Assembly (NCBI GenBank): GCA_012862575.1
Contig: BLSF01000040.1
Coordinates: 124,001 to 188,000 of the forward strand
DNA length: 64,000 nt
Reading direction: 5' to 3'
Origin: Parietichytrium sp. I65-24A
Lineage: Eukaryota; Sar; Bigyra; Thraustochytrida; Thraustochytriidae
Made by a program: the position numbers and the translations under genes. Under the pieces are notes generated by a model. The model was not told the DNA's origin and did not search any database. It saw only the letters and a list, made by a program, of their open reading frames with translations. Below are positions 1-64,000 of this stretch, piece after piece. Each line of letters opens with the position of its first letter. Position 1 is the first letter of the stretch.

Positions 1-149
1 ATGGATGAAAGAGTTGGACCGTATGCAGTGACCAAGCAGAAGAATAGAGAAGAAAAAAATAATAGCTGCAGCCCTTTGCGATGAGCGAAATCGATTTGGA
101 ACTAGTCTATCTATCTTTTTTTTTTGGAAAAGAAACAAAAAGGCAATGC

Positions 150-1796
150 TTATCCCTCCATATCCGGCATGTTTGGGTCCTTTGGCCGACTGCCGCGACC
201 AGCTCTCATCATCTCGTCAACCAGCAGGAGCTGAGAGGCAAGAACCGTGGAGAGGTGAATAATAGATTTCTTGACGATGGCGCTGTCCCAGATGCCAAGC
301 TTTTCTGGGAGAATAGGCTCGCCGGATACAATATCCAAACCCACTGGGTTCGTAGGATCGCTTTGATAAGCTTCCTCAAGTTTGATGAGTGTATCCTGCA
401 GATCAAAGCCGGAGTTCTCCGCAAGCGACTTTGGGATGATGAGAAGAGCGTCAGCAAACGCCTTCACACCAAGCTTTGCACGGCCCTTTACAGAGTCCAT
501 GACAGTCGTGGTCAGGTGTCGATGAGCAGCGATTTCAAAGGCACCAGCGCCAGCAACGAGATTAGGAAAATCCAGGATGTTTTTCACAGTGCGAAGGCCG
601 TCGCGGATAGCATCCTTGATCTGTGCAATAGAGTGGGGGTTCTGTCCTTTGACAAGGATGGTGCAGCTCTTTGGGTTGCGTGGATCCTCGCAAAAGGTGT
701 ACTTCTCTTCCCCAAGGGTCTCTTCGTACACCATGCCTGCGAATCCAAGCATATCCTCGGTGAGCTCATCGTCGACGCTGTTGATCTGCACTCCACCGCA
801 AGCAAGGGTAAGGCGCTCCATATTTCTCCTTTTGGCGCGGCGGAGGCCAAGAATGCCCTCCTTGGCGAGCATGTCGAGACTTGGCGGGTCAATACCTTTT
901 TGGTTGACGACCATGAACGTGGTGTCAGGGTGATCCTCACAGATCTTGCGCTTGAACTCGATGATTCGTTTCACCTTGTCATCAGTAAACTTGCGTTCGG
1001 CAACAACCATTTCCTCACGTTCCTTCGCTGTCTTGTACATAAAGTTGGAGGTAACTTCACTCTTCTCATACTCGAGAGAGACATTCAAGGTCATGATCCA
1101 TACGTTCTTCATCTTGCGAGGCATATCAGGGTGGCGGGCGCCATGATCCATGACAAGGCCGCGTACCAAGCGTGTTTCCAAGTCTAGCTTGTGCTGCATG
1201 TGAAGAATCTCCACCATGTGGAGGTCAATAGTCTCGCCAGGAACACGAACGCACAGGACTGCATCCACAACGTATTCGGTCAGCTTCTCCACAATCTCCG
1301 GGCGTAGTTTTGTCTGCAGCGTTGTGCGAGCAACGTTGCACAGCTGTTCGCGATCCTCGGCGAGTTCAGGGACATTCTTTGCAAAGCTATCGAGAAACTC
1401 CATCACCTCCTTTTTCGCGACGTCGAAGCCGTCAACGATAACGCGAGGATGCAGACCTTCACTCATAAATCTATCTGCCTGCTTCAAGAGCTCACCGGTG
1501 AGAATAACAGTGGAGGTGGATCCGTCTCCCACGGTTTCGTCGGTTGCGGTCGCAGTTCTGGCAATTAGAGTTGCGGTAGGATGTTGAATCTGCATCTCGT
1601 GCAGCAAGGTGTTTCCGTCCTTGGTGAGCTTGATTTGCCCGGCACCACCAACGAGCATCTTGAGTGTTCCCTTCGGACCAAGGTTGCTCTTGAGCACCTC
1701 TTGAAGGCCTTTTGCTGCCGCCATGTTGATCATAAGCGCCTGAGACTTGCTCACATGCTCGGCGTTGGGGTTGATGAGCTCCAATGAGGACGACAT
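150..1796 (-). CDS. CCT6: T-complex protein 1 subunit zeta (CCT6)
   Basis: Complete 548-residue group II chaperonin subunit, the normal CCT6 length, in one exon from ATG at 1796 to a stop at 150. It should occupy one position per ring of the hetero-oligomeric cytosolic TRiC/CCT complex, which folds actin, tubulin and other proteins with ATP. Visible family motifs: [10 protein letters not shown] near residue 40, [11 protein letters not shown] near 58, the nucleotide-binding GDGST near 90, the apical stretch [18 protein letters not shown] near 312, and GAGAFE near 412 where many subunits have GGGA. The N-terminus ([14 protein letters not shown]) and the IWDSAIVK segment near the C-terminus are typical of the zeta subunit. 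It lies divergent to UBA5, 2.2 kb away. Identification is firm. Confidence 0.96.
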
Positions 1797-1987
1797 GGTT
1801 GCCTGTCTCTTTTTCTTCTTCTCTTTCCCTTCCGGGTCACACGCAGAAAGCTGTGACTGACTGGCGAAAGGCCGATCTCAAGTCTCCTTCTGGTACGTGT
1901 ACCTGGCGAGCGTCGGGACGGATGGCGCACTGCTGCCTGGCTGGTCAGCTCTTGCTTGCGTTGTTGGCGTCGGCGGCTCTGGAGAAT

Positions 1988-2073
1988 GCGATTTGCGCTT
2001 TGCGCTTTGCGATTTGCGATTTGCGATTTGCGATTTGCGAGGGACGATGGACGATGGACGATGGACGATGGAC
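1988..2073. repeat. Two adjacent heptamer tandem repeats
   Basis: From 1988 to 2040 the sequence repeats a 7-bp unit, TTTGCGA with TTTGCGC variants, about seven times. From 2042 to 2073 a different 7-bp unit, GGACGAT, repeats about four and a half times. Both lie about 200-270 bp upstream of the CCT6 start. Function unknown; slippage-type microsatellites. Confidence 0.9.
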
Positions 2074-3752
2074 GGCGTTGGAGTTGACGCGCGTTGGTGG
2101 AGCTACCAGAGCTACCGGGCGAGCGGCAGAATCATGCATAATCATGCAGACTCTCTCGTAGCGAACGTTAGGTTGGAGCCAAATTTCGAATGAGCTTGGC
2201 GCTTTCCCTCTGATCCTACGGCAACGCCTAGCTGCAGTAGACCTTCGCTATCGGCACGAATAATCCAAAACCTCTAGAGGAGGGTCCCTATGGCGATGGG
2301 TAGGGTCTGCCACGCTGCCGGTGCATAGAGGATCCTAAGATTCTCACTGGTCGTGCGTTGTGGGACAGATCTGGAAGCATAGTGAACAACAGCGAACTAT
2401 CTTTTCAAGGAGAAAAACCGTAGCCTAAGAAGGTTGTAGCTTGAGGTGGAGTGACCAACGGCCGAACAACGAGCACAAACTTGTTCCTGAACAGCCATGA
2501 ACAATACAGGTAGCGCTACTACTGGGGTACTATTGTGACTGGTAACAGTGGTGTTGTTACCAGAATCTTTCCAATATTGTTAGCACTTTACTAACACCGA
2601 ATTTTGTAATTTTGTTCTGATTGTTCGTGTTTCTGGAGTATTACCCTAAACCTAGTCTATGCATATGCGGATCGCTCTGCGTTGGTCCCCGAGGTGATGA
2701 CAGTGATGACAGCGCTGGCTTGATGTGCTTGCGGGGGCTGCCCTCGCCATTGAGAGCATTGATGGATTGACGCTCTTGAGACCTGAATCGACAAGTTTCA
2801 AACTTGAGGTCCGTGCAGTGGCTTGCGAACAAAGTGCCTTCATCCTGAAGGTGCGTCCTTCTACGATTTCTAGTATGTTGACAAAATCGATGAGAGACCA
2901 CACGCGGTCCGAGTACCTCCTGTTTCTCGGGTATCGATGCCTTCGTTATAAGTACCCACTCAACTGGGGTTTTAGGTTTGAGAAGAATTTGCGCAAAGAA
3001 TTACAAGTTTCTCGCAGCTCGAGGCTCTCAAGTCGGAAGAATTTCAGTTCAGAATTCAGAAATTCGGCCGACCGAGGCGGGTTCTTTTCTTTACGCTATA
3101 AGAAGTAGTAGCCACCAAAAACCTTCAAAATTGAATTATCTTGCTCGCGGCAAGTTTGTCAAGCCACGTAGAGCCTTGGTGATGCCGACAAGCCCAAGAA
3201 GGAGATTCAAGAGCCGAGCTCTGGGAAGAAAGACTTCTTTGCAAGGTAACGGCTGTTCTGACCTACGGAACTTCTTCGCGTTGCCAGCTGTGCGACCAAA
3301 TAGCAGCCATTATGTCTAATTAATAGCATTTCCAAGTCTACTTTGCCACGCTTCAGCACCAGAGTCCGAGGGGGCTGACTAAACTCTTTTTCCTGAAGGA
3401 AGAAATCATCTGCGGCCAACCAAGCGATGCAGTACTAAGAGTTCATAAATCACAGATCCCCTGCTGTGGCAGGTTGCTTTAAATCTGATTTGCCACCCAG
3501 TACACGCATTCGACTTGGAACTGCGTTTGGCTAGGTTGCTTTCCAGACAACTTGAACCGTGGATCAAGGTACAGCGATGCTCTCAATTTGTTCCTAAATT
3601 TTTCCATCAAATTCGTTTACTCCGCGCTGGAGTGGGCTGCAAGCGCTTGCGGTTGCTATGGAGTAAATTTCGGGTTCCAGCATGTTCCAGTTGGTTTCTG
3701 ACAACTTGGCCTGGTAGATCTGGTAGATTAGAAAGAACTCTTCGAGGTGTAT

Positions 3753-3835
3753 GGTACCAGGTACTCAGTACCAAACACTAGTTCAGTACAATTTACTGAG
3801 CACAGTGTACACTACCCCGTACTGACAGTGAGTAC
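3753..3835. repeat. GTAC-rich short palindrome cluster
   Basis: A dense run of GTAC-centred words (TGGTACCAGGTACTCAGTAC, then CAGTAC, GTGTACAC, CGTACTG and GAGTACAC) 200-290 bp upstream of the UBA5 start. Very similar clusters recur at many other non-coding positions in this window. It could be a dispersed regulatory word or a repeat relic. Confidence 0.5.
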
Positions 3836-4039
3836 ACTAAGCAGCAAGATGATAGAATGATTCTGTTGTGACAGTGAGCGCAGAGAGCGCAGTGTAGCCT
3901 CGCAGCGCTTCCGGCGCCGTTCAAATCGAGCGCGAGTCAATCCTGCATCCGAGCGGACAGTCCGCGAGCCCACTTCCAAATCGTCACTGCGCTACAGCGC
4001 TAGATAGGGCGGCCAAGAAGGAGTAGGTGACCAGCGGCA

Positions 4040-5770
4040 ATGGAATCCAGCCGGACAGACGGAGGCATGAGCGCCAACCTGGAGGTTCTGAAGGATTATG
4101 TTGCGCAACTCAAGGCCACCCTAGCCTCTGTTGTTGAAGCTCGAGAGGAGGGCAAAATAGATGAGTCAGATGCTAAGAGGCATGTCAACTCTTCGGATGC
4201 GTCCTCTCCTCCCCGAGGCAACGGGCTTAAACGTGAGAGAATAGCAGAGCTTAGCGACACCGTCTCAAGCGAAAATCCCTATTCGCGAGTGATGGCTCTG
4301 AAGCGGATGGGCGTGGTGGAGAACTACGAAATTATTCGCACCAAATCAGTCGCCGTTATTGGAGTTGGGGGCGTTGGTGCGGTCGCCGCGGAGATGCTCG
4401 CGCGCTGCGGTATAGGAAAACTCTTGCTATTTGACTGCGATCACGTGGAGATGGCAAACATGAATAGAATGTTTTATAGACCAAGTCAAGTGGGCATGGC
4501 GAAAACTGAGGCAGCAAAAGAGTCGCTTTTGGAGATCAATCCTGATGTTGAGTTTGAGACGTATACCTACGACATCACGTCGGTAGACAACTTTGAGCAC
4601 TACCTTGACAGGATGCAGCATGGCGGACTTGACGGGACCTCTCCTGTAGACCTTGTTTTGAGCTGTGTGGACAACTATGCTGCCCGTATGACCATAAACC
4701 AAGCCTGCTTGGAGCTCAACCAGGCGTGGATGGAGTCAGGTGTTTCGGAGGACGCAATGTCAGGGCACATACAAACCATGCTTCCCGGGCGCACAGCATG
4801 CTTTGCTTGTGCTCCGCCACTTGCTGTAGCAGAAGAAGCCGAGGCATCGCTGAAGCGCGATGGAGTCTGCGCTGCATCTCTTCCAACCACGATGTCAATC
4901 ATAGCGGGCTTCCTTGTGCAAAACTCGCTGAAATATCTATTGGAGTTTGGCGACCTAGCTTATCTGCAGTCGTACAACTCTCTCTGCAACTATGTGCCGG
5001 CCGACACAGTGAAACCAAATCCTGATTGCACATTAGCTCGCTGCGTAGAAAGACAGCGCGAGCATGTTGGTTGGGTTCCACTGACGAACTCCCAGGACGC
5101 GACTCAAGAGGCAGAGCCAGTGGAGCATGCAGAGAACGAGTGGGGAATTGAAAACATCCAAACCGGCGATGTATATCTGGACCAGCAGCAATACAACCAG
5201 CAGCTTTACTACTCTGATCAACAATATTATGAGCCTCAGGGGTACGACTGGAACGGACAGCAAGCTCAGGATCAATATGTCCAGAGCGAGGAGAACCAAT
5301 ACGTTCATAGCGGAGAGAATCCTACTTATGACGAGCAAGCGATGGCCCAGGACGTTGTGAACGGTGGTAGTCTTCCGCAAAGCGAGGAGTATACTGGTGG
5401 CGAGAATACCTACCCTGAGAATCAAGAGAATACTCTGGTGGAGGAAACCGACGAAAAGCAAGCTTACCAAGCTGATCAACCGGATGTTCAGGACCTGGCC
5501 AGAGACCTGAATTCTGAATTTGAGCACCACGACAACAGGTGGGAGAAGGAGCAGTACATCCCATCGGAGGCAACTGATTACGGATCTAACGTGGAGCAGG
5601 TGGAAGGTTCTGAATTAGACAAAGATTCTGAATCTGAGGACGACAGCAGTTCAAGTGAGGGTGGTAAACAAGGCATATTCGGCAGGGCCAAGAACGGAAA
5701 AGTGATGGTTGTAGGGATAGATGGTGGAAGTGATGATGACTCAGACGAAGATGATGGCGATTTGACCTAA
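4040..5770 (+). CDS. UBA5: UFM1-activating E1 enzyme UBA5 with long acidic, Y/Q-rich tail
   Basis: 576 residues in a single exon. UBA5 adenylates the ubiquitin-like modifier UFM1, then carries it as a thioester before transfer to UFC1. The ThiF/E1 fold spans about 80-345: nucleotide motif GVGGVG at 108-113, DCDHVEMANMNR at 132-143, a zinc-type CxxC in TACFACAPP, and catalytic Cys277 in GVCAASLPTTM. A second cysteine pair follows in PDCTLARC. The UFM1/LC3-interacting motif is recognisable as EWGIENI with Trp368, matching WGIEL in animal UBA5. Beyond it lies an unusual tail of about 200 residues, first rich in Tyr, Gln and Asn (about 375-450), then strongly acidic and ending in Asp/Glu/Ser runs; human UBA5 is only about 404 residues. 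The N-terminal 75 residues are also an extension. Confidence 0.95.
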   Translation: MESSRTDGGMSANLEVLKDYVAQLKATLASVVEAREEGKIDESDAKRHVNSSDASSPPRGNGLKRERIAELSDTVSSENPYSRVMALKRMGVVENYEIIRTKSVAVIGVGGVGAVAAEMLARCGIGKLLLFDCDHVEMANMNRMFYRPSQVGMAKTEAAKESLLEINPDVEFETYTYDITSVDNFEHYLDRMQHGGLDGTSPVDLVLSCVDNYAARMTINQACLELNQAWMESGVSEDAMSGHIQTMLPGRTACFACAPPLAVAEEAEASLKRDGVCAASLPTTMSIIAGFLVQNSLKYLLEFGDLAYLQSYNSLCNYVPADTVKPNPDCTLARCVERQREHVGWVPLTNSQDATQEAEPVEHAENEWGIENIQTGDVYLDQQQYNQQLYYSDQQYYEPQGYDWNGQQAQDQYVQSEENQYVHSGENPTYDEQAMAQDVVNGGSLPQSEEYTGGENTYPENQENTLVEETDEKQAYQADQPDVQDLARDLNSEFEHHDNRWEKEQYIPSEATDYGSNVEQVEGSELDKDSESEDDSSSSEGGKQGIFGRAKNGKVMVVGIDGGSDDDSDEDDGDLT

Positions 5771-6595
5771 CCTGTACTAGTAGCTAAGATTTCTAATGAC
5801 AAGGTTAAAGAACTCAATAACTCAATAGCAAGATGAGTGTGCACTCGAAAACTTACACAGGATTTAGGAGAAAGCTTAGCAGTAGCTCGCACTTATGGAT
5901 AGCTATCGTTGGCGTGCACAACTAATAGTGAGCTTTCACCAGCATGCGATCACACGCTTGTGAAGAATCATACATTTCTCAAACGATGAAAGGCTTTACC
6001 ATTCTCGAGCAACTAGGGCAAAAGATGAGAGCAAGACTAGCACGGAGTACACCCATCCAGCCGGTCTCTTGTTCGCAACGAATTCTAGGCTCTTCGCAAT
6101 CGTTATGTACTGTCAAGCCTGTTCCGTAGCGTCTTTTAGCACTTTTGCTGCACACTGTGGCGCCCTCGCACGAACAACGGTGCACGTCCTACAGTATCGA
6201 GCATGTGGCGACTACGTCCCGCGAGATGCCTGCAGGTGAAATTGGCGTCCAGCGGTCCACTCAGTGAGAGGGAGGCGTCTTGGCCCACTGTTCTCCACTG
6301 CCAGAGCACGCACACAAGGAGGTGGCTGTCGTCCCACAGATCGTCACGCAGTGTTGCTCGGGAACGGCAAGAGTCTCGCTCTTTCGGGAGTTGCTTCGAG
6401 CGAAGAGAGGGAGACAGCGAGACTGTGAGACTGCTGCGCTTGGTTGGGCCAGTTCTCCAGCACCCGCGAACCTTTGTCGGGAGGGGGATTTGCCGTTGCG
6501 GACCCTTTCGCCCCTCTTCTTTTTCTTCCAGGTCGTCAAGCAGGCTGGGCAATAGATTTACCGTTCGCGAGACGCCCGTGCGCAGGGAAAGCAAG
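5771..6595. other. Intergenic and probable 5' leader of the acyltransferase gene
   Basis: About 0.8 kb between UBA5 and the preferred acyltransferase start. From 6203 it is open in the acyltransferase frame, but that reading is Arg/Ser-rich with no conserved features. I treat it as 5' UTR, although a longer N-terminus is possible. Confidence 0.5.
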
Positions 6596-8278
6596 ATGGC
6601 CTCACGACTTGAAAATGACAAGTTAGACGACCTCCACGTTAAATTGGAGGTCGAGGAAGACATGAATCCTTTTGCTTATCATGACAACTGGAACGCGTGG
6701 GAGCTCTTCAAATGTGTGATTGGAGTAGTGCTGGTGCCAATAAAGTTTCTGCTCGCAGGGTTTGCACTGGTGATGATGGCGTTTTTCTCCAGGTTATCCA
6801 TCATTGGAATGGACGAAACAAAGCCAATGTCGTGTGCTCGGAAGGTATTTTTGCTTCCAGTGCCCTGGCTTGCTCGCCTCTTTTTGTTTTGCTTCGGATT
6901 CTTTTGGATCTCCATTAAGGGCAAGCCTGCAAAGCGCAGCAAAGCTCCGGTGGTGGTCATTGCCCCACACAGCACTTTTGTAGATAGCTTCGTGTGCTGT
7001 TACGCGATGGGTCTCTTTTCTGGCATGGGGAAGGAGGAAGCAAAGAAAACTCCTCTGTTCGGCAGTCTTTTTCGCGCCGGGCAGGTCATTCCGGTGGGAC
7101 GCAGTTCGAAGGATGCCAGGAAGCAGGCTCTTGCAGAATTTAGCAGGCGCGCTCAGAGCTCCGAGAACTGGAACCGTCTAGTAATTTTTCCTGAGGGTAC
7201 CTGCACGAACAGAAAGGCGCTCATTCAGTTTAAAGTTGGTGCTTTTGTTCCTGGCGTACCAGTCCAACCGGTGATCCTTCGTTGGCCATACAAGAATTTC
7301 GACCCCTCGTGGACTTCTTCCTCCCCATCACGCTTCAAGCTCATTCTTCGCCTCTTGACTCAGTTTTACAATCGGGCCGAAATCGAATTTCTGCCGGTCT
7401 ATTCCCCAAGCGAGGAGGAGAAAGCGAACGCCGAGTTGTTCGCGAGCAACTTGCGAGCGCAGATGGCCGAAAAGCTTGGTGTCCCAACCAGCGAGCACTC
7501 GTACACTTCCTCATTCCTGTCCATGGCTGCTGCAAAGGCGAAATTTCGTCCGGATCAGGTCGTCAACTTTGAATTTCAGGGGGTGAGCGACCTGAATGAC
7601 ATCACGCTGCAAGAGGCTAAGCGCCTACTTCGCAAATTCGGTGCTGACCCGAATGTGAAACGAACTGGAAAGATGGATGTGGAACAATTTGCCCGCGCTC
7701 TCAAGGTTCCTTTGACGGATCCGGTCCTTGAACTTTTTGATCTGTTGGACACCAAGGACACTGGTGAAATAGATTTCAAGGCATTCATGATCGGCTTGAC
7801 GTTCTTGAGTAAGAACACCACGCCGGCTGATGGTGTCGAAATCCTTTACGACGCGCTTGATACCGACGGCAAGGGTTTTGTGGAGACCAAAAAAATGAAA
7901 ACCTTGTTGACTAAGGTGTTCAAGAAAGTGGACCAAAGGTGGCTCAAATCTATGCTCCACGCCGTCGATCCCGAAGACACAGGCAAGTTGGACAAGGAGA
8001 AGCTGCGAAAGTATGCCGAAGCAAATCCAGAAGTCCTTTTGATTGCACTGTCTATCAAAAACTCGTTTGATTCACAAGGTAGACCTCTGAGCGTATTTAG
8101 AAAGAAGGATGCTTCCAAAAGGCAAAAGAAGGAGCACATGTCTGTTGCAGTCGCACAGCCACAGCAAATGGAGCGCAATGATGAGGACGAGTCAGGCGGC
8201 GATGATATCGACGAGGAAGATACGAAAGCTGATGGTCGCGAGGATGAAGAAGTTGTTGTGGATATCAAGAAGGAGTAA
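6596..8278 (+). CDS. Lysophosphatidylcholine acyltransferase (LPCAT1/2-like) with EF-hands
   Basis: Membrane-bound acyltransferase of the PlsC/LPCAT family, expected to reacylate lysophospholipids from acyl-CoA at the ER or lipid droplets. From ATG 6596 (context AAGATGG) it is 560 residues, close to the length of animal LPCAT1/2; an in-frame ATG at 6203 would add 131 Arg/Ser-rich residues. Two hydrophobic segments (about 38-66 and 84-106) precede the acyltransferase domain. That domain has the HxxxxD motif HSTFVD at 125-130, AGQVIPVGR near 161-169, and the EGTC motif at 200-203 in FPEGTCTNR. The C-terminal third carries EF-hand-like loops (DTKDTGEIDFKA, DTDGKGFVETKK, DPEDTGKLDKEK), as in LPCAT1/2, then an acidic tail. 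A canonical AATAAA lies at 8365-8370. It converges on the EF-hand gene 149 bp away. Confidence 0.9.
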   Translation: MASRLENDKLDDLHVKLEVEEDMNPFAYHDNWNAWELFKCVIGVVLVPIKFLLAGFALVMMAFFSRLSIIGMDETKPMSCARKVFLLPVPWLARLFLFCFGFFWISIKGKPAKRSKAPVVVIAPHSTFVDSFVCCYAMGLFSGMGKEEAKKTPLFGSLFRAGQVIPVGRSSKDARKQALAEFSRRAQSSENWNRLVIFPEGTCTNRKALIQFKVGAFVPGVPVQPVILRWPYKNFDPSWTSSSPSRFKLILRLLTQFYNRAEIEFLPVYSPSEEEKANAELFASNLRAQMAEKLGVPTSEHSYTSSFLSMAAAKAKFRPDQVVNFEFQGVSDLNDITLQEAKRLLRKFGADPNVKRTGKMDVEQFARALKVPLTDPVLELFDLLDTKDTGEIDFKAFMIGLTFLSKNTTPADGVEILYDALDTDGKGFVETKKMKTLLTKVFKKVDQRWLKSMLHAVDPEDTGKLDKEKLRKYAEANPEVLLIALSIKNSFDSQGRPLSVFRKKDASKRQKKEHMSVAVAQPQQMERNDEDESGGDDIDEEDTKADGREDEEVVVDIKKE

Positions 8279-8427
8279 ACCCTCTTGTTCAAGAGGAAAA
8301 GAAGCGAGAGATCCCAGTCACAAAGGTGACGCGATATTAGTTTCGTACTACGTATATGCTAAGAAATAAACAATTGCAACCGCGTTTTCCATACAGGTTC
8401 GAGAACATGCGATTCCCGCCGCGAGGC

Positions 8428-11235
8428 CTAAAATGGCCGATCAAAATAACTTCTAACTTGACTCCTGGTGGCAGCTGCAGGGGGCTGACGAGGATTGAAT
8501 GGCATAGGATCAGTGCCGCTGGAACGGATTTCATCGACCTGCCCCTGTGTTCTATATTCCGTTCCCTTCGGCTGAGACTGAGATTGGGAGCGCCTAAGCT
8601 CTCTGTCATTTCCATGAGGAGCATCTAAAACAAACCGAATAAATTCGTCCATTTGAACTCGTGACCCCTGGTAAACTTTCGCCAAAAGCGGGGATTCGAG
8701 CAGCTGATCCACATCTCTCGAGGACAGCCCCAAGTTTAACTCTGATATTGCTCGTTTGGCTTCCAAGATTGTGAGATTCCCAACTCGAGAGGAGTCAAAG
8801 TGCTGTAGGTGCCGACGCAGGGACACCCCTCCAAATGACTTCACTTTTAGAGCTCTCTTTACTTTTGCACCAAGCTCGTCGATTGAAGGTCGCGACTTTG
8901 GGAAGCAAAAGTCTGTGAATTCTTGAAGCCCCCTGGGAGCACGAATAGACTCGTCTTGATTTTCGTTGCGAAGAAATGCGAAAGCTTCCTCTCGAGATAT
9001 GTCAAATCCAATGGCGGCTTGGCAACCCCTCAAGAGACTTAATAGTGTGATGTTGCAAGTATCGATATTCGTTCGAACAGGAATGGCGCGTTTTCTTTTG
9101 AGTATCTCCGTTCTCTCTTGCTCATGATCTGCAGGCGTGCTACGAAAGCTCTCATAAAGTGATGCAACAGAGTGGCTTCCGCCATTGATTTTCGACTGAA
9201 TGCTTCTTCGCAATTCCGCAGACACTTTGTTTGCGCTTCGCGGAGGAGCAATTGATAAAAACGCGTTCCAACCGTCTCGATTTAGGCCGAGCTTTGTCGG
9301 TTTCATCAACACTCGGGCAGATCCGGCTGAATTGTTACCTGCTCCGGTAACAGGAAGGGGCTGGCAACGAATGATTTTGTGCAGGTACGCCTCCATGGAA
9401 ATCCTGGGTTCGGATACTGTGTATGACGCAAGTCTGGAGTCGGCGTGGCTTTTCCCGAGCTTTTCTAGTGCCTTGGTAAGATTTTTATCACCGACAATTC
9501 CGTCACTGTCAAGATCAAAGGCTTCAAAAGATTCTTCCTCGTCCACTTTCCCCGTTGTGTGGTCGAAGAAAAGGTCTCGAATCCCTAGTACCAACTCGCG
9601 TTTCAACGCAAGGACTTCGCCGACGGTGTCATCTCCCCTCGACACTCCGGCAAGAAACGAGTCGTAGGAGATGGAGCCAGAGTGGTCCGCATCGAACTTG
9701 TTGACCACTGCCAAAAGATCTTTTGGGGCCAAATTTACTTGGAGATCTGATAAGCACTGCTTGAATTGCTGGACCGATATTGAACCCGTATATTGTGGAT
9801 CCATCTTGCCAAAGAAGTTTTGAATCTGAGCGCCACCGAAAGTATGCTTCCAGAAGTAATCTCGGACAGCTGAAAATACTGCTTCGAGTCTCGCGCTTGC
9901 TTCGGCTGGGCTGAGCGGGATCATGTGATTCAGAAATGCGTTGTAATTGTAGTTGTCTCCGTTACGTTTGAAAGGAAATAGCGCGTTCCTCAGGTCAGCT
10001 GTACTGATTTTCAGATCGTCTGTACTACACGACATCCGCTTTAAAGTTCTCTCCAAATTTGCAAATGTTATCAACCCAGAGCAGTCCTTATCTTTGGAGG
10101 CAAATAAAGTTGGAAGATCCACTGGAGCAGTGAAAGTGCACAGACCATTTCTGACATCCTCGCTCTGAATCGTGCCTTCCATCTCCAAAACGGGGTGGAA
10201 AAATACCTTCTCACCCACCTTGTCTCTGAAGACGTTTGGACTCTGGCACCTTGATGCGTATGGATGGTTGCGTATAAAGCTATTGGTTCCGGCTTTTGTT
10301 GTTTGGGATAGCGATGTACTTTGCTCTTTCAGAGCGCTTTTTAAAACCGTAACTGTAACTCCATCTCGAATGCAGGTATTCAGCTTCTCCTTGATTGCCG
10401 AAAGGACCATAGCTGATGAAGAGTCTTCTCGAGCTGTTACAGAGCCGTCAAAGTTGGTGACACTTAAATGTTTCGGTAGGCACGTGGCAAGATCCGCGTA
10501 CGAGATCGACGTTGCTCCGTGTTTCTTGTCAAAAGTCTCTGCCTGGTCGGCCAACTCCGCAATCAAGTATTTGTTTCGAATGTGTAAAAAGCTGTGAACT
10601 GAGTCTTTGAAGAGTTGCGCAACTTTAGAGCATGGCAACTTTTTTTCTACGCAACCATCAAATCTCTCAAAAAGTAAAGTCAACGAGCTTCTTCCAGCCC
10701 TTCTCAAAAACAGGGCGAAAAGCTCTTCCAGATCTTTTAGAAGCGCTTCTTTGGATTGCTGGTTCTTCAGTGCCCTTGAGACGTATGGATTCTGGAATGC
10801 TTCGGGTTGCTCTTTGGCAATAGGCCCATCTCCAATCTGCAGTTCTATTGTCACCTTGTTATCCAAACCAAACAATGCCAAGCTACAAAACGACTCTTGT
10901 ATAACATTGAGTGGGTTACCTTGAGACAAAAACCTTACATCCACACTCGCAGGCAGCTTCCCATCTTTTTCTAAGTTGCTTCTCAAAACTTTGAGTTTCG
11001 TTGTTCGGTCGATATTGTTCAAGTTGACAAAAGGCTCAGACGAGCCTTTCCACACGAGGCTGAGCAAATCGATTTTCGTAGACGGTTTACCATCAGTTTC
11101 AACTCTCAGATCTTGCTCCTCAATCGAACGTGGTGTGAGCGAGGAGTAGGCTGAACGTTCTCCTGACTTTACGAAGACAGATTTGCCGCGGGCAAACCTC
11201 GCGCTTCCTCTGTCCGCCGATGAATAGCTCCACAT
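8428..11235 (-). CDS. Large multi-EF-hand protein (EFCAB6-like), function unknown
   Basis: 935 residues in one exon from ATG 11235; the frame stays open upstream only to a GTG at 11247. No catalytic domain is visible. EF-hand-like loops occur at roughly residues 380-395 (DKDCSGLITFAN), 479-490 (DPQYTGSISVQQ), 515-526 (DADHSGSISYDS) and 574-585 (DLDSDGIVGDKN). Degenerate paired-EF regions appear elsewhere, for example near 175-260 and in the C-terminal 250 residues. Most loops lack the final Glu, so calcium binding is doubtful at several. The repeated weak EF-hand layout resembles EFCAB6-type proteins, some of which are ciliary. That comparison is inference from architecture. It is divergent to the MKKS-like chaperonin with about 1 kb between starts. 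Confidence 0.75.
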   Translation of the reverse strand: MWSYSSADRGSARFARGKSVFVKSGERSAYSSLTPRSIEEQDLRVETDGKPSTKIDLLSLVWKGSSEPFVNLNNIDRTTKLKVLRSNLEKDGKLPASVDVRFLSQGNPLNVIQESFCSLALFGLDNKVTIELQIGDGPIAKEQPEAFQNPYVSRALKNQQSKEALLKDLEELFALFLRRAGRSSLTLLFERFDGCVEKKLPCSKVAQLFKDSVHSFLHIRNKYLIAELADQAETFDKKHGATSISYADLATCLPKHLSVTNFDGSVTAREDSSSAMVLSAIKEKLNTCIRDGVTVTVLKSALKEQSTSLSQTTKAGTNSFIRNHPYASRCQSPNVFRDKVGEKVFFHPVLEMEGTIQSEDVRNGLCTFTAPVDLPTLFASKDKDCSGLITFANLERTLKRMSCSTDDLKISTADLRNALFPFKRNGDNYNYNAFLNHMIPLSPAEASARLEAVFSAVRDYFWKHTFGGAQIQNFFGKMDPQYTGSISVQQFKQCLSDLQVNLAPKDLLAVVNKFDADHSGSISYDSFLAGVSRGDDTVGEVLALKRELVLGIRDLFFDHTTGKVDEEESFEAFDLDSDGIVGDKNLTKALEKLGKSHADSRLASYTVSEPRISMEAYLHKIIRCQPLPVTGAGNNSAGSARVLMKPTKLGLNRDGWNAFLSIAPPRSANKVSAELRRSIQSKINGGSHSVASLYESFRSTPADHEQERTEILKRKRAIPVRTNIDTCNITLLSLLRGCQAAIGFDISREEAFAFLRNENQDESIRAPRGLQEFTDFCFPKSRPSIDELGAKVKRALKVKSFGGVSLRRHLQHFDSSRVGNLTILEAKRAISELNLGLSSRDVDQLLESPLLAKVYQGSRVQMDEFIRFVLDAPHGNDRELRRSQSQSQPKGTEYRTQGQVDEIRSSGTDPMPFNPRQPPAAATRSQVRSYFDRPF

Positions 11236-12272
11236 TGCGCCGTCCACCGCACTATTCTCCTTTCCCCCGTTCTCTTCGTGGAGAAGCTTTCTTACTTGTT
11301 TGCTTTGAAGAGCTCAGATGTCTTCTCACGCCTGTGCACTCATGCGAGTGACAGCAGCTGGCCACCGAGTGTTCCGCCAACCGCCAACTGAAAGGCTTTG
11401 AAACAAGTCGACTCTTGCTCTGTGCTCGTGTCAAGCTATGAAGTAAATCGTTTTGCCGTTGGCAAATCCGCCACAAAGACCTTTCAGAAAGCAGTGCAAG
11501 GCAGTGCGACAAGACCTCGCTTACAAGTGCGTTGCCACTTGTCGATGAGCGTGCCTTGTATCAGAAGTCAAGAGTGCAAGTGTCTGACTTTGGCTTCCCT
11601 CAGCCACGTTCACAATCCCAGCACGATCACAGCGACAATCCAGTCCCAGGCACAGTCGCGACCACGATCGCACGATCGCGAGTCTCAGTCTCAAATTGAG
11701 TGTCACGTGGTCGCGTGGTAGCGTGGTCACAGTCACGATCACAATCATTTACGTCACGGACGGTCACGGTCACGGTCCAATGAGAAAACGGACACCTCTC
11801 CACAACTTGTACGTGTACATACCGGCAACACTCTAGTAGGTACTACTCAGTGCCCACATTTCAGTACTAGCTACTAGCATAGACACGCTCCTATTCGTGT
11901 TCCTAACGTCTGCCAACCTTTCCATCTTCCTGCTGTTAGTGAATTAGTCTAGATTCTTGCATAGGATGGCAGTAGTGGTGGCGTATACTTATGGCGTGCG
12001 TGACTAATATTATTACCACGCTCTTTGAGATCCACATGGTATCTCATGGTGCGAGGATCCTTCGTTAGCGTTTCGCTTTTCAAGTCCTCGAGTACACCCT
12101 CTGAAGGTCTCGTCCTGGTCGCGTAGCTAGCAAGAGTCACTCAGAAGGTGTTGTGCTGTTTCAGTTGAATCTTAACGGAAAGTAGACTGTGGGACTCACT
12201 CGCAAAGCTTTAAGGGGGTTGTGTGCGTGTCGCTGAGGCTGCAGATCGAAATCGTCAAGTGCGTCGAAAGCA
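11236..12272. other. Divergent intergenic region with GTCAC/GATC-rich low complexity
   Basis: About 1.0 kb between the EF-hand gene and the MKKS-like gene. Positions 11620-11780 are rich in short repeats of GATCAC, CACGATCG and GGTCAC. GTAC words occur near 11808-11850. No coding region is supported. Confidence 0.5.
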
Positions 12273-14251
12273 ATGGAAGATCGTCGCGTGGCGCTATCTT
12301 TGGAGGAAGCCAAAACGCTTCTTGAGGCTCTAAACAAAGCAGTTGCCAAGCTAGGTAAGTGCAAGACTTGGTCTTGCTTGCTCAACATTTTGCCGGAATA
12401 TTGCCGACTGACAGTTATGTAAAGATCAAGTGTCAGAATCATTGGTTAAGTGCGAGGGAAAGTTGGAAAGTGCTCGAGCTGTGCAAAAGCAAGCATCCGA
12501 GGAGATTGTCGATCAAGTGGTGGGTTGGTTCCAGGCATAACCGTGCGCTCTTTTTCTTGAAGTGATGGCCACAAATTTGATTTCGATCGGAGCACTTTGT
12601 GAACGTTTTGGGTCGTGGAAAGACGGCTGTCAAAACTTAAAAATTCTTCATTCAGACACTGGTGACCATCTTAGTTCAAGTAAGTCCTTTTCTTGGAGCA
12701 AGAACAAATTTAATGATCATCTCACACGAGTTGTGCGATTCAGATTTAATCGAGATTTTAAGGCATGGGGCTGGCTCTTCAAATGCTGCAGGCTTTCTGG
12801 TCGGAGTCTGTGACGATCACAGGCGTAGCCACTGGAACGAAACTGATTCCTTGCTTGACTTGGTGGGCAAGTTGAGCGGCGAGTTGTACAACTTGATGCA
12901 AGGTAGGGGCTACTCTGTTGATCAAGTGCGCATTGCGCTGGAAACTTGTCGCAACCTGTGCGAGGAAAGCCTAGACGGGGCATTGGCGCTGAACATGCGT
13001 AGTGAGGTTTCAGCAGCTGACCTCACCGGAATTTCAATCTGCTCCTGCATCGACGAAATAGCCGAGAGTCTGTCGATCGTCGGCGAAGAGGTAAGTATAC
13101 TTCAGGTCTCCGCTGAGTTCTTGTACGGGGCATAAGTGATTACTCACCAGCAAAAGTGATGGCAGGTTGCAAAAATTCAAACTTTGAGTACTCCAAGCGG
13201 TGCGTCTTGGGACCTTGGTGCTGTTATTGTTCAGAGGTATTTTAAAGGTGTGGCTCCTTCTGAAAGCGGCCGTAATGTGCAACACGTGATTGGTATTTTT
13301 GTGGAAGACGTCAATGACCGGACACAGTCGTGCTTCCAAATTTGCAAGCAACGTTGGCGCTCCAACGAGGTGCAAGATAGCTGCATCGGGTTGTTGCGGA
13401 ACGATTTAACCTCCGCCTCTGCTGGAAAAGGGCCGGCTGGTGGTGTTCCTGGTCTTAGCAAACCACTTCAATTGCTGCACCCAGTACAGCTCGTCAGTTT
13501 TGAAGCAAGTCTGGAGTCACGAGCTCAAAACGTCGTTGCGGAGCTAGCAGACTCGGGAGTGTGTATCGTTTTGTGTTCTGGTTTGGTAGAAGAAGCAGTT
13601 CAGCGAGACTGTGCCGAGCGGCATGGTGTCTTAATCGTTCCGAAAGTTAAACTGCGTCAGCTTGAAGCGGTATCCCGTTTGTGCGAGATTCCGATTTTTG
13701 CTGATCAAATTCAGTTCTTGAAGTGGTGCCGCTCTAAAATTGCTCATGACTCTCGCCGAGCTAGACAGCTACGTCTGTCGACCAAAGCCATGAGAAATGT
13801 CACGACTTCAGAAAGTACCAGTCTGCTGGCATTCGAGTGGGACCAATCTATTTTTCTCGATTGCGAGAGCATGAAAGGACTGCATATTCCGAGTTCAATT
13901 CTGCTCTGCTCCAGAACTCGAGCTGGTTTAGATGTGCTGGAGAATAGGTTTTGGGCGCACCTCTTTCTTCTTCGCGGCCTGAGTTGCCATGGCCGTGCCG
14001 CTCCGGGAGGGCTAGCGGCCGTTTTGACCGCTCTCTCGCACGAACTTGCTTCCGCTGTTCCTCAGTTAGGACTCGTTGAAGGTGAGTGTGCAAGCGCCAT
14101 CGTGTCTGCATATTCATCCGTTTCAGCGTTTCGGGCTTGTATCGTCAATCAAGCGAAATCAACGCATTGTCTGCATGATTGGGAGGCAATCCGATCATGC
14201 GTGCTTTCGAGCTTCAGAGTTGTGCTAGTTGCACTTTGTACTGGCGCTTGA
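12273..14251 (+). CDS. MKKS/BBS6-like divergent chaperonin, five exons
   Basis: Proposed exons: 12273-12354, 12425-12523, 12593-12679, 12744-13090 and 13166-14251, with introns of 64-75 nt. Donors are GTAAGT except intron 2 (GTTGGT, least certain). The joined frame is 566 residues; human MKKS is 570. It begins MEDRRVALSLEEAKTLLEAL and is a group II chaperonin-like protein. An equatorial segment FGSWKDGCQNLKIL replaces LGPRG, and the region where CCTs have GDGTT reads GAGSSNAAGF, so ATPase activity is probably lost. The apical-type segment GVCIVLCSGLVEEAVQRD followed by HGVLIVPKVKLRQLEAVSRL, and a C-terminal SSILLCSRTRAGLDVLE region, match the BBS-type chaperonins. These assist assembly of the ciliary BBSome in animals. 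It could instead be another CCT-like paralog. Confidence 0.72.
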
Positions 14252-14285
14252 GGAAGGAAGCAAGCTGTGTTCTGTTTGACTTGTC

Positions 14286-14442
14286 AGGACTATGAATTTT
14301 TGGAACACGTGTCTGGGTCATTCCTCGCATGCACGTGATTTATTACCTTTCGTTCACGACACTTGCCAGAACTATGCATTCGACCACGTCCCTGGGCCAT
14401 TCCTCGCGTGGACGCGTTTTATCATCTTTCTCTCGTTCACGA
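14286..14442. repeat. Imperfect tandem duplication of about 75 bp
   Basis: Copy A (14286-14359) and copy B (14367-14442) align along their length. Shared anchors are ACTATG near the start, CTGGG-CATTCCTCGC in the middle, and CGTTCACGA at the end. It lies just downstream of the MKKS-like stop codon. The two copies differ at many sites, so the duplication is not recent. Confidence 0.7.
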
Positions 14443-14888
14443 ATCCTTCGCGATGGGGAAGGACAGCATTTTGCGGATGACTGATTTCATCATACACATC
14501 GATGAAGATGCCAGGGAAGGACTCACTTTACCAAAATGCTGAATTCTGAATTTTGGTGGGGTGGGGAACCGTGCGGTTTGGATTATTGATCTCTGGTGTT
14601 TTTGTTAGTTCGCTCAAGGAGAAAATTTAAAAAATTTATTTCGATTTTTTTTGAATTTGAATTTTGAATTAAATTATTCACCAGTTCTTTCAACTAGCAA
14701 AGGCGGTGCCTCTCGTATCGGTGCCAAAATAGTCTCTGCAGTAAGGTAGCTAGTCACCCTCCCGACCTGAGGTGGGGCGGGTGGGGTTAGACTGCTTTTG
14801 ATGGGATGCGAAGCAGAACTGTAACGTATTAAGTAGTCACTCCTATGAGAGCTCTTTCAACTTGATTTTGAGCGAATAATGTAATGCT

Positions 14889-14908
14889 GGGTGGGGTCTG
14901 GGGTGGGG
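14889..14908 (+). promoter_or_regulatory. Candidate G-quadruplex upstream of importin alpha
   Basis: Four guanine runs of 3, 4, 4 and 4 separated by loops T, TCT and T fit the standard quadruplex pattern. It lies about 440 bp upstream of the importin alpha start on the coding strand. Folding and any regulatory role are inferred from pattern only. Confidence 0.45.
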
Positions 14909-15346
14909 AACTAGGCTTGTGGTACGGCTATATACCCTCGAACACGATGAGACGCTATGCAAACGACTATGAGGCACTAGAGGTGGGGAGTTGAGCCTCC
15001 TATAAGCGAGCGCCTATCTCTCTCATAGTATACTCATAGTATGTCTGAGGAGAGAAGGCTGGGGGTTTGCTATGCAGGAGAGTAGCATATTCATCCCAGT
15101 TTTTAGTCGGTAGTCGGGTTAGTCGGGTTGCATGGTTTCGCTCTAGTTTCGCTGAGGACAATAGCAACACAACGGGAAAGCGAGAGGCATACAACAAGCA
15201 AGGAAAGCAGGCGAGCAGCAGCGCGACAAGCATCAGCATCAGCAGCAGCACCGGCAGCAGACCCAAAACACCAAATTGAAAAAAGACAGCGTTGCAGACG
15301 AGCTCGGAAGTCGCGTAGGAGTAAAAGCGCTAAAAAAGTTAGCACC

Positions 15347-16978
15347 ATGTTTGCGAACAGCAGCAACGCCTCAGCAGAGGTCAAGCAGACGCGTCTGGGA
15401 GTAGACGTCCTGGAGTCCCGCAAGAAGCGCGAGGAGATGAGTGTGCAGATCAGAAAGAACAAGCGTGCCGATGTTCTGCGCAAGCGACGGATGATGATGA
15501 CTGCGACGGAGGAATCCGAGAGCAAAGGCGCGGACGACTCCAACAACGGAGAAGAGCCTGTGAACGTCATTCCCTGCACTTTGAGCCATGTGAACCAGAT
15601 GCTCAGTGCCATGCAGAGTTCTCAGTATGAGGACCAGCTCGCAGGAACCAGGGCGGTTCGCAAGCTTCTTTCCAAGCCAACGGATCCTCCTGTTCAGACC
15701 ATCGTGGACATGGGTTTCTTGCCATACCTGTGCGAGTTTCTCAAGTTCAGCGACAAGCCAACGCTCCAATTCGAGGCTGCCTGGGCGCTCACCAACATTG
15801 GATCTTCCGATCTGACCGAGGAGCTGGTGCACGGGGGCTGCCTCCCGTACCTGGTGCCGCTCTTGCGCTCTTCAGATTGCTCCGTCCGCGAACAAGCGGC
15901 TTGGTGTCTCGGAAATATCGCAGGGGACTGCTCGGAGTTTAGGGATATGATTTTGAACACTGAGGGTGCTTTGGAGGGCCTCGTCCTCAACTTGCAGCAT
16001 CCAGAGAACATTAGCATGATGCGCAATGTGACTTGGGTGGTGTCCAACTTGTGCCGCGGTAGCAGGCCAAAGCCATCTCTCGAGAAGATCACTCCTCTCG
16101 TTCCGATTTTGGCGAGTATCATTGAGCAGTGCGGAGACGAAGAGACGATTATTGACGCGACCTGGGCGTTGAGCTACGTCAGTGATGGGGAGAATGAGAG
16201 AATAGACCTCGTCGTGAACACAGGTATCGCTGCAACACTGTGCAAAATGCTACACAACAACATCGAGCGCTGCATCGCCCCCGCACTTCGAACTCTTGGC
16301 AATATTGTAACCGGCTCCGACCGCCATACCCAGGCCGCATTAGACGCAGGTTTGCTCCCCGAACTCGTTCCTTTGCTGTCTCACATCAAGTCAAGTGTCC
16401 GCAAGGAGGCTGTCTGGGCTGCGTCCAACGTGACAGCTGGAACCAAGGCACAGATTGATGCTTTCTTGTCAGTACCAGGACTCCCAGAGGGTATTGTGAC
16501 CGCATTGGATCAAGGCGAGTGGCCTGTGAAAAAGGAGGCTGCTTGGACATTCGCCAACATCTGCACTGGCGGAGACCAGAACCAGATTGTTCTCCTCGTC
16601 GAGAAATTCAAGATCCTTGGCCCACTTTGTGCTATGCTGGACTGTTCTGATGTCAAGATTGTCGACGTACTGCTTGGAGCGGTGGAGTCCATCTTGAAGA
16701 TCAACACAGAAAAGTATACCATCGAGATCGAGGAGTGCAATGGACTGGACATTTTGGAGGAGCTGCAAAATCACAGCACTGAGAGCATTGCAGACAAGTC
16801 GCGCGAGCTCATCGAACAATTCTTCGGAGTCGAGGACGACGAGGAGGAGTTGGGCTTCGCTCCAGAGGTCGACAACTCGTCAAACACATTTTCGTTCTCT
16901 GGAATGGGGGAGTTTGGTCACCAGCCACAAGCTATTGCAGCCGGCTCGTCCAACTTTAACTTTTCTGGCGTGTTTTAA
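15347..16978 (+). CDS. Importin subunit alpha (karyopherin alpha)
   Basis: 543 residues from ATG 15347 (context GCACCATGT), the usual importin alpha length; the frame is open further upstream but without conserved sequence. It binds classical nuclear localisation signals on cargo and, through its N-terminal IBB domain, importin beta for import through nuclear pores. The IBB is clear: KQTRLGVDVLESRKKREEMS followed by RKNKRADVLRKRR at about 11-47. About ten armadillo repeats follow, with conserved Trp-Asn pairs in segments such as EAAWALTNIGS, EQAAWCLGNIAGD, RNVTWVVSNLCRG, IDATWALSYVSDG, EAVWAASNVTAG and EAAWTFANICTG that form the NLS-binding groove. The C-terminus is acidic then Ser/Gly/Phe-rich. 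A divergent paralog lies 4.3 kb downstream in the same orientation. Confidence 0.97.
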   Translation: MFANSSNASAEVKQTRLGVDVLESRKKREEMSVQIRKNKRADVLRKRRMMMTATEESESKGADDSNNGEEPVNVIPCTLSHVNQMLSAMQSSQYEDQLAGTRAVRKLLSKPTDPPVQTIVDMGFLPYLCEFLKFSDKPTLQFEAAWALTNIGSSDLTEELVHGGCLPYLVPLLRSSDCSVREQAAWCLGNIAGDCSEFRDMILNTEGALEGLVLNLQHPENISMMRNVTWVVSNLCRGSRPKPSLEKITPLVPILASIIEQCGDEETIIDATWALSYVSDGENERIDLVVNTGIAATLCKMLHNNIERCIAPALRTLGNIVTGSDRHTQAALDAGLLPELVPLLSHIKSSVRKEAVWAASNVTAGTKAQIDAFLSVPGLPEGIVTALDQGEWPVKKEAAWTFANICTGGDQNQIVLLVEKFKILGPLCAMLDCSDVKIVDVLLGAVESILKINTEKYTIEIEECNGLDILEELQNHSTESIADKSRELIEQFFGVEDDEEELGFAPEVDNSSNTFSFSGMGEFGHQPQAIAAGSSNFNFSGVF

Positions 16979-18385
16979 AATCTTGAGTCGTGTCACGACC
17001 CTTAGGGTTGCCGTCCTTCCCTCGAGGCAGATATTCGGTTCGCGACTAGTCGCGTTACTTCCCCTTTTCCCCTCTTCGCTTCCTACTGCAGGACTTGTTG
17101 TACAGCTTGCTCCACTTTGTGCTCTCTTCCGAGCGAACAAACTAATCGCATTCGCATATCTTTCTCCAATCTTTATATATAAAAACCTGATTTGACGAAG
17201 TGATAAAAGACACTTTCTTTCCTCTTTCGGCGCGGTGCATCACCCACAGTGTCCACCTTTTTCAACAGCTCATGAGGCGCGGCAAACCAGCCCGGTACGA
17301 CTGTTCAGTCGAAGACTCTGCTCTCTTGCTTGCTATTTGAAATAATACAATTCGGCGCGAAGAGAGATTCGCAACTCATCTTTGGTTATGATGCGAGCAA
17401 AAGGGCGAGTGAATGCCCAGAGAAGAAGAAACAAGCAATCAAGACTGGCTGGACTCCAGAAAATGCGAAACCCTCACCCTCAGAAAATATGTGGGTTCTT
17501 GAAGACGACTATGGCCGCCGGCGTGGAAGAGGGAAACGATCATTTGGAAATATCCGAGCCAATGTGGACGGGATGATCATTCGTCGGAATTTCATTCTGC
17601 AAGTTTGTCAAACAAAGTTGATCACTTCGTGATCACTTCGCAAGTCTCGCGACTTCTGGAACCCAAACCATTAAAATCTTCCGTGCTGGTAACTTGGTTC
17701 AGTGCCACAGTGAAACTCTAATCATATGAGTAATTGTACCTCTACAGATATGTATAGGGAACGAAAAAGAGCATTTAACAAGCCCCTTGGCTCAACTACC
17801 TGGTTGTACTAACAATTGTTTAGTCAGTGGTCCAATTCGGATGGTAATGAGTTTTCTTAGGCAAGGGCCACGAGCAAACTTTTTTGTACCCTCACAACTT
17901 GCCCACCCTCGCTCGCAAGGCATAGGCACAAAAACTTGTCGTGTCAAAGGGTTCAAAGGGAACCAGCCAGCTTGCTCAGAAAGTCGAAAAGTACTCTAAT
18001 AAAAGTGAGGTCGTGTCTCAAGATAGTACACCGATTTTTTAAAGAGAGAGGCAAGTTGTCCAAAGAAACATCGTTCATTGATGATGATGATTGGCAGGCA
18101 CGCGTTTTGTGCTTGTGTTTGGAGATGAAACTAGAGGTAACCTATGAGCAATATTAGTGCGGAACACTGGCGACATTTCGCCTCTGTGTCAAGTGTGCAG
18201 ATGATTCAACAGATCTGTACCAATACCGGCAATAGGACTAGTTATACAGGGTTACCTACTTCACGCTGGCCAAAAGCAAAAGCATTTGGGATATTTTGGG
18301 ACCTGACGCGACTTGCTGCCAGTGAAGCGCGCTACAATTGCCTTTGACAGCCCACTTTGTGCGAGCTTCTCTCCTGTACTGTACA

Positions 18386-18763
18386 ATGAACGAAGAAACG
18401 AGCCCCTTCAAGAAACACAAGCTATTGAAGGTGAGTCCCCGTCCTCTCCTTGGGATCTCCTGATTGCTGATTGACGCACGAGCCTCCAAGTACCTGATGA
18501 AATGAAATGATTTGGTTTATAAACCGTTGATGATGGTGCGTAGCATTGCCAGGTGTGGCCACACCTCAACCTCAATGTATCGATGTTTTCGCGAAATTGG
18601 CCCAAGAACTTGACAAGGATACCATCTCTGCCGTTTTGTAGCCCTTTGAGCACCATGGGCCACAAATGCGCATTGCTGTTTACATCAGCAATACTGCAGC
18701 AGATTTTCTCATCAAACTCAGGAATCTCAGCCTCTTGTCTCGGACAAAATGAATTTGCTCAAT
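18386..18763 (+). pseudogene. Possible degenerate gene remnant (unidentified)
   Basis: An ATG at 18386 opens a short protein-like stretch (MNEETSPFKKHKLLK) ending at a good GTGAGT donor at 18431. After a possible acceptor near 18552, one frame reads ATPQPQCIDVFAKLAQELD and continues protein-like. It crosses an in-frame TAG at 18639-18641 and continues with PFEHHGPQMRIAVYIS and DFLIKLRNLSLLSRTK up to a TGA. The first and second parts are not in phase with the obvious splice sites. The stop plus the phase problem suggest a decayed gene; chance is the alternative. I do not recognise the family. Confidence 0.22.
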
Positions 18764-19726
18764 GAAACACAGCATTTGGCACAGCATGGCATAGCGTAGG
18801 CCTGCGCCTGTGGAAGGTTTTCAAAAACTGACAGTCAATTTGTTTTTTTGGAACTGTTTTGGGCCTTCCTCGAAAGAACTGCCTCTGATCAGAAACAGCA
18901 TCGTGCGGGACACGTGCGAGTTGACGGAAAGCCCAAAGACCTATATTGTCCAGAGATCCGGATCTCTGGCAGAATATCTAGAATTAGAATCCAGAAATCA
19001 TGACTCTACAATGTAAAGAAAACCAAGACCAAGGGCAAAGAGTTCTCTTGGACGTTATCCAGCAACAAATATCAAACTTCAACAAATCAGCAGCACTGAG
19101 CACTGGTACAATGCTGGTACAGCGAGGCACAACAGCACAATTCAGAATTCCGAATTCACAGTCAGAATTAGTTCAGATTGTGCACTCACAGACAGCAACG
19201 TTTGCAGTCTATCTATGTGGCTATGGGGTTAATAAGCCTTGGTACTAGCTAGTACAAATGAGGGGCGATCAACATTTAAGAGCTCGTAAACGAGGGCAGG
19301 AGGCTACATGTGTGGAATTGACCTTGGACAGGGCTGAAGGCACAACTTCAGGCAGCTTCACAGATGACGACGAGAGAGCCGTAGTCTCCAGCTATATTGA
19401 AATAGGAGTCTGCCAGTACGGTACAATTCTGAATTTCTGAATTGTGATGAGCCAGCTTCTTTCACATTCCCAAATCACTAAGACCAGTTACACTAAAAAC
19501 TAAACCTTCTCTCACTCTTCTCGGGGCATGCGAAAATTCGGCAAAAGTAAACAAGAACGACTCTCAAGGTAAACGGTGGGTTCACACATAGCCCTCCGGA
19601 AAAGGCCACAAACTTTTTCACACCCTTGCAAAAGGTTGCGGGTGCTCTTAGCGGGCACTACCGTTTCGACCACAACTCACACGGGCAGGCAGGCACATTG
19701 CCGCAAGAGCAGAGCAGAGCAAGGAG

Positions 19727-19792
19727 AGAAGGAAGGAAAGAAGGAAGGGAGAAAGGGAGAAAAAAGAGGAGAAAGAAGAGAAAGGCACCAGT
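19727..19792 (+). repeat. Purine (GGAAG/AAAG) tract
   Basis: About 65 bp of almost uninterrupted purine on the plus strand, built from GGAAGGAAAG-type words. Similar tracts occur near 26194-26240 and 34217-34262. Low complexity; no function inferred. Confidence 0.8.
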
Positions 19793-21244
19793 CGGGGCAA
19801 GCCTACACTATACGGGTACTCGGTGCTCAGTACTAGCACCAGTCCTGCGCTGGCCGGGGAGCTACCTGTGGCGACTTCAGCCTTCTCCCGGCCCCTTCTT
19901 CTTCAAAGCTCAACTGCAGCGCAGCAGGCAAGGCAGGTGGAGCCTTGACATGCCTTGACCCCCTCGACTTTGTGCCTCTTTGAGATTCAGAGTTCAGAGT
20001 GTTCAGAGGCTTGTCATTTCCGTTCAGTCAGTGCTGCGGTTGTACTCAGTACGAGTACTCCTGTACTCCTCCCGCCCGCCCCCCAGGCTGCACTGTGTTT
20101 CTCTGTGACTTTTCACCACCGCTTCCTCTCGCCTCTCTCCCTCTGGAGGCTCTGGAGCAGCTTGTCTCAAATTCAACCTTTTCGAGCAAAAGTTTTCGTC
20201 TGTCTTTTGGGATTGTTTTGTGACTCGGCAAGTCTTGCTGTTGTTCTCCTTTTGGGTGTTGTTCCCCAATCATCGGAGAAAAGTCACGGAAAGCGAGTAC
20301 TCGTGCCACTCTAGCTTTTGTTTGAGTTCAACGACAACGACTGCGATAGAAAGGAGCCACGAAAACATCATTTCATCATTTGCCGTCATCTGCTCGTGCG
20401 CTGACGAGTTGGCATTCTCGAATTTCCCCCTCTCCTTTATTATTATTTTTTTCATTCTCAACGCACAAGAGAACAGAGAGGGAGAGCAGGGAGCACTGTG
20501 ACCACCAACACCTGAACGGCACACGTCCAAAATTAGGCGGGGTATCGCAACTGAGCGCCCAGATTCACATGACGAGTTTTTGAGACAAAAATTCCTGTTG
20601 CGACTGCGCCGCGTTACAAAACACCGGTTCAGTTGGGCCAAGTTTTGTTTCCTCGCCACAAACCATACCGAAGCTGATCACTTGCCTCAAGTACCACCAA
20701 TACGGGGCTCTGTTTGTGGGCACACAATTGTCGGGTTGGGCCAAGGCGTTTGAACTGCGCAATAGCGAGTGTATCGCGTTGTCTTTTGGAAATTGGCGAC
20801 GCGGTTGTGGCCGTAAAAGATTCTTTTCGCTTCCTGCCTGTGACACAAAACAGGGCCTGAAACTTGTTGCGAACGTTGGAAAGGGAGCCTGTGAGTATCA
20901 GCATTAGACAGGATTTGCTTGGGCACCCAGGCCCAAAAGCTGGCTGACAGCACGAACAGTTTTGTGGGCCGCTGCATTTTGAAGGAGAATCCCCACAATC
21001 TGAGCGACCGGCCAGGACCTCTACTTACTGCTTGAGCGCAAATATTTGGGATTGATAGTTCTGGATCCACTTTTGGTCCTCGTACCTGTCGCTCTTCACG
21101 TCTGCAAACTCGATATCCATAATAAAGCAGAGCCGACCTACGAGCCGCTGTGTCGTGGTTGTGCTCCTCCTGTCCAGTCCAGGTTGCGCGTTGAGTCGAG
21201 ACGACTGTGTGAGCATCGGCGCCACGCAGCTGAGCGAGGAAGAC

Positions 21245-22972
21245 ATGGAGGTGTCTTTCGGGTCTTGTCTCGCGAATCCTTTCCGCTCTTCAGAACACAA
21301 GAGCCATGCGGCTCATCCTCTATCACATGCAGTCAAGGTAGGAATCGATAGCGAGGCGTCCAAGAAGAAACGGAGTGAGTTTTCCTTGCTCATCCGCAAG
21401 AACAACCGCGATGAGCACCTTCGAAAGAGGAGATGTAGTCAGATCAAGGTGTTCCCGAATGCTGCTCAACCTGGGTATCCATACAAAGACGGGCAGCACG
21501 TAGATGCCAACATTCCTTGTCCTATCACCTGGGACTCCAAGGTGGATCAGTTTGTAGAGCTGTTCTCTCGTAACTCGGACTTGAAACTGCGCCACAAAGC
21601 TGTCCAAGGACTGCGGCGGATGACTTCATCACACAGCAGTAAAACGAACATTCCACGTCTCATCACCCCGAAAGTATTTCAAATCTTGCGCGAAGCGGTC
21701 CAAATGCACGGAGCTCCCTCTGTTCAGTATGAGGCGTCCTGGGTTCTTACTAATATTGCATCCTCGGAGTATACTTCAGCGTTGCATCAACAGGGTATCC
21801 TGCAATATATGTCTCCGCTATTGAAGTCCCCCGAACCTCGTATCAGAGAGCAGTCAGCATGGTGCCTTGGAAATGTAGCTGGCGAGAGTGAGGTGCTTCG
21901 AGACGTGGTTTTGGACTTGGATGGCGTTGTGGAGGGGCTCATGTTCAACCTTCTGCACCCCGCCAATGTGGCAATGTCACGCAATATTGTGTGGGCCATC
22001 TCCAACTTGTGCAGAGGGGCGGCCCCTCGACCTAATTTTTATGTCATCTCGCCATTTATCCCTGTACTAGCACAGCGAGTAATTAATAGCAGCGACGAAG
22101 AAACAGCGCTGCACGCTTGCTGGGCCCTGACGTACATTTCAGACGGTGCCGACACTCCAGAGCTTGAACATATTGTAAAAACTGGAGTTTGCCCCGCTTT
22201 GACACGACGTCTCAGAAGCAGTGATATTTTCTCGAGGCCTTGTTTGCGTCTTTTGGGCAACATTGCCACTGGCTCCGACCATCACGTGCAAGCGGCGCTT
22301 GACGCGGGCGTGCTTGACTGCCTCGCCAAAGTGTTCGAAAGCGGGACCTCACAAGAATGCAAGGAAGCAGCTTGGATTTCTTCGAATGTGGCTGCCGGCT
22401 CACAGTCTCAGCTAGACGAGTTTCTTGCACATCCTAAACTTGCGAAACAGATTATGAATCAGGTGGTGTCTGCTGAGTGGTCCGTGCGCAAAGAAGCGTC
22501 TTGGGCCGTTTGCAACATTTGCAATGGCGCGTCCCCTTTTCAAATCAAGGTGCTTGCCCAAACTTGTCGCATCGTGCCTGCTCTTTGTGATATTCTCAAG
22601 ATGGAGGAGAACGCGCTTATTCTTGCTGCCTTGTGTGCCCTGGACTCTATTGTCGGATGCAATCCGTCCCATTATGCGATTCAGGTGGAGGAGTTTGGCG
22701 GGCTCCAGACTATCCACCACCTTGTCGACCATCCAAACAACAACATATGCGAGAAGGCGATCGAACTAGTTGACGACTACTTTGAGGACACTGATTTCGA
22801 TGAGTGCATGGGACAGGGGTCGAACGAAAGCCACTGTTTTGATTCCGAGGACGGTGGGGAGGAGGATTTTGAAGCCATACCGGACTATTTCAAACAGTAC
22901 ACCATGCGGTCATACTGCTTCCCACAAGCGGGGACAGAAACCGAGCTCAGTGGATTCAACAACTGCTGCTAG
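21245..22972 (+). CDS. Divergent importin alpha paralog
   Basis: 575 residues from ATG 21245 (context GACATGG). It keeps the importin alpha layout: an IBB-like basic segment (EASKKKRSEFSLLIRKNNRD then EHLRKRR), then armadillo repeats with Trp-Asn positions preserved in EASWVLTNIAS, EQSAWCLGNVAGE, RNIVWAISNLCRG, EAAWISSNVAAG and EASWAVCNICNG. Compared with the upstream importin alpha, its N-terminal 20 residues, the IBB, the linker before the repeats and the C-terminal 70 residues are clearly different. The C-terminal tail holds acidic clusters and a Cys-containing end. Its IBB lacks the R-x-x-x-V-D-V pattern of its neighbour, so importin beta affinity may differ. Probably an old duplicate specialised for other cargo or stages. 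Confidence 0.93.
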   Translation: MEVSFGSCLANPFRSSEHKSHAAHPLSHAVKVGIDSEASKKKRSEFSLLIRKNNRDEHLRKRRCSQIKVFPNAAQPGYPYKDGQHVDANIPCPITWDSKVDQFVELFSRNSDLKLRHKAVQGLRRMTSSHSSKTNIPRLITPKVFQILREAVQMHGAPSVQYEASWVLTNIASSEYTSALHQQGILQYMSPLLKSPEPRIREQSAWCLGNVAGESEVLRDVVLDLDGVVEGLMFNLLHPANVAMSRNIVWAISNLCRGAAPRPNFYVISPFIPVLAQRVINSSDEETALHACWALTYISDGADTPELEHIVKTGVCPALTRRLRSSDIFSRPCLRLLGNIATGSDHHVQAALDAGVLDCLAKVFESGTSQECKEAAWISSNVAAGSQSQLDEFLAHPKLAKQIMNQVVSAEWSVRKEASWAVCNICNGASPFQIKVLAQTCRIVPALCDILKMEENALILAALCALDSIVGCNPSHYAIQVEEFGGLQTIHHLVDHPNNNICEKAIELVDDYFEDTDFDECMGQGSNESHCFDSEDGGEEDFEAIPDYFKQYTMRSYCFPQAGTETELSGFNNCC

Positions 22973-23467
22973 TGTGGGTGGGCCACACCAAGCAGTGAGG
23001 TCCCGGGGCCTAAATTGCCACTGTGACTACTAGCTAGACTAGCTATTCTGTTGCGGGTCGGCAGGTGATCTGCTCGTGCTTAATTTCGCTCAATGAATTT
23101 AATTGAGCCATTTAATAGCGTTAGAACTTTTGTCGAGTTTTGTAAATACATTTTCTTTCATTTCTTCACAGTCAATCCATTCATTTTTCTCCCTGGCGTG
23201 TTACAAGACAATACCGTCGCCTCGTTTGGCGATTTTTGCTACATGGTGCCAAGGACAGGTCCCTGTCGCATAGTACTCGAGTATCCGCGCCGGCCCTTTC
23301 ACAAATTGAAAGTTAAAAAAAAAATGAATCTTAAAAAAATAAAAGGTATAAACTATCAAACTAACAAATATCACACTTTTTACAAACTGAGGGGTAATCG
23401 CTGTCCTTCAAAGCTTCGGTGCCAAGGATTGAAAGACATTTTACGAACCTGCAAAGGAAAGGTGCGC
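22973..23467. other. Convergent intergenic region
   Basis: About 0.5 kb between the 3' ends of the importin paralog and the F-box/EF-hand gene. It is AT-rich with A runs near 23313-23345 and holds one copy of the 13-mer TTCACAGTCAATC (23165-23177). No gene seen. Confidence 0.5.
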
Positions 23468-24652
23468 TTAATCGTACGCCACCATCATGTCGTCATCGCC
23501 GTCCCCGGCATCGTCGTCTTCAAAGTCATCGTCTCCTTCAGAAAAGAAAGAAATACTAGATTGCTGGGAAACCGAAGAGTTGAGGCTTCCAAGCCTACGG
23601 CGGGAAGATGGCCGGAACTGCTCCAAGTCTGTCAGAGATGAAGTTCGGACGCCGCCAGGGCGAGTTTCCTCGGTGTCAATCTCCATGCTTGCGGTTGACG
23701 ATGCAAGCCTCGAGACATCGTGCTCTCTCTCTCGCTGTGCTTCCTCTTGAAGTTTGGCAATCGCTTCATCGATGAATTCTTGCAAGCGGATGAGGTCCTT
23801 GTACATAAGGCGTGGAACCCGAACAAAGTTTTCCAAAAACATATCCTGATAACCTTGTCTAGTCAATTTACCATCACCATCAACATCATAATTCCCCTGC
23901 ACCCAGTTAAAGGCACTTCGGCTGAGAGGCAATCCCGCAGCTTGATTGATTGCGGACAGCTCCTCCCAGCCTAAGCGCTCGTCCTTGTCAATGTCAAAGT
24001 GGTCGAAAATTTTATTGCAGGCCGCAACGCCTTGCGTCGTCAACGCACCGCGAGGAGCTCGTCTAGCAGTCGCAAAGACAGAAAGTGGTGCCGTTTCGAA
24101 TGTGAAAAACTGGAAAAGATAAGTCTCGCGCCTGCAAACAATCTCCTGGGCAACTTCTAAAAGTTGTGTGAATAATGGGAACGGGCAGTCTGTGGATTGG
24201 AAATCCGCTGCAGACTTGCCTGTCGCGACTTCAAATTCTGTTTCTTCAATGCTCAGAATCGATTCAAACTTGGCCTCAACATGATTGTTGCAAAGAATAT
24301 CCAATGCTTGATGAACGCTCACAAAGGGGTGGCGAGATGTGGGCAAGTTACTAAACTGTCGCAGACTGTCGTAAGCCTCCCTTAGTTCACAAAGATGGAG
24401 GTATCGGGTGTGCAGAGCCAAGTCAGGAGACATTTTTCTTGGTTGTGGTGTGAAGGAGTCGAGAGGATCCTCCTCCACGCCAACAACACCGTTTGCAAGC
24501 TGCTTTAGACCACGGCATACTGGAGCGACGCCATTGAGCAGGTCCCCAACTGAGAGAAACGTTAAGCTCTCACAAACCAGATCAGGCGGCAAAAAGTGCG
24601 AGATGTTGAGCTTTGTGGCCTTCGCGTGGCCGGCGCCTTCATGAACGACCAT
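23468..24652 (-). CDS. F-box-like protein with EF-hand pair and acidic C-terminus
   Basis: 394 residues in one exon from ATG 24652. The N-terminus reads HFLPPDLVCESLTFLSVGDL followed by VAPVCRGLKQLA (residues 19-53), a good F-box pattern expected to bind SKP1 in SCF ubiquitin ligases. Residues 90-205 form an unrecognised helical middle region. An EF-hand pair follows: loop DIDKDERLGWEE at 220-231 has canonical acidic positions, while loop DVDGDGKLTRQG at 256-267 lacks the final acidic residue. A short coiled coil (about 285-312) and a Ser-rich linker lead to an Asp/Glu-rich end. F-box plus EF-hand in one chain would link substrate recruitment to calcium, but this is inference and the substrate is unknown. 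Confidence 0.72.
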   Translation of the reverse strand: MVVHEGAGHAKATKLNISHFLPPDLVCESLTFLSVGDLLNGVAPVCRGLKQLANGVVGVEEDPLDSFTPQPRKMSPDLALHTRYLHLCELREAYDSLRQFSNLPTSRHPFVSVHQALDILCNNHVEAKFESILSIEETEFEVATGKSAADFQSTDCPFPLFTQLLEVAQEIVCRRETYLFQFFTFETAPLSVFATARRAPRGALTTQGVAACNKIFDHFDIDKDERLGWEELSAINQAAGLPLSRSAFNWVQGNYDVDGDGKLTRQGYQDMFLENFVRVPRLMYKDLIRLQEFIDEAIAKLQEEAQREREHDVSRLASSTASMEIDTEETRPGGVRTSSLTDLEQFRPSSRRRLGSLNSSVSQQSSISFFSEGDDDFEDDDAGDGDDDMMVAYD

Positions 24653-27431
24653 GTTTGCTTTTCTTGTGAAAGTCTTCGAGAGCCGAATCTCCGCTCGGGC
24701 AGCTTCGTGTCTCTTTCAAAAGCCCCTCTGCACCCAACCGTCTTTTCGCTGTCGGTCACTCCGCACACAGCTGCCCGTCGTCCACCGGAACTTTGTAAAG
24801 CCGCGCTTGCGCCTCGCGCGATTAGAGTCTGCGCTCCGTCTTTATTCGCCGTTTGTATTGTTTTCAATTTGGCTTTGCTCGTCGAGTCCTTCTCTCTGTG
24901 CCTCTCTCTGTCTTTGTCTCTGTGCCTCTGCTGTCCTTCACGACTCTCAAAATTGCAGTCCTTCAGCCTCTCTCACTTCCTGCGCTATGTAGAATCAGGT
25001 ATTCTGTTCTGCTCTTCTGGTGACAGTGAACCGATCGTACAAGTACACAAACCAATAGGACCTGTCCTGCAGACTGTTGACACCGGACTCAAGGTCAGAC
25101 AACCTTCTCACATGTCAACGTTGTTTTGTAGGGCAGTCGTTAATCTATCACTCAGGCCAGACCGCCTCGATTAAGATCAATCAAAGTCAATCGAAGCAAA
25201 ACAAATTAGGGATTGCAGTTCAGAATAATAATTCTTGAAAAAGACTAAGACAGAATTTTTTTTTTTGCTCGGACAAAGTTCATTTGAATGAAGAGGAAAA
25301 GGCTGCTGTACACTGATCAGATGGGCTTGTTACGGCGCATTAGGGTGGTCTGTAACCCCCTCTGCCCAAAAGTCGTTGCACACCTACGAGGAAATATGCC
25401 CACTGCGTCGGTACGAGTGCTGGGCAAAATGTTGGGAGTCCATCAGCGGCGATGTGCACCACTTGGTGTCTCTGATCTGCAATCTACACAATCTGCAATC
25501 TGCATTCTGCACTCTGACTTTTGCATTCTCTCAAGTTTGACTTTTTTTTAAATTTAACCTTTCAGTAATGTTGCCGAGACCTACGGTTAGTTCTGATCTG
25601 ATTTGCAGAGTTCTGATTGTAAAATTGTAAAATAATTGCGCGAGTTCTGACTTGCGTGCTCTTTTTTTTTAAAGATTATTATTACCGGTACTGCTTGCGG
25701 TATGTGTACATCAACTGTAGAAGGCTTCTTTCTTTCTTCCACAGTGCCTCAGCGAGGGATTTAGTTTCGATGGACTGACCGATTCTGGCGGTTGGCGAAC
25801 ACGTCTACTTGCAGTGTGACCTGAATTCTGACTTGTGAGTGTCCGCTCTAGTCTCTACAGTCACACTCTGCTCGAGGCAAAACGTGCTCGAAGCGGGCTC
25901 CTCCTTCCAGGGATGGAGAATTATGAAATTGTTAGTTTGTTAAATTCTGGTCTGACGGCTATTTTACGACGAAATCTGGGCAAAAGGACCACGCAGCTAC
26001 AGCTGTGCTGGTCTAATTTATCTAGCTGGAGCTTGCCATCGTATGAGAGTGAGAGTTTCACGATTTCCTTTTGCTATTTCTCATAGATTGATGCTTTTTT
26101 CTCTGCGGCACCATCACGGCCCTTCGAGTCTCGATTCTCTGTGAATGTCTGTGAATTACGCCTGGTTTTGGACAGATTGCGAGCAAGGAGTGAAGAAAAG
26201 GAGGGAGGGAAGGCAGTAAGGAAGAAAGGAGGGACGGAGAACTTGGTATTCGCTGCCTCTCCACGTCCGAGACTTGCCCGAATAAAACCTCTCGCTCATT
26301 GCTGTGAAACTGAATGAAAGACCTTGCTGCACCAGATAGTGAGTACTGGACACCTCGCCCTATGGCAGCGATATCACACTTAGTCACTACTATCCACATT
26401 GCCCACTTTGGATCTTGTGTCTTTGTTTTCTCTCGTGCGAATCCACGGAATCATGAGTACGAGGGAGAGAGGGTCGTCCCACTTTTGCTTTGGCCTGCCG
26501 CGGCTGCAAGTCGTAGTGGCGCTGCGGCGTTGTGACTCGACGACGATTCAATATCCCCCCCCCTCCCTTTCCCCCAATGAAGAGCTGGGATTCGCTTCTC
26601 TATCTACACTGGAAACTGCATACGCTGCTCGAATCCAGGGTTCAAAGTGTTAGATTAGAATGTATACCTCCCGCATGAGCAGTCGGCTAGCCGTGTTTCA
26701 CCGCGTTGGGTAACCTGTTGTGTAGCGAATGGGTAGATACATCCCGGACCGCTGCGAATCGGCAACTGTAGCTCTAACGGTAATCTGGCTCAATGGGGCA
26801 ATGTGGCAGAAGCATGGTAAAACGGAGAAAATTCACCCACCCGCCATTTTCAACTAGTATAAAAATCAATTATTCTCAACTCTTTTGTCTTGATACGATA
26901 GCTAATGCAAAAACAACGACAGAGAAGAGAGACAGAGGTAAATTGGTTCGAGAATGGCAAAAGAAACGTCCAAAACTCCCAACGACCCAATGGTCGTGCG
27001 TGAGCCCTCGAATCCAGAGTATTTTTTGGTTTTACAACAATTAATCTAGAGCTCAGTTTTTGACCCTGACTGGGAGATTTTCGCTTCACAGTCAATCTGT
27101 TTGGCTTCAGGAAATAGAGCCGGAGCAGTGACTGTCGACTTGTATGTGATGGATGAATGCCGCGGCAAAAAAGATTGGTACTTTTACTCACGCCCAGTAC
27201 GCCCAATACCGTTAGGGGGCGCCACATAGGCGAACAAAGAGCTCTTCTGTGGCTCCCAACCAAGCTCTCAACTTCAAGGAAATGAAGGAAGATCGAGACA
27301 TATCGAGACTGCGTGTTGCAGGTCGAAGTGGGTGCCAGTGTCAATGCCAGCGCCAGCGCAAAGGCGCGCAGTCGGCCCAAGATGAAGACAAAGTGCGTTA
27401 CGTGTGGCGCACGGTTGTGTGGGGAGTTTTG
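24653..27431. other. 2.8 kb divergent intergenic region
   Basis: Lies between the F-box/EF-hand gene and the kinase gene. It holds TCTCTGTGCC repeats (24889-24926), a heptamer-like ATCTGCA repeat (25475-25520), purine tracts (26194-26240), a long C run with C-rich satellites (26555-26575), and one TTCACAGTCAATC copy (27085-27097). No coding gene is supported. Confidence 0.5.
25475..25520. repeat. Imperfect heptamer repeat (ATCTGCA type)
   Basis: Words ATCTGCA, ATCTACA, CAATCTGCA, CATTCTGCA and CACTCTGAC follow each other with a period close to 7 bp for about 45 bp. Imperfect microsatellite. Confidence 0.6.
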
Positions 27432-28524
27432 ATGGAGTGAGGCTAACCGGGATGTTTTGCTTGGGCTCTCTGTTCTTCGCCGCAGGCCCTCCGTGTCGGT
27501 ACCGGAGGTGACTTCAATTCTGAAGAAAGAATTTGCGCTTGAGGTTGCGCAGCCAGATGTGGTAAAACAGGCTCCGTCGTACGAAGACTTGAATTTCGTC
27601 TTGGACGTAGTTCGGTCGGAGGAAAGTGTAGCCGAGACAGTCATCGTAAAAATACACAACAGCACAGACTCAGACGAAGGCAAGGAGCACTTGTTCGCTC
27701 AAGAGGCGCTTTTAGAATATTTGAAAGGCGACGTTGTCTCGCACCAGCTGTGCCCTGGCAAACTCATTAGGCTGGAGTCGGGAGAGAGCTGTTTCTTTCG
27801 AATTTTGAAGTATATTGAGGGCACGCCGCTCTTCGAAATCCAGGATCCATCTTTACATCTCATGGAGGAATTCGGCAAGGCGCTGGGGATCATGGATAAA
27901 CAGATGATGTCTTTCGAGCACGACGGCATGGACCGTGACTTGGCGTGGGATATTCGCAATGCTGCCAAGACAATGCGGTTTTACCGTGGCTATGTCAAAG
28001 GCGAGGAGCGCGTTAAGCAGATTGATGACGTTCTACGAATTTTCGAGACGCAAGTGTTGCCTGTTCAAGATGAGCTTCGCAGCAGCGTGGTTCATGGAGA
28101 CCCGAATGATTACAACGTTCTCGTGCACGTCAATGGCGTTGAGAACCAAGTTGCGTTCATTGACTTTGGGGACAGCGTGAAAACTTGGCTTGTCGGAGAC
28201 ATTGCAATTGCCGTCGCTTATGTGATGATCGCAGCGAAAACACCGGAGGAGAAGATCTCCAAGGCAAACAAAGTCATAGCCGGATTCCAGTCGCACTTGG
28301 AGCTCACTGCGGCCGAGCGAGGTGTCGTCTATGCACTTGCTCTCGCTCGACTTGGAGTGAGTGTTTGCACGAGTAGTTTTGAGCAGGCTCAGAGGCCAGA
28401 CAATGCAGAGTACACTTCGATACACTCTGCCGGGGCGTGGAGCACGTTGCAACACTTGCTGGACGTCATAGGTCCGGAGCGCGGGCCAACTCTCTTCTTT
28501 CAAACCGAAGAAGTTTCGAGCTGA
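27432..28524 (+). CDS. Hydroxylysine kinase-like (HYKK/AGPHD1) aminoglycoside-phosphotransferase-fold kinase
   Basis: The long frame has no ATG upstream of the conserved region. A five-base exon ATGGA (27432-27436) joined across a 49-nt intron (27437-27485, GTGAGG...GCCGCAG) gives a start MEPSVSVPEVTSIL; an ATG at 27282 in the same first exon is the alternative. The protein of about 347 residues matches HYKK across its length: APSYEDLNFVLDV near the N-terminus, the Brenner motif VVHGDPNDYNVLV, the metal-binding IDFGD, then DIAIAVAYVM and a C-terminal LTAAERGVVYALALARL region. HYKK phosphorylates 5-hydroxylysine with GTP in animals. The substrate here is not shown by sequence and another amino alcohol is possible. 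It converges on the methyltransferase gene. Confidence 0.85.
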
Positions 28525-29049
28525 TGACGTTTCATCCTTGGTACTACAGTTCTGGTGTAGATGTGTGGTTTTTGGGGGGCGGAAGCTGACACAAGCACGA
28601 GACTAAGGTGGGAGACAGCTTTCTCACTCTAGCTACTAGATCTACCGTGTTATTCTGCCCCCAATCACAGAGAGGGAACAAGTATTAGTTTTCGATGTGT
28701 GAATTACAGCTTCTTTAAAAATTTCTATCAAATTAATTCCTCGTCACAGAAAGTGCTTCTCTTGCAAGATATTGTAAAAATGCGCACCCCAATGCGATCT
28801 CGAGAGGACCCAGAGAATAAAGTCGGCGCCAAAGAATGTGCTCAGCGTTGGGTTCGGTGTTTGGTGTCAGGAATTGCGCAAAGCGAAACAAACTTGGAGC
28901 TTGTGACGCCAGAGCCTAGCCCCTCGTCCACTGTTCATTATGGCTCTGATATACATATATCTCCCCGTCTCGAGGCGATGACACAGAACATTTTCCATAC
29001 TTTGCTTGCCCTATCGTCATGACGCTTTTCATATGTGCGCTATCGAGTG
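28525..29049. other. Convergent intergenic region
   Basis: About 0.5 kb between the kinase and methyltransferase 3' ends. A 107-codon open frame (28699-29022) shows no conserved features. Nothing else seen. Confidence 0.5.
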
Positions 29050-30348
29050 CTATATTTTTCTTTGAAAGCTGACCGTATGGGAATTAGCGGCGTAATGTTT
29101 TCTATCATAACGCGAGAGCTGCAAGTGACTTAAGGGAATCTCGTTCCGAACAAACTCGGGCTCCCAAGGCTTTTGACTAGCACCTGTGGCCGGCTCTGCC
29201 TTGGTGTTCTGGCTTTCGCTGGGGTCGTCGATCTTGCTCATCCAATGAAACAAGTCAATACTACGGTTTTGGTCGGCGGCGAGGCCAGATTTCACCTTGT
29301 TCTGAGAAAATACAGGCTCTCTGTCAACTTTCTCCACACCCCAGGTTTTCCAACTATGTCCGCAACAGCCGTCATCCTTCTCCCCGATCAAGATGTACTC
29401 GGACACGGAATCGGTGTTTCGAAACGCCGCCGTCCAGTCCTGGTTCATGGGCATCCACGAGCAAATCACAATGTCGGGCTTGTATTTTGCAAGTGCAGCG
29501 GGGTACGAAATCCGCTCCACGTTGGGCAACTCCTTGCTTTGCTGTTTGGCATCGTTAGCCGGGCTTGCAGAGGTAGACGCTTGGTGCCGCGCTTTCCACA
29601 CACCAGTATCCGTGGCAATGACGCTGAAAGACAGCGCATTGCGTTTCTTCTGCCTGCTGTTATTCAGGCTCTGCCTAAGAAGATCGGAGAGCTGACCGTT
29701 CCCTGCACCGACTTCGAGAACAACAACTTCTTGGCGCCCGGTCCGCGCGGCGATGGCCTGCGCCTGTGCCGTGATGTGCGCGGCAAGCGCAGCGGCGTAG
29801 TCGTGCGTGAAGAACTCGTACACAAAGTTGCGTTCGCAGAACAGGTTAAATTCGTTCATGCCCGCCACGCAGCAGCCCACCGACTCCAGCAGTTCTTCCA
29901 AACTCCAATCATCCACGCTTGCATCCCCGGATTCGTACGCCGCCACTAACTTCCGCTGCGCCGCGTCCTCCGCCTCCGAGGGTTGCCGCTCCCAATCCCC
30001 TGTGCCGAAGATTCTATTCACCTCTGCCAACGTGGGCGTGGCTCTTCGCGCGCCAACAAACCGCGTCTCCGCCTCGCGCAGGCGTGGCGAGTCGCCGAAC
30101 CTCCGCTGAAGGTACGCGGCGCGGACCCATGAGCGGAACCTGACGTTGGCCTCCACCACGTGCAGCTCCACGGGCCCTCGCGGTCGCAGCACAGGGCGCA
30201 CCACGGCCTCCAGCTGCGCCAGCGAGGGGCAAGCGCGCCCAAGCAAGAGGTACACGGACGGCGAAATGAACGTGTCGACCAGGAACCGTGCGCGAGGACT
30301 GCTGCTGCGTATGCTCTGCCGCAGCAGCCACCGCGCCCACGCAGACAT
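29050..30348 (-). CDS. Class I SAM-dependent methyltransferase-like protein
   Basis: 432 residues in one exon from ATG 30348. The Rossmann-type SAM site is seen as VVVLEVGAGNGQLSDLLRQS (208-227), followed by a second-strand FSVIATDTGVW, and a motif-IV-like DIVICSWMPMNQDWTAAFR. Then come EYILIGEKDDGCCGHSWKTW and a C-terminal segment ending HTVSFQRKI. The WMPM...DWT and ILIGE..DG..GH..TWG signatures occur in a eukaryotic group of uncharacterised methyltransferase-like proteins, so substrate cannot be named. The first 60 residues are Arg-rich, helical and poor in acidic residues, which could be an organelle-targeting sequence. The 5' part is much more GC-rich than the rest. It is divergent to the SDR gene with about 1 kb between starts. 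Confidence 0.75.
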   Translation of the reverse strand: MSAWARWLLRQSIRSSSPRARFLVDTFISPSVYLLLGRACPSLAQLEAVVRPVLRPRGPVELHVVEANVRFRSWVRAAYLQRRFGDSPRLREAETRFVGARRATPTLAEVNRIFGTGDWERQPSEAEDAAQRKLVAAYESGDASVDDWSLEELLESVGCCVAGMNEFNLFCERNFVYEFFTHDYAAALAAHITAQAQAIAARTGRQEVVVLEVGAGNGQLSDLLRQSLNNSRQKKRNALSFSVIATDTGVWKARHQASTSASPANDAKQQSKELPNVERISYPAALAKYKPDIVICSWMPMNQDWTAAFRNTDSVSEYILIGEKDDGCCGHSWKTWGVEKVDREPVFSQNKVKSGLAADQNRSIDLFHWMSKIDDPSESQNTKAEPATGASQKPWEPEFVRNEIPLSHLQLSRYDRKHYAANSHTVSFQRKI

Positions 30349-30557
30349 GCTACTCTACCCACCCACCGGAGCCCGACGTGTCAGGCGCGTCCTCCAACCT
30401 GTCACCTTGCAAGTCAGCAAGTAGCAAGTAGCAAGGAGCAAGTGGCGCCAAGTGAGTAACGCGGCTGGAAGGCTGCGTGGCAGTGTGGGGCAGCTGTCCG
30501 CTCAGCCACTGTTCTCGGTGTGTGTGTCCTCAGTCTCCTCAGTGGGCGCTCCTTACC

Positions 30558-30610
30558 CTCTCTCTCTCTCTCTCTCACACATACTCTCTCTCTCTCATAC
30601 TCTCTCTCTG
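30558..30610. repeat. CT dinucleotide microsatellite
   Basis: Three CT runs interrupted by ACACATA and ATA, spanning about 53 bp, upstream of the methyltransferase start. Confidence 0.9.
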
Positions 30611-30898
30611 CTGCTGCCCGCACACTTGCGTAGGATTCCGCCGTAATTAGGACTCACTGTCAGCCCGCGAGCTATAGTAACGTCGAACAGCTGTGTTATG
30701 AGCGGACTGTGCTCTGTGGAGACACTTCGGACATCGCAGCTAGCCTGTCGTCAGTCAAGTCAGTCAGAACGAAAGGAGCTGCAAGGTGGACCTGCTCGCA
30801 GCTTGAAAAATCCCGGCTGTTGAAGTTGGAGAGCCAGCGGCGCTTTACTTTTGCTTTGCTCTTGCTTTGCTTTCGCTTTTGCTCTTTAACTTTTTTGC

Positions 30899-31284
30899 TT
30901 TTGCTCTTGCTCTTGCTCTTGCTCTTGCTCTTGCTCTTGCTCTTGCTCTTGCTCTTGCTCTTGCTCTTGCTCTTGCTCTTGCTCTTGCTCTTGCTCTTGC
31001 TCTTGCTCTTGCTCTTGCTCTTGCTCTTGCTCTTGCTCTTGCTCTTGCTCTTGCTCTTGCTCTTGCTCTTGCTCTTGCTCTTGCTCTTGCTCTTGCTCTT
31101 GCTCTTGCTCTTGCTCTTGCTCTTGCTCTTGCTCTTGCTCTTGCTCTTGCTCTTGCTCTTGCTCTTGCTCTTGCTCTTGCTCTTGCTCTTGCTCTTGCTC
31201 TTGCTCTTGCTCTTGCTCTTGCTCTTGCTCTTGCTCTTGCTCTTGCTCTTGCTCTTGCTCTTGCTCTTGCTCTTGCTCTTGCTC
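30899..31284. repeat. CTTGCT hexamer array, about 64 copies
   Basis: About 386 bp of an apparently perfect 6-bp repeat (TTGCTC register), flanked upstream by degenerating TTTGCTTTTGCT units and downstream by GCTCTGCTCTG. The unit contains no stop in any frame on either strand. Long artificial frames therefore arise (Leu runs and Leu-Ala on plus, Gln-Glu on minus); none is a believable protein. It lies about 70-450 bp upstream of the SDR start and abuts a splice-acceptor-like sequence. Confidence 0.97.
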
Positions 31285-31351
31285 TGCTCTGCTTTGCAGG
31301 TGAAGGTCGCGCGCGGAAGATATCTGTATCCTTCTAACTATTTGTACAACG

Positions 31352-32143
31352 ATGAGCGCGTCGCTGGCGGGAGCACTGAGCGGGCGGCTGGGCATTGTTT
31401 CCGGGGCTGGCAGCGGAATCGGTCGTGCAGTTGCGCTGGCGCTGTCCCGCAGCGGCGCCAGGGTGGGCTGCGTGGACGTGGACCTGGCAGCGGCCCATGA
31501 CACCGCGGTCTTCGTGAACACGCGCATCGAAGCGGCCGGGTTGGGCGGCGCGGCGCTGGCGCTGCAGGCAGACGTTGGCGACGCAGATGCCGTGCGCGCA
31601 GCGGTGTCCAGGGCCCAGGAGCGGCTGGGTGGCACCTTGACGTGCGGCGTCAACTGCGCGGGGGTGACTGCTGACGCGTTCATGCACAAGATGACGGAGG
31701 AACAGTGGGATCGAGTACTGCGCGTCAACCTCAAGGGCACGTTCAACTTTACGCAGAGTGTGGCCGCTGCCATGATGGAGGCTGGCGTGCCAGAGGCCGG
31801 GGGCTCGGTGGTCAATATCGCGAGCATCATCGGCAAGGTGGGCAACTTGGGCCAGGCAAACTACGCTGCGTCCAAGGCAGGCGTGATCGCGTTCAGCAAG
31901 ACGGCCGCCAAGGAGCTGGCAAGGAAGAATATTCGCGTCAACGTCGTACTGCCCGGGTTTATCGACACGCCGATGGCGCGGGCCGTTCCAGAAAAGGTTC
32001 TCAACAAGATGATCGAGCAGATACCGGCAGGGCGACTGGGCAGGCCTGAGGAGATCGCCGACACATGTTTGTTTTTGTGCAGCGACATGTCCACGTTCAT
32101 AACAGGCGCGCAGATCGAGGTCACTGGCGGGCAGTATATGTAA
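31352..32143 (+). CDS. Short-chain dehydrogenase/reductase, HSD17B8/FabG-like
   Basis: 263 residues, one exon, from ATG 31352. Classical SDR expected to reduce 3-ketoacyl or oxidise hydroxysteroid-type substrates. The coenzyme motif GAGSGIG is at 18-24, and an Asp after the second strand (VDVD, 41-44) favours NAD(H). NCAGV is near 101-105, the catalytic Ser158 is in VVNIAS, and Tyr171/Lys175 are in YAASK. The segment KVGNLGQANYAASKAGVIAF, the downstream VLPGFIDTPMA and the end EVTGGQYM resemble human HSD17B8, which pairs with CBR4 as the mitochondrial 3-ketoacyl-ACP reductase. FabG of bacterial or plastid type is similar, so assignment between them is uncertain. The gene is GC-rich relative to its flanks. 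Confidence 0.88.
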   Translation: MSASLAGALSGRLGIVSGAGSGIGRAVALALSRSGARVGCVDVDLAAAHDTAVFVNTRIEAAGLGGAALALQADVGDADAVRAAVSRAQERLGGTLTCGVNCAGVTADAFMHKMTEEQWDRVLRVNLKGTFNFTQSVAAAMMEAGVPEAGGSVVNIASIIGKVGNLGQANYAASKAGVIAFSKTAAKELARKNIRVNVVLPGFIDTPMARAVPEKVLNKMIEQIPAGRLGRPEEIADTCLFLCSDMSTFITGAQIEVTGGQYM

Positions 32144-32464
32144 CTAGCTAGCTAGAAACCAGAACTATGCAGAATGTTTGAGTTTGCCAAGCGCTCGCCC
32201 GAGGAATAGGCGACCATAACCCATAGCTATTTTTTGTAAAGAAAGAATGCGATGATGACAATTGTCGCTTTGGAAGTGCGCTCGTCTGGAGAAAATAAAA
32301 ATTCTGCAAGTGGTAAAGAAAAAAGATGGGATTATACACACAGACATTCAAACGGACAAGGCAGTTCAAAGGCAAAAAGTCAGGTTGGTGCATTCACTGT
32401 CAGGAATGGACCAGGAGCATCAGAACCAATAGGATTCTCTAGGGAACACAAGGGTCTACAAGCC
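32144..32464. other. Convergent intergenic region
   Basis: About 320 bp between the SDR and MYB 3' ends. A short repeat GCTAGCTAG follows the SDR stop. No gene seen. Confidence 0.5.
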
Positions 32465-33832
32465 TTACACTTGCTTCGTCCCTTTGGCAGCTTCGTCAGA
32501 GCAAGTGCGCTCGTGAACGACAGAGCTCAAGAAGTGGAGGGCGCTGTTCTCCGGCACTTTAGATGGCGAGATGCCCGGAGGCTTGCCATTTGCCCACAAA
32601 GGCGTGGTCATATTGTTGGTAAGCTGTACTTCCGATGTACTAATAGACTGAGGTGGGGCAATGTTTGGGCGAGATGCCTGAAAGCTTGACCCGCGCCTCT
32701 TTTCGTCTCCGTTCGCACTGTGGAAGGCCACAGCAGAGAGAAGGGCGGCAGCAAAAAGGGACTCCTGCTTGATTTCAGGGTCAGATTGCGCCTGAGGAGT
32801 TCCGCTTTTTTGCTTTTTCCTCTCCGCCTTTGCCGCTTCCTTGAGCCTCTTCTTCTCGACACGGCGTTGCTCGCGCTCCGCCTCTCTCTCTTTCTTTTTC
32901 TCCGCTTTGCGGCTGGCCTTTTCCAGCTCCTTCCTGGCTTTCTTCTCCTCCTTCGTCTCCTTCACGTTTGCAGAAGTAGAAGCGGAGGTCTTGCGCCTCT
33001 TCTTGGCGCTGCCATTGTCGAGGGCGTCGGCACAAAGGCTCGCAAGTGAAAGCATGCCGTCCATTCCATCAGCCAAGCTTGCTGGGGCGGCGACGACAGC
33101 CTGAGTTTCGGTCTTGAAGCGTTTTGGGGCGGTCTTTCGCTTTCTTTTCTTGCCCTCGCCTTCTCCGTTCGCAAGTTCTGCAGCTGGATTTTCTTCCGTA
33201 GCGCCAGAGTCAGTTCGGAGAGCTGCGATCAACGCCTTGCCGTTTACCTGTGCGGTTCTGCAGCGGCGATGGGCAGCATTCCATCTGTTCTTCACAGCGT
33301 TCTCCGGGCGACCTGGGAGGTACTTCTTCGCGATGAGAGACCACTTGTTGCCGTGCATGAGCTGGCCCTCGATGAGGCGCTCGTCCTCCTCTGCGGTCCA
33401 GTCTCCGCGCTTGATATTTGGGTCCAGGTGGTTGAACCACCTCTCTCTGCACTGCTTGCCGATGCGCCCTGGGACGCGCTTTGCAATGTCTGACCAGCGA
33501 GTGATGCCGGTGTTCATGCACGTTCTGATGGTCTCGTCCTCCTCGGCAGTCCATGGTCCTTTGACAAGCCCGGGCCGGAGAACCTTTTGCCACCTGTGCA
33601 AGCACTGCACGTCAGACCTGCGGTCCATGAGGTACTCTGTCGCGATGCGCCTCCAGTTCTTGGCGCCGATCACGGACACTGCCGTACGCAGGGCATCGTC
33701 CTCCTCTTTGGACCATCGGCCGCTGGCGCCGGGGTCCTTGCTGTGGTAGCTCTCATCATCGTCGCGGATCATATCCTCCTTGATGTCCCGCGCAGTGGGC
33801 GTGGGCACCTCCGTGCTGGGAGCGTCCATCAT
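32465..33832 (-). CDS. Three-repeat (R1R2R3) MYB transcription factor
   Basis: 455 residues from ATG 33832; the frame extends only to a TTG at 33868. Three SANT/MYB repeats occupy about 38-192. R1 has GRWSKEEDDAL and CLHRWQKVL. R2 has KGPWTAEEDETI, GRIGKQCRERWFNHLDP. R3 has RGDWTAEEDERL, LPGRPENAVKNRW. The tryptophan spacing and recognition helices match animal c-MYB and plant 3R-MYB, which bind MYB elements and often control G2/M genes. C-terminal to the repeats are a basic KKRKRKTAPKRFK stretch (likely nuclear signal), KKRRK, and a highly charged Lys/Glu/Arg region (about 290-355) likely helical. Divergent to the GPx gene, with a 4.5 kb gap. Confidence 0.93.
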   Translation of the reverse strand: MMDAPSTEVPTPTARDIKEDMIRDDDESYHSKDPGASGRWSKEEDDALRTAVSVIGAKNWRRIATEYLMDRRSDVQCLHRWQKVLRPGLVKGPWTAEEDETIRTCMNTGITRWSDIAKRVPGRIGKQCRERWFNHLDPNIKRGDWTAEEDERLIEGQLMHGNKWSLIAKKYLPGRPENAVKNRWNAAHRRCRTAQVNGKALIAALRTDSGATEENPAAELANGEGEGKKRKRKTAPKRFKTETQAVVAAPASLADGMDGMLSLASLCADALDNGSAKKRRKTSASTSANVKETKEEKKARKELEKASRKAEKKKEREAEREQRRVEKKRLKEAAKAERKKQKSGTPQAQSDPEIKQESLFAAALLSAVAFHSANGDEKRRGSSFQASRPNIAPPQSISTSEVQLTNNMTTPLWANGKPPGISPSKVPENSALHFLSSVVHERTCSDEAAKGTKQV

Positions 33833-34180
33833 TTCCGACCGAGCACCTAGCGCGCTCCGATTCTCCAATTCTCCAATTCTTACTTGCGCACTTGCGAACT
33901 TGTGAACTTGCGTGCGAGCACCTCTATCTTTTTCTTGTTTCGCGCTTCAAACTTGGCACACTGGTCACGGCAAGTGGGCAAGCGGACAAGTGAAAAACAC
34001 GTGGACACGTCGGCACGTGGGATGTTGGGCAATTGCTGCACTTGTCTCTGGCGGCGGCTTGTTTCTAGACTGTCAGACCTGAGGCCGAGCAAACTATCCG
34101 GCAACGGGCTGCGTCTCAGAGGCTCACTCTGCCCACACAGACTGTCCGTCACTCACTGTGTCATGTGTCACTCTCTCACA

Positions 34181-34216
34181 GAGCAGAGAGAGCAGAGAGA
34201 GCAGAGAGAGCAGGGA
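34181..34216 (+). repeat. Nine-bp tandem repeat (GAGCAGAGA x4)
   Basis: Three exact copies and one near copy of GAGCAGAGA, running into a purine tract that extends to about 34262. Confidence 0.9.
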
Positions 34217-36446
34217 GTGAAGGAGGGAAAAAGGGAGGGAGAGGGAAGGGAAGGAGGGAAGGGGTCTGTGCTACTGAAGGAGTAGCCAGCGGGCTATTGC
34301 GGCAGTCTAGCGAGTCTAGCGTCAAGCTCGCGTGTGTATGGAATGGGCTAGGTGGCGTAGGCGTCTCCCTCCGCGCTAGGATATCTTTCGCGGCGAATGG
34401 ATTATTATTTCACGGATATTCGGCTTTCACTGCCTCTGCTATGGACGGCGCTATAGGGCTGCGTGGACCAAAGTTTCGGAATTTCCTAAACTCTACGCAT
34501 CCCATCCATCGATCATGATCGTCTATCATCTCGACCAGCGATCATCGATTATCCATCATCGATCTCATCCATCCATTCATTCATTCGTCTTCTCCCTCCG
34601 CCATGCTGCTACTACTGTGCCGCTATCCGAGCGCTACGAAAAGAGGGCAAACATGGGCAAACCCCAGATCCAATGGACTGTGACATGCAAGCAATGCAAG
34701 CAATGGATTGACCGAAACTTCTGGGCTCGTCTAAATCGAGTTTAGGTTTTCTTTCTTTCTTTCTACTTTTCCCCTGATTTTTTTTTGGTCAGCACACAAA
34801 AGACGCGCCGCGCCCTCTCTCTCATTCTCTCCACGCCACCCAGCGTGACTCGGACTCGAAACAGAGTACCGGTACCGGTACTGACTAATACTTCCTACGC
34901 AGCAATCACTGCCATCGATCGAAGCAGACAGACCAGACCTCCGCGAGACAAAAACACAGAGAGGGACGCACAGGGAGGGAGAGGGGCTACGGGAATGATT
35001 GGGATCGGCCTAAGTCACCTCCGCGCTCTCTCTCTCACTGCTCCACGGCGTATAGCGCGGCGAGTAAGGGAGGATTAGCAGCGAGTGTGCGCCTCGCGCA
35101 GTGTTATGGATAGTTATTACAAACAGTAATAGGTTGGTCGACTGCTGCTTCCTCTCGGGGAATCTGGTGAACTGGGCCAAATTTTTTTCTTGAATTTTTC
35201 GTAAATGTGGAAATCAGAATTTAGAGCAATTAATTAATCAAAGTCAATGCGTTCAGATTATTCAATGAACATCAAATTCGAATAGTAGGGACGAGTCGAG
35301 GTACGCAAAAAATTCAGAAATTGCCAGAACATTTCTCAAATAATCTCAAATGAGAGAAAACGCTAGCTAGCAAGAGCAACACCATTGTTCTGAACATTCT
35401 GAATTCTGTTCTTCCCTGCGCTCATCAAGCGCTGGCGAGAGGGATGTGGACTGGCTAAGAGGCTAGGACTGGATCTAACTCTGGCCGATTGTATGCGATT
35501 GTGTTGACTGACAGTGAGTGGTGAGTGGGGTGGTGGAGGAGTGCATGGAGACTCGAGGATAAGTGCGGCTACAGCCAACTATAAACAGATTTTGATCGGA
35601 ACGGGAAAATTTTCCTTCTTTCCTCCTCTCCTTCAATTCCCTTTCCATCCTATGAACCTGCCAAGCTTCCAACTGGGACTCTGCTCCCTCTCTGTGCCTC
35701 GTACTAGTCCAGTGAATGCTTTGGTGCGTCGTATTTACAGTCATTTTGATCATCGACATGTGTTCACTGAATGAAAAAAAAAGATTGATTCCTTTCTTCA
35801 CGTTCTATTCTTCCTTCCTTTTCTTTCTTTGTCATTAATTATTGGCTGCTCTGATTACTCGGATGACAAATCGCTCTTTGCAGAATTCAGTAAAAACAAT
35901 TTCTGCTGTGCATCCCTCGAAATATCAATAAGAGCATTTCCCCAGAATTCGCGGTAATTTGCTTCTCGGACGACATTCACGGTCAACACGGTCAGTCTGG
36001 TTTGTGTGATGGATGCATGCTGGCAATCCAAAAATAGTCCGGCCAAGCCCACCAAGCGACCCCTCGAACGATAGCCAAATGCTGACACTCGAGTTTTTGA
36101 GTCACATTCTAACTGTGAATCTGTTCTGAGTAGTCTGTGCGAAAGCGCTTTCGTGTTGCAGTCTTACAGTGTGAGTCTCCGCACAGCGCATTCAAAGCAC
36201 AGCCTTGATGACACACGATGTGGAGGAGACTGACGACTGCCAGGTCAACCAAAACATAGCCGGTACCGACTAGTCCACCGCGACTATGCCGATACTAGTA
36301 CAGTCGTATAATGCGCATAGCTGTGGAGTCTGTGGCCATGTGACTTTGCATCCCAGCGAGTGTTAGCCCTCCTGGCTCGCTCAGATGATGAGTGCGGGCA
36401 AGCGCTCCTGCAGGAGCAAGACAAGAGAAGAAAGCGACAGAGAGCG

Positions 36447-36474
36447 GAATTCAGAATTCAGAATTCAGAATTGA
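36447..36474. repeat. AATTCAG heptamer repeat
   Basis: Three exact AATTCAG units and a partial fourth, the clearest tandem form of the TCAGAATTC word scattered through the intergenic DNA of this window. Confidence 0.85.
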
Positions 36475-38248
36475 GCACAATCAATTCAGATTGTTGGCAT
36501 GATTGCGAAACATGTGACCGCGCATGTTTGCTCTTAAGCTGACTCTGAAAACATCTTCCATGATTTTGACACCGACGCTCCCAACACAGCGGGAAGGGGC
36601 GACCCCACCGTCCATCAAATCGAAGGAATGAGCTTTTTCATGTAAGTTATTTCTTCTGAGAGCGGACGAAGAAAGACTGTCGTCATGCGATTCTTTGAAC
36701 GAAGAAAACATCGATGGGCTAGAGCTATTGAACGGCTAAACCGGACACTTATGCAAGTTCCGACTATAGAACATGTTCTATTACCTTCACTACCTTCATG
36801 ACCAACCCTATTGAAACGCCCTTCCCTCACACCACTTCCCTTACTCCCCTCACAGGAAACGCCTCACAAAAGGATCCCCTCTCGGAGTAATCCCTCAAAG
36901 CGCCCTGTCCTTCCGGAGAAACCATTCTTCCGAACTTCCTTTGGCGAACTAGTGCAACACTATGCCGCACTTTCCATTTTCACTCCCGCGCCATTCGCGC
37001 CATGACTCATTGTCGAGACTAACATAATACTCAAGTATTCAGTCGAAAGTCACCTTTCTCTTTTTCAGTTCGTCTGAGCCACCAACAACGCCGACAGCCT
37101 GGCGCCAGTTAGATTAATAAAGCTTCTTTTCATCGAGGTTGAGTGCTTACTCAGACCGATATTCGCTTGTCAAGCAAGGAGGCGGAAGCATTTGTGCGAA
37201 ACGAGTAAGTCCATTCACAGTCAATCTCAAAATCAGTCGAGGACATTATCAGTTTTCATTATCCCTTTCTTACCCCACGCCGCGAAAGAGAGATGATTCA
37301 GAGATCAGAGCAGAGATTCAGAACTCAAGGGCAATCGACTCCTGAGTCAGAGTGTCGAGCTCAAGCACTCAATGCGCGCAGGTACCAGTAGGGCCACAGC
37401 TGCCCGCGGCTCAAGCTGCAAAGCGCGGCATTTGGCCAGAAAAGCCTAACTTGTCCGGTACCGGATTCTGTGACTTGAACTCACGAGTCCAGGATAGCGC
37501 AGTGTTAGCACCAAGTACTATAGTCGTATTTACTCAATTCTCTAATTAAACTGTATGCTCGAAAGAGCGTGCGTGCTATTGCTCTTCGAGAGCTCGTGCC
37601 AGATGTGACATGCGAAGCGAAGAACATGCTCTTTCAGATTGCTGGCGCCTTATCCCCTGCCGAGAATTCCTCAATAGTTTAAACTCCTGATTTTTCGTTC
37701 GGACGATTTTCTACCAAGTTTGTCCAGAGTCCAGAAAAAGCTGCGACAATTTTGCTGAATTCTGTTCTGTTCTGGTGATGGTTTTCTTTCAAACCAAGTC
37801 CAATCCTCATGGAAAACTACCTTTTCAGAGATAGGGAATCCTCTTTGTTCCTGGAGCAGTCAACTAAGGGCAGCTAGCACTAGGTACCTGAAACCATTAC
37901 CGACTCCTAAGAACTCCCGAAAGGATGGATCAATGAACATCAGTGAACAACCATGAACACGGACTGCTTAAGAGCACGCTATCTGGATTGTTAACAATAA
38001 TCCCTAGTCAGTCCGCCGTCCTGCTAGGTAGGAGTACCTGGAGTACCTGGAGTACCTTGAGGCTGGGCTGGACGGTGGACGGACACTACTGACCCCATAA
38101 ATGACTCCTTCTGAAGCTGCTAAATTGGCTATGTGAAAAGGTGAAATTTGCAAGCGCGAGGTGGAAAGAGGGGCAAGAGTGGCAAGAGATGGCAAGAGAG
38201 GATAAGAGAGGGCAAAGGAACAAGGAGTCATTGGAGTACTGCCTGTGA

Positions 38249-38270
38249 GTACCAGTACCGGTACTCGTAC
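38249..38270. repeat. GTAC palindrome cluster upstream of GPx
   Basis: GTACCAGTACCGGTACTCG plus a final GTAC: four GTAC cores in 22 bp, 105-126 bp before the GPx start. AGTACCTGG is repeated three times at 38033-38055. Possible promoter element. Confidence 0.5.
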
Positions 38271-38374
38271 ACAGTGCCAGGGTAGAAGAAGTAGAAGAGG
38301 TGCAAAATGGCGTAAAGCAGACACCAAACGAAGAGAGCTGTGGACAGGATAGCGGGCACAGCGGCTGGGGCAAG

Positions 38375-39037
38375 ATGAACTTTTTGCGTGGGCTGCTCAC
38401 GCAGAGCACGGACGTCAAGTCCATCTATGAGCTCTCTGCGAAGAACTTGCACAAGACGGAAACGATCGCCATGGAGCAGTTCCGAGGCAAAATTATGCTC
38501 GTGGTGAACGTCGCGAGCAAGTGAGGTTTGACCAAGCGCGAGTACACCCAGCTCGAGCAGCTTCATGAGAGATACCACAGCCAGGGCCTTGAGATCCTCG
38601 GGTTCCCTTGCAACCAGTTTGGCGGCCAGGAGCCGGGCACTCCTGATGAAATTGAGAAATTCGTCACTGAAAAGTTTGGCGTCAAGTTCCGTATGATGGA
38701 GAAGATCGACGTGAACGGTCCAGACGCGCATCCTATCTTCACATATCTGAAGAACCAAAACTATGGCAACATGTTCGGAGTGATCAAGTGGAATTTTACA
38801 AAGTTTCTCATCAACCGCGAGGGCAAGCCGGTTCAGCGTCTCGAGCCCGCCACTGAGGCGAACGGGATGATTCCTTTCATCGAGGATATTCTTCAAGGTG
38901 GCACGGGAGAGAAACCCGCGTCAGGCAGTACCGTTGAGCCCGCGGCTACCTCTGCAAGCGCAGAGAAGGACACGTCGTGCTCTGCCTCTGGAGAATGCGC
39001 TGCTCCTCGCAAAGACAAGCAGGAGAACAAGCTCTGA
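38375..39037 (+). CDS. Selenocysteine-containing glutathione peroxidase
   Basis: ATG 38375 to TGA 39035-39037, 220 residues if the in-frame TGA at 38522-38524 is read as selenocysteine (Sec50). That TGA sits exactly where the peroxidatic residue lies: NVASK-U-GLT, the GPx signature. The other tetrad residues are intact: Gln81 in FPCNQFGGQEPG, and Trp139-Asn140 in IKWNFTKFL. The frame and similarity continue without break after the TGA. The enzyme reduces H2O2 or lipid hydroperoxides using thiols; the single compact domain without an oligomerisation loop resembles GPx4 and algal or plant GPx. A C-terminal extension of about 45 residues, rich in Ser/Ala/Lys with a CSASGEC pair, is unusual. No signal peptide is evident. 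A candidate SECIS follows in the 3' UTR. Confidence 0.93.
38522..38524 (+). other. UGA selenocysteine codon (Sec50) of glutathione peroxidase
   Basis: In-frame TGA between AAG (Lys) and GGT (Gly) inside NVASK-U-GLT. In GPx families this site is always Sec or Cys. No splice solution that removes it keeps the conserved residues on both sides. Confidence 0.9.
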
Positions 39038-39136
39038 GCTAGTTGCGGTCGTTGCGTCCAGTTTTAATTTTCAGAACCGCAGTGCGTGTTCTTGGTTGGG
39101 CGATGGAGTTGGATTTTGATGAGTTAGCTCGCAATC

Positions 39137-39205
39137 ATGACGGCTGGACGTGGAAAGTATTTTGATCTCGACGCCTTGGCTCGAGGCTCACGTCTTTGTC
39201 CCGAA
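39137..39205 (+). promoter_or_regulatory. Candidate SECIS element (type II-like) in the GPx 3' UTR
   Basis: It starts 100 nt after the stop codon. ATGA (39137-39140) faces CGAA (39202-39205), allowing the tandem G-A pairs of the SECIS core. Twelve bases after ATGAC an AAA (39154-39156) is unpaired. Helix II is GGACGTGG (39146-39153) with TCACGTCT (39188-39195), plus GG/CC next to the core across an internal loop. Above the AAA, CTCGA (39167-39171) pairs with TCGAG (39181-39185) as an extra apical helix. Spacing fits, but the internal loops are larger than usual and helix I is weak. Confidence 0.38.
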
Positions 39206-40917
39206 TCAAAGTGGGAACGTGTCGAAGTCGCCGCGCGGAACATAGTTGGTATCTCTCCCGCTGCGAACGGTTGTCGATCACAGTTGAAATTTCCACTGCA
39301 AGCTGCCTCTCAGCGTCCAACATGCCTCGTCCGATTCAGACACGCGACTCTTTTTTTTTTTTTTCCTCATCCAACATAAACCATCCATGATAGTTTGTTT
39401 GCTTTTCACTCTGCTCCATTGTTCTCTTTGACTGTGAACTATGCTCATAGTGTCAGTTGCAAAACACGACGTTGAACGTTTTCTTGCTTGCTTCGATGTC
39501 GCCAACGTACATCGATCTGTAGTCAGTTGAAGTATTTTTCCTGTGAAGAAGACCTTCAAGCATCGCATTGTTTCCCACAGTTCGAGTGCTGCACCGAGTA
39601 CTAGTACAATTCGAACTTGCAACAGAGAATCCGCAACAAGCGAATCTGCAAACTTTCCCAACCGCCTACCGAATTCTATGGTCTTGTATAGGGCTTGGGT
39701 GGAGGGTCGCGAAGATGTTGCGCGGACAGCAGCGATGCTCTGCTTTTCCGCGTCGCAGGTTTCCCATCCACCACTTCACGGGTCAGGAAGCGTCAAAAAT
39801 CCGCGAGAAAGACTGCGTACTCAGTACTGTCCCGAAGTTGTCTCACCGGCACTGGCTGTACCACCATATCGGTACTCAGTACACCACCGGGATTGATTGA
39901 CTTGCTTGAAAAATAAAATAATTGAGATCTTGTGAAAAGCGCATCTGGCTCAAACCAGAAAGTGCGAAAAGAAAGGAATGATTTCCGTTGCTGGTGAATC
40001 AGGCCCGGTCTTTAAGCACCTGTATTCCTGCATGGGACACTAACGTCGGCACTTTTCCTGTGTCGTAGCAGCCAACGAAAGAGTGAGTGAGCCTTAGAGA
40101 GTTGCTTTTTTCGAAAACAAACCTAATCTGTCATGTGAAGTACTTGCATCCCATCCTCATCTCTTCCGAAACAAGGATAAACAAACCCGGAAACAAAAAT
40201 AACTGTTCTGAAATCTAAATTCTGATTCTGAATTTATTGCTTACTTTCAGAACATGTTCTGAAAAAAAGCGAACAATCAAGTTGAAAGAAAGGTGGCCTA
40301 AACTTGTTGGCTTTTCCTGCTTTCTTCTCGCTCCTTTCGTGTACTACTAGTATTGACCTGTACTCAGAATTCACAATCAGTACTGAGTACCACTACTCTT
40401 TCGCTGTGGAGAGTAAGCGAGTTTGGTAGGCGATTGTTTCATTCCCAAACTGAAAAAAGTAACTTCTTCAGAGTAGCAGGACAAGAAGAAGATGATGATG
40501 AAGAAACAAAAGCACAGCGCCTCCTCTCAGAGCTTCCAGCCCCTTCTCAACGACACCCACAGCAGCCTGCGACTGCGACTGCGAAAGAAAGGAAAGCAGC
40601 AAGCAGACTGCGAAAGAAAAGGCACAAAGGTTTCTTCTCTCGCTCTCTCCACTCCCACCAAAAGACGATTCTGCACATCGCTGAAGGGACGCACTAGTTA
40701 GTACATCCTGTGCAAGTAAGCCAATCGCCACAAACGCCATCGTGATCGCCAGAATCCTGGACTCGACTATGAGTCTCTGGTACGAGCGCGCTGAGAGTAA
40801 AGTGCTGCGTAGCGGGGCATAGCAGGCAGGCTCTTTGGGATTCGCCAAGATGGAGTTGTTGGTTGGTCAGCGATCGCCATATCTTTTCCCTTTTCCCATT
40901 TCCTGTCGGAGTGTCGC

Positions 40918-40978
40918 GAGAATGCGAGAGTGTGAGCATGTGAGAATGCGAGAGTGTGAGAGAATGCGGAAGTGTGAG
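40918..40978. repeat. Imperfect 18-20 bp tandem repeat
   Basis: Three copies of a unit close to GAGAATGCGAGAGTGTGA, the last with one substitution pair, followed by GGGAGGGGTGGG-type sequence. Confidence 0.8.
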
Positions 40979-41920
40979 GGAGGGGTGGGAGGGGTGGGTG
41001 CTGCCGGCGCTCGCCTTTATGTGGCCGCAAGCCGCACATGTGACACTCATAAGTTTACACAGTTTGTCCATTCATGATTAAATCAGCTCGCGAGAGCAAA
41101 ACAACGCAGCGAATACACTCAATCACTCACTCAACATTACTCACCCACGCTTTGCGAGTGCTCTCATTTGTGATTGAAGGTGAGAAAAAAGTGCAGGCGG
41201 GCACGGTGCCACGGTGCGCTACAAGTGAGTGCCCGCAATGCCCACACCACCGGTCCGGGCCGAATCGGCGGTCGTGGACGATCCGTCTACTGACGCTAGA
41301 CTAGAGAACTGTGTTTGACAATGTTTGACATGTGAGTACAGCAAGTACAGTACCAGGTACTCGTAACCACACTGACAGACCCTAAATAGACAGGCTCTTC
41401 TCAGGCTACTCAGGCTTCTCACTTGACGAGCGTCTTCATTCAGGACAAACCCACAAACAAGGCGCGAGAAGCTTACTGCTCGCTACTCACTGCGCTAGCT
41501 GGCACGACAGTGCGAAAGTTGCATTTGGCGGGGTCGACAGAGGCAGAGGCTCTGACGGTATGCCCGACTTTTAGTCTCTCTCTCTTCGTCACTCGCGCAC
41601 TCACTGCTGTTGTCTCGACAGAGCACTCGCTCAAGTGAACCGAGTCCGCACGCTGTTGTCAAGGGCTTGAAGCTGGGGCGGCGGTGAACCACTTGCGGCG
41701 TTTGGTCGTGCTGAGCACCTCGAAAAGGAAAGCAAGCAAGTAGAGTTGTTACAGGTCGAACGGGGCCGAACCAAAGTAAAAGGGGCGCAGCAAGCCTTGA
41801 ACGAGGAGACTCAGACTAGTTGGTGCTGGCCGCGGAGTGTTGAGGCTGATCCTAGCGGTGCAGCATTTGAGCTGGCCGTGAAGGGTGTCTGGATAAAGAA
41901 CAGAGAAACACTGTGAGATA

Positions 41921-42883
41921 ATGGGTAATGTGTGGTGTTCGCGGTGCGTCAAAGACGAGTACCAGCCGTCTGCGGTGTTTTCAAGGAGCTACTCTGCGCA
42001 AAACCATGAGCAGGAGCACACAGCCCACAAGAAGATCGCCAACTCGAAGGATGGCCGAGCAGTTGACAATAAACAGCAGCTGGTCGCTGCGATGAGGTTT
42101 CTTACCGAGGAGACAGACCCTCTTGAGCGCTCGCCGTTTCCTCAAACGCCGCCAATGCTGTTCAAAAGCAGCAACTCGGTCCTTCTAGGGCCGGTGCAGA
42201 TGCTAGAGATTAGACGAGCTCTACCAAGATTCTTGCGGCACGCGACTTGGGAGAAGGCTTTCTCCTTCGACGAGGACGCGGCCGCTTCGCTTGAAGAGAT
42301 AAACGCCAAGGTTGCTGGCGAAACCGCAGTCATGTTTGTGTTGCGAGTCAACGACGGATCGGTGCTTGGAGCACTTGCGGTCTGTAACGACGGATGGAGG
42401 GTTTCGCGACATGAGAACGACTCCATCGCTAACAACTTCACCCTTTTGTTTTCTCTGCCTCCCTGTGCAAGGAGCATGCACGAAGGGCCCGCTTATTTCA
42501 GCCAAAATTATAGGGGTGAGCACAACATGCGGCGCCCAAAATCTTCCCGAAAAGGTGTGCTTGGATATGACGCAGATCGTCACGTTATTCCACATGCGAG
42601 TTTTTTCGAGGCCACTAGTTCAAGAAATGACGTATTAGTTGTCAACTCTTTGAACACACTTTCTTTCGGAGACAAGAACGACAGGCACGCACTTTGGATC
42701 GACAGCGATCTCACGTGTGGAGGCTCGGGGCCATGTTCGACATTCTCCATGTCCCAACCTCTCGCCAAGGACCGGATTTTCGACATTTTAGCTCTCGAGG
42801 CGTGGGTGTTTTCCACTTCAAGCCATGCTCCGCTTGCCCTCATCCCCGAGAATGATCGCCTCGTTGGCCATGCCGGTTGGTAG
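41921..42883 (+). CDS. TLDc-domain protein, probably N-myristoylated
   Basis: 320 residues, one exon. The N-terminus MGNVWCSRC fits N-myristoylation at Gly2 with possible palmitoylation at Cys6, so membrane anchoring is expected. The first 80 residues are polar and unrecognised. From about 85 the TLDc domain is recognisable: LPRFLRHATWEKAFSFDEDA, then MFVLRVNDGSVLGALAV, FTLLFSLPPCA, SLNTLSFGDKNDRHALWIDS, and the hallmark CGGSGPCSTFSMSQPLA followed by FDILALEAWVF. TLDc proteins (OXR1, NCOA7, TLDC1/MEAK7) protect against oxidative stress, and some bind V-ATPase. TLDC1/MEAK7 is also N-myristoylated, making it the closest parallel. The gene follows the GPx gene, but 2.9 kb separates them, so no shared control is claimed. 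Confidence 0.85.
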   Translation: MGNVWCSRCVKDEYQPSAVFSRSYSAQNHEQEHTAHKKIANSKDGRAVDNKQQLVAAMRFLTEETDPLERSPFPQTPPMLFKSSNSVLLGPVQMLEIRRALPRFLRHATWEKAFSFDEDAAASLEEINAKVAGETAVMFVLRVNDGSVLGALAVCNDGWRVSRHENDSIANNFTLLFSLPPCARSMHEGPAYFSQNYRGEHNMRRPKSSRKGVLGYDADRHVIPHASFFEATSSRNDVLVVNSLNTLSFGDKNDRHALWIDSDLTCGGSGPCSTFSMSQPLAKDRIFDILALEAWVFSTSSHAPLALIPENDRLVGHAGW

Positions 42884-43447
42884 ACGTGCTAGCCTATTCT
42901 CTTTTTTCTAAATTTTGCTTTTGCGGCCATAGTCCTTGCAGCTCTACTTACCATGGGGCCGTAAACCGCGGTTTTCTTAAGATTCGAAACGTCTCCAGCC
43001 AGTTTCCCCGTACAGGCACCGTGCTTTATATGTCCCAATCAGAGCAAGCCCGCTTTTTATCTCACCTCCCCCACCCCCCCCTGCATTCTGAAGTACCCTA
43101 ATCATTTTTTAACCTATAATAAAAATCATTCCGCGCTCTCCTGCTCTTGGTTCCAAGCTGCGCAACACCTCCGCACACTTGCACAATTCGTTAGCAAATG
43201 ACACGTCGCGCATAGGTAGGTACACGTGTACGTGTACGTGCACTCACTTTCCCTAAAACTGTCATAATTTTGGGGGAATTATGGGGAATTCAGAAATGTG
43301 TTTGTACTTTTTTGGGCCACGTGTTTTTGGGCAGAGCGTCTTTTGAGTATTAAAATTCTGGGCTCTGTGTCGGAAGCTCCAAAAACGAGGTCGAAGAGAG
43401 GTGAAGTGCTTGCTGCGCAAAGATATTGAACTGACAGTGAAGATAAG
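42884..43447. other. Intergenic region between TLDc and the transposase-like gene
   Basis: About 0.56 kb. An AATAAA at 43118-43123 may end the TLDc transcript. C-rich CCTCCCCCACCCCCCCC is near 43065-43082 and ACGTGTACGTGTACGTG near 43224-43240. I looked for an inverted terminal repeat matching the other side of the transposase-like gene and saw none. Confidence 0.5.
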
Positions 43448-46400
43448 ATGCCACGCAATTGTCCCACAAACGATGGGAAGGCGTGCAAGAGAGCGAGGTG
43501 TGAGCATGGTGACATATGCTCACGCCACTGCGAGGTCTGCTCAGGGAGCGCACAAGTAAGGGGTCCAGGTCGGCCCAGAAATGAGACGCATCAGAGAACC
43601 GTGCGTCAGCCAGTGGCCGTGAATGGGATCTATACTGAAGTTGAGGAGCACGAAGGCTTGATTGAAGAGGAGAATGGGGACGACAACCTTTCATTGACAC
43701 ACACTGCCGAAAGTTCCACTCCAAAGGGGCGACACAAGAGTGAGCTCGCCAAAGTTCTACACTTTCTAGGCGTCGGGCAGGCCGCTATCAGGAAGCTGCC
43801 AAGTTTGCGGATTCGTGAAAGTGAAAATGTTAAGGAGCTGATGGAGAATATGTCGACACCAGGCTGGAACAAGTTTGTGAATGTCGCCGCGCTTGGTTTT
43901 GAAGGATATCTGAAGAAGCTGTGTCCAAACAACACTCGACCTCTTTTTGAGAGCCTGAAGACGAAGTGGCAGTTGAAAGGACCGCTTGCTGCAGATGAGG
44001 CATTGCGAGAACTATGTCTTGCCTGGCAGAAACAGGCCGTCAATGGGAGTTTGGAGAAACGTGTACTGACAGCACTGTTGGTTTCGAACTTTACGGCCAC
44101 TGAACTAAAGGCACACGGGCTCAGTATCAGTGGGAGCAGTGTGAACAAGGCTTACATTGATGCAGCCAGACTTGAGGATGGAACCCGATTGCCAGCAAAG
44201 CAGTTCTCCAGACAGCGATTCGACGAAGATGTCGTGCGAAAGTCGCTCGCTTGGTTTCTCAGCCCTGAAAACATTTGCGTGCTCTCATGGGGTACGAAGG
44301 TAGTTAAACTTTCGCCAACAGAGAAAATCATTCTTCCCAGTCTCACAAGGAAAAAACCTCTTCAGATGATGATTGAGGATTATTTAAAGGTGTTCGATCC
44401 AGACACTGAGCGCGATCAGTTTCCACGAGGAAAAGGAAATTCGACTTCCACAGGAAAGACTTTGCTCTCCCGTATCTCTGCTTGGAGAGTTCTGTCAACC
44501 ATTACTTCTGGCCAAACGCGAGCGCTCACAGCAGTTAACTACATGCTAGGGGAGCTTGTGTACGACAACTTCGTCACAGTGAACCGGATTATTGACGAAT
44601 ACACCTCCCGTGAGGAGCGCGAGACGCTCCGAAAGTATTCCCTCATTGCCTCCAACTTTCTCAAGGTACAGTACCCAAAGCATCTGACCACAGCAGGGTC
44701 TAGCCCAGTGTGCACGCACGAAGTGAAGTACGCCTTGGGAGACCCCAGTGCCGAAGCGGAGAAACCAGGAATGGACTGCAATGGTTGCAAATTTGTGCCG
44801 TACTTCTTCGACGAGTTACGAACAGCTGTGGAAAAGTTTTTGCAGTCTCAAGGAGAGGACAGTGGTCATATGATTGCTGATGAAGCGCTTGCGGTGATAG
44901 ACAGCTGTGAGCACAAGACTGCGCTGTGGCGAGCCCAGTGTGTCCGTACAGAAATTCAGCGGGTGCGAATACAGTTTATCCTAGCAGGTATGAAGGCTCG
45001 GTGCTCCGAGAACAAATGGGGGAAACCCAGAGAGCTGTACATTTTGATGGACTACAAACAGAAGTGGTACCCAATGTGTTTCAGACAGAAGCACACCGAG
45101 CATTTCGGGAAGCGAGGCTGTAGCTGGCATGGCTGCATGATCATTTGCTATGTGTATGATCCCGAGAAGAAGGAAGCAAAACAGGTCACGACTTACGTTG
45201 ACCAGATCGTTGTGGGTAGCAGCAAGCAGGACGGTCTCGCGCTCGGTGCGCTAATGGAAGCGTTCTTCGCGCAGCTAAGGACAGAACCATTCTACTCCGA
45301 AGCGCGGGATGTCTATCTTCAATCGGGCAATGCCGCATCCTATCACAGTCTTTACTTTCTACTGGCGCTGGGAGCTGTCGCATTTGCAAGTGGCTTTCAG
45401 CTGCTGTCGTACTTGCACACGGCTTCCTGCGATGGTAAATGTGAACTTGACGCACATTTTGCGCTTGAACACCGTTTCGCGGACGCTTGCATTGGGATGG
45501 GAAACGATGCAACTGGGCCATTGGAACTCTACGAGGCTTTGACGCACCGTCAAGTCCCAAACACATTTCATCAGCTCATCAAAGTCGATCGCGCTCGAGC
45601 AACGAAGCTTGAGGAAAGATACGCAGCGTTGACCAAGGGATTGAAGCAAATTGTGGAGCAGAGTCATGAAGTTGAGTTTGAGCTTGCTGAACCATCCTCT
45701 CCATTTGACCCAGAAAACCCGCTTGGTGCAAAGTTTCACCTCAAAGCATGGTCCTTTTCAGGTATCGAGCCCGTTAGGGTGGTTGAGGTGAACCCAGCAG
45801 AAGACAAAGTTTCGATTGTGCAGGGTGAAGCTTCCGAGGTCCATGAAGCAACGCAACAGCATGACGGCGAAGATGAGCATGGGGATGAAGATGCAAACCC
45901 TGATTTGGAGGAGGTGGATGGGGTTGCAGAAACTAGCTTTGATCCACTACTACCTGAAGAGACGGAGCTTTGCAAACCCTTTGGCTCCGTGATTTTGAAA
46001 GCGACGTCTTTTGGAATGCTGCGACACGAACGGGAAAGTATGCGTTGACGTGCAGGTATTCTCCATGCAGATCTTGATATCTTGCCTGGAAGCGACGTCG
46101 AGTTTGTTACCGACAGCAACTCGGAAGAAGTGGATGTATCAGAGCAGCACGATGACTTTTCTGATGAAGTGGTGCTCTCGAATGCACAGGAGGAAGTCAA
46201 CGACGAAGACAGTGCGGAACCTGAGAGGAAGCGTGCTCGTAAAGAAAAAGGGAGAAGGGTGCAAGCTAAAAATCGCGCGGCTGAGGCAGCCAAGAAGTCA
46301 CAACCTCATATTCGTCAGGACCTTATCGCGTTTGCCGTGCGAACAACGAGAGATTTGCTTGATGGTTCACTCGGCACCTCCGGTCCTATTCGAGATGGAC

Positions 46401-46519
46401 AAGCCGACATGCCTGAATACGCGCTAGCTGCCGATGTGAACATATTCGCACACAACCGATTGTTTAAGCGAGGATGGGCAAAGAAGTCGAAGCTTGGGAA
46501 AGTTTTTGGGGCAAGATAA
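43448..46519 (+). CDS. DDE-transposase-like protein with in-frame TGA and altered putative catalytic residue
   Basis: ATG 43448 opens 866 codons to a TGA at 46046-46048. The same frame then continues for 157 more codons of protein-like sequence to TAA at 46517-46519. The N-terminus is Cys/His-rich (CPTNDGKACKRARCEHGDIC, then CEVC), a zinc-finger-like module, followed by an AT-hook-like GPGRPR. The core (about 530-690) has MDYKQKWYPM (Asp535), HFGKRGCSWHG, VYLQSGNAASYH and KCELDAHFALEHRFAD (Asp668). This order suggests an RNase-H-like DDE transposase, with the expected second Asp replaced by Gly627 in SGN. The tail is acidic, then has basic RKRARKEKGRR and ends RGWAKKSKLGKVFG. A 33-nt intron (46038-46070) would also remove the TGA. 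Likely a transposon-derived gene, decayed or domesticated. Confidence 0.65.
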
Positions 46520-47262
46520 ATCCTCTCTACACCAGATTTGACCGATTCGGATAATCATTAATGAGCTCTTATGTGAGTTACGTCGTTGTTGTATTCAAGC
46601 CCCATCCGCGGGTGGTGCCATCCTGCGCGCAAACTGAGCCGATAGCCACGGTGTGAAGGACGCTGTAGAGGTTTCCGACCTCGCTCGTCACAAATATGGC
46701 ATTCATTTCCTCTCAAACTCAACAAAAGAGAGTATGTTTCTCCAGACCCTCCTGCCCAAACCCCTTCTCCTAATTAACTGTAAATTTAGACAGCCTTAGG
46801 GAAAGTGAGTGGTACGTGTATGATACGTCAGGATTCTGGCGCATCTACACATAGAACGCTTTCCTCCCATCCATTCGCTTCCAAACATCCATCTCGAACC
46901 CGCCGCGTGGCAAATCATTGTTTATATTGCGCTCGGAACGTTTCCAATATAAGCTTGCATCGCTCTCGCACCTCTTCTGCATTGCACAACTTGCACAACT
47001 TGCATAATTTGGAAAAGGAAGACAGGCCAGTGGTACCAGAGTACCAGTACTCTCTCTAGTTTGCAATGGGAACGTTGACCAACACCGCAAGTGTCGGTGT
47101 GAGCCACGCTAACGTGCTTGGCGCTCGGGAGCTGTGGTGCTCAGCTCGTTGTTGGAAAGTTGGAAAGAAATAGAGGCAGGAGAAGCTCGAATAGGCTGCC
47201 GAGGCACAGAGTCTCAAAACTGGTCGAGCGAGTCTTCTCGTGCAGCGACCTTGATAGCGAGG
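46520..47262. other. Intergenic region upstream of RCE1
   Basis: About 0.74 kb. GTAC words (GTACCAGAGTACCAGTAC at 47033-47050) and a TTGCACAACTTGCACAACTTG repeat-like stretch near 46982-47005. No gene seen. Confidence 0.5.
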
Positions 47263-48265
47263 ATGCAGCTCTCCGCGACGGTAGGCAGCGCGGTGGTGGG
47301 TTGCGCCGGACTGGCGTGCTTGTTTGTGGGAAGGTGAGTTGGGCGATCTCCTCGATGTTGTTGACCGTGACTGCGGCGCGAAGCTGACTGGCGCTGGTTC
47401 GCGTTGTAATGCACTTATCAATAGCCTCTATATCGCACCGAGGTCTGTTCGGCGCAGAGCACATAATGACTCGGTTCAGATCAAATGGCGGTTCCGGTCC
47501 ACAGCGATTGTGTGCGTTCTCAGCCCTCTAGCGTTGCTCGCATGGAGAGTGCCCGACGCTGCTCCGAAAGAGTCCCTGTTGAACATTATTGGTGTTCGTG
47601 GCGAAGGGGCACTCGCAGCGACCATAATTCCGTTGGGGCTTATGATCGGGCTCTTTACGGGGAGCCTCTTGGACATGTGGATCTCTTATCATGCCCTGTA
47701 CACACCCAAAGATCGCAGCAAAATGACGCTGAACGAATCTTTAAAAGCGTTCTTTCCAAACTATCCGCAAACCTTCTTCGAGAGAGTAAGAAACTTGTTC
47801 GTGGCACCATTTGCTGAGGAGCTCGTATTCAGGTGCTGCATGGGCGCTCTCCTTGCTGCAAGCGGGATGACCATGAAGAGAATCATACTCGTTTCCCCTT
47901 GGTTTTTCGGGATCGCTCACCTTCACCACTGTTGGGGCATGATCCAGCAAGGCACACCGCCCGCCCGTGCTATTCTAATTTCCTCTGTCCAAATGACATA
48001 CACGGGCCTCTTTGGAGCTCTTGAAATGTACATTTTCCTCAGGACCCATCATCTCGTATCCGTATTTCTATGCCACATCTGGTGCAACCTGATGGGTCTG
48101 CCGTCTTTTGCTTTTTTCTCGAAAGATAGCATATCGTACAAGTGGAGGTTCGTACTTGGTGGCGCGCATGCATCAAGCATCGTAGCCTTCGCCCTTCTGC
48201 TCAAACCCGCCACGTCCCCAACCCTGTACTCGAACTCATATTACTCAAATCTGAAGGGCCACTAA
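47263..48265 (+). CDS. RCE1: CAAX prenyl protease 2 (RCE1)
   Basis: Two exons, 47263-47333 and 47425-48265, with a 91-nt intron (GTGAGT...CAATAG) joining LFVGS to LYIAPRSVRRR; the join recreates the VGSLY segment of animal RCE1. 303 residues. RCE1 is the ER membrane endoprotease that removes the last three residues of farnesylated or geranylgeranylated CAAX proteins such as Ras and Rho GTPases. Catalytic motifs of the ABI/CPBP family are intact: EExxxR at Glu155-Glu156-Arg160 (APFAEELVFRCC), FxxxH in WFFGIAHLHH (His189), and HxxxN in LCHIWCNLMGLP. Multiple hydrophobic segments are present, starting at residues 5-23. Unspliced, the frame has only a TTG start, which supports the intron. Confidence 0.93.
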
Positions 48266-48566
48266 ATTTTGACCTTTTAACGTTCCAACGGACTCTCGAT
48301 TTCACTGTCAATTTTTCTAAATTCTATTTATTGGGCAATTGATAAATGATGTATTCAAATAAGCACGGGATAGCTCATATTCACAAGTTTGCTAGTGCAA
48401 CTTTCATCGCTTCCATTCTGCAGATCCGACCAAGCCCAACGCTCAAGGTGGATAAATCTAATTCATTATTTGTCACGTGTTTCTCAGATCAGATACACTA
48501 GCTCCTGCGACTCATTTGCGCACCAAGAGGAGAGTGAGAAGGAAATTGACTCACACGTCTGTTTGC
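48266..48566. other. Convergent intergenic region
   Basis: About 300 bp between the RCE1 and F-BAR 3' ends. AT-rich at the RCE1 side. Nothing else seen. Confidence 0.5.
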
Positions 48567-49664
48567 TCAAGCAGCCTTCACAGAGCTGGTCTCTACGCCC
48601 GACGCGCTTGTTGCGACACATGGCATCGTTACCGATGATGACGACTGGTGCGCTGACGCCTTGACGCAATCCGGGCGCTTCCTTGCCGCTTCTTCCTCCA
48701 ATTTATCGCTTTGGTACGGTTGAAACTCTGCAAGTGAAAGTGCTTCCTCAGTGTCTATCTCGCCAGAGACGTGTCGATTCACAAAGGCAGAGGAATCCGC
48801 ACACTCAGAAACCTTCAAGGCGATAGTCCGCAACTCTCCGATCAGTGAGTTTACATAATCAGCTTGTTCAGTATGAACCCTTGCAAGATGGTCGATTGCA
48901 CTCTTTATGCGCACAGATCTCGCTTCCTCAAGTTGTTGGAACTCACGAGCAAGCTTGGCTTTTTCGGCCTTGATACGAAACTGCGCCTTGCGAGTTTCTT
49001 CGACAGCTTTGCGATGTAGCTCCTCGGCCTTGATGGATGCATCTACTGCTTGTGTTAACTTTGCCTCCAGTTTTGGAATATCGTTCGGCTTGTCAACCGT
49101 GGCTTTGTTTCGCAAGTCAATCACACGCTCTGCCTCTTTGCAAGCCTTGACATACTTGGAGCGCGACCGCTGCAAGATGTATAACTGGGCTTGAAGTACC
49201 TTCTCTAACCGATTCATTTCAGCAAACATGCGTTTGTGGATCGCCCGCTGCTCCTTCGAAAAAGACACAAGCTTGCTTCCCAGTGTCGTGTATTCGTGGC
49301 CGAGAATTACTTTGCTTTTGATCATGTTGTCTAAAAACACCATGCCGAAGGAGTCAAGACTCGACCGGACCGTACACGGAACTTGCATCGGGGTAAGCTC
49401 CACGCCTTGCACCATCGGATTTTTTTTTCGAAAGTTGGCAAGACTTTGCGAATATTGTTCTTCCAATTGGCCTGCATGCAACAGAGTTGCAGCAAATGCA
49501 CGAAGCGTCTTCTTTCCATTCTCCACCTGATCAGTACACGCACCGAGCTTGTTCCACAATTGCCCATAGTCAGCCGTGGGGACGAAGCCCTTTACGCTCA
49601 TGAGCTTCTCGTCGGGGGTGAGCTCGCGCTTCATTCTCTCGAGCTGCTGTTCTTCTTGACTCAT
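48567..49664 (-). CDS. F-BAR domain protein
   Basis: 365 residues from ATG 49664 (MSQEEQQLERMKREL); the frame stays open to 49778 without another ATG. Residues about 28-290 form an F-BAR/FCH module: an FCH-like start (DYGQLWNKLGACTDQVENGK), AGQLEEQYSQSLANFRKK, then long charged helices with KYVKACKEAERV, IKAEELHRKAVEETRKAQ and REFQQLEEARSVRI. Such dimers bind and bend membranes and work in endocytosis, filopodia and cytokinesis. The C-terminal 60 residues are Ser-rich with no SH3 or other domain. It is divergent to a RhoGAP gene with 1.65 kb between starts, a pairing of domains that are fused in srGAP-type proteins elsewhere. Confidence 0.82.
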   Translation of the reverse strand: MSQEEQQLERMKRELTPDEKLMSVKGFVPTADYGQLWNKLGACTDQVENGKKTLRAFAATLLHAGQLEEQYSQSLANFRKKNPMVQGVELTPMQVPCTVRSSLDSFGMVFLDNMIKSKVILGHEYTTLGSKLVSFSKEQRAIHKRMFAEMNRLEKVLQAQLYILQRSRSKYVKACKEAERVIDLRNKATVDKPNDIPKLEAKLTQAVDASIKAEELHRKAVEETRKAQFRIKAEKAKLAREFQQLEEARSVRIKSAIDHLARVHTEQADYVNSLIGELRTIALKVSECADSSAFVNRHVSGEIDTEEALSLAEFQPYQSDKLEEEAARKRPDCVKASAHQSSSSVTMPCVATSASGVETSSVKAA

Positions 49665-51319
49665 CGTGCCAGGGTCAGAATGCTCGCTTACTCCGTGCTT
49701 ACTCTTCACCTTCGATACTCGCCAGCGTTTCAGTGCGTCAGCGTGAAGAGGTCTTGACGGACGGGTGATCCAGTGCACTGGCTCCAGGCGTTACGGGATT
49801 GCACGCGCTGCTCGATCACCAGTTTTTTTGCAGTGGGAACTCCACAAAGAAACGCCTGATATGCGATACGAGCTCGCAGCGGTGGCGAATTACACGTCTT
49901 TGTAGTGTTCCTGAGCGGGAACCAAAGGTTCGCCGCACGTGGATCAAATCTCACCACCAGACGGACTCCTCGATGTGAACAACACCGCACGTGAGTAAAA
50001 TAGTCCTTTTCTCAATCTCAAAGTATCGAATTGACGTAACATGATTTCTTGTCGGCAAGTCAAGATAACTATCGACTCATCAGTTTGCGCGTATGCTTCC
50101 ACGTAGAACACAGATGCCGGAAAGATGCATTCTAACAAGAATACACTATGGTTGTCACTCGTGTGGTCCCTTCGACCTTTGACCGAATGTTTCTTGACAG
50201 CGAAGGATATTAATATTCAACACTTTTTGCTGCCGGCTCTTTGGTGCTGTACGGGACATTTCCTTTCTCGCCACTTCAAACAGGCAGCCGCACTAAACTT
50301 TTAACTACCCCTTCTTCTCCAAACCCCGAGTCGAGACAGACACGGTTCTCCCAACTTTACGCAAAAGAAGAACGGAACAGCGTGCCAGTGAGCAGCAGCA
50401 TCGACGAACTCTTGTCCGATTTGTCTCCACATTCATCAGCTTCTCTCAACAAATCTCCCTTTTTGTTAAAATAAACACAATCAATTTCCAAGTCACATTG
50501 TTTCACCCAGCGCAAGCGGACGAGAAAAGCTGCCGTACTTTCGCTTTCGCCTTCACTTGGCACCGATCTACCTGCCAACTCGTACAATTCGGACGTGGTG
50601 GTGGCGGTCGACGGTCAAGAAGAGACGAACGGTCAAATTTCCCCCGGAGATCGTCCTTCGCTATGCTCCAGGCTAGTCTTTCCCCCAGAATTGGAAGGCA
50701 GTCATTAATTGCCCTACCCAGGTGCTCCGTTGAGAGCGGCAGGCAGTTCGAGAGCAGTAAAAAAGCTGACGTTGTGGTCATTGCATGAGACACGAGATGG
50801 GCAGCGCCTTGACGCGAGAGTGGCAGAAGTGGAAGTGGAAGCGGCAGCGGCAGCTGCGAGATGATTCGACTTGACAGTGGATTTGATTTTGTTGTTCAAT
50901 GTAGAAAGTAGAGTTGAGAAATTAATTAGTTTGGACCGTTTGTCCCGAAGTAGACTACACAGAGACATGGATGTGGCATGGATGGCATGACATTCTCATG
51001 ATTGAGCGGAAGAGGTGTTAATTTCGACTTAAAAAAGGAAAGACCACTAGCTTTGTTTGCACCCGAAGCAGACAAGTGCTATGCACTCTCATGTCAAAAA
51101 TTAAGAGCACGCGTTTGCTCGACATGGTCAGCGATCGCTGTATTGGACTTGACGTGAGCTATTGTCTGAACGTGCGCGCTGTTTGCTTGGCGAGAGGGCC
51201 TGAACGCGGAGAGTCGAGGCAACGAAGGCGCACGGACAAGTGAGAGAGGCGAGAGTAAGCGTAAGCGTAAGCGCGAAGGGAGAGAGACTGAGCGAGGCCA
51301 AAGAGAGTGATTCGGTAGG
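49665..51319. other. 1.65 kb divergent region between F-BAR and RhoGAP genes
   Basis: No gene is supported. Short repeats GTGGAAGCGGCAGCGGCAG (about 50836-50855) and AAGCGTAAGCGTAAGCG (about 51257-51274) lie toward the RhoGAP side. Open frames at 50241-50474 and 50498-50788 lack conserved features. Confidence 0.5.
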
Positions 51320-52222
51320 ATGGCTGAAGACCATGAGAACGTCGATTGCGTCAACATAACGGAGGACGATGTTGACGCGCAGCTCGCTCAAAAGCCACAC
51401 AAGAGAAGAGGCTCCAATTTCTTCAAACTCAATTTCTTTGGCTCGAGCGTGCGTGGCCTTGGCGAAGAAACGGAGAGGAAGGAGTGCTCTAAAAGCATTC
51501 CCAAGAGTACAGTGTCATATATCCCCAGAGTGCTTTGCGAATGCATTTTGTACCTCAAGGCGTATGGACTTGCAACTGTTGGAGTGTTCAGAATACCTGG
51601 GGACGCCATGCGTGTCAAGGCGCTGCAGGAAGCGTATGCAAAAGGTGAGGAAGACGTCCTCAACAACATGGAATGTACGGTCCACGACGTGGCGACCTTA
51701 ATGAAGCAGACCATCCGTGAGTTGCCGGACCCGCTGGTTCCGTTTGCTGAGTACAAACGGTTCCTGCGCGCAGCGAGAAAGTACGAAGACAACGGCGCAA
51801 AGTCAAAGTCCTTATTTCCACTACACCGACGCAACAGCAGCTCAAGCACCGCAGGTAGTCAATTCACCACTGGCAGCGAGGACGCAATTTGCGGTGCACC
51901 TGATGAAGCAGCTGTCAAACAGGCAAAAGCGGTTTGTGAAATAGCTCTTTCGTTGCCTGACCCGCAGTGTCAGTGCCTGAGTATGGTGCTCAATTTATTA
52001 TTCATAATTAGCGAATTGAGCTCTGAAAACAGGATGACCGCTCAAGCTCTAGCGGTTGTGTTCGCCCCGACTTTGATGAAAGTCCCCGACAACGTGCCTC
52101 CGGAGACAGTTCTGAGAGACATGCCGATTGCTATTGCAGCCACAAAGATACTGATCGAAAATGCAGCTGCCTTGCCCCACCCTGAGCCATCACTCGTCCA
52201 GATGGGAATCTCCTCTTCTTAG
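51320..52222 (+). CDS. RhoGAP-domain protein
   Basis: 300 residues, one exon. The RhoGAP domain covers about 55-285. The arginine finger is Arg91 in VGVFRIPGD. The core continues with HDVATLMKQTIRELPDPLVP, and then LSMVLNLLFIISEL followed by MTAQALAVVFAPTLM. It should speed GTP hydrolysis by Rho/Rac/Cdc42-type GTPases. A Ser-rich loop (about 160-190, HRRNSSSSTAGSQF) interrupts the domain between helices and may be a phosphorylation site. The first 50 residues are short and basic (KPHKRRGSNFFKLNFFG), possibly membrane-binding. There is no second recognised domain, so recruitment must come from partners. Convergent with the KYG-repeat gene 255 bp away. Confidence 0.9.
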   Translation: MAEDHENVDCVNITEDDVDAQLAQKPHKRRGSNFFKLNFFGSSVRGLGEETERKECSKSIPKSTVSYIPRVLCECILYLKAYGLATVGVFRIPGDAMRVKALQEAYAKGEEDVLNNMECTVHDVATLMKQTIRELPDPLVPFAEYKRFLRAARKYEDNGAKSKSLFPLHRRNSSSSTAGSQFTTGSEDAICGAPDEAAVKQAKAVCEIALSLPDPQCQCLSMVLNLLFIISELSSENRMTAQALAVVFAPTLMKVPDNVPPETVLRDMPIAIAATKILIENAAALPHPEPSLVQMGISSS

Positions 52223-52477
52223 TTCCTGAGAGTCGAGGCCATCGGGCTCATCCGACTCCATTTTGACGTATGCATAAACGAACATATGCTAGTCAACAGC
52301 CCATTCTGGCGCGTGATTTGGCGCCTTTCTGTGATCATAGAAACAATAACACCACCACAATTGTGCACTACTACTTTGCAAATCAACTCTTTTCTTTCTT
52401 TTTTTCTTGATGAAAAACATTTGGACTGCTCTATGGTACTGTGTAGTTTTATTAGGGGGGGAAGGGGGATGTTCCTC

Positions 52478-53623
52478 TCACGACTGAAATGCGTTGGACA
52501 AGCTTCTTCGCAGGCTTTTGAGACTCAGCCGGGACATTTTTGGGGCTTGCTCCGCCAATAGCCTCTTGGACTCCTCCTCTCTAATTTCGTCTTCGTCCGG
52601 AAGCCCGCATCCGTATCTGTACATGAGCTTTTGGTTCACAGCCTCGACGCCGCTTTCAATAGCAAGGGATATCAAGTCGTCCACCTCGCGCTTGCCCTGG
52701 CGAAGCTTGCGCTGTTTCTCCGTGAGCTTGGAGAAGAATGCGAATAGCTGCAACCGCAGTGCTGGTTCATCCACTTCCTTACTGTCTAAGTTGTACCCGT
52801 ACGTCCTGAGAAGATGCTTGTTAAAGTCCGAGTAGTTCACCGTGGCCCAATCGCACATTGCGCTGAGTTTCTCCTCCGATAGCTGTTTCGGGTCATGTTT
52901 TTCGTAAAAGTGCTGCAAACGCTTGCGCAGCTTGTACTGCCGTTCGTCCGCAGTGGACCCCTCGGCTAGCGTGACATCATCAAGGGTCTTGCCATACTTT
53001 TCCTTCAAGGTCTTATTCACCAGCGCGCGGCCGTGCTGCATGCCGTACAAAAGAACTCTTCCTACCTCTTCTTGTGGCTTGTGGGGGTCGTTCTGCGCGA
53101 AGAAGGCCCGGATCTCGTCGCTGAGGTTTCCCACTTCCTGGGCAAGAACAAGGTGCTTGTATCGCTCCTTAAAGTTATTTAGTCCTCCGCCTTGATGCTT
53201 GATGCTCTCCAGCGGCACACCATACTTTGAGACCAGTCGCTCGTTTAGTTTGGCAAGACCATGCTGTCGCGTCCAGCGGTATATTTTGTCCACTTCCTCC
53301 TCGGTCTTGTTTCGATCATGCTTTCGGTAAAACTTGTGCAAATCTCCCTCGATTTCCGCCCAACCGTTCTCGCTGCTATCCACCTGGTCCACCCAGATGC
53401 CGTACTTGCGATGCATGAGGCCTAAAAGCGCCTTGACGCTGTACTTTCTTGCCCACAGCACCAACTCATTCACCTTGACCTCATCCTCCAGCTTGGCCGG
53501 GTCGTACACCTGGTAGAAATTCACCAGTTTGGCCTTCAACTGCGCCAGCGACGCCGCGGTGCCCTCGCTCACCTCCGACGACCGCGCCGATCCGAGACTA
53601 ATTCGTCGAAGAGTGGCCATCAT
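52478..53623 (-). CDS. Protein of five degenerate ~50-residue 'KYG' repeats, unknown function
   Basis: 381 residues, one exon, ATG 53623 (a second ATG is the next codon). Five repeats occupy about 27-76, 90-138, 168-215, 231-277 and 290-340. The pattern is L..FY.KHDP.K..EEV, then W....G...LN..L, then KYG. Examples: FYRKHDRNKTEEEVDKIYRW then LNERLVSKYG; FFAQNDPHKPQEEVGRV then VNKTLKEKYG; FYEKHDPKQLSEEKLSAMCDW then LLRTYG. The last repeat has lost the HDP element. Each unit looks like a small helical bundle. The N-terminus is Ser/Arg-rich and the C-terminus ends with SRLSLKSLRRSLSNAFQ, a basic amphipathic segment that could bind membranes. I do not recognise a named domain family. Confidence 0.75.
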   Translation of the reverse strand: MMATLRRISLGSARSSEVSEGTAASLAQLKAKLVNFYQVYDPAKLEDEVKVNELVLWARKYSVKALLGLMHRKYGIWVDQVDSSENGWAEIEGDLHKFYRKHDRNKTEEEVDKIYRWTRQHGLAKLNERLVSKYGVPLESIKHQGGGLNNFKERYKHLVLAQEVGNLSDEIRAFFAQNDPHKPQEEVGRVLLYGMQHGRALVNKTLKEKYGKTLDDVTLAEGSTADERQYKLRKRLQHFYEKHDPKQLSEEKLSAMCDWATVNYSDFNKHLLRTYGYNLDSKEVDEPALRLQLFAFFSKLTEKQRKLRQGKREVDDLISLAIESGVEAVNQKLMYRYGCGLPDEDEIREEESKRLLAEQAPKMSRLSLKSLRRSLSNAFQS

Positions 53624-55145
53624 TCATTCTCTCCCAAAATCGATCGCTCTGAACCCCAAGTCCTTTCCCCTCCCAAGTCTTTACCTTCGCCACTTTGCGA
53701 GTCCCACACCAACTCGTCCACTCGTCCACAAGCCAACACACCACCGGTGCAATGAAACAGCGCTACTGCGACGCCGCTAGAAGCCAGCTGCACTGCTGTG
53801 CGGAGTGGAGTGGAAAGACTGCGAATGAGCGAACGACCACGCCTTTCCCTGCCCTTCTCCCCTCTTCTAGTTTCGCGGCAACTCAGCACCAGGTACCTAC
53901 CTACCACATAATAACCACAACACTTGGCAACAACAAACAACAACAAACAACAACGGCAGCGAGAACGTCACCCTAACTATGCGAAGAAAAGCGGCGCTGC
54001 GCTCACTGTGCTCATCGTCATTCGATGGTGCCCATTCATTCCAATGTGTTTGAGAGTGTTCCTCTTCTACAAGTGGACAAAGAAATATAAATCAGACAAG
54101 CAGCCAAGCAGACAAGCTGGCGAGGAGAGAAGGCCAGTAAGCCCAGACTTTGCCAATGAGAGGCAACAAGTGGACTTTTGCACAGGCACGGCTAAGACTC
54201 TGCGCAGTAAACACCAAACTCACACGTGACTGGCAGACACAGACAGAGACAGACTGAGGGAGTAAGGTGGAAGGAAGGATTGGATGTAGGAATGAAGGAA
54301 GAGAAGGAAGGGCACAAAGCGCGAGATGGAGATGAAGGAGTTGGAGTAGGCGAATCTTACGATCCACGGGTCCAATTTTGTGCTCAGCGCTACCAGGATG
54401 TTAGCGCAATGGTAGCTTGGTGATCGCGTCAACGATCTTTATCGCCAGCAACGAACGACTCGCATTCTCATTGTTCTCACATGTTCTCGCAGCCAGACGA
54501 CGTAAGGGCTTTGCGTACCGTACCGACTCAGTGCTAGTTAGAGCAAAGTGGAAGTGGGTCTAGTGGGTCACTCACTCGGTGCGAGCCACCAATCTCACCA
54601 ATCGAGCAATATCGATCTGCATTGACTGTGTGCTCCGATGTCTCTGATGCAGGGAAAGGCCGCGACTCCACGGACTCTGTCAGGAGACTCTGGCTGGAGT
54701 TAATGGAGATGCCGACAAGCAGTGTGGCTTCAAATTGCAATCAAGTTTTTCGTAGTTGTAAGCAGCCACTGCAGTGCCAGTTCCGGTGCTCTGCAAGCCC
54801 TGCAGCATACGCAGTGGGCCCGCGGAAACTACTTGAATCAACTGCAAATTGCTTTGCATTTGCTCCAGAGAGGCTTGAGGCCAAGTACCGGTACTCACAG
54901 TCAGTACTGGGTACCAGGTACGGAAGAATAGAGGGAAACGCAAAGACCTCGATAAAGAATCGCAGCATCACAACAGCTCTTCGTACTTTTTGATTGAAAG
55001 CGCTCAACTTTGGGTTCTCAGTCTCTTGTGCTGTAGCTGGCTAGCTCCTAGCTAGCTAGCTCAGGCGGAGGGAAAAGATGGGAACAAAAGACAAAAACGG
55101 GTGATTGTGAGTTTAGGTTCAAGCTGGCAACAGGGAAAGCGAGCC
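53624..55145. other. 1.5 kb intergenic region
   Basis: Holds CAACAACAAACAACAACAAA-type repeats (53929-53957), a GGTACCTACCTACC string (53893-53906), AGACAGAGACAGAC repeats near 54240-54255, a GTAC cluster (54885-54923), and GCTAGCTCCTAGCTAGCTAG near 55040-55059 close to the 3' end of the next gene. No gene seen. Confidence 0.5.
54885..54923. repeat. GTAC palindrome cluster
   Basis: Starts AGTACCGGTACTCACAGTCA and continues GTACTGGGTACCAGGTACG: five GTAC cores within 39 bp, close to the arrangement seen at 3753-3772 and 38249-38270. Confidence 0.5.
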
Positions 55146-56390
55146 CTAAGAGAGCGCACCGAGATGCCAATGCGCCAACTTTGGGTTGATATGACATCGG
55201 TTCCGTGACCAGGCACACTGGAAACGAGACGCTAAAGGAAATTCTACAAGGTTTGCCTCGCGAGGAGCAGATGCCCTTACTCGCTTGCACATGGCGTGGC
55301 GCTTTCTTTCATTCTTTGTCTCCAAGTTCACATCTTGACAAGGATCGCGAACTTTCTTGGAAGGACAAAGGAAAGGCGTTAGGGTCTTGGTGGCGATGTC
55401 AGAGGGTAGATTGTCTGGAAGGATGACGTCGCAGGCGCAGGAGTGAAAGCGACGGGCGCGAGAGTCTACCCCAGACCCTACGCAAACCACCTTGAGATGA
55501 GGGAACTGAAGACGGAAGAACTCTGCTTGGAAACAAGCTTCGTCAAGCGACCGTTTTCCAATCCTAAATTTGTCGGAGAAGGGCTCTCCGTCAGATAATA
55601 AAAGTAAAGTCAAGTTGCCCGAAGCCTTTCTGGACAGCTCGTTCTGCTGGAAAAGATGAAAGTAGTCTGTCTTCAACTTCTCGGCTTCGATACTTGGCGG
55701 ATATGACGTGATCGCGTGTCTCAGGTTTCCGGACTCCACGAGCCGCAGGTGCGATGAGCTCTGGCCGGGGAGAAATACACTCTCGGGCTCAAACACATTT
55801 TGCAGCAACCAGGACCCGAGCCCAATATTTGGACTATCTTCCATGTGGAGCGCAAACCCATTGTCCATGACCACTAATGCAGGCACGCTCGAGCAATTCT
55901 CGTCTTGGTGCCACCGTGAAGCCTCCACGGTGTCAAAGCTGCTGCTCAGTTCAGACTTGTCCGCACCGGCATCAAAATATGGATCATCGTCAAAGCCTGC
56001 GGATTCTCTTTCAAACCCTGACGTTACTGGCGAGGATTTCAACCTTGGCGCAGATGACGGCATATGTGTAGGGTATGTGAATTGTGGCCACCTATCTTGT
56101 CGCTCGGCATCTGCGTCCTCGTCGCCAGCGCTCACTTTGACCTCGGAGCTGCTATGCAACGACTTGCTCCACAAAGCAAGCCAGAGTTCCATGACCACTA
56201 TCCAAATTATCAGACACCTTATCAAAAACGAGAACGTCAAGAAGCGCCCTCTCTTGCTACTTTGAGGCGCAGCCAAGGCATCCCGTTTCTCGCATTCTAC
56301 GAAGCCTACATATTCAATATCGCGAATGCTCACAGACTTGCGAGCTGTGCTCTTCCCCACGGCAATCTTGACGGTAACCCCGTTCTTCAT
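55146..56390 (-). CDS. Single-pass membrane protein with a possible vWA-like lumenal domain, unknown
   Basis: 414 residues, one exon, from ATG 56390. Residues 1-47 are basic and cytosol-like, followed by one strong hydrophobic segment (about 50-72, SFLIRCLIIWIVVMELWLAL), giving type II orientation. A polar Ser/Asp-rich linker (75-160) leads to a globular part: VPALVVMDNGFALHM, LGSWLLQNVFEPESVF, GNLTLLLLSDGEPFSD, LKVVCVGSGVD and FHSCACDVILPD. LLLLSDGEPF followed by a strand-like VVCVGSG resembles part of a von Willebrand A fold, but the DxSxS metal motif is not intact (VVMDNGF), so this is weak. Four or more cysteines near the C-terminus could be disulfide-bonded. No known family recognised. 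Confidence 0.62.
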   Translation of the reverse strand: MKNGVTVKIAVGKSTARKSVSIRDIEYVGFVECEKRDALAAPQSSKRGRFLTFSFLIRCLIIWIVVMELWLALWSKSLHSSSEVKVSAGDEDADAERQDRWPQFTYPTHMPSSAPRLKSSPVTSGFERESAGFDDDPYFDAGADKSELSSSFDTVEASRWHQDENCSSVPALVVMDNGFALHMEDSPNIGLGSWLLQNVFEPESVFLPGQSSSHLRLVESGNLRHAITSYPPSIEAEKLKTDYFHLFQQNELSRKASGNLTLLLLSDGEPFSDKFRIGKRSLDEACFQAEFFRLQFPHLKVVCVGSGVDSRARRFHSCACDVILPDNLPSDIATKTLTPFLCPSKKVRDPCQDVNLETKNERKRHAMCKRVRASAPREANLVEFPLASRFQCAWSRNRCHINPKLAHWHLGALS

Positions 56391-59112
56391 AGATCGCAAA
56401 ACTTGTGTGAATTAACTGCCCTTCTCTTCCAATGTTCAATGGCCGAACCGGCTGCTAGAGTCTCATGCAACCCCTCTGCGGGGTCACGAGGGATGGGTCC
56501 CAACTGTCGGTCGACTGCCAATCCGGGGCCACCCGCCGCTAGCCCAACTTTTCGCACCTGGCCACCGGGCACCGCAGAGTGCACCCAAAATCCCGGATTC
56601 CGGCCTCAAATTTCTCTACTCGCAGCCCTGCCAACTCTCCCTCGGAACCAAGTGCCGTTGGTCTTTGGGTGGCATGTATCGTCCACAGAGGGTGCCAAAA
56701 AGCGCCTCTATCCACGCGCGACCTTTCCGTAGCACCCGACAGAGTTCGCCACCAATGCGCCAGTTCCCAGCCCGCTTCGACTCCAACTCTGTCACCACGC
56801 CGAGCCAATCACTCACTCAATCACTCAACGCAACTCTAAGGTGCACGGCGAAGACGGCCAAGGCAGACACAGAGAAACAGAGAAACAGAGACACACACGG
56901 GCAGACAGGGCCGCTAGCAAACCGCACGCAATGACACACGAACAAACAAACAAAGTGGCGATGATGCACGTTGCAGGTCGGCGCGCTCAGCTCGCAGCGG
57001 TTGCCCTACGTGTTTCGCGCAGACCCAGCTACCCGAAACAGCAGCAAATGGTGCCGATCCATCCGCCTCACCCGCGGCTTCCTAGCTAGTGCTCTCCTTT
57101 AGACTCTCTCTTTCTCTCTCTCTCGCTTCCTCCCATGAACACCGCGTCTACCCCTCTACATAGCCTTTCGCCTAACCGTCCTCATCGCCCATCTGCCCAT
57201 CTACCCATCTACCGGGGCCCATGGCGAGGATTATGGTTGATGGTAGCAGGGTGGTGGAAGCGGTAGAAGTGGTGCAAGGTTTTGGGGATAGTGAGAGAGT
57301 GGGAGAGGATTGAGGAATGGGCTAGAGGGTCTACGTCGCGTCTTCCTTTCTCGCGCACTTAACTTCGCGTGAGGGCCGTCGTCTCTCAGTACTCTCAGTG
57401 CTTTCGGCGTCTCCTCACAGGAAGGTTGTGAGGGACACCACGGCCTGCCACGGTGTGAGTGAGCAGCCGGAAGCATGTCTTGAGAGGTTGTATAGAGATC
57501 GGGGTAAGACTCCTGTTGCTGTTGCTGCTGGTTTGTACGCTTGGTAAGTCCTTGTATGGCTGCGCATAGCCGTTGCTGTAAGCTGTCGTGATGAGTGAGA
57601 CAGATATTAGCAATTTTCACTCTGCCCCAATTTACATTCATATTTTCGAGTTCGGAGTCCTGCAGAAGCGCAGCACATAAATACCTCTTCTTGCTTTCAT
57701 TACTTTCATTTTATTCATTTTCAGAATTTCAGAACATTGAACAGTGAACACAGTCAATCAAGTCCGTAGGCATTGTTCAGAATGAATGAATTGATTTTTT
57801 CCAATCACGATGACGCTTTTTTTACAGCTAATCATTTGATGATCACGTTCATCAATCAAAGTAACTTCCGTACTCGCTGTCACTCCACATATCATGATAT
57901 CCAGACAACCGAAGGCCAGCCGAGCGTTGGTCTCTTCTCATCCTAATTCGCATTGATGATGCACCGTTAGCGATTGCCAGCTTCTCAATCAAAGTCCCAT
58001 CTTGATCAAGTTGCCAGGTTGTCAATTCACGTCGAACGAGGGTCAGGATGGAGAAGCGCGAGGTCTTTGCATCCTTTCTTTTTTCGTTCGAACGACCATC
58101 GCTCACTTTTGTGCGTTCTCCTTTCGCTTCGCTCACTGTTCAGTTGATTTCAAGGAATCAATCAACAATGAAATTGGTGTGTGTGACAATTCGAGATTTG
58201 TGTGAAGCTTGCGAAGTCCTACTGGTCATATAGAATATACGCTAGCTTGTGGAGCTTTGAACCTCAAACCTCAACTTGTAAAAACCCTCGGCACCCAACA
58301 GCGGCTTCTATATAGTAGTCAATTATTCATGCGGTAGGACACCGCGGTCGTACCAATATGGCGCCCCTTTCGAATTTCCATCAAAGCGACTGTTTCACCA
58401 GTACTACGGTTTAAGCTATATGGACTCTCCATCCCTCAAAACAACGCCTTCCTACTTTTTCTCGAGCGTGAATCGGACTCCTCGCCGTCACAAGAACGGC
58501 TCTGTGTCGTTGATTCACAAAACGTAACTCAACTCTTGCGTCACGACAAATCCCTTGTCACGTCTACCTCCAACTTTCTAACCGAGAAACCCAAATACTA
58601 CAATACTCTCTAGGTACTGCTAATTACCACCACTCATGAAATTCAGTAGCGAACAAACCTCTGTTCCATTTGCGTTTCGCGTCATGAAGGCGCCCTCGTG
58701 ACGAGAGAAAAGAAAGAAGATGATAGATGATGTCAAAACTCAAGTAGATTAACAGTGTAAGTCGAAGATTAGAAGATCAATAGAACGAGTTGCGAGCCTG
58801 CAAGCTTCAAGTTGTATAAGCTTGTGCTATCGGGAAACAGACATTTTTGCACTCAGGAGAGAAGCAGCAAGGTCGCAGAGACTGCTCAGAAGACTCATTC
58901 TCGCCAAGGCTCGCAGTGCTGCATCTTGCAACGTGCTCATAACGACGGGCTAAACGTTCAGTCTGCACTCTCTATAAGTATCTCTCGTTCGGAAATTTCC
59001 TCGACTGTGAACGCGTGAGCTGGCCGGCTCGGATATTTTGCTCGCTCGGCTCTGGGCGATCATTCTGAGGTGCGGATTTGGAGCAAGGAAGGGATATCGC
59101 GAGCCTTGAGAG
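56391..59112. other. 2.7 kb divergent intergenic region
   Basis: Between the membrane-protein gene and FYVE-EHD. It includes GAGAAACAGAGAAACAGAGAC (about 56871-56891), CT runs (57102-57124), and AT-rich DNA at 57690-57840. Minus-strand frames at 57231-57641 (136 codons with a six-Gln run) and 57852-58136 (94 codons, no ATG at its start) are the only marginal coding candidates. Neither shows a domain. Confidence 0.45.
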
Positions 59113-60999
59113 ATGGCAGGACCGGATCAAAGCCACTGGGTGAAGGATGAGTTTGTGCTAAAGTGCACTTCATGCTCGGCGGTATTTACCATGTCTGTGC
59201 GAAAGCACCACTGCAGAAATTGCGGGGAGATTTTCTGTGCACAATGCACGTCTAAAAGCGCGCCTTTGCCAGAGCTGGGTTACGGGAAATCGCCGCAGAG
59301 GGTGTGCGAATCCTGTTATAGCGAGGTGAGCTTGAAAGCGCAGGGCGACGACGAAGAGGTCCCCGATGACATTAAGGTGGAGAGAAAAACGATTGACTCG
59401 CTCAAGAGGCTGTATAAAGCTGGGATCAAGCCGCTTGAGGTGCAGTTCAACTTTGGCGAATTCTACTCTCCAGTGTTGAGCGACGCTGATTTTGACGCCA
59501 AGCCAATGGTTCTGCTCTTGGGACAGTACAGTGTTGGCAAGTCCACGTTTATTAGATACCTCTGCGGTAGAGACTTTCCTGGACTTCGGATTGGCCCTGA
59601 ACCGACGACGGACAGATTCACCATTGTGGCAGGAACAGATGACCCACAGGCAATCGACACTAGCATTCCAGGAAATGCACTTGCAGTGCAGGCTGACAAA
59701 CCCTTCAGAACGCTGCAGCGTTTCGGAGCCGCATTTCTGGATCACTTGGAGTGTGCACAAACCAGCACCCGGACACATGGCGGCGTCGCCTCCATTCTTA
59801 AAAGCATCACTTTTGTGGACACCCCTGGCGTTCTCTCCGGGGAGAAGCAGAGGATCGGTCGCTCGTACGACTTTACCGGGGTAATCGAGTGGTTTGCCGG
59901 ACGCTGTGATCGCATCTTGCTACTTTTTGATGCACACAAGCTGGATATCTCTGACGAATTTCAGGCTGCAATCTCGGCCTTGCGAGGACAAGACGACAAA
60001 ATTCGGATCGTACTCAACAAAGCTGATACAGTGGATAGCCAACAGCTCTTGCGCGTCCATGGTGCTCTGATGTGGTCCTTGGGCAAGGTGATCAGGACTC
60101 CTGAAGTCTGCAGGGTGTATGTGGGATCGTTCTGGGACCAACCCCTGAAAAATGTAGCCTTTAAAGACCTCTTTGAGAAGGAGAGCACCGACCTGCTCAG
60201 TGACCTCAAGTCTCTTCCAGCTTCGGCGGTAACCAGGAAATTGAACGAGGTTGTGAAGCGAGCCCGAGCAGCAAAGACGCATGCACTAATTATTGAACAC
60301 CTGAGGTCCAAACTTCCCTACTTTGGGCGAGAAAAGGCACTCGCTCAGATGTTGGACAATCTCGAAGACGAGTACCAGGCAATTCACAGCAAGTACAACG
60401 TTCCGCTAGGCGACTTCCCGCGACCCGATACCTTCCGCCGAGCGCTGAAAGACAAAGCCAACAATGATCTCACACAGTTCCCTCCGCTCAACCAGCGGAT
60501 GATTGTCGAGCTCAACGAAATTCTTGGAAGCTATTTGCCACGGCTCCATGGTGCACACACAAAAATGTTGAGCAAAGTGACCAAGTCAGGCGCTCCACTC
60601 GAGAATCCGTTTCTCAGTGGCACGTGGGCAATCTCGGAAAGCGACTTTGAGGAGTACCGAGACGAATTCAACGCCCTTTCGCCGCAGGAGGGAAAGCTGA
60701 GCGGCACGCAGGTGAAGCAAGTTTTAATGGCGACCGGTCTTGCAAAGGAACAGCTCTTTAAAATCTGGGATCTGGCCGACATCGAAAAGGACGGCTGCCT
60801 GGACGTCTACGAATTTGCTATCGCCAAGTATTTGATTCGTCAAGCAATGTCCGACAGCTCCGAGCCTTTGCCACGTGTACTTCCCCCGGTAAGTTTGATT
60901 TTCGAGCGAACTTTGGTTGCTCGCATTCTTCTAAGTTGCTGACTCACTATTTTATTGTCGCAGGAACTTTACCCGCCTTCCAAAGCCCGCGAGGACTGA
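59113..60999 (+). CDS. FYVE zinc finger - EHD GTPase - EH domain fusion protein
   Basis: Two exons, 59113-60888 and 60964-60999, with a 75-nt intron (GTAAGT...TCGCAG). Splicing gives a C-terminus PRVLPPELYPPSKARED typical of EHD proteins; unspliced it ends in unrelated residues. 603 residues. The N-terminal FYVE finger (9-75) has WVKD, eight Cys/His ligands, the RKHHCRNCG PI3P-binding core (30-38) and RVC. An EHD module follows: YKAGIKPLEVQFNFGEFYSP, P-loop GQYSVGKST (137-145), PEPTTDRF, VDTPGVLSGEKQR and NKAD. The C-terminal EH domain (about 510-590) has an EF loop DIEKDGCLDVYE for NPF-type partners. EHDs are dynamin-like ATPases that remodel recycling endosome membranes. The FYVE finger should target this one to PI3P-rich early endosomes. 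Confidence 0.93.
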
Positions 61000-61426
61000 T
61001 GAATTAGTCGCGGGCGCCGCTGCGGCATGTAACAATGGCAAAACACCCACCTTCCCAGGAAAACGACTAGAAGATCTATGACTCCCTACAACCAACCTTT
61101 TCATTCCATCTCTCCCCTTTACATCGATTCATCAACGCGAAAATCCTTGTTTTCATCGATCCTCCATGCCTTTAATCAAACCCAGTCCTGTTTGCCATTC
61201 GCGAGCAAACCATGCGTGAACTAAACGTAAGCTAGTCCAGCCTTTAGCTGGCAGTAGTCTCGAGTGTGTTGTCCTTCCCTCTTCACATCAATGAACATGA
61301 TCCTGTCGAGATGACATACTGTTTCGTGTGACATACTGTTTCGTGTGCGAAAAGCGGCGGGCACACGCAGCTGATACTAGCAGGCGCGCTTGGCGAGGGT
61401 TTAGAAAGGCATTGATCATACGCAAA
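61000..61426. other. Intergenic region between FYVE-EHD and VTT genes
   Basis: About 0.43 kb, CT-rich and ATC-rich in its middle. A 17-bp direct tandem duplication (GACATACTGTTTCGTGT) sits at 61312-61345. The duplicated part is open in the VTT frame from 61328 but unconserved. Confidence 0.5.
61312..61345 (+). repeat. 17-bp tandem duplication
   Basis: GACATACTGTTTCGTGT occurs twice in immediate succession about 80-115 bp before the VTT protein start. Confidence 0.85.
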
Positions 61427-62375
61427 ATGCCTTCGGTCGCGAAAGTGGCTGGCGGCCTTGCCGTGGTGGGAGCAGGGCTGCTGGCGCTGAGCACGCAGGT
61501 GGACATTCCGGAGCTGGTGGAGACTGGAAAGAAGAGCATGGACAACCTCGAGCAAGTCCTGCTTGAAGCAGGGCACTGGGGTCCGATCTATGTGTTTGGG
61601 ATCTATCTGGTCACCACGGTTTTCATGGTGAGTTGAGTTGTGGAGGTGTTACTCGCTGAGGAGGAGTGCTAACTTTGTCGTGTCGCCTCGCCCGCCCTGC
61701 AGCTCCCACTTTGGGGCTTTCACATGGCATGTGGGTATGCGTACGGGACTTTCTGGGCGGCTTTACTGATCGCGACCACGCAAGCCTTTTGCTCCGGGGT
61801 AGCATTCTCTGTCTCCCGATACATTGTTGGACCTTACATTCGTGGCTTTCTGGTAAGTGCACACAGTTCACCAGAGGGTCTATTTTGAACGCAAGATGTC
61901 CATCGAACACAGATTCTCACAGTACCGTTCTCCTTTTGTTCTTCGCTCGCGTGTCGTGATCTAGGTTCGCAAATATGGGCGCAACTTCGACGCCATTGAC
62001 AAGGCTGTGACCAAAGACGGACTCAAAATCACCCTTCTGCTGCGGCTGAGCCCGATCATTCCGTTTGGCATGAACAATTACGTATGCGGCTGCACAGGCA
62101 TGAATCTCTGGGAGTTTGTGCTGGGAACCTGGCTTGGAGTGCTCCCAGGAACGACCGCATACTGTAACCTTGGTGAAATGGGAAAGACTGCTCTTGACAA
62201 AGGCACCACCCCTTTGCAAAAAGGTGTCATGGCACTAGGATTTGTCGCAGCCTTGGCTGTGCTCAAGGTGTTTTCCGACCTCGCCACAAACGCATTAAAG
62301 GATGCTGGCATTGATAACGGAAGCGAGATTGACGAGAAAGCGAAGAAAGAAGAAGATTCTCGCAAGAAGAGGTAA
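61427..62375 (+). CDS. TMEM64/TVP38-type VTT (SNARE-associated) membrane protein
   Basis: Three exons: 61427-61627, 61703-61852 and 61965-62375. Introns are 75 nt (GTGAGT...CTGCAG, with a TGCTAAC branch-like word) and 112 nt (GTAAGT...TCTAG). 253 residues; an upstream in-frame ATG at 61328 would add 33 residues. The VTT domain is seen as LPLWGFHMACGYAYGTFWAA, then QAFCSGVAFSVSRYIVGPYI, LLLRLSPIIPFGMNNYVCG, GMNLWEFVLGTWLGVLPGTT and a last hydrophobic helix (VMALGFVAALAVLKVF). The family includes TVP38, TMEM41/VMP1 and bacterial DedA; TMEM41B and VMP1 are lipid scramblases. The tail is highly charged (EIDEKAKKEEDSRKKR). Lipid transport or Golgi membrane function is likely. Confidence 0.9.
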
Positions 62376-62631
62376 TTCAATATATTGTAGCAAATTGTTA
62401 ACCAGCAAGCAAAATTTCATGATGAAAGAATTCTTGACTTTCGGGGATGACAAGAGCGTCACAGCCAGTTCCTCCATTTTACAGTTGTAGGTGCCGTCAT
62501 CGATAGGACGCCCGGTCGTTTGCTCTAGCAGTCACGCTCTCGCTTGCCCATATGCAAGCTGTTCTCTCCGGATTGCGTGTCTCGCGTGAACGACACTGAG
62601 CAAGAACTTTTTGACTTGGAGCAAGACGACG
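62376..62631. other. Short convergent gap
   Basis: 256 bp between the VTT and IQ/LRR 3' ends. No gene or clear signal seen. Confidence 0.5.
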
Positions 62632-64000
62632 CTAGTGCACCAGCATAGTATAACTCTGCGAAAGGTGTTGATCGCACAGTTCAGAGACGCGGCGCCGAAG
62701 CCTTGGAGAAACTGGATTGCCCTCCAAGTCAAAATGGTACAAATTTCTGCAAACCCGAGGACTCTTTCGCAAGGCTCCTTCGAGGTTTACCGCCCCGAGA
62801 TTGGTGATGTTATTGTAGCCCATGTACATTTTTCGAATTGCAAAGCTATCACGAGACTCAAGTTCGCTGCTCTTCAAAGCACTTGCAAGTCTCAGCGCGC
62901 CTTTATCTCCGATCCGGTTGTTTGAGACGTTCAGCTCTTTCAGCTGGGTCAGCAACTTAAATATCCACCCGACGCCAGTATCCCCGACCTGATTTCCATC
63001 AAGTAGGAGGGCGCTGAGGTGCTTCGAGCCATGAAATGCCATGGTTAGTAGCTTGCAGCCTTCATCGCCCAGACCTACATTCCTGAGACTTAGAGTCTGA
63101 ATTCCGCACAACTGAAAGCATCGCAAATGTAAAGCGTCTGCCAAATTACTTTGAGGAGAAAGATTGGAAATTCCCAACTTGCGTAGCCTTGGAGCACTGC
63201 CCCGTTCGATTTGGTCCAATAGCAATTCAAGTCCCTCTTGGTCAAACTGTACCTTCGACAAACTCAGCTCCACAAGGTCTGGAGCGCACTGCTGGAGGCC
63301 TTTGGACAAGTTCCTAAAGCAGTCTGGCAGAGACTCGCCACAGATTAGAAGGCTTTCTGCATTGGCAATATGAAAGCCGTTCCCCTCGTCTGGACGCAAT
63401 GCTATCTTCGCAGCGTCATCGAACAGATCGCGTTCTTTGTCGCTGAGGTACACTCCACCTAAATCATTGGATTTCTCCTTAAATGTATGCCTCAGTGTCT
63501 GTAGCCGCCACTCCAGATCATTTACTTGTATTCCGGAGGAAGAGCGGTGCCGGGGGCTCATACGAGAGGTGTTGGTGATATTCATTTTGTCAAAGCGAAG
63601 CCACTGTCGAACCATGTAGCTTCTGAAGCAGCTTTGAATTATAATGACATGCTTATCCATGAGTCTCCTCGCGATCCGCCTTCCGAGAAATCCGCGGCAA
63701 TTCTTTTGAATGCGAATTGCAGCTCTATGGGCGACTCGCACCTTTGCAAAAGACATCTTGCATCTGTACGTTCGAAACGTAGCTTGAACACGAGCAGCGC
63801 ATTTGTGCCGGAACTCCTGCTCCGCTCTGGCCAAAGCTGCTAGTTTTCTTCCAACATGGCCGCGGTACACGCGCTGGATCGTTCTCATCGCAGCTTCCTC
63901 GAGCGCCTCGTGTAGTTTTCTTCGCCTCGCTCGTCGGGCAAACCAGCGTCGCACAAAACATTGAATATCTAGCGCTGCCCGAGAGTGCTTTGCAAACATC
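62632..64000 (-). CDS. IQ-motif and leucine-rich-repeat protein (5' end beyond window)
   Basis: The minus-strand frame is open to the right edge; an ATG at 63999 exists but the gene may begin further right, so this is probably partial. 455 residues are visible. The first 140 hold five IQ motifs (ALDIQCFVRRWFARRARR, MRTIQRVYRGHVGRK, AARVQATFRTYRCKM, AIRIQKNCRGFLGRR, IIIQSCFRSYMVRQW), which bind calmodulin or EF-hand proteins. A linker follows, then ribonuclease-inhibitor-type LRRs (about 235-440): LVELSLSKVQFDQEGLELLL, IQTLSLRNVGLGDEGCKLL, LSALLLDGNQVGDTGVGWIF, LKELNVSNNRIGDKGALRLA and YHFDLEGNPVSPR. IQ plus RI-type LRR is common in ciliary and cytoskeletal scaffold proteins of protists. Convergent with the VTT gene 256 bp away. 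Confidence 0.85.
   Translation of the reverse strand, partial: MFAKHSRAALDIQCFVRRWFARRARRRKLHEALEEAAMRTIQRVYRGHVGRKLAALARAEQEFRHKCAARVQATFRTYRCKMSFAKVRVAHRAAIRIQKNCRGFLGRRIARRLMDKHVIIIQSCFRSYMVRQWLRFDKMNITNTSRMSPRHRSSSGIQVNDLEWRLQTLRHTFKEKSNDLGGVYLSDKERDLFDDAAKIALRPDEGNGFHIANAESLLICGESLPDCFRNLSKGLQQCAPDLVELSLSKVQFDQEGLELLLDQIERGSAPRLRKLGISNLSPQSNLADALHLRCFQLCGIQTLSLRNVGLGDEGCKLLTMAFHGSKHLSALLLDGNQVGDTGVGWIFKLLTQLKELNVSNNRIGDKGALRLASALKSSELESRDSFAIRKMYMGYNNITNLGAVNLEGALRKSPRVCRNLYHFDLEGNPVSPRLRRRVSELCDQHLSQSYTMLVH

What the first reader, a model, noticed from the sequence alone, without database searches (positions are those of the whole stretch)
38375..39037. Selenocysteine glutathione peroxidase with in-frame UGA
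Seen: the GPx frame is uninterrupted from 38375 to 39037 except for one TGA (38522-38524), at the peroxidatic position in NVASK-U-GLT. Gln81, Trp139 and Asn140 of the catalytic tetrad are intact. Known: GPx enzymes have Sec or Cys there. Automatic annotation would truncate this gene at 49 codons or start it after the catalytic residue. It implies the host has the full Sec insertion machinery (tRNA-Sec, SBP2, eEFSec, SPS). The CSASGEC-containing C-terminal extension is an added oddity.
Basis: partly seen in the sequence, partly recalled or inferred. Interest (0 to 1): 0.85.

Follow-up and report, generated by a model that had tools for sequence, protein, structure and literature searches.

The report
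Ordinary selenocysteine glutathione peroxidase gene
This is a real gene for an antioxidant enzyme whose internal UGA codon is very probably read as selenocysteine, in a protist that carries nearly all of the known selenocysteine machinery; it is a correct but ordinary find of a kind known across eukaryotes.

Summary
The frame 38375-39037 (+) is a complete GPX4-type glutathione peroxidase, interrupted only by TGA at 38522-38524, exactly at the peroxidatic position; Gln81, Trp139 and Asn140 are intact. The genome supports the interpretation. The 42.5 Mb assembly holds tRNA-Sec (UCA), SepSecS, selenophosphate synthetase, eEFSec, SBP2 and a weak PSTK candidate. Three further genes have TGA at the expected Sec site: a second GPx, SelT and thioredoxin reductase. 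A form-2 SECIS candidate starts 99 bases after the stop (39137-39205); the other three genes have similar elements. 0 of 600 shuffles score as well, but an earlier scan of mine did not single it out, Rfam does not find it, and its fold is no more stable than shuffles. The host is a stramenopile, probably a thraustochytrid (inference). Sec-GPx is an established eukaryotic selenoprotein, so this is a new member of a known kind. One oddity remains: the gene also ends in UGA, 99 nt from the SECIS, so decoding of that UGA too is not excluded.

The parts
38375..39037 (+). Coding sequence of a Sec-containing GPX4-type glutathione peroxidase, 220 residues, unspliced frame
   Evidence: Pfam GSHPx 1.5e-43; PDB phmmer 6.3e-49 to a Schistosoma GPx, 2v1m; fold match to GPX4 structures
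38522..38524 (+). In-frame TGA, Sec50, peroxidatic residue
   Evidence: Cys in 20 of the 20 other aligned rows that reach this column (P0027 does not reach it)
38615..38617 (+). Gln81 codon of the catalytic tetrad
38789..38794 (+). Trp139-Asn140 codons of the catalytic tetrad
38897..39034 (+). C-terminal extension (about residues 175-220), no predicted secondary structure; ten-residue blocks from residue 181 on have pLDDT 54-66
38978..38998 (+). CSASGEC motif, Cys202 and Cys208
39035..39037 (+). Terminal TGA, presumed stop
39038..39067 (+). Nine codons (ASCGRCVQF) and the next in-frame stop TAA; translated only if the terminal UGA were also read
39137..39205 (+). Candidate form-2 SECIS: ATGA 39137-39140; helix II 39142-39144/39198-39200 and 39146-39153/39188-39195; unpaired AAA 39154-39156; mini-stem 39167-39171/39181-39185 (by eye); CGAA 39202-39205
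   Evidence: not singled out, not found by Rfam

Best explanation
38375-39037 encodes a GPX4-type glutathione peroxidase of a protist, probably a thraustochytrid, in which UGA codon 50 is decoded as selenocysteine. SBP2 binds a SECIS hairpin in the 3' untranslated region, most likely 39137-39205, and recruits eEFSec with Sec-tRNA(UCA), so the ribosome inserts Sec at codon 50 and terminates at the final UGA. The selenolate, held by Gln81, Trp139 and Asn140, reduces (phospho)lipid hydroperoxides and is regenerated by glutathione or a thioredoxin-type reductant. Shown: the frame, its homology, the machinery genes, sister UGA genes, and a candidate SECIS. Inferred: actual decoding, substrates, reductant, and the role of the tail.
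For: Frame and tetrad. Coding similarity continues right after the TGA: TKREYTQL is shared with P0027, a 129-residue metagenomic fragment that begins just after the Sec-Gly pair. tRNA-Sec, SepSecS, SelD, eEFSec and SBP2 are present. Independent UGA genes in the same genome: GPx2, SelT, and TrxR ending TGC-TGA-GGT-TAA. SECIS scan: -17.2 in this 3' flank, 0 of 600 shuffles as good (best -16.6), none of 60 one-kb pieces of the window's minus strand as good (best -15.4); -23.0, -21.4 and -16.0 in the other three UGA genes; best -14.3 in six 3' flanks of genes not expected to have one. Predicted fold matches GPX4 structures with TMt 0.80-0.90.
Against: Rfam SECIS_1 gave no hit in this region at E <= 10 for the scan of all families and none in the genome at E <= 0.001, where it also missed the three other UGA genes. 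In my earlier, narrower scan the best score in this flank (18.3) lay within the background (90th percentile 18.2, maximum 19.5) and the 39137 element, paired differently, had 16.0; the ranges were widened after I saw the SelT element by eye. The region is no more stable than shuffled sequence (z +0.86 for 131 nt, -0.33 for 79 nt); helix I is not resolved. Four other places in 305,526 scanned strand-bases score at or below -17.2, and the SelT score alone would not stand out. PSTK is weak. No expression data.
Confidence: 0.94

Rival explanations
1. The TGA lies in a short intron starting at CAA|GTGAGG and is removed by splicing.
For: AA|GTGAGG resembles a splice donor (sequence; consensus recalled), and an annotated Achlya GPx model skips the same residues.
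Against: Removal would delete the peroxidatic residue and part of the following helix, where TKREYTQL is shared with P0027. The frame stays open through the region. The machinery and a SECIS candidate are present.
Confidence: 0.02
2. The gene is a pseudogene, or the TGA is a point mutation or assembly error of a Cys-GPx.
For: Cys-GPx genes also exist in this genome (L002, L003), and Cys is the residue at this position in the other aligned GPx.
Against: The rest of the frame is intact, with the tetrad conserved. Three other genes show TGA at the known Sec positions of their families (positions recalled). A SECIS candidate follows the stop.
Confidence: 0.03
3. The organism reassigns UGA to an ordinary amino acid.
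For: Four genes with in-frame TGA.
Against: 3 of 11 other window ORFs that I picked end in TGA, and this gene does too. Trp139 is TGG. The four in-frame TGAs found sit at Sec positions, and tRNA-Sec exists.
Confidence: 0.01

Closest known systems
GPX4 / phospholipid hydroperoxide glutathione peroxidase (human and mouse GPX4; Schistosoma mansoni GPx 2v1m, 2wgr)
   Same: Single compact GPx domain, Sec site, tetrad, 42-48% identity over the domain, no Cys in the helix after FPCNQF (the role of that Cys is recalled)
   Different: A tail of about 46 residues with CSASGEC, and UGA used as the stop as well
Sec-GPx of algae, stramenopile algae included
   Same: Sec forms of GPX, SELENOU, SELENOT and TXNRD are in more than half of 36 algal genomes (PMC7539508, passages); three of these four families have a UGA member here
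   Different: The main text holds 0 occurrences of Aurantiochytrium, Schizochytrium or Labyrinthul; no other difference was shown
Oomycete GPx (Achlya hypogyna P0002)
   Same: Best listed database hit, 231 bits; the annotated model omits the Sec position
   Different: Two GPx units in tandem, no matching tail

Membership tests
Eukaryotic selenoprotein | In-frame UGA at a position occupied by Cys in homologues | tested here: met
   (Cys in 20 of 20 other rows that reach the column)
Eukaryotic selenoprotein | SECIS element in the 3' UTR | tested here: met
   Candidate at 39137-39205, 0 of 600 shuffles as good; with reservations: an earlier scan did not single it out, Rfam is negative, folding z is not significant
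Eukaryotic selenoprotein | Host has tRNA-Sec, SepSecS, SPS, eEFSec, SBP2 | tested here: met
Eukaryotic selenoprotein | Host has PSTK | tested here: inconclusive
   One candidate, 44 bits, below the 382-bit cut-off; frame of 343 aa with a P-loop-like GIPAAGKST
Eukaryotic selenoprotein | Sec in the mature protein | not testable with these tools
   needs 75Se labelling or mass spectrometry
Glutathione peroxidase (PF00255) | GSHPx domain over the curated cut-off | tested here: met
   147 bits against 27
GPX4-type | Tetrad Sec/Cys-Gln-Trp-Asn | tested here: met
GPX4-type | No resolving Cys in the helix after the FPCNQF motif | tested here: met
   Val where 19 of the 22 aligned rows have Cys; P0027 and P0069 also have Val (rows read by eye)
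GPX4-type | Phospholipid hydroperoxide and glutathione specificity | not testable with these tools
   enzyme assay needed

The most novel reading that the evidence does not exclude
The terminal UGA (39035-39037), 99 nt before the SECIS, is also partly decoded as Sec. That would give a second form with the tail U-ASCGRCVQF, and the tail's Cys202, Cys208, Sec221 and CGRC would form a built-in redox relay for Sec50.
Probability: 0.05. Interest if true: 0.6.

Novelty: new member of a known kind. Interest (0 to 1): 0.2.

Why it matters
It adds a well supported selenoprotein gene, and a set of at least four UGA genes with their machinery, to what is probably a labyrinthulid genome; three paper searches (listings only) showed no selenoprotein study of that group in the open-access library. 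It also illustrates how gene models lose the catalytic residue. It does not change what is known about Sec decoding or GPx chemistry.

Tried and rejected
Rfam scan of 36500-41500 and genome search with SECIS_1: no SECIS hit; not taken as absence, since says that nothing rang anywhere, controls included. The first two SECIS scans used narrower spacing: one search gave nothing for GPx2 and SelT and one candidate at 39137 paired to 39182; one search found the GPx2 element clearly (27.3, background maximum 19.5), missed the SelT element, and gave the window flank 18.3 at 39116 and 16.0 at 39137, both within background. The third, wider scan, made after I saw the SelT element by eye, is the one used. 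MAFFT alignment of three SECIS elements was poor and a second one put the helix out of register, so no covariance model was built and no leave-one-out test was done. Search for the tail among 5.8 billion proteins: 19 candidates, none at E <= 1; as the query part also held some conserved GPx residues, this search looks insensitive. Blastn against plasmids gave 11 records, the seven genera named all bacterial, covering at most about a third of the gene in the five rows listed, and was of no use. The Sep15/SelM-like gene (L012) showed no SECIS (best -8.6) and its Sec status was left open. UBA5 search to name the host: the best hit is labelled Mesvir and is not a stramenopile; the similarity of N- and C-terminal extensions to P0128 and P0131, by eye, points to thraustochytrids. 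The Cys-GPx L002 flank was not used as a SECIS control.

Full report
The observation. The plus-strand frame 38375-39037 reads MNFLRGLLTQ...NVASK-U-GLTKREYTQL...CNQFGGQEPG...IKWNFTKF...CSASGEC...ENKL-stop with one internal TGA, codon 50, at 38522-38524. Pfam assigns GSHPx at 1.5e-43. In an alignment of 22 GPx proteins (the query and 21 hits that I chose from the 120 listed) the tetrad partners are invariant, and the position of Sec50 is Cys in 20 of the 20 other rows that reach it.

What it is. Sequence search of solved structures puts Schistosoma GPx 2v1m first (6.3e-49), with plant GPx5 and GPX4 entries among the next. An AlphaFold2 model (mean pLDDT 81.6, pTM 0.75; ten-residue blocks between residues 11 and 180 are 64-98, from 181 on 54-66) matches GPX4 structures at TMt 0.80-0.90 and Schistosoma GPx at 0.90. 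The helix that carries the resolving cysteine in thioredoxin-dependent Cys-GPx (recalled) has Val here, where 19 of 22 rows have Cys, as expected for a Sec-GPX4-type enzyme.

Is UGA decoded as Sec? The host genome (G000, 42,540,916 bases, 172 contigs) was searched. tRNA-Sec: 74.3 bits, gathering 47, anticodon UCA. SepSecS: 3.2e-123. SelD: 4.5e-82, over its cut-off, in its Cys form as I read the motif, fused to a pyridine nucleotide-disulphide oxidoreductase domain. eEFSec domain III: 8.4e-28. SBP2: one of seven L7Ae matches, in a frame of 897 aa, hits the SECIS binding protein 2 chain of PDB 7zjw at 8.2e-21 as the only hit. PSTK: one candidate, 44 bits, far below the cut-off.

Sister selenoproteins. 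Of four GPx matches, two hold one TGA: the window gene and L004, NVAST-U-GTT. Of two Rdx matches, L009 is SelT-like with CTG-U-GYG and L008 has Cys. Of seven matches to the thioredoxin/glutathione reductase model, L013 has one TGA and ends TGC-TGA-GGT-TAA. The SelT and TrxR Sec motifs are recalled.

SECIS. A scan for a TGA/GA core, an unpaired AA or CC, and a pairing helix finds 39137-39205 as the best place in the 3' flank, score -17.2; the best of 60 one-kb pieces of the window's minus strand is -15.4. Of 600 dinucleotide shuffles of the first 500 bases after the stop, 0 score as well (best -16.6). The other UGA genes give -23.0 (GPx2), -21.4 (TrxR) and -16.0 (SelT), starting about 86, 187 and 192 nt after their stops (positions). 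Six 3' flanks of genes not expected to carry a SECIS (Cys-GPx L003, Cys-Rdx L008, SepSecS, SelD, eEFSec, SBP2) give -5.4, -13.0, -13.3, -6.8, -9.7 and -14.3. Over 305,526 scanned strand-bases eight rows score at or below -17.2: three belong to GPx2 and TrxR, one to this gene, four are elsewhere, so about one chance match per 75 kb, and a match within 170 bases of this stop by chance is roughly 0.2%. By eye all four elements have AAA followed by an apical mini-stem, the form-2 layout (recalled). Against this: the earlier scan with narrower limits put this flank within background and the limits were widened after the SelT element was seen; Rfam finds none of the four at E <= 0.001 genome-wide; the window element does not fold better than shuffles; the SelT score alone does not stand out; helix I is unclear. 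I read the element as real with about 80% confidence (85% before this check, lowered); the Sec reading does not rest on it alone and is unchanged.

Two UGAs in one mRNA. The final stop is UGA as well; the three other Sec genes end in UAA, while 3 of 11 other window ORFs that I picked end in UGA. The SECIS starts 99 nt after the stop. A review gives a least UGA-SECIS distance of about 51-111 nt (PMC8659212, passages), so decoding of the final UGA is neither excluded nor indicated; it would add ASCGRCVQF before UAA. No relative with a similar tail was found, by a search that looks insensitive.

Known or new. Sec-GPx is one of the most widespread Sec-containing families in algae (PMC7539508, passages). 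SPS2 is scattered across stramenopiles, and NADH-dehydrogenase-like SPS fusions occur in many protists, explained there by transfer from bacteria (PMC4561486, passages). Searches for selenoprotein or selenocysteine with thraustochytrid, Aurantiochytrium and Labyrinthul (listings and abstract starts seen) showed no dedicated study of labyrinthulids in this open-access library; searches with stramenopiles and oomycete led to the algal survey. The host name is inference: UBA5 has oomycete and other stramenopile hits, though its best hit is labelled Mesvir, and one MMETSP0199 hit whose organism label is cut at 'Thr' shares its extensions by eye.

Verdict. Confirmed, well supported, ordinary.

Noticed in passing
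L002 (G000:C17:221919-225242), frame 1396-2064 +: A Cys-type GPx carries a ShK domain (PF01549, 36.4 bits) right after the Pfam GSHPx match and before its WN motif. A ShKT fusion of SELENOM in Emiliania is mentioned in PMC7539508 (passage).
   Followed up: partly
L004 (G000:C15:244869-248039), minus strand: The second UGA-containing GPx appears to have Asp in place of the tetrad Gln (FPCNDFGFQE, read by eye over an intron). Cys-GPx L003 reads SNDF at the same place.
   Followed up: partly
L007 (G000:C58:270167-274108), 1390-3894 minus: Selenophosphate synthetase, Cys form by eye, fused to a Pyr_redox_2 domain, a fusion class known in protists (PMC4561486, passages).
   Followed up: yes
P0002, Achlya hypogyna: An oomycete record with two tandem GPx units in which the Sec position is lost from both (one starts after it, one skips it), probably misannotated Sec-GPx.
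   Followed up: partly
window 30886-31500: A long low-complexity run, read as Leu on the plus strand and as Glu-Gln on the minus strand, more than 100 codons, just before a short-chain-dehydrogenase-like frame at 31352-32143 (family name recalled).
   Followed up: no
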